Assembly: GCF_026151205.1 (NCBI RefSeq)
Contig: NC_087080.1
Span: forward strand, 6,738,797 to 6,802,796
From: Bolinopsis microptera
Taxonomy: Eukaryota; Ctenophora; Tentaculata; Lobata; Bolinopsidae
Direction of reading: 5' to 3'
DNA length: 64,000 bases
This document shows, in pieces, positions 1-64,000 of this stretch. Within the stretch, counting starts at the first letter, position 1; each line of letters opens with the position of its first letter. The notes under the pieces were generated by a model. It saw only the letters and a program-made list of their open reading frames with translations. It was not told the DNA's origin and ran no database searches. The translations under genes were made by a program, and so were the position numbers.

Positions 1-856
1 AGACAAGCCATTACCTCACGTGGCCTACTTTCATTCAATTACAAAGAACTTCAAAGCTTAGGAAGGAGTTATGGAGTCAACTATACTACCCTGCACTGTA
101 ATTTTCAGTGGTATTTACTATTTCTGTCTTGAATCGGACAGAAAGGAATTCTAGCTTCAGCTCCACTTTTAACCACTAAATATTGTGGTTAAAAAGTATG
201 TGTTGAATTGTTAAAACATGCTGCTTCATATTTCATGGCACAGTGCATGAAGAACACGCGTGAATAGACGATAGTATTTTTGAAATCCGGGAATGAACTT
301 AGGCTTTCCGGTCTTGAACATTTGAATACGATACACTTCCTGTAAATTTTAACGCCACGAGCTGATAGAAACGCCCCATGACTTTAGTCAACATTCAGAT
401 TACAGATCTATACTACTCAATACACACTTGAGGCTAGAATAGGGGGAATTTGGTAAAACATAAGCTCACTTGACCCGTCTAATTTGACATTTGAGATGGA
501 ACAAAAGTCACCAAATCATGTGATAGGAAGAAGTGAAATCAGACACTAGTCGGCTAAAATTGTGCATAGACTCAGAGAACTGTAAAAACAGCAGCAGACG
601 CAATAAATTTCATGCACCCTAGATAATATTTACAAAAAACATTTAAAATTTAAACCCTTTTAATTATAAATGACTGATAACACTGACAAAAACGAGAAGC
701 GTTTAACATGAAATTAGATAAAACACATCCAAAGCCTGTAATATTGGTTAAAATTCGGAAATTGATGAATATTCTGAAAGATAATGGATAATACTGCTGA
801 AAATACGACTTCTAATACCCTTAACCATGAGATTATGTTTTAAACAGTTACTAAAA
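1..856. other. no gene seen
   Basis: AT-rich sequence after the hydrolase stop. Long frames, splice-like exons and repeats were not recognised. Confidence 0.5.
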
Positions 857-1924
857 TTAATCTAACAAATACTCTTTTATACACTGCTTGGTAGTTTCAG
901 CCCATAGAGTACTTGACTCAAGACCAGGGTACAAGCAGCTACCATGCACAGCTCCAGGAATAACAACAAATTCCAGGAGTCTCCCAGCTCGTCTCAAACG
1001 ACCAGCTAGTCTGGAAGTTTCCGTCCTGAAAATGTCGAATTCTCGGGAGTCCAGGACAGTTGGTGGGAATTTGGAGAGGAGCTCTTCGCTTGCTTTCCCA
1101 GGGAACATCAAAGGGCAGGTATTCTGAGACTCAAGATCTGATGCGATCAGTTTGTACGCTTTACGACGCTCCAGATGGTCCGATCTTTCTTCAATCGTCA
1201 TGGCGAGAGGATCTCCAAAGGAGTAATCATCCACCATAGGCTCACTAGCAATAGCTAGTTTAACCAGATAACCCTCATTATGCTGAGCTAACAAAACCTC
1301 TGCCCCCAGACAGATGTACCCTCCACCACTGTCTCCAACGATACAGATCTTAGCAGGATCAATACCCAGACTCTCCGCGTTATTGCTTACATACTTTATA
1401 ACCTCGTAGAAATCCTTGATGTTGTTCGGAGATTTGGTCTCCGGAGCGAGCCTGTAATCCACGTTGAACACTACCACACCACAATTCACAGCTGTGAAAT
1501 CCAGGATAGGTTTGTATTCAGAGGGTGTCCCCGCGATTACGCCGCCGCCGTGCGCGTAGATATATGCAGCGTTCTTAGACCCACCAACAAGAGACTTAGG
1601 AGTGTACACGGACACGGGGACTTTAAAGTCTCCGTCATGAGAAGTCGGGACTTTAATCTCCTCACTTTCACATTCTCTCGTAGCTGCCTGATATTCAGGA
1701 CACTCCAGCAACCTTCCTCCAAAGTTAGAGTTGATCTCCCGATATAACCTGAGAATCTCCTCGTCGGCTTCGGTATCATTCTCGTGCTGGGTGACGAGAC
1801 CCAAGTATTTACCCCATGTAGCTACGAATTCAGCGGGTGTAGCCATCATCCAGTCAACAACATCCTCTGCTACCTCACCAGACAACTTGAAGTTAAACAG
1901 ACTTTTGGAGATCACCTTAGCCAT
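857..1924 (-). CDS. alpha/beta hydrolase, HSL/AADAC-like, single exon
   Basis: A 355-residue serine hydrolase that probably cleaves carboxyl esters; the substrate is unknown. The oxyanion-hole motif HGGG is at about residues 125-128 and the nucleophile elbow GDSGG at 197-201 (Ser199). The likely acid is Asp297 in SREFDIFR and the likely base His327 in GAVHGS. This order and the HGGG motif place it in the hormone-sensitive-lipase/arylacetamide-deacetylase family. No signal peptide or membrane segment is seen, so it is probably cytosolic. I start it at the ATG at 1924 because its context (aaaaccATGG) is strong; the frame stays open 12 codons further up, but without an ATG. It is intronless, unlike the two large genes downstream on the same strand. 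The family call is firm; the start and the lack of introns are less so. Confidence 0.85.
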   Translation of the reverse strand: MAKVISKSLFNFKLSGEVAEDVVDWMMATPAEFVATWGKYLGLVTQHENDTEADEEILRLYREINSNFGGRLLECPEYQAATRECESEEIKVPTSHDGDFKVPVSVYTPKSLVGGSKNAAYIYAHGGGVIAGTPSEYKPILDFTAVNCGVVVFNVDYRLAPETKSPNNIKDFYEVIKYVSNNAESLGIDPAKICIVGDSGGGYICLGAEVLLAQHNEGYLVKLAIASEPMVDDYSFGDPLAMTIEERSDHLERRKAYKLIASDLESQNTCPLMFPGKASEELLSKFPPTVLDSREFDIFRTETSRLAGRLRRAGRLLEFVVIPGAVHGSCLYPGLESSTLWAETTKQCIKEYLLD

Positions 1925-3874
1925 GGTTTTACCTAGACAAACGGTGTTAATTACTCTCAATCTACCATCGTCTGAAAGTTAAACCACTGTTTTAGACGCA
2001 TGGTATGTCATTTTACTTTTATAGAACCTGGAAGATATTCATATTGTTCCAGAAAGGAGAAGCCTGGCAAAACTTTCCGTCTATTACAACAGCCTTTTTC
2101 GAGAGAGAGAGAGAGCAAATGTCAACTTTCTTTCTCTCAAACATTAGTCGTATAATTATATCAAGATATTACTAAGATATTACTAATGATAGGTTATGTA
2201 AAGGTATGTGTGATGTCCATTGGTAGTGTCCACTGGTGCAATATCGGTATTTTATCAGGTACCAGGTACTAATAAGAAGTGTAAGTGACAAGTGTTGTGT
2301 AGAAGGTTACGTGGCACTTTTGGTGATCGTTATTTTAGGAATTTAAGGAATTAGAGGTTGGTAATTCTGGGGCAAGGCAACAAATGAGGATAATTCTTGA
2401 AAACGTGGCAGGTTGTCAATCATAGTGTTTAGTGTTAATTACGATATTTCTTTAAAGTTTTTACGAAATGTTTAAAATACCAAGGATGAAAGGAAAAAGG
2501 AGACCTTGATATCAAACCATGTGTTTAAAACAAATAGGAAACCTTTTTAACTTTAATCGTTTGCAACGAGCAGTGGTAAAAAGATAAAGATCAAATCGTT
2601 ATAAAAAACCCGTTCAACGTCTCACAAACACACCACAATCAACAAAACAGATGTCGGATCACGTGACCACTGAACGATTCCTCCTTGCAACGAGGAACCA
2701 AGTCTTTTAAAATATATTAAATGCTCAGGTGGCCAGGGTGGCCAGAAAGTGTGTATTAATCAAATGTTGAAGTTATTCCAGTAAATTGGATGAATAACTA
2801 GAAATGTGTTCCGAAAACATGACAAATTGCTTAAACTCGAGCGATTACAAAAACACTCGAATTTAGGTACGCCTTCGCCCTTCTTAAAATATGATGTACG
2901 CAGAAAGATACGGGTGTAGTTTCGCTAATTAAATCGTTGGTTTTATTTCTATGTCACTTTAAAAGAAAAAATAAGTAAAAACATTCCAGTACATTGTGCA
3001 GAATGTTGGAGATTTAAATCTTGGAAGTATGTGATATATCGATCGTAAATATTAAAAATACTCTAGCACAATTGTAACTGCAGTTTTACAGAACTCTAAA
3101 TGCCTAATGAATATACTTGCAGGTACCACCCGTATTCACACTCAGTATTGAGTTTAGTCATTTTCCAATTCGAGATTTGGGACGGGTTTTATAAACAAAC
3201 AAACAAACAAACAAACAAGTGCAGATCTCCTTAAAGCAGAGGGTTTAGTACAAAGTACACGGAGGAAGCGAATGTATCATACAAATAATACAAAGCTATT
3301 GAATAATGTGTTTGCAACGCGGTGATGGATATTTATGAATATTATGAAATAATATTTTTTATTTTTACTTTTTTAATAATATTAGAAGAAATGCCTATCT
3401 TTTGTTGCAATTTTGCGGCCAATACGTTTCAATTATATTTATACAACCGGATAAATTTGCACTGTTTTTTTTGTAGACTGTACAGGATCAAACAAACGAA
3501 TCAGCCACAGAGAAGTTGAACTGGGCCGTGAACCTTTCACTTTTCAATAATAAGGTGTGAATAAGATAAGGGAACATTCTCTTTGGATATATTCCAAGTC
3601 GGCCTCATCACGCGAAATCAATGTGAAATGTGAATCTAGTACATTCACCATATCATTAGAATCGAGTTACATAATATGTAATTGCACGATGTAGATATTA
3701 TGATTACAATCCAGGGTGCATTCTCCCGCGCTTTAATAATGTTTGTATCGATATCGTTAGTTAGTAGCAACTCCAGAATTACTTACTTACACGCTAAGTC
3801 ACCAGTTTATGAATGTTTGATGTAATAATTAAATGATCTAAATCATGTTGGCGTCACCAGATTTAATGACGTCA
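1925..3874. other. intergenic, hydrolase to DOK-like 3' end
   Basis: Holds a short GA run at 2101 and an AAAC microsatellite at 3196. ATTAAA on the minus strand at 3737-3732 is a weak poly(A) candidate for the DOK-like gene. No coding sequence was recognised. Confidence 0.5.
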
Positions 3875-6800
3875 TCAACCCAAAACAAAACTAACCGCTG
3901 TGTTGGAGACTTGGGGAGGTGCTCCTCGGTTGAGACTGTCCAGCGTGTCCACACCACTGTCGATCTCCGTCTCACCCAGGTTCAGATCTGATGAGAAGCT
4001 GCCGCGGGAGGATCTGAAATAGTGACGTCAGAGACTCTGATGACGTCATCATGACGAAATGTACAGGATTACAGGGATTACAAGCATCACGGGGATTACA
4101 AGGATTATGACGTATTGATCAAACTGGTTAACATCGCGGCACTTGATCTAATTTCTGCTGACCGACCACTTTATCCCAATCAACCGCTTTTTCCCCCGAA
4201 CATCCACTACCGGGTCCGGGCGGTGAATTACAGAGGGATACCAGATACATATCTGCTAATTTACTATCATAATTGATAGGCGTTGATGAGAACAGGAGTT
4301 TCCTTATCAGTACTAATTAAATTTACAAACATATACGTCATCTTTCTACAACTGAACAAGGGTTTTATCTTACAGACATAACTCTTAAGTTAGTATTAGT
4401 CATTGATAGACATGTCATCTATTTCAGACACTGATCTAATTAGGTTTACTGTATCGAATAGCACTTTTTATATGACAATCAAGACAGAATTGTTGCACAC
4501 CCGAAAGCAAATGAAGGTCATCTTTAGCTCCACCTAAAAACTTCCGTTTTGCAGTACCTGTCATCAAATTAACATATATCTGCCCAGGCCAGGCCTATAG
4601 AATTTTGGACACGGATTAATTAAAGTCTGAAGATTGAGGAGCTAGACATCAGTCGAACACAGCTTGCCAACAAGCCACCAATTACCTCAATCTCTATTAA
4701 TAATACATGAGGCATGCTTTCCCCACCCCATTCTTCCTCTTGATACATGACAATTAGTATGGTCGGAGAGCACGCCTCTGTCTCTTGGGATCAATTTAAC
4801 TTTCCGGCAGTGTATTGTGGGAAAACAAAGGCTGATGGAGCGTGTGTGCACTCTTTTCTTAGGGTTCACACTTCACACACTCTTACGGCGGTGTTCTCTT
4901 CTTCACTTGCCCGTTTATTATGTAAAAGAGTGATCGCTGGCAAATAGGCACCGCCGTACCACTTGAATCCGTTTGAAATGGTCCCAAATATCACAGACTC
5001 TACATAATGACCGATTCATAACGTCATATCTTTGTCGCCGAACCAACTCAATGCATGAACCATCACTTACGAAGTTCAACAAATTGCATAGATCAAGCCT
5101 ATAAAATGCTAAATGAAAACCCACCAAATAAACCTTTAAGGATACAACAAGGCTATGTTCTCTTTTTCTCTCATGTATACCGACTGTGAACATCATGGAC
5201 TGGATCCAATACATAACACTGAACAAGCTTCTTTGGAGCCTGTAAGTGTACGTGATCGTGCATGACGCGCGGTGCATTGTATCTTGTCCTTAGCAGCCCT
5301 TTGAAGAAAACTAGCACAGTACATCTCCTCTAACAATAATCAAAAGAGAGAGTGGAACTTTTACCGTATCAAAAGTATAACAGATCGTTGATTTTTTATT
5401 GTCACAAGTCCAAGCACGCACGTGCACAGCCTATATCAATAAATCAGGAACGATGACTTAACCCTCCCCGTTCGGTATATCCTTAAATCGTTACCTTATT
5501 TGTACGGGAAATTAACATTTTGACAGGCGTGGTTCAGGACTCAGGAGAGGATTATAAAATTGTTATAATTGTGGAGAGATGAAAATGTAATAGTTGGTAT
5601 GGGGAGGAGGGATGATGATCACGAACACTGCACGCTACCAATTACTCATGCTCAACTCTTATAATGAGTAAACAATGGTCCTGACACAAAGACAAGACAT
5701 TTTACGTCAGCTGATTGGCGGGGTCAAGTCAGGTGGGGTTGATCCTGTTGTTTCATTGGTGGGGAGGGAGGATTGGCAGGGGTGACAGCGCTCGGTGTAA
5801 GGTTTAGGGTATGATCCAGTACTATCCGACAATAACTGTCTTAGAAATTATTTGTTGTGTTATATTGTTACAAAGTTTGCTACTACAATTATACCCCACA
5901 ATTGAGGTAGCAGGAGGAGTGAGGATAACAGCCCGGCTGTGATCCAGCCTTTTGTTCTGGTCAAATAGACTAATATTTCTGACAAATCTTACTGCTGAGT
6001 ATATCATCATACTCTCATTTACCTGAGAACATTCTCATAACTGAGAACAAAAACTCTAAAATACATCCAAAAATGTGGGCTCAATTTAAACTTCAACACT
6101 ACATGAGCACTAATTTCACTGGACATCATCCGTGCATACTCAACACAGTCTGCATACAGTAAACCCTAGATTGACTATGGTGTTCCGATTTACAATGTCA
6201 TTTTATGATTTTATTTTCCCCAAAGTTACCCGATTATTAATAATATAGGATTTACAGTTCAAGTATTAAAGTTTAATAAAGTAAAAATGTAAGAACAAGT
6301 TGATGACTGAAGTTTTAAAAAAAGTTAGAAAGTAAGAACTAACTTATTGTTGAAGTTTAAAGAAAAGTATAAAAGTAACTTTTTAATAATTAGTGAACAT
6401 CTCCTCTCACCTGTTGCTCAGAATTGAGTTGTTGGAGCTCCTGAAGCTGACCCCACTGTCAATAGTATCGGACATGGGCCTACTACCATTCCTGTCTAGT
6501 GACATTTGCCGCACCTGGTGAACAAACATAAACGTTAGAAAAGTTTAATTCATCGGATTAAAAGTGTTGGGAAGGGAGCTGAGAGTGTGAACATCAAATA
6601 ATTTGAATATTTGAATATTTGATAGAAGTGATAACTAATTTGACCATAATTGGAAACCAATTCAGTTGTTAACATATTGATAAAGTAGAGTTGGGTTACA
6701 GTCACATGGTATAGTTCTCGGATTGAGTGCGTGATCACAAGAATGTAAAACTGCGATCCGATTTATCTTACAATAGTTTCTAGTTCTACTCAACATAAAG

Positions 6801-9800
6801 CTAGGCATTCCTATTAGTTATATAGAAAACCGATTAGCATACGTTGGAAAATACAGATACCAGAAGAATATAATAAATAAATAAGATTGCTGCAGAACGT
6901 TGAGAAGCAGCAGAGTTACGGCTAGTAGAAAAATGGTTAGTAGCAGACACTGAAGGCAGGTAAATCACACATTTAAAAAATTGATTGGGAACCGATTACT
7001 TAGAGAAACTAAAACACACTCAACTTAAAGTGATTGATTAATGAACTCAAGGATCTGGCGGAACAGAATTAAAAATAAAGGAGACAATCTAAGTTGAAAT
7101 CGGAAAAAGACCAAGGGATTATAAAGTTCCGATTAATCTTCAAAGTAAAGACGAAGCAGTGATTCCGTCAAGTTCCACTCCAGCGATATTTGATCACACA
7201 ATTTGATCACACTTTTTCACATGCCATGGACTGCTGGGATCCTCTGAAGCTGGAAGTTGACTGCCCGGAGTTTATCCTGCTCCTCGGATCATCCTCGTCC
7301 TCGTAGATAATTCCGTCGTAGTACATACTCGGTACTGTCATATTCCCAGACATTCTCCGGTTTGGCTGGTCAACTGACTTGGAGTATTGGCGCATTTCCT
7401 GGGTGAGGTGAACGATCTGAACTTTACTGTTGCCAGGGTAACAGCAGAACTCCCAAAGCAGCAGCGCAGATCACATGATAAAGAAAAGCACGACACGTGG
7501 AAGTTGAGCTCAGCTCACATCATACAAATACTAAAAATTCCATTCAAAGCTGAACTGACAGCTAAGACACAAACTCAATATAAAACTTAAGAACAACACT
7601 CAAGAGAAAAGCAAAAGAAGAGGTACACGCAGTTAAAACCAGAGAGGAGTTGGAGCCCCTGAAGTCCCCGGTGGAGTAGCTATGATCCATAGACCGCGAC
7701 TTTAGGCGCATCCCAGCGTGATACACATTGGGCGGCGCCTGCTGTAACAATACTCGTTACCATGGGTAATTGTTGTCATGGTAACCAATATTATAGTGTG
7801 CTAAAGGTTAGTGCTCAAGATTTAACCCAAACAATGTTTAAAGGACCAGTTAACTGAAAAAAAAGTTGTCCTCATATTTTGACAGATTGTGACAAATAGC
7901 AAACTAAGCAACGTGTCGAAATTCCTAAATCTCTAACTGCTCTCTAACGCGTGTAAATAGCGTTTGTATTATTTTGGCGATGACGTCATAAAGTCCCTTG
8001 CGCGCGCAGAAGAGCTCGTGAGACTGTATTTTACAGGTAGAAAATGGACATAATACAATGTTTTTCCCCGAATAACTCGAAAAGTAAGTAATTTAGGGTA
8101 CATGTTGCTTCATAAGTTGTATATAAACATGGCCATTCTGCACAATTTGCACACATTCAAAAACCTTTAGGGCCTTCATAGCCCAATTTATTAGATATCC
8201 ATAGTTTTGCATGATTTCTGGAACCGAAAATCAGTTTTTCGCCAATAAATGAAAAAGTAAGCACTTTAAGGCATATGTTTGTTCGTAAGTCATATATTAA
8301 TATGCTAATTGCGGTTCTTTTGCACCCTCTCTAAAGACTCTATCACGATCCTATCGAAAATGGGCTCAGCATCACGCCCAAAATGGTTTTTGGCGAATTT
8401 ATCGAAAAGCAAGGATTTTAGGCCATGTGTTGCTCAATAACTCCTATATAAACATGCATATGCGGCTTCGTTCAAGCCTATTTTGAAGTCTCTACGACCT
8501 TCAGAAGCAAGGGGTCGGTTACGTTATTGGGTCAATATGGGCGTGGCCCTCCTGGGTTTTCTCCACGGTCAAAAAATGTCTCCAAACGAAAATCGTTTAT
8601 TCATACCTTCGGGAAGGTCTGTGCAAAGTTTCGTGAGTATTTGAATATTTGCAGGTTCATTTCCATAAATGTCCATAAATGACTGGACTACACAACTTTA
8701 GAGTTAACTTTAGAGAAACTCATAAGTCATTTATCTCAAATTAAGCTGTTAGTGTCCATGATCAACCTGTGGCAACAATGTTTTACGTGAAATGTAAAAA
8801 TCAGGAGTAATATAAAAAGTGTATTTTTAGATTAAAGTGCTAGCTCATAGTTTTAGAATTGTATTGATTAACGTTGGTCGTTTAGCCACCTAACAATCGA
8901 TCGTGCCGTAATATATGGCCAGAGAATAATAGGGTCTTGGAAATTCTTAAGTTGTTCAGTGGGTCGATTGACTGAACACGTTTGCACTTGGTATTTAAAC
9001 TTACCAGTAGTTATTTATGTTATGTACCGATGATAATGCAATTAGGATAACAACTAGGTAAGCCGTAAGTCTAATTCAAAACACACCGCACACTGTACAC
9101 TCCGATCCCATCAGTATTACTATTTGGTAGACGGGTATTTTGGCGGGAATTCTGTTCCCACGGCCCTGTTCTGATAGAAGCTACTTCAGCTAATGATACC
9201 ATAGAACCGGCCGTCGTAAAGTATCCAGACTTATTGTCTCTGTACTGGCTGACCACATGCGGATTAATGGTTAGAAATTTCCGCTATGCTATAACAATAA
9301 TTGCTCTCGGAATTTGAACAGAAACTCCCTACTTAATCTAGATCCTCTAAATTCGTTAGAGTTCATGGACTCTGGGGAACAAACTCGGTACAAGTCTCCC
9401 TGCATGTGTAATTAAGCAATGAAAACAATCCAAAATATACACTTGACATAAGAACTGTAATATCAGAAACTTTCTAACCGTACATTCACCCGCCACTGTT
9501 CAAGAACCTATATCACTGTTTAAAAATCATGAGCGTGAGCACTGTTACATCAAATCAGCTATTCCTTAGTTAGGATGATAGGCCCAAAACTATAAGGATT
9601 TTGGAGAACTAGGATAATAGTCATAATTCTAAAATTCGAGTGAGTTACACGTGTTTTATTGACGATGATAAACATTTGTAATGTAAATTACGATATGCAA
9701 GCGCGCACTGAGGGACTTTATGACGTCACGAGGCCACAGCTTATTATTGCAATAACACGCGTTACAAGTACGCTAGAGAGTTGGTTCTTTCGGCGATACG

Positions 9801-12800
9801 ATTCTTTACCCAGTTTGTCACAGCTGATTTAAATCTAAGCCAAATTGGAGACTACAAATTTTTCAGTTAACTGGTCCTTTAAAACAGTGAGAAAACAGTG
9901 AATGAGGCATGGTGCCCTTCCTGGTTAGAAAAATGCCTTAAAAACTCAAAATGCCTGATCCCTAAAAACTACCATTTTAAAATTAGGTCCATCCATTAGG
10001 CTTGAAAGTGTAAACTGTAAAATGAAACAAACACGATGACTGAAATACAAATTCACCAATTAGTTAACCATCTAATTAACTAACCGATTCTCCGTTGCTG
10101 GAACTGCCGCTACTTCTCTTGCTGGTATTACTGGCCACACTTCCGTTAGAAACAACTGTCAGGGGCCGCTCTGCCGCCCGCACTCTCGCGTTCTGGCCCG
10201 GGAAATTCCTGAGAAAAGTTCTTGTAGGAAGGTATTTTTTCAGGCGGATGTTTACACCGGTGAACGTATTTTTTTGCCTCTTCATTCTTTACCTGACTAC
10301 GTTTCTCCCATAAAGTCGGGATTAAATTTGAGTTATATGGTTTGTGCCAGGATTTTGAGCTCCCGGTATAGTTGTCAGGATTATAGTTCAAAGGTCTAAA
10401 TGCTGTTAGAAAAACGTTCATAGTCATTAGTCAAGGATAAAAAGTACGCTCCATCCGGCATAATATGTTATTAAAACAATCGAGCAAAAGCGGGGAATTT
10501 CCAAAGAATTGTAGGGTAGGGAAGATTGGAGAAGGCAGGGATTATGAGAAGGAAGATGTGAAGTGGAGGTACTACCTCGATAACTACCTGAGGTAGTTAT
10601 CGAGTGATATTATTGTGGTAATAGTGCGTTCATGGTGATAGAATGTTCTGGAATAGAGTGAGTTTATGGAGGGAGGTGTCAGTGATCTAGAAGGTATCTA
10701 AACTCGACAAAGATATTAGATAACCATCTTTTAAAGTTTTTAATTTATTAAATTTTAGTCGTTTTCCCACGGTACATACCAGAGTTACAATTAAACGCCC
10801 ATTTTAACACAGTTGAAAGCCTTACCGACCATCATGAGATAAAGATTTAGCCCATTTTGACCGGTTTAATTAACCATGGTAATAGGTACCAGTAGGTACC
10901 AGTAGGTACCAGTATAGTAGGTACTGTGCTGATCTGACCTATATTTAGAAGTGCCCATGTTTTATACCGGAACTGTACTCGCGGTGACAAGAGGTTTCGT
11001 GTCACAGTACAGTAAAAGTACCGTGAATTTAGGGTTGTAATATTAAAATGTCAACTTGGTTAGATATTGTAACATTGGGATATGGAACTGGGAGCTCATA
11101 GACCCTGAAATAATTAGAGGGACCTGTGAAGTATCCGTGGTATGTAGGGCTAATAAACCCGGTAGCAGTCCAACCGCTGGTGGGAGATATTATCTCGTAA
11201 CAGTCTGAGCGTATCTCCCTGTTTGGTATTTCACTTCTCCTTAACAGGTCTATACCTTTCAGACTCTAACCAGGCAAAGTTTAGTAGACTGATGACATGG
11301 GAGGTGATAATATCACTGTCAAATACCAGGTGATTAATGTGGGATATTTGTAAATAATAGAGCAGAGAAAACGTCGTCAGCTATAAGCTAGATGGCTATG
11401 TAATTTGGGTTTAGTGTGTAAGTACTGATAAGGCACCGGAAGGTAAGTCTAGAGATTTTAAATACTTGAGCTTAGTTTAATACCTAGCTATTTAATACAT
11501 GCATAAATTTAAGCATATTTTACAAAATATTAGAACATAATTTTGAACATAAGGTTGTTAAGGATCCAATGGAAATTAAAGAATAAATTGAGAATATTAA
11601 GCGGGTTTGTACAATGTCTAGACCACATACCACATACCACATACCACATACTACATACTACAGTACACAAACCACACTCAGAGTACGCTGAAAATACACA
11701 GACTCGCGACTACGAACCTGGGAGTTATACACAACATTTAGCTGCTATGTTAGGGAGAAATATGGACTGGGCAGAGTTTGTACAATGTACATTTCAGCAG
11801 TGAAAGTTCTCTGTGATGCTTCCAGGGCGGGATTGGAGATAGAAGAAGAGGAGTGCAATTTAAAATTAAAACTTGAGGCCTGTGAGTCGAGGACTGATTC
11901 CTCTGGCCTGTTATTTCTAGGCAGAGAACTCTGAAGCTATATCAAATTATGCAGTAATTTAATTTTCAATTAGAATGAAAGCTTTATTGACGATGTCCAA
12001 TTATTTGTGGTCTAGTTCTAATTTGGTCCGGTTCAGATAACATGAAGTATCTAACATTTACATTCCATTTCAGAAGTACTTATATATCCATTAATCTGAC
12101 CAAATACTTCAGATTCCTAACGTGTTCCTAACAAGCTGTAGGTGAACACTAAAGGCAATTCACAGAACCCCAAATTCTCCGAAACCCCCATATTAGGCCC
12201 AGTCTACAATTACCCCAATTAGCATTCTCTCAACATGTCTGTAATATTTCCTCTATATTCCCCCTATAGAGCTCTCTATCTTTACTTCACAAAATAACTT
12301 ACTAATTGACGGTAATTGACGGTATTATCATGCTCGACTGCGCCAACATATTCAGGTACCGTTTACAGAGTTACAGTTTAGAATAGTCGTTAAGATTGTC
12401 GTAATATATGGTGTCACAAAAGGGCTTCTTTTCCGGTGAAAAAACATAGTTACTACAGGTTGAGAACGCTCTTAGGTTCTCCAAACAAGGATAAAATCTC
12501 ATTTAGAATACAAGTCAGATATTTAGTACAAAGAAGTCTAGTCCTTTAGTCTGGAGCTATAAAACATGTCGTTATATGGGTAATGGGCGGAGGATCTGAA
12601 TATTACTGTACTATATAATAATATGAGGATTTGATTCAAGTAATCGCTTAGGATGTAAAATGCTGGATACAGGATAGCCGATGGATCAATTATTCAGATT
12701 ATATATGTATGTCTGGTTATGATGCCCTCATTTGATATTTCAGAGCACCAAGCCTATGGAAATCCAACGTATGTTGTACAGGAGTAGGGTGTATGCACAG

Positions 12801-15800
12801 TTTAAAATGGTAAGTGATGAGAGTTTTCGGTTTTGAACACGTTACCGACACTAACAGGGACCAGGCCCTTGAACTGGTTTTAAAGACAGGGTCCTTGTAG
12901 GTGCCAACTATCAGATCTTGTTAAAGTAAGAGATCTTCTGAAAGTGAGATGTGTTCTGGGCGGGAGTGACTGAGTGAGCGGGAGACAGCGGGTACCCAGG
13001 TGGCAGTTAACTGTAGCTAATACTAACCCCCTCAAAACCAGAGCCCTCACAAATCTTAGGAAAGTTCTGTGGAAATTATACAACTTGTAGTTCTGGTGGA
13101 ACTACACACAGGATTAGTCAATCAGGAGAGGTAATTCCACACTGATGATTAAGATATATTTATTTGTTGGTTGTTAGGAACACCTGGTGACAGGGAATAG
13201 TGAGCCTATCATACCACCAGGTGTCAGTAGGTGATTAGTTACTGTCTACTGATCACCACTATAGTGTGTCTACTGATTTTAACTGATCGATCTGCGGTAT
13301 TCCAGTATGGTTAGTATTATAGACATAGTGGTTAGTGTTTAATTCTTAATTCTTTTTAAAGCTTTAACCTGTAAAATTCCTCTGAGCCCACAAAGTTAGC
13401 CGGTATGGAAATATGCCCGTTTTTAAACAATCTGTAACCTGGATATGGTGTTATATATAGCGACACATAGTCTCGCTGAGTAGTGTGATATAAGGGGAGC
13501 TGTATGCGTGATATAGTGTGATATAAGGGGAGCTGTATGTGTGATATAGTGTGATATAAGGGGAGCTGTATGTGTGATATAAGGGGAGCTGTATGTGTGA
13601 TATAAGGGGAGCTGTATGTGTGATATAGTGTGATATAAGGGGAGCTGTATGTGTGATATAGTGTGATATAAGGGGAGCTGTATGTGTGATATAGTGTGAT
13701 ATAAGGGGAGCTGTATATTGTGTTACTACTGACAGGTGAACAGCTGAGGAAGTAGTTGTATTCTGTGTGGTTAAGGCTCTGTTACTCAGCAAATACCGGT
13801 AAATACTAGGTACTATATTGTGGTGGTAAATGTGGTATACAGTGTACACATGCTCTGTGTAGTGTGTATGATACTAGTAACGAGGGAAGTAGTTTCTACT
13901 CAGTAGGTATCCCTACTGTGGGGGAGGCAACACTTTTGCAGGAAGTTGAATTAACAGGCCCAAGCCACAATCCGTGGCACACTCACTCGAAAATATCCAT
14001 GACTTTGATAAAAACCAATAATTTGAAATACGAAGGCTACAAAATTACAGGGCGTTCCAAATTAGCCTGAGAAGTCGTATGAAGTAGAGATGAACCAACC
14101 GGAAAACCAAATATCGAATGGAAGGAAGAGGCTGTAAATTAATACAGACAGGTTTTAAATTGGTGGTACGTGGTACCTACTGGTAACTGGTACTGACTTC
14201 AGACCTAGTTGGTATCTTGAACGTGAACCTGGTACTGGAAGTGAGAGGGACTGAGGAGTGGGGCGATATTATCTCATATCTGTATCAGCTAGTTGATTCG
14301 TGCTGATGAGAATTAATATCAATAATATTAAAATTACAAAGAACCATAGTTTCGTATTGATTACCAAGTTGTAAATTGTGTAGCATCTGGAGCCTTAATC
14401 TTCATTAAGATTAACACTATTTATCAGGTTTGATTTCTGCTATGCTATATCAAGAGGGACCCTGTCCCGAAGCCGCCAAACAGCGCAGGGACACTGGACT
14501 TTATGATTATTCATTTTATTGGTACTAAGTTACCATTGTGTTATGACATGATGGAAGCCTCATACATGGTGGTGCGAACAGCAAAACGTGGTTATACAAT
14601 TGACCAGCCAAACTTGCAAACATGTGGTGTCCTGATATAATATAGTAAGATAGTGAAGAGGTTTGGACATGCGCCATATTAAACCATTGTGTGTTGCTAT
14701 TATACTAGACACTGGGGGTTTTATGGTTCTGTCATCTTACATACATTCAAATTTCAAAGTGGGGTCACGTGGGGTCACGTAAGTAAACTCTGAATGGCAG
14801 GATAGACTTATATTTTCAAATTTTGATCTTCAGTATCGGAACAATTATAGATCGTTTACAGATCGTTTCCTGTTGAGTTTCCATTGTACTTGAACTATAG
14901 AAGATAATAAAAATATCTTAATAACCAATTATAATCAATTGTTCTTATCATTTCTTTCTTCTTTACAAATAACTATGTTCCTCCTGAACTCAAAACTCCA
15001 CTCATCGATTAACCGTATCCAAAATGATTACAACATTTACAGAACCATACTGTGTATCAAGTACCCTAGCAATTATCTTCTCCACATCATACCTACACAT
15101 TGTGTATATTTCCGAGCACAACGGATCTAATCTTATTTACAAGCTCGTGTATAATACCTACTCTATTTAAACTGTTTATCTCCATACTACTGCATACCGT
15201 TCTCAAGAGAGGAGCTGAACGAGATTGCTATTTGCTCCTTCATAATATACAGCTATTAGACTTTAAACAGTGGGTAATGGGCTTACAACCTAGGTTTGGA
15301 GGTCGGCTCAGTGTGGGGCAGCAATTCACAAAACTCAAACAATCACTGATTGTCTGAGCCACAATTAACTCACAGAGGTAATTGAATGTGAGGTGTTAAT
15401 CTGAGCCTACTTTAATAGGGTAATAACTTAACGACTTAATCATTCTTTGTCTTAGAAAATATCACGAGAGTAATTATAGGTCGTCACCATGGCAACCCGG
15501 CCATTTTGCTGACAAAGAGCATACAGCTCTCATTTTCATAAGAGATCCTGATCTGATAATCTTGTCACGTGATTATATCGGCTCTCAGTTACTGGTACAT
15601 TTCTTGTCACGTGATAAAAATGAGACTCAGTCATTGGAGCAGATCATTGTGTAGCCTACAAGCGTCAAGCTGTGTTTCAGGATGAAATACCTGGCGTTAA
15701 GCCACGCGTACATACAGTTAGACCTACTGAAGATCTGAACCGATCCTTAGTATCATAGTTTACGTAGAAGACAATACACGACTTTGAGTTGAACCCTGAC

Positions 15801-18800
15801 ACATATAGGCTACAATATATTATTATGTAAAGTGTCAACTCTAATGTTGGAGATGGCGACACTTTGTACATATCGACAACTTTAGGGAGTTAAAAATGTG
15901 AATAATAATTCAAAGGATGTCTGTCAATTCATATCCGATAGCTGTCAACTCGGATTAATCCGCCAACAGTTTGAAAACTTTCACCCTGATAAGAAATTCT
16001 GGTTCTCATTCCAGAAAATCCAGGCGTGCTGGTTTATACAGCGGTACCTTGTGAGGACGTTTTCGGAGAAAACCGAAAAGTTTTACAAGTTTAGAATGGT
16101 AAACCTGACACGGTAAGGTTGTATATTTACAGGGCCATATATTTTTGCAGAGTTAAACAGAAAATATAGAAAAGTAACAGCACCGGAGGCTCCCACGTGA
16201 TGTCTCCTCTGACTTCTGATTGGTCAGTTCGTGCTGACGGGGGAATCTGATTGGTCATAGCTTGGCGGTGCTGGAGATATGACATCAATTTACAGTCCTC
16301 CTGTTTAACCTAGAATTGCTCGTTAAATGGTAGACTGAGTGGCTCCGTTAGGTTCAACTGCTGGTGGTACAACAAGGAATGATTGGAATGTCTAGGCCCT
16401 GCTGAGAAGCTGGAAAAGTGCCAAAACAGACAAAGCATTATTACCTTATAGTTGTACTTCTGATATAGAGAGAGGGGGTGGTGAGGAGTGAAATGCGGAT
16501 GTTGTCGAGGAAATGAAGGGTTGAAAATGAACGCGGATGGCGGATGTTGTAGATGAAATTGGGAGGGGTTTCCTGAAGTCATAAATGATAAGAATTATTA
16601 GTAATGTCTTAAAAGCAAAATCTATTTAAGGTTTATCTGTGTTTCTAAGGGATGCACTTAAGGGTTAAGAATATAAGATTTATCATTCCGTAATAGTATT
16701 ATAAAATTTATCATGCAGATATTTATCGAGCAGCATAACCAGTATCAAAACAATCGTCACTCAAGATTCAAGCGAGAAGCCATGTTCAGTGGTCCGCAAT
16801 CACAAAATCACGCATTAGAAGAGATTGAAAAAAAGAGCATTGCAGCAAGGTACGCATTCCAGATTCCCAAGCATTTCCTGGTGTTTCACCATAGCCAAAC
16901 TAACCTATCTCCCTTATTTCCTGCTGCCGCTGAAGCGTCATCGTCCAGACTTATTCTAATGGTCACATGATTCAGTTCCAAGTTTTTTTTTTAAACCATA
17001 ATTTTATTTATCTAACTTAATTTAGAAAATACATAATATTAATATACAACAGGGTGTTCCAAAGAGATAAGAAAAGCAAAATAAAACACACCAAAACAAA
17101 ACACTCTCAAACTTTCTTTGGGACACCCTATATTAAAAAAGATTTTAATCCTATATTATCTATTCTAAAACCAAAATTATCCCCTTAAAACCCCATGATG
17201 CCCCGAACCCTTGCCCAATGCTTCACACACACCTGTACCGAGGTTCGGTATCTGCATACCCAGGTAACGTTGAGTTAGCCAAGCAGCCGGTAGTTGTTGC
17301 GCCGCCGCGCGCTGACGAGATCTTATTGCAGAGCCCGCGGATGTCATACGCTTGAGAAGATGCCACGTGGTATATGTTGACTCCACCGAAACAGCGTCGT
17401 CCGGATTCAAAGACAAACTTGTTGGGATCGTCTCCGCCGTACTTTCTGAGAAGCTGGGGAGGATAAGGAATGTTATGTTAGATCCAACAATAGATTGAGC
17501 TGCAGTAAGTTAAAATTTAAAAGTCAGTTGCCTCTAGACAATACATGTGTTTAATCCAGACGTTCTGGTATTGACAACATACATAATATGTACTACTTCG
17601 GTCACATCTCAATATAAGTCTGGATAACTTCGATCTTGGAGATATTTTTGGCAGTCAATGTAGTGAGTAGTCAGTCACGTCTAAATATATCGAACTATGG
17701 ATTAATCAACTCAACCTATTCTGATCTTTGACTAAATTTTGTAGACAGTCAAGTTTGTGTTTGCCGAAATGATGAACCAAACGTCATTATACGCCAGTCA
17801 TTTTAGATCTCATTGTTGAGATTGAGCCCACGTGAATTTAACCTAGAAGTGCAATTTCCCACGGAGACAAGAAACAAATCACGTGATGCGCCGCATTACA
17901 CTTCATGGCTCGTACCACGTGACACACCTCCGCAGTTCATTACAATGGAATTTATTAGTTACAAAAGGAGTTATACATACTACATAGGTGATAGGCGCGT
18001 CCAAACTTTTATTGGCTTTATTAACCCATTATCTTACACAATGGTAGCTCAAGACAAACGATAATTGGACAATTACTAATGACATTCCATTTCATTTTAC
18101 ATAGTAATCCTTCTACTTCTGTGATGAATAATTGAATAATGATTGGATGACTTCCGTGACTGATAACAATTGTCGCTCTTTTATAATTTCGCACCTTTTT
18201 CAGACGTTACGAGTAATGTCATCTTCAGAACTAGGTATGTGACGTCGTTACGGTGTACTGATGACAGAGGTAGAACCATCAACCATTACGTCTTTACACC
18301 CGATCTTATCTTAGGTCTGAAATCACTGATCAACCTGGTATGAACGTTCTGGCAGTCGATACGTAACTCTCGAATGCAAAACTTCCAGATGTGCTTCCTT
18401 GTGTATGTTAATCTAAAAAAGGAAATCGGCCAGATACACAAAATGTAGGTCATTTTCGAGCAAAACAAAATGTCTTATCGTTGTTCCTTGTAACCCTGAT
18501 ACTATGACTCAACGTCTCAAATTGCAATTTATGATCTTACTATTTCAAAGCACTCCCCATATCGTCTCATCCCCTAGAATGATATCTAAACTCTTCTCCC
18601 CTCATTTCACGTGCAAGGAAACACTACAACAAACAATGAGTACTCTGTTGTAGTAGTAGCGCCAACCATCTTATACTCTGACAACCCTCCTCCTTCTCCT
18701 CCTACACGTAGCCCTCCTTCCCTACACGTAGCCCTCCTTTCCTACACGTAGCACTCCTCATCATAAACCCAAACCTAGGCTACAATCTGCTCGCAAATCC

Positions 18801-21800
18801 CAAGTTTTAAGTGATAAAACTCATAAACCTGAAACTCGAGACATGACCGGAGCACGGCGGGTTTTACACCCAGCTCCCGGGACTCCAGATTATCTAAATT
18901 AATTAACCACGGGACAGGCCCGTACACTGTACACAATATACCTGCTGCGTCACGTGACACCATGTTCCTGGCAGGACCATCTGTTTAGCTTTTTAAAGTG
19001 TCTATATTCTGCCGAGTTGCCCGGGGAGCTCGGGGGTTCCCTGAACAGTGAACTCTTACAGGGACCATAACTTTAAAAAGACGGGGTGAAACATCCGCGG
19101 AAATGATGTATATATTTTTATATTCTGCATGGTCTTTACATCTGTCAGAGACTTGTCAGCAACGTCAGAATATGTTATATTATATTTACTAAAAACCGGC
19201 AAAAACCATCCCCCAACAAAGATGCCCGGCTAAAGAACTGAGATCTTAGTCGACTTCCTGACGGGCTTCGAAAACTTATGCAGTTATAATTCTTTTTTCT
19301 GTATGAAAGGGTCACGAAGTATTATGCAGTTGCGGTCGGGGGATTGAGCCCGCGAAAATGGATCTAACATCAGAGGGTTTCTGCAACCACAGACCGTATG
19401 GCTTGCAGCTATAATTAGGGTCAACCAATAAAACCATATAATGAGACCTGTCAGTAGTAGCTGCTTACTCCTCTTTCTAAAACTAAGGACAAGGTGTTTA
19501 AATGTTTTCTCTTTGCTTTGTTTATAAAATGTCATACTCAGCTTCCGGTAGAAGGAGGACTCCGATGGTATATACAGTAGTATATTGGTTGAATGAGTAA
19601 TACATTAGTCGTACTATTAAAAGAGAAGCCATGATTATTCCGAACCATACAAGTATCAAAGCGAGAATAATTAATAAACATTAGTATTATAAAGTGAAAA
19701 TTAACCAAGGGATTTAAATTTTGAGAAATAGAGTTTGAAAAGAGCAGTTTGAGTTACCTGAATAGGCCAAGTGCCGTAATATTGCGGTATCTTGTGGTCG
19801 GTTGTGATGGTGACAAACTTCTGCTCTTCGTAGAAATACAACCAGCCGGGTCCGTTGTACTTCGTTTTGATGATCTTCGGAAGTTTTACTTCGAACTTGT
19901 GCATATCTGAGGAAAATTGATTGTGAATTACTTAATTTCATTGATCGAAATGTGTGTAAATTAGGTTAAAATGATACATTTTAAGTTAATACTGATAATA
20001 ATGAAACGGCTTTAGGTATTTATCAAATTAGGTTAAACCTAGGATTAGATTTAAAGCATATTACTTGTATAATGTATACGGTATTAAGTGTCAATATAAT
20101 CATCACACTAATCTTATTGAAACATTATCGCTCAATATTACACTCTGATAATTTACGCAAAGTTGAAAATTAAGCCCAGCCGGCAGTTTTGGTATGCTAG
20201 TAATAAAGTTATAATAGTATTAATTAGACAGGATAACAAGGTACTTAACCAGCTGCTTAAATTGTAACTTTCTGTTCGGATAATTATCATGGTAATTATA
20301 TAATTATCAGATAATTGGTTTGGTGACGGCTCGCTGCTCGCACCTATTGAGTCCTCCTGCCATTTCTATTTACAAAGTTGCCACTTCGCACTAAAGTCAT
20401 CAGTAAATCCGTCATATGTTTCTATCTCTGTACGAGTACTAATTCTCATCGGTTGAGATTAGTAATAATGTAGTAGTACAAGACATAGAGGTATTGATAA
20501 TTATACTTTAACGTTCCCTTATCTGTTCACACATGAATAATCAACCATGACGAGTAACTTCTCTGATCTATGTTCTTGATAAATCCTTACATACATTCCG
20601 CAGCTTTACACTGACTCAGAACGGTGTAAAACACTGCCTCTTCGGTCAGTTCTTTATCACTTTATTCCATGACATTAAGGGATCCATGAAAGTAAGAAAT
20701 ATTGACTCTTAATTTCTTAATTTCACGCTCCTGAAACATTTATTTACTCCTCCATCCAATATCCCTGCCTTAAATGTTTCTTAATTTCCTACTTCTCAAC
20801 CCCTTCTTAATTTCATGGTTTCTTAAATACACGACTTTCTCAATTTCATTGATTAAGTTTTATTCTTCTGAAGCCTTCTTCAGTTGTAGTGGACTGTTGA
20901 GTCTTGGAGACGGTTAAAGTGTAGAAGTTCGGAGAGGGGCAAACTTCTAGATTATTCTGGATGTGTGCTCAGAAATCATTACTTGTTGTTATATAACCCT
21001 ATTCAAGTCCCTATTCGGCAACATCCTCAAAAGGTTACGAAATATACCCTCAATATTACCGGCACTTTTAAATGTACTTCTGACACCTTGACATTTAAAA
21101 GCCACGTACACACACAATATATATTCAATAATCCATTGTATGCATGCAGATTAAAAAATAATATTTACTACGATTTCTCTGTCGTCCTAACTTATTACAA
21201 CTCGAACTGAGCAGCACTAAACAGTAAATCAAAGTAATACCAGCCAAAATCTTGACGCCTCGTGCGCCGTGTAGAGCCTGTGTGCTGTTTAACAACATGT
21301 CAACTTTATCATTTCAACACAGTTTACTGTCCAAGCAAACTCACAGATATAGCAATGATTATATTATGTGCTGTATTGTGATGTTCGATATAACATGTTG
21401 GTGTTGGATCAAACATACAACCTAGACATATAATCATGTGTGATATAAACTGTGTAGACCACACTCGATACCTGTTTTTTACTGAATCATATTCAAATAT
21501 TCCCACATATTCTCATATTCACATGAATCACTTTCAAGCCCGTTAAGTAGTAGTGTGAAAATAGTTAAAATTCACAAGGTCTTCTCGGACGAATGACCCC
21601 TTCTGAAATATTTAAATTGGTCTCGACGGAATTTTCCCGTCTGTTAGGCATGCATAGTGTACATCTTATTGACATTTTCCAAACACAAATTTAAAAAGCT
21701 GAGTAGAGGAAATGGTCAGGTGATTACTGAATCCTCTAGGGAGTAGCTAAGGATTCATTATTGGATCTATGCAAAATTACACATCTGTGCAATGTCTCCT

Positions 21801-24800
21801 CGGTCAACTCAGCCGAATGATAGGAAACTTGATTGAGGGTTAAATGAGGATCAAAAGATCAAGAATCTTCTTAGGATACCACTTCAGTACATCTACATAG
21901 TACTATACTAATACCGAATCCTTTTTAATAATCATTAATCTAATATCTAAGCTATAATATTCTACCCGGAGTTGAAAGAATGAGCTCCAGAGTCCAGATT
22001 ATTTAATCCTATTAACTATAAGGAAAGATAAATTCCTTGAAATCTACCTACAACACATCACTACACATGGCCACCACCACCACAGAGGATAGGAGAGAGA
22101 GCATGTAAAACCGTGTTTACATAAGTCCCCACAATACATACTGTAACTCTCAGTAGTAGATTAGTATAGTGACTATTGATTGTGTGTGTAGTTACAATAT
22201 AATGACATGATGTAAGGTGTTTTTCTATATAATACCGGTGGGATGTCAGTACCTGTTAAACAATAGTAGAGCGGGCGTGGCCTCTCTCTCTCTCTCTGAG
22301 CCGCGATTATACTTGCAGCAATTTGTCTTTTGTTAAGTTTACACACAAATATGAAATACAATCAATGACTTTGTGCGCTTGGAAATCCTAATCCAATTAC
22401 AAGCGTGGTCTACGTTGAAATCATCTGAACCACTGTGTGATTCACAACGTAAATTTTATCTAATCACACCTCAATCAGTTATTAGTGATTACGTAAGTAG
22501 CAGGTTTCAGACGAGGGGATATGTTCCAAACAGTTCCTACAAACGGCATACCCAGGGTAACCCAGGCGCCAAGCAAGACCTGGTGACGGAGCTAAAATAA
22601 CGATTAGCACTATTTGATCATAAGGTTTAAAACCTCCCAAAGCTTGGTAAACTCCGTAGTGAATTCTTCGAATGCTTTGTGATGATATTTCTATTAACAG
22701 ATAGTGTTTATGAGAATAGATCATGCTTATGGGATTCAAACTACGGTATCAGAAGCTCTACTTCTGTAATCTACGTGACGATTTAGTAGGTATCATCATT
22801 TTAAAATTCCCAGCAAGTATATTTAGAAGTTATCGTAATGATAATTGGATGGGCAGTATAATATGTTCCTGAAAGTTCAGTATGAGCATCTTCTATACAA
22901 TAAACCGCAAAAGATCTTATCCAGACTCTAAAGTTTCGATTCGACTGTGAAAAACAAAATGTCACGCCTTGAGAAGCTCGATAGAGCTCATACAGAAACC
23001 CATTCAATGGCATACAGACGTTTTCTAGCTCTTTGCAACATTCTCAAAGAAGTTTTGGCTTCAAACCCATATCCAGTCTCAAACAATAAGCGTTAACTTT
23101 CATTATTATATCTCTGTGATGTTAAGTCTAGTTAGAAGTGTCTTTGAGCATCTCTCCCTCGGTTTCTTCTAGTCTATCTAGTCGAACTTACACTGTCCAC
23201 CCTGCAGTCTACACTTCTCCAATCTCCATCCACATTACGTCGTCCCATAGCAACTAAAGAAAGTTCACCAAAAAGTTCACAGTTTTCAAGTACCACGTGA
23301 CACGTCAGATGACGTAATTCAAGCGGTCTGATCAGCTGAGGGGGGTGATTAAAGGGGAGAGCCTGGGTAATCTTAATTTGAGTAGGCAAGGGGAGGGCTA
23401 TTACAATATAACAGGGGCTCATGATACTATGATAGCCAACATTCCCAGATTTAGAAAATGTACATAAGGTGAAATATGTACACTGTTACACGCTCACTGA
23501 AAACACAGAGAAATTTCTTATTTCTAGACCCTACTATTCGCTAAATAACATTTCTCATACCACGACGAGACTTGCCTTGCATCGTCTATTTTGATATATT
23601 TCAACGAGTAGTCTCTATGAGCAAATAATTAAAACGTGTCGCATAATTTGGGGGATTTAGGAGCTTCCAAAAAATTCGTACCAGCCGGTTTCATCCTACA
23701 GCTCAAAATTTGAGGAAATCATACGTCGAGAAATTCTGAGCAGTTAAATAACAGTCCTGATTCATGATCAGAATATGTCCCTGAAGAATGAGTCATGATG
23801 CGGACATCTATCTAGAGCTTCAATAAATTGGCCTTTGAGGCTTCACCCGCATATTTAAGAGACATTTCAAATTGCAGTCCGTCCACGTGGAGAGAAATTG
23901 TGATAGTCACGTGATGAGATTTTTACTGAAGCTTTGGATATTGACGTTTTACGCGATGAAGTACAGTTTAGAATGCCAAAGTAAGGATCGGAGTTTGATG
24001 AGCAATTTAATTTGACAGGGAAATACAGAATATTATATTGACCCACGTGCACAGCTGCTGATTTGAGTTGTGCTACTCTTGACAGTACTCCGACGTAAAG
24101 GAGTCTCCCTATGTAGCTGCCGAGACTTCTGTGGAATTTTGGCAGAGGTCCAATTAGACTTTTTAAAAGAGAGAGAGAGAGAGAGAGAATAACTCTTAAT
24201 GAGTTGTTGACGGACAGGTTTAAACGCCAAGTCAAATGAAGCTGGTTTAGAAGCACTTTCAACTAAATTTCATGGTAGTATTAGGATGTATCTAGTTTGA
24301 TAATAAGGCTTCACATTTGGAAATAAGAGAGCTGTGTTGAGGAGTATATGAATTGAACTGTAAGTTTTAAAATGAACTTTAAGCTACCTGACTTCAACCC
24401 AAGATATTGTTCATGTACCTAATAATATTTATTTCTCGGATTTAGTAATAATAGGGCATTACGACATCCATCATTCATAAAAATAATAATTGCTAAGTTT
24501 TATTATACCTATCCAATAACGCGGGTTTTATTAATGAAGCTCCCGTTGCAACAGACAGGGAGCCGCACAAAAGCACCTTGGCCGGACAAAAGCACCCTGC
24601 ATACGGAAATGCAAAGAACAATGCGCACAAAGTGTGAACAGTGAAGTGCAGTGCACAGTCCACAGTGCAGGTCGCAGGGCAAGTTCCACAATTACTTCAC
24701 AGATCAGATATATGCTCACTATTCTAGAAGTTTTAAGATTAATTTAGTCTCAGTTTGACTAATATGTTCAATGTTCATCAGGAGGATCCTCTGACATTGT

Positions 24801-27139
24801 CACGTGATATTACGTGTAAGTGAGATATTCATAATATGAACCCGACAGGGAATTAACGGGATAGTATGTGTTTTATCGACGAGTGCAGAGTTTTGGAGAA
24901 ATACAGTGCGGCTGTTTGACTAGATAAAAATAGACTCGGCGAGGAGGAGAAAAGAAACATTTGGTTAGACGTGTTAAACAAAGAGTGAATAAGAGAAGCT
25001 TACTTATTATCACAGTTTTGCAACACAGTTACTTATAATTGGTTCCTTGTACAGGGTGGACCTAAAATTGTACCAATTGCACGTGTTACCTCACGTATGT
25101 TGGGCCAAACTGTACAATATTTAATCTTTGCAGTATTAAAATCGCCAATATTCTGATACGACCAAGTTTTCACAACTTTTGGCTCCATTACCAACTTGAC
25201 CTCTGTTACCACCTCACCAAGTTCTCAAGTCACAGTTTCCCTACTCATGTCCTATCAAAGGGCACTAGTTGCAGCACTATTGGACCGTGTTTCACGCCTT
25301 AACAGGTAACACTTCAGTCCAGTGGTTTTTAAAGTTCAGTCTAAAGTTCTAACTCTCTCCAGTTTAAAGTTAAGTCTAATTGATGGTATAAACTTCAGAG
25401 GTACACGTAATCCAGAGTTAACTCAAAGTATTCGCTTCTTTTGAACATTCTGATAAAGGAAATGCCTAACATGACTGATCGTGATTCCTCAAAGACCGCA
25501 CTCACTTGGCACCAAGCAGTGCAACTATAGGCGTCAAATTACGAAGTCATACGATCATGACATCAGGAACGTTTTAGAAAGTTTGGAAACAAATTACCCG
25601 CAGTCCAAACGGACCGGAACAGTTTAAAAACAAGGACAAACACACGAACCTGCCCCGACGATAGAGTTAAAGTAGTCAAGCCACACGTCCGTCTGGGCTT
25701 GGGTCTCGCACTGGAGTAGGTAGGTGTCGGCGGTGTTTGTGGGCTTGTTCGCTACCATCAGCGTGATTCCTGGAAAAGAGCGTTCAGTTTTTGAGTTTTA
25801 AAGTTATAAATAGTTGAAGATTTCTGTGTAGGTCGGTTTAAGTGCTGATGTACAAAAGGTCGAGATATATTCAAACATTAATAGGTGTCAGACCCAATTC
25901 TAACTTGACAAAGTCATTTCCAAGACGTGATAATCTGATATATTAGCACTTAAGCTCATTATATTGACTCATTCAACACTCTAGTTCAATGTTACATTGT
26001 TCAGCTCTGAAAGAACCCATTTTGCAGTTCGGCTAAATAGGACGACAGACTGAGACTTCTACGACAGCCACCCCATTACTACCGACATGGGTTTGGTGGC
26101 GAATATGGATCGCTCCAATTAGACATAATTAGGTGTAATTTCCTGGAGCCCACATGATCTCGCAAATACATTATCGATAAACCATGTAAGTATGGTGCGG
26201 CATACACATTTTAAAGTCCCATTATTATCGGTGGCTGGATTATTATTTATCATTAGTTCACGGACGAAATAAACGAAGTGACATAATCCAATTTCTACTT
26301 TTATAGAATCAGATTTGTGGCAATCACTGCAGCTATTTTAAAAACAACAGTTATTCAGATCAGTTACACAGCAAATTTCCTGATTAAGTTTGAGAATAAA
26401 TTAGCAGAGAAAACCGCCTCTCAACCTAAAATATCAACTTGTAATTCTGGTTTCAATACAAATTGATGGACAATGCACTTACCATAGGTTTTCTTGTCGA
26501 TGGTGTATTTGTCAACAACACACAAGTAATAGAGGGGGATAGCAAGACGTACTTCTCCCTCTCGGTTCTTCCGAATAACTAAACTTGTGTAGTTTGAGTG
26601 TCCTGTAAGGTTGAATATTAAGACTGACGATCAATCACAATTTTCAAGGGCTGAGAATGTTATTTTAACATGAAAAACTTTTATATGCCTATAAAACACT
26701 TATATGTTACCAGATATTCCCTTGGTATGCAATGCTATTAAAAAATTAAAAACTGTCAAACAACTTACTCATATTGTCTGTGTCAACCTCTGGTGGTACA
26801 GGTTGGTCTGATTTCTCCAGGATAGCCCATCTTGATTTCCATTTACTCTGAAAATATTATAAGATCGGTTAGAACACTTTTCAAGTCAAAGGTGGACGTG
26901 AATACAATTTAAAATAGACTCTCAATTATTGAGAAATTGTGACCAAAGAAGGTACGAGACACAATTGTGTCCAGTGTCATCAACATACAATTATAATGTA
27001 ATCAGAATGTAATTAGAATGTAATTAGAAACACAGTTCACGATAATTCAATTTTTACTATTTCTAGGTTACAGATAAATAAAATTTACCTTTGCCTCCTT
27101 GAAGTCGATATTGCCTTGATGTACTATATGTCCGTCCAT
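3875..27139 (-). CDS. DOK-family adaptor (PH + IRS-type PTB), DOK7-like, 11 exons
   Basis: Exons in transcript order: 27139-27089, 26847-26769, 26602-26483, 25769-25650, 19906-19758, 17453-17233, 10208-10085, 7741-7640, 7398-7213, 6514-6411, 4013-3875. All junctions keep frame and the total is 1395 nt (464 residues plus stop). The protein has an N-terminal PH domain starting MDGHIVHQG, an IRS-type PTB domain with the typical ESGRRC strand, and a Ser/Tyr-rich tail. DOK proteins bind phosphotyrosine on receptor kinases near the membrane; PH followed at once by PTB, plus the KWKSRW motif, resembles DOK7 most. The ends of exons 8 and 9 use weak donors and are the least certain. An intron of about 5.7 kb separates the PH and PTB parts. 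An IRS or FRS2 relative is the alternative. Confidence 0.82.
7838..9882. mobile_element. 2-kb element with TTAA-flanked inverted ends
   Basis: AGGACCAGTTAACTGAAAA begins just after TTAA at 7838-7841, and its complement ends just before TTAA at 9879-9882. Weaker inverted similarity runs about 170 bp inward on both sides (shared GGGACTTTATGACGTCA-type block next to GCGCGC). TTAA duplication is the piggyBac habit. No transposase frame was recognised. It lies in the DOK-like intron between exons 10085 and 7741. Confidence 0.55.
8079..8560. repeat. degenerate tandem repeat, about 160 bp x 3
   Basis: Three diverged copies starting near 8079, 8250 and 8403 share GAAAAGTAAG, then AGGnnAnnTGTT, a TATATnAACATG-like block and GCGGnTTC. 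They lie inside the TTAA-flanked element. Confidence 0.45.
10573..10601. other. 29-bp palindrome
   Basis: CTCGATAACTACCT faces AGGTAGTTATCGAG around a single G. It is in a DOK-like intron with no other support for being an RNA gene. Confidence 0.6.
13478..13722. repeat. minisatellite GTGATATAAGGGGAGCTGTA
   Basis: About ten units of GTGATATAAGGGGAGCTGTA with optional TGTGTGATATA spacers. It opens a reading frame on the minus strand that is only the repeat read through. It lies in a DOK-like intron. Confidence 0.85.
17050..17131. mobile_element. tiny mariner-like MITE
   Basis: The ends CAGGGTGTTCCAAAGA and TCTTTGGGACACCCT are inverted and about 80 bp apart, flanked by TATA-containing sequence. 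It lies in the DOK-like region just after the second PTB exon. Confidence 0.5.
17233..19906 (-). other. IRS-type PTB exons of the DOK-like gene
   Basis: Two exons encode residues 124-246. The first (19906-19758) reads DMHKFEVKLP and ends GTWPIQ. The second (17453-17233) begins LLRKYGGDDPNKFVFESGRRC, where the paired arginines sit in the place used by IRS/DOK PTB domains to hold phosphotyrosine. The domain ends with the helix YDIRGLCNKI near residue 220. The second exon could end at a GTATGC or at the GTGTGT that I chose. The latter makes phase 2, which matches the next exon at 10208. Confidence 0.78.
19907..25649. other. 5.7-kb DOK-like intron
   Basis: AT-rich, with a (CT) run at 22280, a (GA) run at 24170 and several CACGTG sites (23293, 23883, 23909, 24043, 24800). 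I recognise no exon, RNA gene or mobile element. Confidence 0.5.
25650..27139 (-). other. PH-domain exons of the DOK-like gene
   Basis: Four exons encode residues 1-123. Exon 1 (51 nt) carries the start ATG at 27139 and ends at a GTAAAT donor. Exon 2 begins SKWKSRWAILEK, the usual second beta-strand of PH domains, and exon 3 gives a strand-rich middle part. Exon 4 contains the C-terminal helix with the near-invariant Trp (TQAQTDVWLDYFNSIV). Donors of exons 2-4 are all phase 1. PH domains bind phosphoinositides and recruit the protein to the membrane. Basic residues around KWKSR fit this, but lipid specificity cannot be read. Confidence 0.8.
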
Positions 27140-29171
27140 CCGATGAGGAAACTCCTAGCCTATATTTATAAGTATTCTCTAAATCTATACATATGCTAGG
27201 GAAAGTACAGTAGGTGTTATAATCTATGATACAGTTTATGAACATTACATTGAAAACAAACTTGACACTCTAGATCAAGATTTAAAGTCAACAGACAAAA
27301 TACTATTATATATTGGAAGTCTTGTGGCTAATCTATAAGTTCCCAGTGGACCAAAAATCTTGACTCTGGGATTGCTGAGTTGAAGATCCCATTATGTCTG
27401 AAATGATTAAATATATGTATATGAAAGAAGATTTTCATGTAAAGTTCGGGAGACATCCTTATAAGGACTGCAATTTCTGAACTAACTGTTAGAATGTGGG
27501 CCTTATAAACTGTTTGGTGATTCTGAAGATAGCAAAATACTTTTATTAGTCACTGTCTTCTAATGACCCAAACAAACTTTTGTGCCGATCTTGGGACTAG
27601 AACAAGGGTGGTTATAATATTGTCAGCCAACACTTTAATTGCCTCATGTAACAATGAAACAAGAAATTCAATGAAAGCACCTCATCTGCATCCAATTGGA
27701 AACATTTCCATCGTCTTTAATAAAAATTAAATGACAGTGATGATATTTTAAAATTTTATATTAGAGCAGCATAACAACTTAATAAAATATGCACAAAAAT
27801 AATTCAAGACACATGATCACCTGAAAAGCTCAGGTTAAACTCAGAAAAGATGCAGCAGCAGAGACTTGTCATAAGCACGTTTCAAAAGAAACGTTTTCAG
27901 ATTCATTTTAGGACAGACAGTTAACTCGTTGAATATAATCATGGGATATTGCATCTAGGGTTGCAAATTTCTCCTGGTAGCAAAGTAAAAAAATATGGAC
28001 ATAACACATTTGCTTTCCAACATTTGCTTCCAACTCAAAAGCTGTAATCAATGGATGTTTTGGGTTTCCAGCCGCTTAACTACAATCAAACTTTGTCAGT
28101 CTTTCCGCTTCACCACATTAGTGAAGGAAACGGAGCAAGATACTAGCAAGTTGGGTAACCGTTGTGTTGAATAACAAAACTTAGGCAATTTTATAATTTA
28201 CAAAATGAAAATCCCAACATTTTGGAAGAGCAAACATTTTTCATAGGCTTGCCTAGTATAGCTTACATTGGAATTGGCAAGAAAACATGAACAATTTCAA
28301 GAAAACAACAATTATATTTAGTATCAGTTAAAGCAGACAAAAATATATATTATAAATATAACTAGCACAAACTTTAGACCAGATATCTTAGGGGACTTGG
28401 AGTAGCAAAAGAGTGAACGGAAGGTATATATACTTTTAACAAAAATACGTCGAAAAGAATCAAGGATTTTAAACGGATCTGTAAATGATAGTCATTTTTG
28501 GTATGTTTCGGACGAAGTATTAGGAAAGATCGAGGGATTAAATTATGCTACTAATAAAGAGAAGCACAATGAATATCTTGTGTGTAATCCTCATGTTGCT
28601 AAAAAACGATTTATCAACTTATATTGTAGTGGAAAGTATGTAAATTAGATTCATTTTAACTTGGTTGTTTAGGCTAATAGATTAAAGATAATTTTAAAAC
28701 TTTAGTAGATATATTTTTGATGATGTGTGATGATGTTTGTGTCATTATATTTTGATTTGATTAGGGTGATACAGGATTGGAGAGTGCAGACTGCAAAGTT
28801 TACACACCCACCCTTGCCTCCTGAATTCTTGGTTGGATAGACATTTATGCAAACTTGTCCCTTTGTTAAATAAAAGAAGTAGTATTATTTATGTCTGGAG
28901 TTAGCTTCATTCAATAATAACAATATCAATATAACCAATATCAATATCAATATCAGACTAGACTATCGAATAAATATTATTCTCTCCCCAATAAATTTTC
29001 ACAAAAAAATAAATAAGAAATGTTAAGGTTGGATATGTTTTTGATGCTAAATTACTATGTTTATTTTCTTGTTTCAGAAATTATTTAATAAAACAATTAT
29101 TTATTTTTATGGCACAATCAAACAATATCAATAATGTATAAATTAATAAAGGCGTGAGGAGGGTTCAATAA

Positions 29172-30066
29172 GTGCCAAAGGTTGTAGCGCGATGCACTAC
29201 TGGGTCGCGCGCGCATCAAATAATGCTTCTCGCAACCACAGATTGACGTATGCAGATCGGTGAGTTGCGAAGGATTGACATCGTGAATCAATGCCGAAGG
29301 CCACTGCTTGTTTTTGGATTTTACTCGTTTTCGCGCGCCGCTTTCTTCTGAAGGCAATTGCTACGACGTAGCGCGCGCCGGGCCAGACCATTAACAATGG
29401 TTAACCTGTCATTCCGCCTTTACTACTATGATAATAACAATACTTATCTCTATGATTATAAACATAAATATAATAGCCTGAGATCCCCAGCTAAGAAGCT
29501 ACTTTAACCAATAACCATCCACTACGTCAATATTTGACGCGGATGTTACTCCTCTAAATTTCTTCGAAATAGCGCGCCGCCTTCTCATTTCTGCCTTGAA
29601 ATGGCCCGAGGCTTGCTCTAAGCTCTATCCAGAGCCCTTGCAGTGGCGCGCGCCCGCCCCTTTACTTAATTCACGATGTCAATCCTTAACTTCGCATCTC
29701 GCCGATCTGCATGTGGTTGCGAAAAGATGCGCGGTTCACCTAACCATGTGCTTTCGCGCCACTTCGGGCGCGCGCTACTGCAAGCGCAAGGGCTCTGGAT
29801 AGAGCAAGATGCATTACTGGGCCGCATTTAGCCTGTCATTCCGCCGAATCTCTATTTATCTATGTTTATTAACATGATTGACGGATGTTACTCGTCTAAA
29901 TTTCTTCGAAGTAGCGCTCGCCGCTTTCTTCTCAACATGGCAAGTGCTACGAAGTATAGCGCGCGCCGGGCCAGACCATTAACAATGGTCAATGAACATG
30001 GTAGCCTGAGGTCCCCAGATAAAAGATGCGCGGCGCGGCCCAGTAGTGCATAGCGCTACAACGCTT
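29172..30066. mobile_element. GC-rich fold-back element between filamin and DOK genes
   Basis: The outer ends GTTGTAGCGCGATGCACTAC and GTAGTGCATAGCGCTACAAC are inverted. Inside are further inverted segments (CGATGTCAATCCTT at about 29670 against AAGGATTGACATCG at about 29271; CTCTATCCAGAGCCC at about 29630 against GGGCTCTGGATAGAG at about 29790). There are also repeated units such as GCGCGCCGGGCCAGACCATT at 29375 and 29963. GCGCGC is dense, unlike the AT-rich surroundings. A partial copy in reverse lies at about 30370-30470. There is no protein similarity. Confidence 0.55.
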
Positions 30067-30600
30067 TTTACTTGTGAAACAAGCGCGCCCGCAGTGGCGC
30101 GAAAGCACATGGTTAGGTGAATTGGTTTAGCAATAAAACCAAAGTCACGTGATCGATAGGCGCGGCCGCGAGCTGTTGTGTGTCGGAATTAGTAGAAAAA
30201 AAATTTAGAAAATAGATTTATGAGTTATACAGAGTTATGAGTTATACTTATATAGTGCAAGTAAAGTAAAGGGTCGACATCAATAATAATAAATTGTAAA
30301 TCATTTAATCAAATTTTCAAATTTCAGACGCTGCATGACTCTAGACTCAGTGAACCGGCCCATCATCTCATCTGATTACCTGGGGACCTCAGGCTATAAT
30401 GTTCATAGAATAGAGATTCGGCGGAATGACATGCTGAGCGCGGCCCAGTAACTCATCTGACCGGCGCGGCGGAGGGGGTGGATTTGACACACGTTGCATT
30501 CCCCGTTTTGCACGCGGAGCTGGCAACGTGTGTGGCAAGGGTACATTGTATAGTACATGTGAAGTTGAACAGTGAAGCAGTACAATTACTGACAACTACA
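29172..30600. other. filamin-DOK intergenic repeat region
   Basis: The 4.4 kb between the DOK-like start (27139) and the filamin stop (31563) holds the fold-back element, a reversed partial copy to about 30470, and AT-rich sequence. No exon or RNA gene was recognised. Any promoter of the DOK-like gene should lie at the left side of this stretch. Confidence 0.5.
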
Positions 30601-31562
30601 AAAAAAAATTGAACAAGTTTTTAAAAACCATAATACAATATCTTCATCTAAATGTAATTCACAATAAACTTTTGAGTTACTCAAAAATTAAAAGACAGTA
30701 AACGAAGTTAAATAATCTGACAGTGAAAAATTTCACGACTAATTATCAACAAGATTGAGAATATTCTTACTCTTAGTGCTTAGCAATAAAGTGCAGGAGA
30801 TAGTGATCTAATATAAAGAAAGACACAAGAGAAATAAACGCCCAAAAAGGCATTATTTTCATCAATATAACTATGATTAGATTGTTAATAAAGCGTAGAA
30901 TTTAAAATGTGCTTCTCTAAACTTTTTTCTCTACAAATTAACCATACTTTCAGATATGCCCATAAAATTCACCCTACATGTTTATACTTTATTGTTTACT
31001 GATCACAAACATTCTGTCCATAATTTATTCACAAATCCGTTATAGCATATAGCAATAAAATTCAAATCAAATATTATTAAAATTTACAGATAACAATACA
31101 TCTCATTACTCAAATTAATTGCGTGTTCGCTCACTTTTCTTAGATGACCCCAATCGTCACGTCATATCAGCAAAGAGGTTGGCTCTTTGTCCAGAATTTC
31201 AGTGCGTATATTCGATGATTATACTCATTTTGAAGACATGCTCACGCTCAATGCTCTGTGCTCACGACTGTCATGTTTTAATAAGAACCATTAAGAGATC
31301 AATCTCGGAGATATTTATATTTCCGGTAGACGAAACCTCCTCTACACTCTATCATATTTTCTGTGCCAGATATTTTCTGTAGCAGAAATATCAGATACAA
31401 CAGATTCAGGATTGTAAAAGAATAGACAACAGCTACAATAGATGGTCAGAGTTGAAAAAGGGGTACTAGACGCTGCCTTGACAGCGAAGTCAAGAATTAA
31501 GTCCTTACAGTACTATGGTACTATTTGTACCGTACACTCAGTAAAGTCTGGTAATCGTAAAC

Positions 31563-34500
31563 TCATCTCGCTACAATGTCTGATCCGTTGTCCGGACGTT
31601 TTCTGACTTGTATCGTGAATGGACTACCCTGAAATCGAAGATAATAAGCAACACATACAATAGAAATAAATTAAGTTAAAGATACAAGACGTAAAAAGAC
31701 GAGAAATCAATCCCCAAAATGACATCGCTTCATTAAAAACGGGATTTTTATAATAATTATGCTTCCTTAGCTTAATCACAGAGCAGTGCGAATTCATTAC
31801 ATCAAAGCAATTAAATAATGTTATCGTTGGTGAGCCGACGGTGATGTCAAACAGTGATCACGTGACTCATAAACGCGCGTACAAATTCATTAGCTCGATT
31901 ATAATTGATATAAAAGCCACTCATATCTATTCGGTGTGTCATTCATTTGATAAACGCGAAGTTTACCTTGATATGCTCGTCCTCCCACTTGATGTTGATA
32001 GTGTACTTTCCAGCTACTTCTGGGTTGTATCTACAGTTGACGGTCCGTTCTGCGCCCTTCCACATGTCTACTCGAAATTTGTCTTTAGGTCCGTTTACTC
32101 GCACACCTGTAATAGAGAAGGTCATAATTTTCCGCTTTCAATCTCGTACAGATTAGATAAAGAATTCACAGGCCCTAGTTCAGCAGCACTGCACAGTGAC
32201 CTGAAAATAACGTCTGTCTAAATAAAACTCAACTATAAAATGTTATACTTACTTAGTGTACCATGTCCAGCGTCTCTGGTGAAGACTTGGAAATCGCCCT
32301 GATCACCCACAAAACTGTCCATCAAGCCCGGACCCTCTGCCCATATCGCTTCCGGGTTACACACACGCACTTTAAAGGGAGAGTTTGGAATGTGGGATCC
32401 GTTGAAGTAAACGTTCACTAAGTACCTGAGATTATCATTCGTTATCAGCAGCGAAGTACATTCTCAGGAATGTATACACATAATACATATTATACAGACG
32501 TCAGACATAAACAAATAATTTATTTTGAATTGTAGTTGACGAAGTGAGAGTCTCCACTCAGTGTGTTAAAACATAATTCTTTGTCGACGTTTCGGCTACA
32601 TGCCTTTGTCATAGACAGGACGTATTGATAACTTACATAGCTGCAAAGTTACAATGTTAAAATAATCTATTAATATTACGAAATATTACAACAACAAATA
32701 ACATCTTGAAACCCATACAATGAACAATACAAGTGATAACGCGAATCAACCACGTACTCATTACATAGAATCCACATACCCCAAATACAACCGGAAAAAA
32801 TCGCGAAACAACGATCACAAATTTTTTCAAAAGAAACATATATAACGGCTAAAAGAATCCACACCGCATCAAGCCGTGAACAACCTCATAGAACTACAAA
32901 CATTTTACCAAGATAGCTCCTTCATAAAACTGAGTAATCAAAAATGATTTAGGTTAATAAGTTCAATATTACATTAACTTCCAACAAAGTGACAGCAAAT
33001 GCTACCAGTGCGATAAATCCTGCATGATCAAAAACATTTGCTACCAATTAATATGCCAGATATGTAATAAGTCCTACATTGGGGAAACTGGTAGGTTTAA
33101 AAGAAGTAGAGCCTGGGAACATTACAAATCAGTAAGGGATGGCAACAAATCTACGGCCATGGGAAAGCACTACCTAAAGGAGCATGCAGACATTTCAATG
33201 CCAAACATACCGTTTCGGTTTATAGTTCGCAATAGATGCAAAGATTATGTGGACCGTCAATTGTGGCAGTCGGTTCTAATAAAACGTGAAAACCCAGAAA
33301 TAAACACTCAATTATCTGAGTCCGTAAATGAAGGTGATTGGATAAAATATACTCGGAAGTTAATGTAATATTGAACTTATTAACCTAAATAATTTTTGAT
33401 TACTCAGTTTTATGAAGGAGCTATCTTGGTAAAATGTTTGTAGTACTATGAGGTTGTTCACGGCTTGATGCGGTGTGGATTCTTTTAGCCGTTATATATG
33501 TTTCTTTTGAAAAAATTTGTGATCGTTGTTTCGCAATTTTGCCGGTTGTATTTGGGGTATGTGGATTCTATGTAATGAGTACGTGGTTGATTCGCGTTAT
33601 CACTTGTATTGTTCATTGTATGGGTTTCAAGATGTTATTTGTTGTTCTAATATTTCGTAATATTAATAGATTATTTTAACATTGTTACTTTGCAGCTATA
33701 TAAGTTATCAATACGTCCTGTCTATGACAAAGGCATGTAGCCGAAACGTCGACAAAGAATTATGTTTTAACACACTGAGTGGAGACTCTCACTTCGTCAA
33801 CTACAATTCAAAATAAATGATTGACCCACTCATAAGAGCAAAAAAAGATTACCAATAAACAAATAATGTTGAGGATAGCTCTTAGAATAAACTAGAGTTC
33901 AATAAAGCCTGCACTATTGATAGCTACATAACTCTCTGAACCATCTCCATCCTTTAACCGCAATAACATTGCCGCAATAGCATTGCCGCAATATACTATT
34001 ATTTGATTATTGTGTAAACTGTGTCCATCTACAAATACATAGATATATTTTCTGTGAAAGTATGACAAAGCGACCCGAACTCTTTAACCGTCATGTGCTA
34101 GCAACCTATCAATATATCACATTAAAAGTTGACCTTTTACAGCGTGACATGTCAAAACACTTGTCACGTTTTGTTCGTGTCTAGTCGTCTAATATTAATA
34201 TCAGATTTGCAAATTCGCTTCCCTCAATCATCTGTAGATCCGCAGTGAGTTTTATAGTGTACCAGTTACGTCAATATTTAATGGTTAATTTGAACATTTG
34301 CAATATAATACGCTGTTACGCAGATCATTGGGAACTAATCAGAGGATAATACGCACCCTCACTGTTTGTTTTTGGATGAAAGCATCACTCTTAACGATTT
34401 GAGCAGTGAGGTTGAAACAAAGTTCGTATCCAAGACACACATTATATCATACACTGTGGTTGAGAGTATTGAAGATCGCGACTACAGTGCATAGGAGAAA

Positions 34501-37500
34501 TAAAATGTTCAACTTGTTATATATATAGATATACTATACGCTATGCGACTCCTAAACAGTGCTCCGCTAAATTACATACGTTATCAGAAATGCACTGTTT
34601 TGTATTACGGAGCGTGTAATAGATACCGTACAGCTAGAATCTGAAACAGCATCACGAATCACGTAATGCTGTCTGAGGTACCAGTTGTATGTGCTGCAGT
34701 ATGTGACCTATCTGGTAGGTTTTCTATAATCTGAGATTGAAAAGGGTGTATATTTCTATAGGTTGGATAAAATTCATTTATATTATAAAATTTGTTGGAG
34801 AAACCACTGTTATTTACGTGGATTAATAAAAACTTTGTAAAAGAAGATAGAGTTTATTGCAGAAGATGATTAAGGTCCTTAAGAGTATTAATCTTATCAC
34901 ACCTATGCGGGGTAAAGCAACAGTTACATTGCTTTTCAGAAAACTAATCCTCAGGGTGCTTTCTGCTCCGATTAGAGTGACCCACCTTTAACATAATATC
35001 ATCATGATGAATAATGAATATTGTGAACTCGTATTTTATCATAAATCGTCAAGATCAATATTTTCAATACTATCTAAATGGCTGCCAGACTTTGGGGCCG
35101 GAGTGTTATGATCTACCATATACGTCATCAAGTAATTAACATGCAAGCTTGAAGCTTGTGGTGCATAATTAGTGATGTGATCCATGGATTGGATATAATT
35201 GACCTAGAAATGGGCTAGATCTGGGGTAGAGTTCATATGACAACTCTGTACATAGAAGCTACAAATTAAGAAATGAACATATTGTTTTAAATTGAGACAA
35301 TGTATTGGCTGGCTATAAAATGTTAAATCGATTAATAATATAATACTTCAGAATACAACAAATTACTCAATATTATTACCAAAGTATTTCGCAACAGCGA
35401 ACAAGTACTCAATATTTGTTGGGTATGTCGTGTAGAAGGAACAAAGGTCGTACAGAATACTGCTGGAAATCCTCTTCTTTTTGGAAGGAGTCTTTCCAAC
35501 AGCAAGCCGATCCAGATGATAATCTGTAACAACCTGTTGCTCCTTGATAGCACGAAAATATTCTTGAACAGAGGGCTTTGGGCGATTCACTCGGGTTTTG
35601 AAACCTCTGTGAAACCCCTCGACCATGTTAGAGGTCCGAGGGAACTCCGGATCCTGAAGAATACTGGCGAAATGATTCCAGAACTCTAAAGGATATGTGG
35701 GAGGAACCCTCACCTCACTGTCTACAATGGCTGACCCTAAGTAGGTTTTCTCGAAATAATTCACTACAACCATCAACTCAGGATAGTTAGATTGGATGTA
35801 GAAAGTTATTTCAAAGAAAGCCTCCTCAACATCAGCTACTGGGACAAAAGCTAAAAAAGCAACCAGCCTTGCGGCTCTCTCAGCTGGGAGGACGAACGAA
35901 TTCAAGAGAAGTCTTCGACTCGGTATGTTGGGCAGATCCGGAGGCAGAAGGGATTCCATATTAGGTAGCCTGGTAGCGTCTGGTTTACTTGGAGAAGGTA
36001 GGCATAACTGTTGATAGAATGCGATACTACTACCTTCTATCGCCCAATATTTATACCTAGAACACTAGATCGGCTCACTCCCCTTGCATGCCTTTGACAC
36101 GTACGTCTCACATCCTTGATACGAGAACCCCCCCTTTAGCAAGAGCTCCCGTCCCTTATGTGATCTACGAGTCGAGCAGTCAGATCATGTTTACTTCTTA
36201 ATGTACAGCTATGATTTACAGAATTGACATGTGAACTCTACCCCAGATCTAGCCCATTTCTATGTCAATTAAATTCAATCCATGGATCACATCACTAATT
36301 ATACGTCACTAATTGAGGACGTGATCTGACCCCTCTTTGGGGGCCGGATCAGTTTCCGGTCCCAAAGTCTCCCAGTGATCTAAATAGGGTTGGTCTTGAT
36401 GGTGCACACATTATGTGAGCTATTCTAAATTCTAGATGCCATTATTCAGAGGTGTGTCCTCCTCCTCTTTCTGTCACCAAGTGAAGTTTAACGCCTTATC
36501 CGGTACCCAATAGTCAATATCTTGAATAACCACACCAAAAATATAGGGGTGGGCCTCAAAAGTCTACCCTTCCTTATCTCTTAAATTGTAACAGCTCGCT
36601 GAGATCTCACTAATTATTTTATTTCAGAATGGAAAAGCGCCATAACTTACGTTCTGATTAATATTTTTGCTTCAAATTTTTAGAGAATGTCAATCATAAT
36701 TAGACACAACTTCTTGTTAAGTTTTGTGTGAGTCTGAGCTTGTCTGACAAAGTTAGCTCCTGAGCGTGCTAGCTTAAATTTCTCACCCAGAACTGTTTAC
36801 ATTGGTTAATAGAAACCACCAAAAAAAATCCTGGGTAACAAAAATAAAAAACCACCGATTTATTTATGTTTTACCAATTCTATTCACCATGATCCATCGC
36901 ACATTCCATGTGAGAAGAACGATATAAACAAGCAGGAAGGATCATCTGTGATAGTACTTATCAGTTAAAATATAGAGAGAATGGAATGTTCGATGGATCA
37001 TGGTGAATAGAATTGGTAAAACGTGAATAAATCGCTGGTTTTTTGATTTTTTTACCCAGGATTTTTTTTTGTGGTTTCTATTAACCAATGTAAACAGTTC
37101 TGGGTGAGAAATTCAAGCTAGCTCGCTCAGGGGCTAAATTGGTCAAATAAGCTCAGTGAAGCTCGCAATCACACAAAACTTGCCACACAGGTTTAGCTAC
37201 TTGTTATTATCATTCTGTGAAATTTAGAAGCAAAAATATTTATCAGAACATAAGTTATGCCACTTTTTGTTTTACAAATAATTAGTGAGATCTCAGCGAG
37301 CTGTTACAATTTTAAGAGATAAGGATGGGTAGACTTTTGAGGCCCACCCTGTATAAATAATAGTAGTTAGTGTTAGTAAAAAAAGCCAGCACTCATGACC
37401 CACCTGCCACCCCTAGAAGTAAGAAGTTTCAGTGTAAATGTTCTGTTTCTGTTGGCTATTATCTCCACGGGGACCGCGTCTCCCTTAGGTCCGATAGCTA

Positions 37501-40500
37501 CAGCCGCCAGTTGTCCGTCTCCAGCCTCCTGTGTGTCAACATCTAACTCTATACTCTCCCCTGCTCTGTGTACCGTGTCTATCTGCAACATCCTGAAATA
37601 TAGGTTTTTAAAATTTCTGTTTATCCAAGATAATTAAAAAACTCTCATTATTTGTTTTGGTTTCATTGTTTTTTGTTAATATTGCTGCTTCGTTATTACA
37701 AAATATGTGGTCGTTTACGGAATTTGCAAGTTTGCTGAACGAATGAGTATGTGGAGTGGACTTTTCCAAAAACCAGGGCGTTTCAACGTGGACAGAGTGG
37801 GGAGTAGTTTGGAAAAGAAAACTGTGACGGCTTACAAATCACCAACGTTTCTTATTCATTATTCATCAATAAATCATTTGCTGATCATTGATTACATCAC
37901 AGTGCACGGCTTAATTATAAGCTTATGTACATAACAGTATAACAATCAAGACTTACTTAGTATAGTGACTCACACGACCATCCTAAAATTGAGTCATGCA
38001 TGCAAATTCTGCCAGCAAAATAAGTGGGCGGCGCGAAATGCGCGTCTTTTTAAACTCACACAAAGCGCACTGTGACACACTATCAACACAAATTGTTTTT
38101 GCGCCCGCGGAGAACCAACTTTGATCTTAGGACAGGAAAAAAAGGACACCATGTGAAACCGGATATTCCTGCACCATGTGGCATTTGGTGAATTAACCAT
38201 TCCCTGAAATTCCATTGTTATGAAGCTTAACTTCTCACTCCAGGGCAACAGAAGTGGAAAGTGTACACTATGGAATGGTTCGTACTTCGTTAGGAAGTTG
38301 AAGTTCACCGCGAGAATTGTTCATCTCCAGGTGTAGGCGATAATTAACATCTTGAAGAGTTTGTCATGATGACAAGAGGTGTTTTAAACCAAATCGAATT
38401 ATTGCCGACTGATTTATCAGTCTGAACTAATTATCATTATTGTTCAGCCTGTTCGGCAGGCCGCCACATTATTGAAATCTTCACAAATTTGATATTCTGA
38501 AATTTATAAGAATGAATCTTTTCAAATAATAATAGTGTTCCTTTTTGCGGCACCTTATATTGTTTTTGTTTATAACAACATTTACATTTTGATTCTATTT
38601 TGGTAAAGTGCGTGGGAAGATGTTATGCTGACACAATATCATGTATGCAATATGTTTACAATCTGTTTACATCATTTTGTGATGACACGACAGACAAAAG
38701 ATACAGGGTGGCCCAGAAGTAACTGCACACACGCAACCTTTCATAAATAACGTAATGGCCGAACAGGCCATTGATTGAGTGAAGAGATCGCTGAATAAGT
38801 GCTGAGAACAAGTATCCGCCAGATTTTAAAATGGTCATACTACTAAGCTAAATTGTGAACAATCAACTTATTTTATGACGACAATGCATGAGTGGCGTGC
38901 CACACCCACTGTAATCCATGAAAACTTACGAAACTTTCAGGAAAGTCTAAGTTTGAGCCATGTCTACAATCTCTTAAATTTGTGTGCAATTATGACACGA
39001 ATTACGTGAGTTATTAAAGGGTTGCACGTCGGGCAGAAATCCAACAAACAAACACCAAATAAATCAGAGTACACAACACAAAACAAAGTCTTGACTAATA
39101 CAGATCTAATAAACAGGTGCACAATACAGGGTGTCACTTTGCAACTTCATAACATATGTTATTATATACGTGTCTTGGTAACTGGTGGATTTGTTACAAG
39201 AGTACGCACTGAGGGAGCGGATTGTATCGAATTATTGAACACTTGGTGGATACCCGTCATACTGACAGACTGACCATTCTAAGAGTGCAGATTTTCTGAT
39301 TCTTTTAACAGAGTGGGGGTTTTTCGTGAAAATTTTGTCGAAATAGGCTTTATAGTTGTTTCAGATAAAGGGAATGATAATAGCTTAATAGGTATTAGCT
39401 GCTTTTTGTCCCATGGAAACATATTATTCCTAGCTGAAGTTCACACTGGCCAGAGGTCAACACTTGTGTGTAAAGGTGTAATTGTTGTATCATAATTAGG
39501 CTAAATATTAATTAGGCTAATTAGGCCCAGTCCAAAGTCTCATCAGAAGCTGAGAGGAATTGGCAAAGCCCCCTCCCCAACCCCAAACCAGACAGTCTGT
39601 GCTTAGCAGATAAATTGCTTAACTGACCAGACTAGAAAGTATGAAAGGTATAAGATCATTCGTTGTCACGTGCACATGATCCTAGACATCGTTAGAATAC
39701 AAACGACATATAGTCACATACACGTCATAGAAAGGGGCAACGTCTAAAAAGTGTGTTTTTTAGATAATCAAGAAAAAAAGATTTCGGAATAAATAGTTAC
39801 ACTAACAATTAAAAGTACTGGAATTATGTTTTTTGATAGATTTGGGTTCAGAGATGAAACATGGATCAAAACATGTCAATAAAATTTGTCAAGTTTTAAT
39901 TGCATTTTACAAGAGCGCAACTTTCATTTTAACTTTACGATTAGCGTATGATATATTGTGCTGAAGGTAGAAATATAATGAGTTATTTGCTAAATTGTTT
40001 GCCACACTGTTTAACTTGTGAATTATTATACACAAGTTAAACAATGTGGCAAACAGCTGTCAGGTAAAATAATCGATTTACCCAACATCAGCTGAGTTTG
40101 GGTCAACTGTCAAATAACGCTATTTTTAGCGATATTTGATTGCAATTTAAGGGAAGATGCTTTTCCCAAAACCAAACATCGGATAGAGTGGACCGTGGGT
40201 TGTGTCTCCTGAATTGTAATAAATAACACCGATAATGAAATCGATTGCGTGCTTTTTGAGAGATCAATTTTATCCTAAGTGTCATTTGGGGATGGTCTTT
40301 ATAGCCTGCAGTTGAACCGTTGAGTAAGCATCCTATAATTTGATTACTTTTAATTAGCACTGCTGTTGTAGATTTTGTCAGTCACACTTGTTTTTATACT
40401 TTGATCGTGTTGAAACTTCTTGTCGATCGTATTTCCGGTTTAATCGGCATACAAACAGACGGACATACGAAAACACTACACAAACACCTTGAAGAACACC

Positions 40501-42932
40501 GAAGACCTGGTATATGAAATTGCCGCAGGTGGATCGGTAGCTAAAGTACCGGTCTACGAAAGTGACCACATGTGACCACGCTATTGTGTACACGTGACCA
40601 CATGTGACCACGCTATTGTGTACACAAGCCACAACGAACGAACAAGTTAAGTCATGTTCATGAAGATGCGTGATTTTAGGTTCGCCCGAAACTTTATTTC
40701 CATATTTCAATGCGCAGCGTATGTCATTACTTTTGTTACGCCTATTTCATATACCAGGACTTAAACTATAAGATAGATAATAAGGTACAGTAAAACCCCG
40801 ATTTACCGCGGAGTTTGGGGGAAAGGAAACATCCGCGGTAAATCGGGGTTTGCGGTAAATCGGGGACATAGACGGACATGACACCCCCTCATGTCCGTCT
40901 ATGTCCGCCTATGTCCTGTCCTTTTTGGATTCTATGAGACAACGGACGTGTTTTTTGGGACATTGGCGGACACGGACGGACATTGGCGGACTCGGACGGA
41001 CATTGGCGGACTCAGACGGACATTGGCGGACTCGGACGGACATTGGCGGACCCGGACGGACATTGGCGGACTTGGATGGACATTGGTGGACATTAGCGGA
41101 CATTGGTGGACATTAGCGGACAAACATTTTGAGGACTGAAGAGTACTGAAGAGTACTGAGGAGGATGGCTGAGAAGGATGGCTGAGGAGGATGGCTGAGG
41201 AGGATGACTGAGGAGGATGACTGAGGAGGATGACTGAGAGGGAGGAGAAGGATCAGGAAGACCCAGGAGGAGGAGGAGGAGGAGGACCCAGAAGGAGGAC
41301 CTAGGAGGAGGAGGAGGAGAACTGAGGAGGATGACTCAGGAAGAGGAGGACTCAGGAGGAGGACTGAGGAGGACTGAGAAGGAGGAGGACTGAGGAAGAG
41401 GACCCAGGAGGAGGAGGAGAAGAACTGAGGAGGAGAAGGAGGACCCAGGAGGAGGAGGACCAAGGAGGAGGAGGACCCAGGAGGAGGACCCAGGAAAAGG
41501 CCCCAGGAGGAGGAGGAGGACTGGGGAGGAGGAGAACTGTTGAGGACTGATGAGGAGGACTGAGGACGAGGAGGAAGAGTAGGAGGAGGACTGAGGAGGG
41601 GAGGAGGAAGAGGACTGGGGAGGATCAGGAAGACCCAGGAGGACCCAGGAGGACCCAGGAGGAGGAGGAGGAGGGGGACTGGGGGAGGACTGAGGAGGAG
41701 GATGGAGGACTGAGGAGAAGGATGAGGAGGAGGACTGAGGAGGACTGAGGACTGAGGAGGAAGAGGAGGAGGATGAAGAGGAGGAAGAGGACCCAGGAGG
41801 AGGACCCAGGAGGAGGACTCAGGAGGAGGAGGAGGACCCAGGAGGAGGAGGACTGTTGAGGACTGATGAGGAGGACTGAGGACGAGGAATAGGAGTAGGA
41901 GGAGGACTGAGGAAGGGAGGAGTAAGAGGACTGAGGAAGATCAGGAAGACCCAGGGGGAGGAGGAGGAAGAGTAGGAGGATGAAGCATCTAAATGTTATT
42001 TCCATTTTTGTCCGTTTTTGTCCATTTTTGTCCGCTCTATTTTTTGTCCGTTTTGAAAATATAGGGTACCGAACGGACAAAAAACATGATCCCCCCTATA
42101 ACAGCAAAAATTGAACATTTTATTTAGCAATTTAGGTGTCCATTAATGTCCGCCTATGTCCGCCTATGTCCGTCTATGTCCGCCTATGTCCGCCTATGTC
42201 CGTCTATGTCCGCCTATGTCCGCCTATGTCCGCCTATGTCCTGTCCTTTTTGGATTCTATGAGACAAGCGGACATAGACGGACGTGACACCCCCCCCTAT
42301 TAAATAGCGCACCTGCCGCCGGTAGTTTTTATCATAGCACTGGGAGGGAGGGATTCCTCCACGTGTACCAGGAAAGGACTTCCTGGAACCGGCTCGTTGC
42401 ACCAGTACACGAACAAGTCATGATCACCTGCAGGAATAGGGTGGTTTGTAATGGAGAAATACAATTTGTACAGGTAGTAGATCAAAAGGTAGATCAGTAT
42501 GTTAACGTTCGGGTTTGACGAAGATTTCTTTTCTATTTTAATGGCAAAGGAATCTTGCTTAACAATTTTATTGGCAGTTGGTCAACAACCAAAGCCTATA
42601 CTAACAGAATTAACTCGAAAATTTTGGCCGAAAAACTCTTTGGCTCTTGAAACATTGACAACTGTCTCAAATAATCATTATTCCGAAATGAACATCTAAT
42701 TGAGGACTGATGCTTATTGAGGACTAATAAATATTTTTTTAACTTATGGACAGGCTCAATTCTGCGACCTAAATTTAACGTTACATTTAATTTAAAAGAA
42801 GTTCAAGGTTCCATATTTTGGTGTACTTACCAGATTCTTTAGCGATATAAGTTCCCCTGAACTTTCCCTCTGCATATTCCTCGATCTCAACATTAGGATT
42901 AGAGTTCGCGCCTGAAATATGTAGAACATTAA

Positions 42933-42982
<50 letters not shown>

Positions 42983-45900
42983 CGTGTTAGCTACCCAATA
43001 TTATAACCCATTCGATAACGTTTGGGCCAGGGCCAACGGACATGGCGCTATCTAAATGAACATGAACCTTGTGCAGGGGTGAACTTCAACTATATTAGAG
43101 CGATCATTCTCGTTTATTCTCTGCTTAATTTGATCAACAAATCCCAGGATTCCACAATTTTGGTGGATTTGAATTAAATGGGCCGATCATGGTCATGCTG
43201 CTATCTCAAATAACGTTACGAAGGGGTGGCCAATTCAAAGATGCAATATCTTAATTACTAGCTCAATTTAAGTTTTCACATCCTATCAGTTGTAAAATTA
43301 TGTTTGTAGTTGAAACTTGAAGAATTATATTGTTGCTTTACTAAGTATGTAACAGGGCGTTAGATGTAAATATATATATTTACATACTTAATTCAGCAAC
43401 ATATATGTGACGAATCTTAAATAAAAAGCTACCAGTACAGAAAGGGTATAAGGGTAATGGTTTTAAAGTTAATGTTAGATTTAGGGTTAGATCAAGGGTT
43501 AGGTTTAAAGAAAGCAGCAGTGAGGATTTGGCAAAAACAATTATAAGTATTATATTATGTAGCGTAAGATTCAGTCTTGATTTGTTTCCAAGAAAAACAT
43601 ATTGTCCAGAGTCAATAATATATCACAGGCTGTGGCTTGCATTCTTCGCCTTTGTTTTTGTAACCAGTAGTGTCGATTCCAAAGAGTTGTCACAACCCAG
43701 CATTAACGTTAACAACACCTGACAACACCTAACAACACCTAACAACCCAGTATTAACCCTAACAACTATCTTAACACCAGCAGCTCAAACAAGCCCGAGC
43801 ATGTCCAAATGTGCTAACATGACCTTACAATCACAACTGAACTGCACCAGTCTGATGAACAGTACGGAGAGTATGACGGAGAGAGTGGTGGTGCTAGGGA
43901 CGTTGCTGGTTTCTACCATTGGTGGGATGATCGGTAACACGGCGTTTCTCCTCCTTGCTGATGTTTTTCTGCCATTTGATAGGGTTACTCTCGTTTTATT
44001 TAGGTGAGAAGATACATTATTGAGACCGGTTAAGGGGGGGGGGGGGGGGTTCACCCTGATTTTTTTGTGAAACTTGGTTTCGAGATAGCAGTTGACCAAC
44101 AAACTAGGACCAGTGACCGAACTTTTGAGGGGGTCCCGGACCCCAACCGCCAAACGTTGCCCGCATGCCAGCCACGCCCATATTTGGTCCAAATTAGGCC
44201 CAATTTAACCAAATACCCTGATCATGCCCAAAATCCAGATTTTAAGTGCTCTACTTGTAGCTAGTGGTTCCCTGAACTCGTATATGAATTTTCATCAAGA
44301 TTGGACAAAAAATGACTGAGTTATGAGCAAAAAACCATATGACCATATTTGGGCATACGCACCAAATTTGATCGATTTTGGCCCATAAATTGGTCAAATA
44401 TCAATATTTTTGAATGAAACCAACTTTATATGGAAGGTAAGCCTATACTACACATTATCTATGATTATCAGCTCAGTATCTACCTAATTGTGGATTCTAA
44501 GTTCAAATAATCGCAAAAAATGAACAAAACTGCCCATATCTCAGTTCGCGATATTTGCAAAACTGACTTCGCTCAAAACAATAGAACTCAATAGGGTTTC
44601 AATATTTTTTCATGAAATTTTCAGAATCAACGTAGAATTGTCTCATGACCTTAAGTTTTGGGACAGAATTTTTGGCGGCCAAATTCTAAATTTAGCAGTG
44701 CAAATTTTGGAATTTAGCCGCCAAATTTTTTTAAAGGCCTAACTTAAAATTCTGTCTCAAAACTTAAGGTCATGAGACAATTCTACGTTGATTCTGAAAA
44801 TTTCATGAAAAAATATTGAAACCCTATTGAGTTCTATTGTTTTGAGCGAAGTCAGTTTTGCAAATATCGCGAACTGAGATATGGGCAGTTTTGTTCATTT
44901 TTTGCGATTATTTGAACATAGAATCCACAATTAGGTAGATACTGAGCTGATAATCATAGATAATGTGTAGTATAGGCTTACCTTCCATATAAAGTTGGTT
45001 TCATTCAAAAATATTGATATTTGACCAATTTATGGGCCAAAATCGATCAAATTTGGTGCGTATGCCCAAATATGGTCATATGGTTTTTTGCTCATAACTC
45101 AGTCATTTTTTGTCCAATCTTGATGAAAATTCATATACGAGTTCAGGGAACCACTAGCTACAAGTAGAGCACTTGAAATCTGGATTTTGGGCATGTTCAG
45201 GGTATTTGGCTAAAGTGGGCCTAATTTGGACCAAATATGGGCGTGGCTGCCCCGCGGGCACCGTTTGGCGGTTGGGGTCCGGGACCCCCTCAAAAGTTTG
45301 GTCACTGGTCCTAGTTTGTTGGTCAACTGCTATCTCGAAACCAATTTTCACAAAAAAATCAGGGTGAACCCCCCCCCCCCCCCCCCCCCCCCCTTAACGA
45401 GTAAGCTAGACGATTTAGATGTCGTCTTGTTCGAATTTTTGTTGTATTTTTATCTTTGCTAATAATTAAATATTTCACTTGGCAGGCAGATATCGATAGG
45501 AGACCTTGTGACCATCTCTGTGACACTGTTACCAGCATTTCCTACACACTTATTGCGGGACTGGGGGTTGGGAATCACCGTTTGTTACGTCTCTGCTTAT
45601 GGGTTCCTGGTGCCGTGGCTAGCTAAACTAGGCTTCTCACTCTTCAGCTCCATTCAGAAGTTAATATAGTTAAAATGGTTGCATTTCAGAAAATAAACAG
45701 AAGGGCAAAAACTGCACATTTTTGTTTTAGTTCTATATTTGTTTTAGGACGATTTAGAATTTGAAAAAATTTGTATTATTATCTGATAGGATACGTTTTT
45801 AAAAGTGTAAAATTCAGGTGTTTGATTTGGAGGCGCCCGCTAAATCAGCTACTGATAAGAAACAAGAAAGTGTTTACAGTGAGCATTATGATCTGGATAG

Positions 45901-48900
45901 GAACAACTGGATGGATCACATACACTTTACTTGCAAAGTATTGACCGCTGAAATTTATTGGGACAGGAGCGTGTCTAATGTTTGCCAAAACTTTTGGGAT
46001 GAATTTAGAAATGTTAATGCACGATTTCGCAGTTAAATATCAACTTGCACTTTAAAATAACTTGATATCAGAGAATGTAAAATGTAAATGTTATCTCCTT
46101 GCGCAGATTAATAGGTTGGCGATCTTGAGATCGTGGTATTCAACAGGATTTAAAGTTTCCAATTTCAATGATAAAATTAATCGCTATTTTCAGAGTGGAA
46201 ACAGAGTTCAATAGCAGTATGGAGCTATGTGTGCTATCCTTCAAGGGAGAATACAGGATATCCTTTCTCATCATAATAAGCCTGATCATAATATCAACCA
46301 TCCTCCTCTTCCTTATCAATTCCTACTGCTGGAGAGTCGTCAGCAATGTGGCTCAGAGGTTTAAAAATAGTTGCTTCACAGGAGGTCATATGTTCCAGAA
46401 CAAATGTCAACCATACACCAGAGATGAAGTGGATGTGGATAACGAAAATAATAATATTGGTAATAATATTAATTTTGAGGAAAACCTGACCACCCAAATG
46501 GCTAAAAACACATCACTGTATGCGACCCCAACGTACAGTGAACCAACCATGATAAACATGCTGAGCGATGAACCTCGAAAACCAGATGCTGAGAGTGCAC
46601 CAACCTCTCCTCGGTTAGAATCAGGGGCAACATCATCTTTTAGTAGAACAGAAGATGAGCTTACAAGGAAACGAAACAGACTTCCATCACTGAAAGATAG
46701 AATAGTAGTGATGGTGGAGCGGGACCTGATAGTGCGGAATGACAGCGTAGTAACAGAGAACAGCACACCACGTACCTCAATGTCCAGTTACAGCCGCACA
46801 GTGGATTTATACCGGTACAAGACCGAGCGGGAGAGAAAGGGGAAGGTGTTTTACCGGGGTTTAGTAGGGGTGTCAGGGGTAACCACGGTCTTTCTTGTCA
46901 CCTGGCTGCCCGTTATGTCGCAGCTCTTGCTTGCTGTGTTGTCTCAGAGTTTCAATATTTCGCCACCCCCATGGCTGGACAAGGTGGTGTTGTTTGCCAC
47001 GGGGATTGGGGTGTGGTGCAGCTTGTTCGTCTATTGGAGAGTTCGTTGACGCAGATAATACAATAAAACCCAGGTTTATCGTACCCCGATTTACTGTTAA
47101 CACAAATTTACTGTACCTCGTTTCTTTGCTCTCAAGATGTTTTTAAAAATGTCAACATGTTAATTGTTAGTTTGATATCACGTGATCATTCAAAACAGCT
47201 ATACGTTTTCTTATCCCCAAAGTGAACGGTAAGTTGGGGTTTCACTGTACATAAATATTAAAAAAAAAGGAAATTATTCGTTAAGTAAAGAATTTGCGTC
47301 CTTAAAGAATAAAGATAAGCTAAAGTTTTACAACATCAATAATCATTCGTTAAATAAAAGAGATTTTTTAAATAAAAGAGATTTTCGCTGGTTTTCAAGG
47401 CAAGTTCTTCTTATTCTGGATACTGTGTTGAGCCGTACATTTTTGTTGCCTACAGGTTTTCAGCAATATTATGTTTTCATTTTAAACCTATGCTGACTGC
47501 CTCCAATCCGACGCGACGTGGAAGAAATTTTTTGAGTTCTGTCACAGTGTGTTTTTCAATTTGGTATCAAAGTATTAATAACGACGAACAGTTATTTTTC
47601 TAATATTTTAGAAACGAAATCAATATACATGTCATTAGATTGTATAATGTAATTGTACATGAAGTATAATGTATATTTTATATTATATGTTTCTGTAATT
47701 TATTGTTAAAATACTAATTAATTATGCAGTTTTATGCATTTATGTAGCATGTATGTTATGTATTTATTCTTAAACGTAAATGAAAAAAAAATGGTTTGAG
47801 TTATATCCTCAGTACTCACTTCATTTAATGAAATCTTAGTAATCTTTGATATTAAAAGCTTCTAAAAAATGTCGCGTCCTTAATAAATTCATGTGGAATA
47901 AACGTTCCAGAATTGAATGAGAATATTGCAGCTGTTAATCTCCTGAGGATAGAGGCATACTCAGAGTTCTGGGTTCTGGGCCTTGATGTCAGCTGTAATT
48001 TAGCCAGTATTTAGCCAGTATTTAGCCAGTATTTAGCCAGTATCGCTACCTAATGTTTTCTGCACATCAGCATTATTGGGTACTGGATAGAAGGCTGCAT
48101 AATTCAGCAAATCCAATGAATATGCCCTCAGCCACGCACTATTTATCACAAAGCCCAGGTTGAACTTCTTGTATAACTCCAGTCCATTCCAAACGATTGG
48201 GAGTATGTCAAGTGCTGATTGACAGATGAACTATGAAGAAGAGTAAAAAACCATCAGAATAGTAACTGAGACAAGGCGAGACGTTCCCAGGTCGATATCA
48301 TTAAAAATATGTCGTATATTATTATATCTGGGTGAAATATGTCGTGGTTTTTATCACCCGATGGGGCATGTTTGTGCGGCTTTCCGGTCAGATATTTGAT
48401 TGATTAACAAAGCTCATAACAATACTACTCTAATGAATAGTGCATACTGCATCACCGTCACAGTTTGAGCTGAGTTGTATTTCACAGAGGATCGGAACTG
48501 AATAAATTAAAGAAACTTGATATCTTCACTTCTCACTCCTCACTGTGATATTCTACATTGGTGAAACCTGGTTCACTATATCAGGAGGGAGTTCTGCTAC
48601 CATTATAATATTAATTTTAACCTCTTCTTCATTGTAATATATTTTAACCCCAGCTCTCGCGTTGTTTAGAGCAGGCATCCGAAATATTTACCCAGAACTA
48701 ATCAACAATCGCCATTTGCCGATAATGAGCTTTAGTTGTGCAGTTCTGAGTGGACAAGCCCCAGCTATGGTTGACCTAAATAGTGTATTTAAATTAAATT
48801 TAAGAAATGTGACTTACCTTGGATATTAGCAGTAAGATGACCTACTCCAGCGGTTTGAGCGTTTACTAAGAACTCTGCTGGCCAACCAGGCCTGGCGATG

Positions 48901-51900
48901 TGTATTCCTTCTCCTGGGGGGCAACGGTCATTTAACAAGCGTGTAAATAACTTCTGATAGATTCCATCATTCTTTTTAAATTACCAAACAGCTGCTATAA
49001 TTACTGCTAGTAGATATTGTCAGTTCTATCTTGCTCTTTTTAATATCTTATCATGAGGTCATAAGATACCCAAAATAGCCCAATGTTATCAGCTCAGATA
49101 TAAGAAAAGCAAACATACCACTGAGATCACATCTAGTAGCTTCTGGAGGAGTAAAATATACCAAAATAAGCAAAAATAAGACTAATTGATAATCAGATGC
49201 CATCAAGGCGGTATCCAAGAAGTCTGACCAGAATTCCTCGTGGAATTCTCCGTGAACCCTAACCCTAACCCAAACCATAATCATAACCCTAACCATATTC
49301 CACTTAGAGATAGTGGAATTCCACTATCGCATCGGGCTTCTTGGAAAGCACCCAAACCAATGACTCTAAAGCTCTAACAAAACACAGCTGACATACCGCT
49401 GACTACACATCTGGTAGCATCAGGAGGTCCCAGAACTACAGCCTTGAAGGGGGACCCTGGCACATGTTGTTCAGCCCACGTGACCGATATGATTAGGTCT
49501 ATAAACTGGTTAGGAACGTAGGTTACACTGTATTCTCCTAGACCCAGGTCTTCTATCAGAGGCTGTGGAGGGGTTGTATCAAATAATATTATAGTTGTCA
49601 GGGAAAGGTTGTTCTGCGTGAGTTGATAATCATAAACGCCCTTATTAGCTAATTACCAATCAACAGGCAGAGATAATGTGAGAAAAAAGTTTTCCCCGTC
49701 GAAATGGTTAAACCGGACCTTAATTAACTTAGCAATTTTTAGTTGGTATTCATGAATACTATGCAGTTTATTCCATCTTTTTATTGATTATATATTAAAC
49801 GTGGTAAGAGGAAAATGTGGTCACGTAATTGATGCTGAGATAATATTGAAACGGGTTAATGAAGTTCTGTTACAAGGTGTTAACGATCATCAAACTGATA
49901 TGTTGATATCCATACATTGATTAATCTTAAAACCTGGCAAACGAACTTTTCCCACTAGAAAACTAATCTAACTCACGACAATAGGTTCGCTGCCAGGGTT
50001 AGATATCTTAACATGCAACTCTCCCACCCCAGCATTCCCTGCATGAACTGTAAACTTGGAAGGTTCGCCCAGGGTACCTCGTGTCAGTCCCAGACCTGAT
50101 GCGATGCAGCGCTGTGCTGTGTTCTCCGCATAGCCTGATGTTATCTTGCTGTTCTGAGGGGTTTTTGTTGTCGTCAAAATTTAAACCTTTTACTTGCAGT
50201 GAGCTTATCCCACAGGGTAATTAGAAGAATAAATTAATATTTGCGGAGTAAATTTTGTTGTCCCATGCAGGCTGGAACTTGCAACCGATAAATTGGCAGT
50301 AAGAACATGATGCCATCATAATAATACCACCGACCTCTGGCCCTATGTTCACATATTATCTTGCTAGAACTTAGCGTATTTTACTAAGAAACAACTGCTT
50401 TCTCAGTTCTCACCCTAAATTGCCACATGTAAGTAGCCATGTTCAGCTCTGTAATCTCGTGATTCATGAACTCCTCCACCTTTATTCTAGGGAACACTCC
50501 CAGCGCATCATACGCGATCTTCAAACCAGTCTTAACATTTTCCTCCGCTGAGGGAACAAGGTGAGTTGTCGTTAAATCATAAAAAACAAGTTCAACAAAA
50601 TATTATGTAGGTATTGTTCAAAGAGAATATCCGAATCACACCAATTGTCTAACAACAAAAACGTTTACAGCTCCCTTACAGCTCCCCTACAGCTCCCCTA
50701 CAACTCCCCTACAGCTCCCCTACAGCTCCCTTACAGCTCCCATACTGCAGCTCCCCTACAACTCCCCTGCAGCTCCCCTACAGCTCCCCTACAGTTCCCC
50801 TACAGCTCCCCTACAGCTCCCCTACAGCTCCCCTACAGCTCCCCTACAGCTCCCCTGCAACTCCCCTACAGCTCCCCTGCAGCTCCCCTAAAACTCCCCT
50901 ACAGCTCCCCTACAGCTCCCCTGCAGCTCCCTTACAGCTAGTACAGCTCCCCTACAGCTCCCCTACAACTCCCCTACAGCTCCCCTACAACTCCCCTACA
51001 GCTCCCATACAGCTCCCCTACAGCTCCCCTACAACTCCCCTACAGCTCCCCTACAGCTCCCCTGCAGCTCCCCTACAGCTCCCCTACAGCTCCCTTACAG
51101 CTAGTACAGCTCCCTTACAGCTCCCCTACAGCTCCCCTGCAGCTCCCTTACAGCTCCCCTACAGCTCCCCTACAGCTCCCCTGCAGCTCCCTTACAGCTA
51201 GTACAGCTCCCCTACAGCTAGTACAGCTCCCATACAGCTCCCCTACAGCTCCCCTGCAGCTCCCTTACAGCTAGTACAGCTCCCCTACAGCTCCCCTAAA
51301 ACTCCACTACAGCTCCCCTACAGCTCCCCTACAGCTCCCTTACAGCTAGTACAGCTCCCATAATGCAGCTCCCATACAGCTCCCCTACAGCTCCCCTACA
51401 ACTCCCCTACAGCTCCCCTGCAGCTCCCCTAAAACTCCCCTTCAGCTCCCCTACAGCTCCCCTACAGCTCCCTTACAGCTAGTACAGCTCCCATAATGCA
51501 GCTCCCCTACAGCTCCCCTACAGCTCCCCTACAGCTCCCCTACAGCTCCCCTACAGCTCCCCTACAGCTAGTACAGCTCCCATACTGCAGCTCCCCTAAA
51601 ACTCCCCTACAGCTCCCCTACAGCTCCCCTACAGCTCCCCTGCAGCTCCCCTACAGCTCCCCTACAGCTCCCCTACAGCTCCCCTACAGCTCCCTTACAG
51701 CTAGTACAGCTCCCCTGCAGCTCCCCTACAGCTCCCCTACAGCTCCCCTACAGCTCCCCTACAGCTCCCCTACAGCTCCCTTACAGCTAGTACAGCTCCC
51801 ATACTGCAGCTCCCCTAAAACTCACCCGTATCAGGGCTAACATCATCCATATTCTCCCAACTACCAGGTGCCAGAGCCTCCACTAGGTAGGCCAGGTTCA

Positions 51901-54900
51901 CACCGTTATTCCAGTCTAGTGTCAGATTCTCAATACTCCTGGAGAGGTTTTTGTGGTGAGACTGAGGCACAAAATCATTTCTTTCAACATCTATCAACAC
52001 AAACCTTTCAACATTAATTATTAGTTAGTAGTTCACCTGTGAGGTACTTTGGCACGGAGCCAAAATAGAAGATTGTTGAACAGTTGAGTGTTGAAGCAGC
52101 TGACATACGTCATGATACTGAGTTCGTCGACCTCGGGGTTAGCCATGTCGTCTGGAGCTAGCAGAGCTGGGATACTCAGTTCCTCTTCTGCTGTCTGAGG
52201 TGAGAGGGTCATTTTTGGTCACAAACAGGGGGAGGTCATTCATTGGCCACGAGATAATAATATGATACTTTAAACGGAATTCAATATAACAATACTTACG
52301 GCATTGATAATTGAGCATCCTGAAAGACTAAATGTCTAAGTAAAGTTGTCATGAAACTTAGTAAAACTATAAGCTAACCTGCATAGCAGAGGTGATGTTT
52401 TCCACAGCGTTGTTCTCATCTAACAGGTTCCAGTCAGGTATTGAACCAGGTAAGCAGGTTTCAACTAGTGCTGAGAGTGCACGACCGTTGTTCCAGTCCG
52501 TCGTGAAGTTCTTTATGTTGGATTCTGGGATCACCGCCTGCAAGAAAGAAAAAAAACCATTATTTCGCCGTAATTAATTAATAGTGTTAAATATTTATAT
52601 CGTATTCGTTTGAGACTTTTAAAATTATCATGAAACATTAATGATCGTGCTATAAGACATTTTTTGTTTTTTTAATCCTTTCATTGAGCCTAAAATTGTG
52701 CATATCGCTATATCGGAAATTTACCTGTATCCAGTCGAGCATGGCTCTTTTGGCGTCTTCAGCTTGTATGTGATATTTCTGAATGAGCATCCAAACCAGT
52801 CCTAGTATCAGCTTAACATTGCCTCCCATTATTTCTTCGTTTGCTGAAATCATTGATGTTAGCAATTAATATCCTGAATTAGAATAGAAGTCTGTAAAGC
52901 AAATTCATATTCTTTGAAAAATAAAAGATTTCATTTCAAGGATCCTCTAGGATGTCACAAATTTCGCTCTAAATCTCGTTACTATTACGTAAAACAATTA
53001 GTACTCCTACTATTAATCTCACTAAACGTGTAAACTCCCTCGCTATAATATAGCGAGGGAGTTATATTATAATAGAAGGCCCACAAAACGGCCCCAGTAT
53101 AACTGATAGCTAGACTCACAAGTTTCAGTAAACTCCTGATCCACGACCCTCTCCTCCACCAAAAAACCCAAGAAATTCTTCCAGTTCTCCTCCTTCTGCT
53201 GCTCCGTCTCGCACTCCTCGTGGTACTTGAACGGTAGCTCTTTCTCCCTGCACACTTCCACCAGTGCTATCAGTGGGGCAGCAGTCTGCAGGTCCCGGAC
53301 CAGGGACCTCACCAGGGGCTTCTGGGCCTTTACTAGCTTGTTGTTCATCCATCGTATGAAGGTGTGAGCTTGGATACGCGGGGAGTTTTGCATCGTCTGT
53401 TTACTTTTTGCAGTGTTGTGATTATGTGGATTCAGAGGGGATACGTAGGGGGGCATTCACAGGGTACCCTGATATTTTACTCTTATCTTTTCAACGGGAT
53501 TTGCTGGTGTATCTCGTTATTTTTAAAGAGATATTGCGGTCTGATCTATCTTGTTGGAAGAGAGAATCAGAGAATGGAGCAGTGATTTCTGGATCTTCTT
53601 GCTAGAGAGCTAGAGTAACGTGTCACACACAGAGATTAACAGTAAAATAAGTTATATATAACAAGCGGTGTAATATATGAAATATATCACTAGTGCACTG
53701 AAATCCGGATCAAATTTTGCTAAAATAAGCAAACAAAAAATAAACTTTAGCTACGAATAAATTCTTACGATCGATAAATTAAACATAGTAAACTCAAAAA
53801 CAAGTGTCCCGTGATAAAGGAATGATTGTAGCGTACTACGTTCGTATGATAATAAATATTAAAGGTAAAAGTAAAATGAGGCTTTCTGATGTTTTAAACA
53901 GAAATGTCTCAATATACTGGACTTAGTAGATGATATTGTGTTTTAATGTAAAGGAAGGTTAGTTGCAGCCTGTAGGAAAATTAACACTTGAGTAACACAA
54001 TCTATCTCTTTAAAAAAAATCTATGTCGGACAGTAATCTGTCAACTGTTATAATATTTTGAATAAAGCTAGAAGCAGTATAACGTATTTATAAGTCAATG
54101 ATGCATATCTAAAAATTTAGAATATGGAAAATGACAATAAAGATGAACTGGTTTTTTGTACTTGATGATAAAAATAAGCCCTAAAAATAAACCCTCTAGA
54201 CCAATAAAAAGGCCATAAAAGCGAATGGTAGAAGATCAAGAATGTAACACTGAGTAAAGGAAGTAGAACTTGTCTTCCTAAGCAATAATCAGCCTAGCTT
54301 AGCTACAACCTTATTTGGAAAAGTGCCCATTATGTAAACAAAAACTGTGCACAGTCTATGCAATGATGTCGTCATACATGATACTTGTCTACGTTACAAC
54401 TTCTTGGTGCCTCAGTATGTATAGACCAGGTGTTTAGTATGGTGAACCACCGCATATTATGCTAAATCTAGAGTAAGTTATACTGAACATGAATATTGTG
54501 CTAACACTGAAAATAACCACGAAATCTTGTTTCAAGCTACTGTTCTAACTGGCTACATAACAACTAAACACTATAACGGAACGAACCAAAGATTAATCTA
54601 AAATACTACTTTATACTTTATCAAAACCACTCCCAGATACAATACCACACAAAATGTAACAGACCGACTTTCCGCGGTACAATATCTTTCATAACAACAC
54701 AACTTTCAACAATACAACTCAAAGAAACTAATTAAGTTTTCACAGTTCTGAATAACGTCATGAGAAGGTACGGCGTAACGCTCAGCATTCCCGGCACAGA
54801 CATATATAATAATAATATCTTACAATACAAAAACACAACAACAATAGCGCACACAGCTAACTTTGCATATAAAAACTACATGGGTCCAATGCAATGGTAG

Positions 54901-54947
54901 GAGTCCGCCATATTGTCTTAACCGGAAGGGAGAGCGAGCGAGAGAGA

Positions 54948-55003
<56 letters not shown>

Positions 55004-58000
55004 AAATGTGTACTCTCTTAGCTGTTAGCGTTCTTTCTGCGCTAACAACTGATATTTTAATGGCCGTGAGTTACACATATCCCCCAGCAGCTACAGTTAC
55101 AGCTTTATGCCGTGCTAGAGGTACCAATTACGTTGTTGCACAGTGCAAGTGGTCACGTTGAGTGAATTGGGTTCTAAAGAGAGAAAGAGAAAGAGTCTAG
55201 GTTGCATGTGCTGCACTAATTTATACCGCTCGATCCCTGGGTTAAGTAGTATCTCAATTGTTCTCTTCATAACATGTTACAGCTTTACAGGCGCTTGTTT
55301 CATAACAAGTTACAGCTTTACAGGCGCTTGTTTCATAACATGTTACAGCTTTACAGGCGCTTGTTTCATAACATGTTACAGCTTTACAGGCGCTTGTTTC
55401 ATAACATGTTACAGCTTTACAGGCGCTTGTTTCATAACATGTTACAGCTTTACAGGCGCTTGTTTCATAACATGTTACAGCTTTACAGGCGCTTGTTTCA
55501 TAACATGTTACAGCTTTACAGGCGCTTGTTTCATAACATGTTACAGCTTTACAGGCGCTTGTTTCATAACAAGTTACAGCTTTACAGGCGCTTGTTTCAT
55601 AACAAGTTACAGCTTTACAGGCGCTTGTTTCATAACAAGTTACAGCTTTACAGGCGCTTGTTTCATAACATGTTACAGCTTTACAGGCGCTTGTTTCATA
55701 ACAAGTTACAGCTTTACAGGCGCTTGTTTCATAACAAGTTACAGCTTTACAGGCGCTTGTTTCATAACAAGTTACAGCTTTACAGGCGCTTGTTTCATAA
55801 CAAGTTACAGCTTTACAGGCGCTTGTTTCATAACAAGTTACAGCTTTACAGGCGCTTGTTTCATAACATGTTACAGCTTTACAGGCGCTTGTTTCATAAC
55901 AAGTTACAGCTTTACAGGCGCTTGTTTCATAACAAGTTACAGCTTTACAGGCGCTTGTTTCATAACAAGTTACAGCTTTACAGGCGCTTGTTTCATAACA
56001 TGTTACAGCTTTACAGGCGCTTGTTTCATAACATGTTACAGCTTTACAGGCGCTTGTTTCATAACAAGTTACAGCTTTACAGGCGCTTGTTTCATAACAA
56101 GTTACAGCTTTACAGGCGCTTGTTTCATAACAAGTTACAGCTTTACAGGCGCTGTTTCATAACAAGTTACAGCTTTACTGGCGCTTGTTTCATAACAGGT
56201 TACAGCTTTACAGGCGCTTGTTTCATAACAGGTTACAGCTTTACAGGCGCTTGTTTCATAACAAGTTACAGCTTTACAGGCGCTGTTTCATAACAAGTTA
56301 CAGCTTTACTGGCGCTTGTTTCATAACAAGTTACAGGTTTACAGGCGCTTGTTTCATAACAGGTTACAGCTTTACAGGCGCTTGTTATGAACCTGGATTT
56401 GTTAAGACTGAACAAAGCTTCCTTAGTTCTCTTATACAGCTGTTATACACAGCTATCTGTACTGATTATGGCCAGATAATATAGCGTATTATAGTGTATG
56501 CCCTACGATTTACTAAGTATATCGTGAACAACCAGAAGCTGAGTATTGAGATATAGCCTCACTTCACAGGATCTGCTGCAGGTATTCAACAAGTTTCTTG
56601 TAACTGCAGCGGGGGCCATCCAGTCTTATATGGGCCACCCTGGATTATTCATACATGTAGTTGCAGCCTGATACGAATAACCATCTTATTTAACCGATCG
56701 TTAACAATATAAAATATACAATATACATCCAGTCTTATATGGGCCACCCTGGATTATTCATACATGTAGTTGCAGCCTGATACGAATAACCATCTTATTT
56801 AACCGATCGTTAACAATATAAAATATACAATATACATCCAGTCTTATATGGGCCACCCTGGATTATTCATACTATGTAGTTGCAGCCTGATACGAATAAC
56901 CATCTTATTTAACCGATCGTTAACAATATAAAATATACAATATACATGCAAGAAACAGGTAGTGGGTGCCATAACAAGGTACAATAAAAACAGGCGACAG
57001 TAATCACACACAGATAGTACAAAGGAAATTAAATAATTTACACGATTAAAATCATCACTACACCAGCTCCTGCTCGTATTATAATCACACGAATAAAAGC
57101 AAGCAAAGGGGGGAAAAGAGGAGGAGGAGGAGGAGAACGGTTAAATATATGACGAGGAGAGCAACCTGTAGTAGGTCTACACACTGGACATAATGTAGGT
57201 GTGTCGTTAGTGAGGCTATTGTGGGGAGGCAGTGGAGAGAATGACGCGACGGGGAAATCACCATCGTACCACCACTCTGAAAGAGAAGATAGCACTGTAC
57301 TATAACACACACACACACACACACACATACACATTACACGTGTGGTAGGTGATGAGTATCATGGGGCGGCGTGTCACGTGTTCTATAACAAGAGCCCGGT
57401 ATGATGGTTATTTATACATAGTGCCCACTTTATAACACATGAATATATTAATGGCAGTGAGGGTGGGGAGGCAGCAGGCGTGGAAACTAAGTGAAACTCA
57501 GGTCTCGGACAATCTTACATGAATAAATTCACACGAATCTCACGTGCTGCAAAGTGCAGATTTCATTTAGATGAACTAAGTGAGAACAAAAGAACGCTCA
57601 ATTTCTAAAATATTTCAAGAATGAAAAACTAAAGGGGGCACTCACTGTCCAAGTTGAAGCACAAACAAAGATATAAAAAATTCAGAAAACTGAATTCAAG
57701 TTTTTAAAGAACTCTAAAAATGTAAAACAAAGGGCTCTCCCTATCGGAGTTTAAACACAAACAAACAGAAACAAGTTATCGAAAAAGCAGACGAAATAGC
57801 TTACAAAATAAAAATTGGAATACATAATAAAGAAACACACTACAACGTCCGGTCCGTCCTAATGGCGTAGCTGCGTAGATTAAAGCGGAGCTGATGGTAT
57901 ATATATATATATAATAGACAGATGAACCAAGAGTAAGTAACCAGAGTAAGAGAGAGTACTGTAAATATATATATGCTAGCTCCAAGCAGCAGAGCTAATA

Positions 58001-58996
58001 CAATTCTCAGTCGTAGCATAGGTACAGGACAAATGGTTTAATATCGTAATTGTATAATGTATCCTGGATACAGTGTTTAGATTTGAGGGAGGGAGTATTA
58101 TAAGTGAACGTAAAGTATTTTAAATGGAACGTAAGGCAAGAACTTTCTACTAGGGAAATTTGTAAATTTAGGATTCGATCACCGTGGTTAAGTAAGACAG
58201 GTGCAGTCAACAGTTTTAGTTAAATACCAAAATTATACGTTTTGAGATATAACAAAGTAGGTAGGACAGCAGACTTAAATATAACCAATACTGAGTACTG
58301 ATGCAATGTAGAAATGACGTAAAACTGGAATGACATGTGGCAGCGATCAGCTAATAACCCTGTGGTAACGACCAATCAAATTCGTAAATCGCAGTCACGT
58401 GTCTAAACAAATGACGTGACTCCTCCCGATATTGAAGTATATTTTACTTACACATAGCAGTTAAGTTGATCCCTTCAGCGGACATGAATTCAAGAGCAAT
58501 AGACAGGTTTTCCAGTTTCTGAGCGTTGGATTTGGGAGATTTGTGGTATTTAAGTTGTACACCAGTGAGATATTCCAGTAGGATTAACAGGGTGACTCCA
58601 CTTTCCAAGTCTAAGGGAAAAAGGGTGGTTTAGATTTGTTGGGAAGATAAATTATTGTTGTTCCCTATCTCGTATTAAAGCAATTATACTAATTTTAACA
58701 GATTAACTAATTAACCAATTAACTAATTAAAAGATTAACTAATAAGCAAATTAACTAATAGGCAAATTAACTGATCTAATTTTTAATTATGGACTAACTA
58801 AACGTATTACAACTGTCAAATTATATAATTAATTATTGAATATAACAACTGATTGTTTGCCCATACCAATGAAGATGTCGTCAATAAGCGGGGATCCCCT
58901 GCGGTTGAGGGCACTGTTGCACCACCTGGTAAAAGTCATCTCCTGGATCTCCAGGAACCTACCCCGCTCCACTTTGTGGTCTATGAGTACAGACAT
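31563..58996 (-). CDS. filamin-type protein, 3 CH domains + 4 filamin repeats (Jitterbug-like)
   Basis: Isoform A exons: 58996-58867, 58610-58452, 52843-52725, 52537-52379, 52194-52037, 51980-51826, 50547-50414, 50153-49977, 49562-49397, 48913-48818, 42911-42831, 42427-42313, 37592-37404, 32425-32253, 32106-31967, 31628-31563. The sum is 2217 nt (738 residues plus stop) with every phase matching. CH1 is at about residues 14-124, CH2 129-225, CH3 230-336, then four filamin Ig repeats (about 345-728), each ending with the PxSPF-type strand (VPGSPF, VPGSPF, IPNSPF, IKGSPF). It should bind and cross-link actin at the cell cortex. Human filamins have two CH domains; three is the known layout of fly Jitterbug. 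The protein ends soon after repeat 4 (DNGSDIVAR, stop TGA). A possible AATAAA lies at 31029-31024. Confidence 0.85.
32518..33818 (+). mobile_element. Penelope-like retroelement fragment with inverted arms
   Basis: Two arms of about 465 bp (32518-32982 and 33355-33818) are inverted copies of each other and flank a short core. The core encodes a GIY-YIG nuclease remnant on the plus strand. Penelope-like elements are known to end in a GIY-YIG endonuclease and often carry LTR-like copies in odd orientations. The reverse transcriptase is absent, so this is a 5'-truncated copy. It lies in a filamin intron. Confidence 0.72.
33024..33368 (+). pseudogene. GIY-YIG endonuclease end of a Penelope-like element
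   Basis: An open frame of about 114 residues reading YQLICQICNKSYIGETGR, with the paired cysteines and YIGETGR of Penelope GIY-YIG domains, then RAWEHYKS and the conserved KHYLKEH. It ends at TAA just inside the right arm. There is no upstream reverse transcriptase, so the frame is a fragment and not an independent gene. Confidence 0.75.
35072..36392 (-). mobile_element. Mutator-like (MULE) DNA transposon remnant
   Basis: Subterminal inverted repeats match between about 35150-35250 and 36225-36315 (both contain GGGCTAGATCTGGGGTAGAG, in opposite senses). Outer ends near 35072 and 36392 share AGACTTTGGG next to a CCGGA. Between them is a transposase C-terminal fragment. The element is far too short for a full transposase gene, so it is internally deleted. 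Confidence 0.65.
35363..35959 (-). pseudogene. MULE/FLYWCH-type transposase C-terminal fragment
   Basis: A 198-residue open frame. The stretch RTSNMVEGFHRGFKTRVNRP followed by KPSVQEYFRAIKEQQ matches the end of MULE-type transposases (pattern RTNNxVEGxHxxFN, then HPxIWxFIxxLKxEQ). The catalytic DDE core is missing. It is framed by inverted repeats and sits in a filamin intron on the same strand as filamin. It is therefore an exon-like sequence but not part of that gene. Confidence 0.65.
36544..37354. mobile_element. mariner-type palindromic MITE
   Basis: The ends read GGGTGGGCCTCAAAAGTCTA on both sides in opposite orientation and are flanked by TATA (TA target). The two halves are inverted copies of roughly 370 bp around a loop of about 70 bp near 36950, for example AATTAGTGAGATCTCAGCGA in the right arm and its complement in the left. 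It has no coding capacity. Confidence 0.7.
38702..39000 (+). mobile_element. mariner-like terminal fragment
   Basis: TACAGGGTGGCCCAGAAGTA at 38702 is a typical mariner-type end at a TA. The following 200 bp contain broken coding-like sequence with several stops (MAEQAID and ATMHEWR-like words). A second TACAGGGTGTC start in the same orientation occurs at 39125. No matching right end was found, so the limits are uncertain. Confidence 0.35.
40003..40058. other. 24-bp stem hairpin
   Basis: GTTTGCCACACTGTTTAACT and its complement with one mismatch, separated by AATTATTATA. It is isolated in a filamin intron and may be the core of an old MITE. Confidence 0.7.
40788..40851. repeat. short palindrome with pogo/Tigger-like ends
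   Basis: CAGTAAAACCCCGATTTACC at 40788 faces its complement GGTAAATCGGGGTTT ending at 40851, followed by another GCGGTAAATCGGGG. It resembles the ends of the 47.06-kb MITE and marks the left side of the 40.8-42.3-kb repeat mosaic. Confidence 0.45.
40860..41120. repeat. 20-bp GGACATTGGCGGACTCGGAC minisatellite
   Basis: Units of 20 bp centred on GGACATTGGCGGAC repeat from about 40950 to 41118, preceded by ATGTCCGTCTATGTCCGCCT repeats. The same TGTCCGCCTATG array recurs at 42148-42240, and both arrays adjoin TGTCCTTTTTGGATTCTATG (40917 and 42241). Confidence 0.7.
41125..41985. repeat. 860-bp purine (GGAGGA/GACTGA) tract
   Basis: The plus strand is almost pure purine, built of GAGGAGGAGGACTGAGGAGG-like words with CCCAGGAGG insertions. 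The pyrimidine-rich complement is in the filamin sense strand, 330 bp after the donor of the exon at 42313. All long open frames here are composition artefacts. Confidence 0.8.
42129..42299. repeat. TGTCCGCCTATG tandem repeats
   Basis: 12-bp units alternating TGTCCGCCTATG and TGTCCGTCTATG, ending in the same TCCTGTCCTTTTTGGATTCT block seen at 40913. It forms the right border of the mosaic and ends only 14 bp beyond a filamin donor site. Confidence 0.75.
42938..42982. repeat. poly-G tract of more than 40 bases
   Basis: An uninterrupted G run ending in GGCGTGTTAG, only about 27 bp upstream (filamin sense) of the acceptor of the exon at 42911. Read in the filamin sense it is a poly-C tract close to a 3' splice site. 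Its exact length may be unreliable in an assembly. Confidence 0.8.
43801..47049 (+). CDS. divergent GPCR-like gene nested antisense in a filamin intron
   Basis: Exon 1 (43801-44003) encodes an N-terminus with three N-glycosylation sequons and TM1 with a GMIGN motif. Exon 2 (45486-about 45659) encodes two hydrophobic segments (IGDLVTISVTLLPAFPTHLL and a following segment starting ITVCYVSAYG). The last exon (46194-47049) has TM5, a long Ser/Thr-rich third loop of about 160 residues with basic ends, TM6 with TWLP, and TM7. Phases fit: 2, 2, then stop. I could not find a TM4 or DRY-like motif, and TM7 lacks NPxxY, so an exon is missing from my model, or the receptor is highly divergent or decayed. 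An AATAAA at 47308 could end the transcript. Role and ligand are unknown. Confidence 0.55.
44034..45397. repeat. near-perfect 1.36-kb hairpin with poly-G ends
   Basis: Two arms of about 630 bp (44034-44668 and 44750-45397) are almost identical inverted copies around a short AT-rich centre. Each arm starts with a run of G (C on the other side) outside TTCACCCTGATTTTTTTGTG. Flanks read TTAA on both sides, as a TTAA target duplication would. No transposase is encoded. It occupies the first intron of the GPCR-like gene. Confidence 0.85.
47061..47247. mobile_element. short pogo/Tigger-like MITE
   Basis: The left end is CAATAAAACCC and the right end, read in reverse, CAGTGAAACCCC, followed inward on both sides by TTA and CGT-type matches. 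TA dinucleotides flank it on both sides (47059 and 47248). It is 187 bp, non-coding and starts 11 bp after the GPCR-like stop codon. Its left end contributes an AATAAA. Confidence 0.55.
49119..49142 (-). CDS. possible 24-nt cassette microexon of filamin
   Basis: A 24-nt stretch preceded by a pyrimidine-rich CTCCTCCAG acceptor and followed by a GTATGT donor. It starts and ends in phase 1, so it could be included between exons 49562-49397 and 48913-48818 without frame change, adding EATRCDLS. It is a near copy of the last codons and donor of the preceding exon (DATRCVVSG then GTATGT), so it arose by local duplication. Whether it is spliced cannot be told from sequence. Confidence 0.35.
50414..52843 (-). 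other. shared CH1 end, CH2 and CH3 exons of the filamin gene
   Basis: Exon 52843-52725 closes CH1 and opens CH2 (AMLDWIQ). Exons 52537-52379 and 52194-52037 give the CH2 core, with NFTTDWNNGRALSALVE and NPEVDELSIMTYVS, both typical of filamin CH2. CH3 starts LLFWLRAKVP, continues with NLTLDWNNGVNLAYLVEA in exon 51980-51826 and ends EITELNMATYMWQF in exon 50547-50414. CH3 is of the same CH2-like type and has an insert of about 20 residues after KVP. The acceptor before the fifth shared junction is either 51981 or 52005; both keep frame. Confidence 0.82.
50664..51818. repeat. 11-bp satellite CTCCCCTACAG in a filamin intron
   Basis: About a hundred units of AGCTCCCCTAC with ACAAC, TGCAG and TTACAG variants, broken at intervals by CTAGTACAGCTCCC. 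It fills nearly the whole intron between exons 51826 and 50547. On the transcribed strand each unit gives GGGG spaced by 7 bases. Confidence 0.92.
53034..53064. other. 31-bp perfect-arm hairpin beside alternative exon B
   Basis: AACTCCCTCGCTATA faces TATAGCGAGGGAGTT with a one-base centre. It starts about 56 bases after the donor of start-B exon and 190 bases before the shared acceptor, so it would fold in the intron RNA between them. Confidence 0.75.
53120..53456 (-). CDS. filamin alternative start B: first part of CH1, one exon
   Basis: An open exon of 112 codons plus one base with in-frame ATGs at 53456 and 53393. It reads IQAHTFIRWMNNKL and later DLQTAAPLIALVEVC, so it repeats the same CH1 segment as start A but with a divergent sequence. 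It ends EFTET plus one base T at a GTGAGT donor. The phase and the last base are the same as in exon 2a, and it reads into the exon at 52843 (SNEEIMGG). Used with the rest of the gene it gives 2265 nt, 754 residues. It is therefore best explained as a second promoter/first exon. A pseudo-exon is unlikely given its full open frame. Confidence 0.75.
54938..54998. repeat. (GA)n microsatellite
   Basis: A GA/GC-GA run beginning GCGAGCGAGAGAG and continuing as pure GAGA for about 40 bp. Shorter (GA) or (CT) runs occur at 2101, 22280 and 24170. Confidence 0.9.
55269..56392. repeat. 33-bp satellite, about 34 units
   Basis: The unit is ACATGTTACAGCTTTACAGG followed by CGCTTGTTTCATA. Units differ mainly at one dinucleotide (ACATGTT, ACAAGTT, ACAGGTT). 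Since 33 is a multiple of three, several frames stay open for over 300 codons, but this is not a gene. It lies in the filamin intron upstream of start B. Confidence 0.92.
56617..56945. repeat. 109-bp tandem repeat x 3
   Basis: Three almost identical copies starting at 56617, 56726 and 56835, each beginning CATCCAGTCTTATATGGGCC and ending ATAAAATATACAATATA. They differ by a single inserted base in copy 3, so the expansion is recent. Confidence 0.9.
57305..57330. repeat. (AC)n microsatellite
   Basis: A perfect CACACACACACACACA run followed by CATACACATT, in the filamin intron. Confidence 0.85.
58452..58996 (-). CDS. filamin alternative start A: first part of CH1, two exons
   Basis: Exon 1a (58996-58867) starts at an ATG and reads EIQEMTFTRWCNSAL, the classic opening of an actin-binding CH1 domain. 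Exon 2a (58610-58452) continues DLESGVTLLILLEYLTG and ends INLTAM plus one base at a GTAAGT donor. That phase-1 end joins the exon at 52843, completing CH1 with SNEEIMGGNVKLILGLVW. The frame is open for a few codons above the ATG without another ATG, so an upstream exon is not excluded. The next exon is 5.6 kb away. Confidence 0.82.
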
Positions 58997-59837
58997 TGCG
59001 GCCTTCCCGGTCACACGGGAAATTTACTTTACCTAAACTTTGTTGGGAGACGATGAATAAACGAATAAACTGTAAATTGAACGCTTTGAAAATATATGTT
59101 CTTAACTATGATCTGAGTCTGTAGGAAGGTTTTGGAAATATATGATTGATACAAATGATTTTCGAGACCTGCTCATGTTCATTGCACAATTACATCAAGC
59201 AGCTGATAAGGTTATCATATTTGATGATGGTGTGCAGCCTTGTACCTAATTACATAACTAAAACATTATCCATAGTATAATTCGAAAGATTATTTCTGCC
59301 TGTATGTACAACAATTGAATTGTGTTTACATTTAAATCGGCTGGATCTTCTGTAAAGATGAACTCTTTTTGATGCGATTAAAACTTTCTTCTATAGAGCA
59401 CTACTAGCTAATTTCTTGTTTCATTAATTAAATACTTTCAAAAGAGTCTTTAAATTTAACAGATGCTAGACACCACAGGTCAGATATCAATTACCGTTTA
59501 AGGGGGCCGGGGGGGGGGGGGTCCCAGCAACAACCGATTTGACCAAATTTACTATTCAAATCAACGCTTCAGTAAATTTAATGTTTCAGTTGTCATAGTG
59601 ACGACCAAAACCAAGAAACATCTGCTAACTTTTAATTTCCAGGATATGATCGTGAATTCATATTATCTGGTGAATGGTGTAAATATAGTGGTATTTTAAA
59701 CTTTAGCTTAAAATTAAAAATATCATTCCTAGCCAAAATTATTGCCAATCAAAGGTCAGCGCTTATGTGCGAGCGATTTTCATCTTTTTTTCTATCTTCT
59801 ACCTTTTTTGAGCGATCACGCTGAAACATTCAGGATG

Positions 59838-60021
59838 TGTTCTAGGGATCATTTAGCCGAATTTCGAGATAGGCTTTAGAATTTTTTTTTTGATTTTGAA
59901 AATCTTCGACTTGGAAGAATCGTCCAAAAATTAGGTCCAAGATTTTTAAAATCGAATAAAAAAATTTCTACGGTCTATCTCAAAATTCGGTTTGATTGAT
60001 TTTTTAATTGACCCCTAGATT
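59838..60021. repeat. imperfect inverted repeat, arms of about 85 bp
   Basis: TCTAGGGATCATTTAGCCGA at the left pairs with sequence ending TTGACCCCTAGA at the right. Both contain a GAATTTyGAGATAG block and a T-rich run. It lies upstream of filamin start A, after a TTAAGGGGG-type G tract at 59490. Confidence 0.5.
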
Positions 60022-60575
60022 GATTGATTGGGGGACTGGTCCGTAGTACCAGCCAATGTTTACTCAAAAGTAATATATAATTGAAATAAGTTTAGACTCG
60101 ATTTTCAGGGCGCATGATCAATAATTACTTGTGCAATACAATTACACATAAGCGAAGAGAGATATAATATATATATATATAATACTCCAAAAATCATTAT
60201 TGTGAATGGATAATTTTATTTATTGAACCATATGATAGACCGTCATGTCCCAGTTCAATTTTCAATTAAACAAATAATCAAATAATGTGGGACAATTTTG
60301 GAAAACTTAACTAAGGTATAACTAGCAAAACTGCATGTTTTGTTCTAGAAACACACTTTTTTTCACAGTATGATGATATTTTGTAGACATTTGTGATGAT
60401 GTGATGTAACAAATTTTACTTAAATACTTTACTTTTAATAATAATAATAATAATTCTATACAGTTACATAATTGAAACAATTATGGCCCCTTATTGTGGG
60501 CAGAGTATGTGTCTTTGTTGAAGTGTCCTGATATAAACTTATCTGAGTGACTGCATTAAAATAATTTAAGGAGAG

Positions 60576-60881
60576 CAGTGGCGTAACGTTGCCTGTTGGC
60601 CCCCCCCCCCCCCCCCCCCCCCCCCCGCCGGAAAGGCACCCCCCTGTCGGCGCCCCCTCCCCTTTTGGTGCCCCTCCCTAAAATTGAACAAATTAGGTGA
60701 TTTTAGAGGATACGCCGGTAAAATCTCTAAAAAAGTGTGTATCTAGAGCAAAACGCGCAGTTTTGCTAGTACTTTAGTTAAGTTTTCGAAATTGACGCAC
60801 ATTCAAACGACGATTTGGCGCCCCCCTAAGACGGCGCCCCCCTGCACAGCGGGGTCAACGGGGCGCTTCGTTACGCCACTG
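60576..60881. mobile_element. hAT-type MITE with perfect 8-bp target duplication
   Basis: The terminal inverted repeats CAGTGGCGTAACG and CGTTACGCCACTG are perfect, and both ends are flanked by the same 8 bases AAGGAGAG (60568-60575 and 60882-60889). The CAGTGGCG end and 8-bp duplication are hAT hallmarks. The 306-bp interior has a long C tract (from 60601) and no coding capacity. Confidence 0.9.
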
Positions 60882-61539
60882 AAGGAGAGTTCTCTTAAAA
60901 CTTTAAGACAATAGGAATAAATACTAGGACCTAGTAACATCAAAACAACTTATTACTTTTACTTTACTTTACTTTTACTTTCAGAGATTCTATTGGCGTA
61001 TTGTCTAACATGCAACATTATGCCACTATGATTGTTGATCACGTAAAGTAAAGACTTTTTCACAACAAGATTACAATCCATAGCAGGGGTGTAGGGAGAT
61101 GGGGGCAGGGAAGTGACCGCCACCCCTCATCCCCCTCCCCCCCCCCTCGGCTCCCCCCCCCCCCCCCATAAATCTGGGCTAGGGACAAAAAGGGGCCAAG
61201 TTTTTTTGGCCTCATTTGACTTGTAGGTTTTGAGTTGGACTCGTCGACGGTCCAATATATGGAACAGATATTTTACGAGTATCACCCGTTAACATTTGAC
61301 CTATCCTATCTACAGTATAGTCTAACTGCACGATCGTTGCCCCTTGCAGTCCAAATCTACATTCCTCATTGCTAAAATTCATTCCTTAGAAAAAACAACA
61401 GCATATTGCTGGAGTTATCATTTCACATTGCTAGATTTGAATGCTGGAAGCAAATTTTAAATTGTTTCAAACAGTATACACATAATGTCACAATGACCCT
61501 ATATAAAAATAACCCTTCAAAAATTCAATATTTTGAAAA

Positions 61540-62130
61540 TCACCCTTGGCCTTGCGGCTCCAAGTTCAAATCTAAACTGTCTATATTGACAAAGTTCTTT
61601 CTCGCCCCTCTGTCTCCCCGGAGAGAAATAACCGTCGTTCTTAAGATTTCGAAACGAAGGCGCTTCCTAATGTATCCCAAAGCATCTGAGTACCTCTGCC
61701 CTGTGTGGTATTCCATCTTACTAGCCAGCTTCTTTACTAGTCTTTCAGCTTCACCACCCATTCCACCAGACGTTGAGAAAACTAACGGCGTGAAGCTTCC
61801 TTTCTCTACTTCCAGGACCCTTGCATTGTAACACCGTCTTTTCTCATTTTCATGGGACTGGTACATTGCTGGGATCGATTTGCTTGCATTGGAGGGGACA
61901 GGGGCATGGAATACCCTTACATCAAAAAATGCCCTCTCTGAAGCATTCCAAATCGATCTTGCAGAAATGTCCAGCCTAGCTTGGTCTTATCTATCTCCTA
62001 GGACTGTTCCCTTTGGCAGCTCTAGACCATCAACTGGAAGAAGAACTGGTTCAGTCTGCACATCCTTGCATTTCACAAAGGTGTTTGCAAAGGTGTCTCT
62101 CTGGAAGCAAATTGTCTGAAAATTTTTCGC
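61540..62130 (-). pseudogene. decayed non-LTR retrotransposon reverse-transcriptase C-terminus
   Basis: Reads EKRRCYNARVLEVEKGSFTP, VFSTSGGMGGEAERLVKKLA and RLRFEILRTTVISLRGDRG, a C-terminal block common to reverse-transcriptase polyproteins of LINE-like elements in marine invertebrates. Upstream matching protein (VQTEPVLLPVDGLELPKG, then ARSIWNASERAFFDVRVFHA) is interrupted by a stop or frameshift near 61990. No complete polymerase is present. Confidence 0.7.
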
Positions 62131-64000
62131 AAGAATACAATATTGAATATGTATTTTGAGAACTATTATTATTTCGCAAAAGCTGCCTACAGGCCATCTG
62201 GCCCTGATATGCATTTAAAATCATATCATTTGAATCGCTCTTGAAACTGTGTAAGTCAAGAAAACAACAAATTTTTTTCAAGAAAACAACAAATTTTTTA
62301 TTTAAATCAATTATAGCAACAATTTGAAAAACAATAGTGAAACAATTTTTTAGTGAAACAGATTTAACATTTTATCCTTTTTTTTACAATCACAATAAAA
62401 TAATATTTATAAGCCTCCGTTTTGAAAATTCTAAATTTCAATATATCCGCATTTCTATTTAAAGTTCAATTGTATGTATGTAATTCAAAAGCTGGCCGTC
62501 AAAGCCGCGCATTCATGAAAACAGGATTAACTTGTTTTTAGTTATACGACAAATTAAATTTAAAACTATCCGTGGTTTTTAAAATAAATTATAATCTTAC
62601 CTAAGCACTAAGGCTAAATCCAAAGCAGCTGCTTCATAAAAGTTACTTTTAGATCATAATATATCGTCAATTCTAAATATTTACAGTGCAACATTTCATT
62701 TATCTATAAATATGAAATAGTAAATAAGGATGATAATTAATCACTCTACACTCGACTGTCACGTGACTTTTTCAACCCGTTCTCTCGCTGGCCTTGAACG
62801 ACTATTCGAAACCCTAACCCTCTTATCTGATCCCAACCCTAACCCTAACCCAATCCTTAACAAAAGCATATGCTGAAACCCTAACCCTAACGAGAAATTA
62901 GACTAACTTCCTTATACGGTCATATCACGTGATCGAGACAGTTTTTCGCCTATATCTCGTCAGGGGAGCATTTTAACCCTATGTCATGGGGGGCCCGGTG
63001 ATTCGGAATCCAGAATCAGCGTCCGAAAATACATCGATTGAAGTTGGTTTCAACTGTCGGGGGCCTTTTTAGAAGTAAAACAAAATTTTTAAAACAAAAT
63101 TTTTATTTACCACAAAACAATCAATACATATTTAATATTATTATACATTTACAAATAAATCTAAATTTAAATTCAGCTATATACACAATACACAGCCCGC
63201 CGCGCAGACAGCCACACATTGCTGAGAGATTCTCTGGTGCAGTTGTAAGCGCCGCGCGCGTGAGGTTTGTTATCTTACAATTACATGTCACGATATATTA
63301 TTAATTATCAGAGAATTTTAGAAGCAAAATAATAATTGCATATTGGGAAAATTTCGGTCGTTAACGCAGTATAGGGCGTGGACACTGCAATGCTAATAAC
63401 GGAAAATTTTGAGGCACGAGTTTCATTCAGCTACCCAATTTATATGTGACATGTACTGTATTAAATTCAGATAAATGTTAGTAACAATCGACCCCAACAT
63501 TGTGCAACTGTAAACTGCAAAATGTTAACGTCGATTATCATTAAATCACATCTCGCAAGTTACTAATTCTTTGCACTATATATGTTACGTCACTATAGCA
63601 TATGTCATTCATATTGTACGTTATTGGTTATATAAGATAAAAATAAACATTTTATAATTGTTTCAATGTTCAACACTGCTAAAAAACAAATACCTACTTG
63701 CCCATCGATTAAGCAGTCGCCAAAACAAGGCTCAAAGTTAATTTACCTTCACACCTCGTTTTGGAGACTGGAGGATGTCAATAGATAAATAATGGATAAC
63801 ATTAATACTGAATATGATGGATAATCAGTAATATCAATAAAATCCACAATCACTAATCATGTTTTCGATGGGCAAGCACTCGCAACTGGATGCTGAAACA
63901 AACGGCGCAAGTCTTGCACCGTTCATGCAGCATACGTCGCGAGATATCATGAGCTCCGCTAACTCTGCGATTCTAACGGATGAATTAGGCTACCCCGACA
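62131..64000. other. upstream region with telomere-like repeats
   Basis: CCCTAACCCTAACCC-type interstitial repeats at 62811-62890, CACGTG at 62759 and 62925, and otherwise AT-rich DNA. No gene was recognised up to the window end. Confidence 0.5.

Follow-up and report, generated by a model that had tools for sequence, protein, structure and literature searches.

Can a single gene offer two different versions of the front half of an actin-binding domain through the choice of its first coding exons? The question is raised by a filamin locus of the ctenophore Bolinopsis microptera, contained in a stretch of 64,000 nucleotides referred to here as the window, for which it had been predicted that two alternative sets of first exons encode the same half of the first calponin-homology domain (CH1). 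In keeping with a ctenophore genome, one glutamate receptor out of 32 matches obtained in it was compared with the PDB, where ML032222a iGluR, a protein of the comb jelly Mnemiopsis, supplied the three leading hits (E 1.5e-51 to 4.7e-51) ahead of the following one at 1.2e-39. The reading that we favour, with a probability of roughly 0.68, is that of a filamin gene with three CH domains and two alternative first coding exon sets, each of which provides a front half of CH1.

Gene structure and domain content

The minus strand of the window, which forms part of the contig designated C9, carries a filamin gene in which three CH domains are followed by filamin repeats, and two chains of exons could be traced through this gene. 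Chain A comprises 12 exons and chain B comprises 11; both pass into the shared exon 52843-52725, stay open across nine more shared exons beyond it and are open down to 42315, where tracing stopped. The features concerned are as follows:

58867..58996, minus strand: exon A1, 130 nt; start codon and CH1 helix A (MSVLIDHK...DDIFI); donor GTATGG; the stop-to-stop frame begins at 59023
58452..58610, minus strand: exon A2, 159 nt; DLESGV...NLTAM, the remaining variable CH1 half of A; ends in phase 1 with T; donor GTAAGT
53120..53393, minus strand: exon B, 274 nt; start codon and variable CH1 half (MQNSPRIQAHTFIRW...FTET); ends in phase 1 with T; donor GTGAGT
53394..53456, minus strand: in-frame extension of exon B; alternative ATG at 53456, directly after the in-frame TGA 53459-53457
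52725..52843, minus strand: shared exon finishing CH1 (SNEEIMGGNVKLILGLVWMLIQKYHI); intron position and phase the same in filamin 3 (F3)
52379..52537, minus strand: shared exon, first part of CH2
52037..52194, minus strand: shared exon; CH2 ends and CH3 begins here
51826..51938, minus strand: shared exon, CH3
50414..50547, minus strand: shared exon, end of CH3
49977..50153, minus strand: shared exon, first part of filamin repeat 1
49397..49562, minus strand: shared exon; filamin repeat 1 ends and repeat 2 begins here
48818..48913, minus strand: shared exon, filamin repeat 2
42831..42911, minus strand: shared exon, filamin repeat 2
42315..42427, minus strand: shared exon, end of filamin repeat 2; the 3' end is provisional, with more exons beyond

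With the Pfam profile CH1 scores 61.9 bits in the A form and 44.6 bits in the B form, the latter match covering profile positions 3-108 of 109 when exon B is read on into the shared exon. CH2 was also recognised downstream of CH1 by profile search, CH3 was matched with 39.3 bits over 102 aa between CH2 and filamin repeat 1, and two filamin repeats scoring 72.5 and 61.0 bits follow the CH domains within the traced exons. The top 9 PDB sequences were human filamin-A or filamin-B for the A form and the B form alike, and the best match was to filamin-B (E 3.2e-49 for the A form and 8.8e-41 for the B form, CH2 contributing to both). The alignment of the CH1-CH2 linker with human FLNB contains a 13-column gap. 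Two features, the presence of a third CH domain and a linker that falls short of that of human FLNB by 13 columns, match the jitterbug/FLN-2 kind, FLN-2 being without a CH1-CH2 linker (PMC3143143), and judged by these the gene is a member of the three-CH (jitterbug/FLN-2-like) filamins.

Several other features were observed in the filamin portion of the window. A possible mini-exon of 24 nt at 49119-49142 (minus strand), reading E-ATRCDLS-G with phase 1 in and out, repeats the DATRCVVSG end of the preceding exon and could be included optionally, in frame, where filamin repeat 2 begins. At 31967-32182 (minus strand) a match to the filamin repeat, scoring 35.4 bits and interrupted by three stops, may be a read-through intron or a decayed repeat. 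An 11-bp unit (TACAGCTCCCC) repeated about 100 times fills the intron between the last two CH3 exons (50666-51788), and another filamin intron holds a long inverted repeat at 44030-45400 which has C-/G-runs at its ends and by eye resembles a fold-back element. An open frame of 306 aa, possibly a nested gene, lies on the opposite strand (46129-47049, plus strand) within a filamin intron of 5.9 kb.

Two front halves and their common junction

In agreement with the original prediction, as regards both coordinates and sequence, A1 plus A2 and, separately, exon B were found to encode the front half of CH1. A2 and B end in the same phase and with the same base, namely phase 1 with T, and both halves complete CH1 through the shared exon 52843-52725, whose first two bases, CA, join this T to specify a serine in both chains. 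The strong difference in sequence that had been reported between the two versions (TFTRWCNSAL in A, TFIRWMNNKL in B) was likewise observed, the identity between A and B amounting to 26/83. The proposal that B lacks the spacing of the DLxSGVxLLxLLE stretch had to be abandoned, as A (DLESGVTLLILLEYL) and B (DLQTAAPLIALVEVC) align without a gap and the DL..LL.LLE spacing is kept; relative to A, B loses the S-G pair and one leucine in this stretch. Immediately ahead of the junction B is three residues longer than A.

Coding character of exon B

In a genome-wide profile search (264.65 Mb) exon B gave a CH match of 30.6 bits (E 6.9e-5), which is above the family cut-off, and on its own in the Pfam CH family it scored 32.2 bits (E 1.3e-7, profile positions 3-74 of 109); exon A2 alone scored 22.7 bits, below the cut-off of 26 bits. 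The GC content of exon B at the three codon positions is 0.57/0.30/0.73, that of the flanking introns being 0.25-0.38. Its codon score is 0.61 per codon, a value reached by 0 of 2000 shuffles, with 0.30 for the best of 83 intron windows and 0.50 for one wrong frame of exon B itself; the test was trained on 15 long open frames at other loci, these frames being unverified as genes. A chance open reading frame was rejected as an explanation for exon B on the strength of the CH matches, genome-wide and in Pfam, together with this coding-like codon score.

The residues that B retains were also assessed against five other filamin CH1 domains. In the core columns, defined as those hydrophobic in all five and excluding columns gapped in B or any reference row, B keeps a hydrophobic residue at 19 of 23, as compared to 9 of 59 residues of B elsewhere (Fisher 1.7e-8); these values are from the stricter version of the test without alanine, the figures with alanine being 19/24 and 14/58 (p 5.2e-6). 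Of the columns invariant in the five, B keeps 11 out of 15 and loses 4. By comparison, any one of the five filamins retains 15 of the 17-20 columns that are invariant in the other four, and B retains 11-15 of these columns. The front half of CH1 from A outscores that from B throughout.

A recent or repeated copy, or a duplicate introduced by the assembly, was rejected given the A-B identity of 26/83 and the lack of a second DNA copy of the B exon: no such copy was found elsewhere in the genome by a search that passes over simple repeats and words of very high frequency. A stretch of 163 bases located 0.4 kb upstream of the ATG of B has an 80% match on contig C5. A single scan of viral contigs with B revealed no relative.

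Origin of exon B

The intron at the junction has the same position and phase in the window gene and in filamin F3 at C9:2.33 Mb, which indicates that it is older than the present arrangement of exon B. Introns within the front half of CH1 differ between the genes, and B consists of one exon where A consists of two. By raw identity human FLNB is nearest to B (29/84), followed by F2 (26/84) and A (26/83), while A shares 34/82 residues with F2 and 33/82 with human FLNB, and is thus no closer to B. In a tree based on an alignment retaining 85 of 96 columns A and B appeared as sisters with a support of 70/78, a grouping which is not significant and which comes from a bootstrap that had yet to settle; a grouping of B with human FLNB was not rejected (p-AU 0.245), and that of B with F2 was weakly rejected (0.047). 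The branch leading to B has a length of 3.56 as compared to 0.56 for A. The tree includes as F5 a gene at about C5:17.24 Mb, near which no filamin repeat was found, leaving its identity as a filamin unsupported.

A genome-wide protein search using exon B together with the shared exon returned 13 matches at E values up to 10, two of which were the window's own exons, and detected no B-like exon at other filamin genes. When ten loci were rescanned, nothing B-like was obtained above 8 bits among those matches that began within model positions 1-80. Exon B would most likely have originated from an intragenic duplicate of the CH1 front half that then diverged fast.

The very long branch of B means that relaxed constraint is possible, and this branch, the loss of some otherwise invariant residues and the lack of any detected paralogue with a B-like exon would all suit an alternative in which the duplicated front half is a relic that is now unused, or is spliced as noise only. 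We consider this explanation unlikely, although it is the foremost competitor, as the frame of B is intact and leads to a donor that is of consensus type and correctly phased, whereas stops would be expected at 31% identity to A (26/83); the coding-like codon profile and the retained core hydrophobics also argue against a relic.

Exon B as a probable first coding exon

An in-frame TGA immediately precedes ATG 53456, and the second in-frame ATG, at 53393, has an A at -3. The interval from A2 to the end of B contains 295 AG sites, of which just four (53368, 53332, 53266 and 53254) would allow A2 to be joined to B in frame, and all four fall within the coding sequence of B, with none upstream of ATG 53393; the count refers to direct joins of A2 to B. 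Owing to the upstream in-frame stop and the lack of in-frame A2 joins before the ATG, B, which has its own start codon and a donor in the common phase, has the appearance of a first coding exon in its own right.

It is conceivable that B is instead used as an internal or extra exon, by way of a series join from A2, trans-splicing or an unseen 5' exon, since the four AG sites permit an open series join, a CAG is present three bases upstream of ATG 53393 and ctenophores have spliced leaders. A series join at any of these sites would, however, place two tandem front halves in one CH1, and the CAG is not preceded by an evident pyrimidine tract, so that such use of B is distinctly improbable. A further alternative, in which B would be a small independent gene or a piece of a mobile element that sits in the intron by chance, is highly implausible: its frame does run shortly past the donor (stop-to-stop 53456-53070), but its CH match is confined to the leading portion of the domain, its end has the phase of the ancestral junction, and no copy of the exon was found elsewhere.

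Upstream of B, at 54905..54928 (minus strand), a single match to CTTCCGG...ATGGCGG with 0 mismatches was observed, a motif of ETS/YY1-like type, which represents a weak possible promoter signature given that 12 of 100 shuffles carry at least one match when up to 2 mismatches are allowed. The intron between A2 and B contains 34 copies of a 33-bp tandem repeat with 97% matches (55266-56386), and a 109-bp unit is present in 3 copies at 56617-56947. The intron between B and the shared exon contains, 57 nt past the B donor, a near-perfect hairpin with a 14-bp stem (53033-53063); the fold of 120 nt around it has a z of -4.48 and is equalled by 0 of 200 shuffles.

Predicted consequences for the actin-binding surface

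The anatomy of the locus, the common phase, the homology and the intact coding nature of B are established at the level of sequence. According to the favoured reading of two alternative first coding exon sets, the upstream start would give rise to isoform A (A1 and A2), and a start within the 5.6 kb intron to isoform B (one exon), each set encoding helix A together with the DL and ABS2' helices prior to a phase-1 splice to the shared exon that completes CH1. B would be transcribed from its own promoter, or be given a spliced leader.

The extent of the exchange was expressed in utrophin numbering, in which ABD1 covers 18-33, ABD2' 84-94 and ABD2 107-126 (PMC7360965); the utrophin stretch used is identical to PDB 1qag, and the numbering was anchored on residues named in papers. 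The junction serine corresponds to utrophin residue 111. All 11 positions of ABD2' (ABS2') lie in the exchanged half and 7 of them differ between A and B, including position 90, which is Glu in B and either Leu or Met in A, human FLNB, F2, F3, F4 and utrophin. For ABD2 (ABS2) 4 of the 20 positions (107-110) are exchanged and 3 differ (at 109, Ala in A and Glu in B), the remaining ABS2, CH2 and CH3 being constant in both forms. The N-terminal flank ahead of IQ comprises 16 residues in A, whereas in B it has 6 or 27 residues according to which ATG is used. The first part, as far as the DL helix, carries a net charge of 0 in A as against +7 in B, and the remainder one of -2 and -9, respectively. 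The equivalents of Q33 and T36, which belong to the CH1-CH2 interface, are Gln and Thr in both A and B, and K121 falls within the shared exon.

In PMC7688639 and PMC7360965, CH1 is described as supplying most of the F-actin contact, and the choice of filament as being influenced by the CH1 N-terminal, ABS2' and ABS2 surfaces. Because the exchange takes in the N-terminal flank, ABS2' and the first positions of ABS2, with the remainder of ABS2, CH2 and CH3 fixed, we infer that B would bind actin differently from A, perhaps more weakly at ABS2', and that the isoforms would differ in actin affinity or in their preference for a filament state. We tentatively suggest, as a possibility of somewhat less than even standing, that the locus acts as an actin-recognition switch controlled by start-site choice, yielding two proteins that are identical from the middle of CH1 onwards and have different N-terminal, ABS2' and early ABS2 surfaces. 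If this is true, the same crosslinker could be directed to other filament types, or its affinity adjusted, with the control by CH2 and the rod unchanged, and a gene that swaps these surfaces at constant CH2, CH3 and rod would constitute a clean test of the role of the CH1 front half in filamin targeting. It would also mean that, in an early-branching animal, a cytoskeletal crosslinker was diversified at the level of exons in addition to gene duplication.

Comparison with known systems

Alternative first exons in CH proteins and the partial exchange of a CH domain, as in smoothelin, are already known. The view that the arrangement is more than the usual alternative N-terminal tail is a fair one, albeit with precedents in the start sites of Shot and the splicing of smoothelin. 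The order CH1-CH2-CH3 followed by filamin repeats, and a CH1-CH2 linker far shorter than that of human filamin, are shared with Drosophila jitterbug and C. elegans FLN-2 (PMC3143143). The same source reports alternative transcription starts for fln-2, which are proposed here; the fln-1 and fln-2 isoforms it covers vary by truncation or start, and an exchange of CH1 halves is not described in the sections on these isoforms. Our search of titles and the beginnings of abstracts found no filamin with exchanged CH1 halves, which is weak evidence of absence as subscription journals were mostly outside its scope.

A parallel to the exchange itself is smoothelin (SMTN), in which the alternative exons E20 and E21 (PMC10643981) swap about half of a CH domain in a tissue-specific manner while the other half stays constant. 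Unlike the present case, the swap in SMTN concerns the C-terminal half (helices IV-VI) of a single CH2-type domain and employs a cassette exon with its own stop, whereas here it is the N-terminal half of CH1 that is exchanged, at the start of the gene. In the spectraplakin Short stop the choice of start alters the CH1 part of a tandem-CH domain as well as the lead sequence, and the resulting isoforms interact differently with actin; Shot-PC, however, is without the whole of CH1 (PMC9320987), whereas here CH1 would be rebuilt from other residues. Plectin resembles the window gene in that a single gene with an actin-binding domain (ABD) is served by several first exons, which send the isoforms to different places, but these exons are short leads ahead of the ABD (exons 2-8) and lie outside CH1 (PMC8466646). 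For Nesprin-1/Msp300 the start exon likewise sets the CH content, although the CH domains are present or absent and not exchanged (PMC8616381). Replacement of the front half of CH1 by the choice of start site would thus combine features of Shot, plectin, nesprin and smoothelin, in a combination that looks new.
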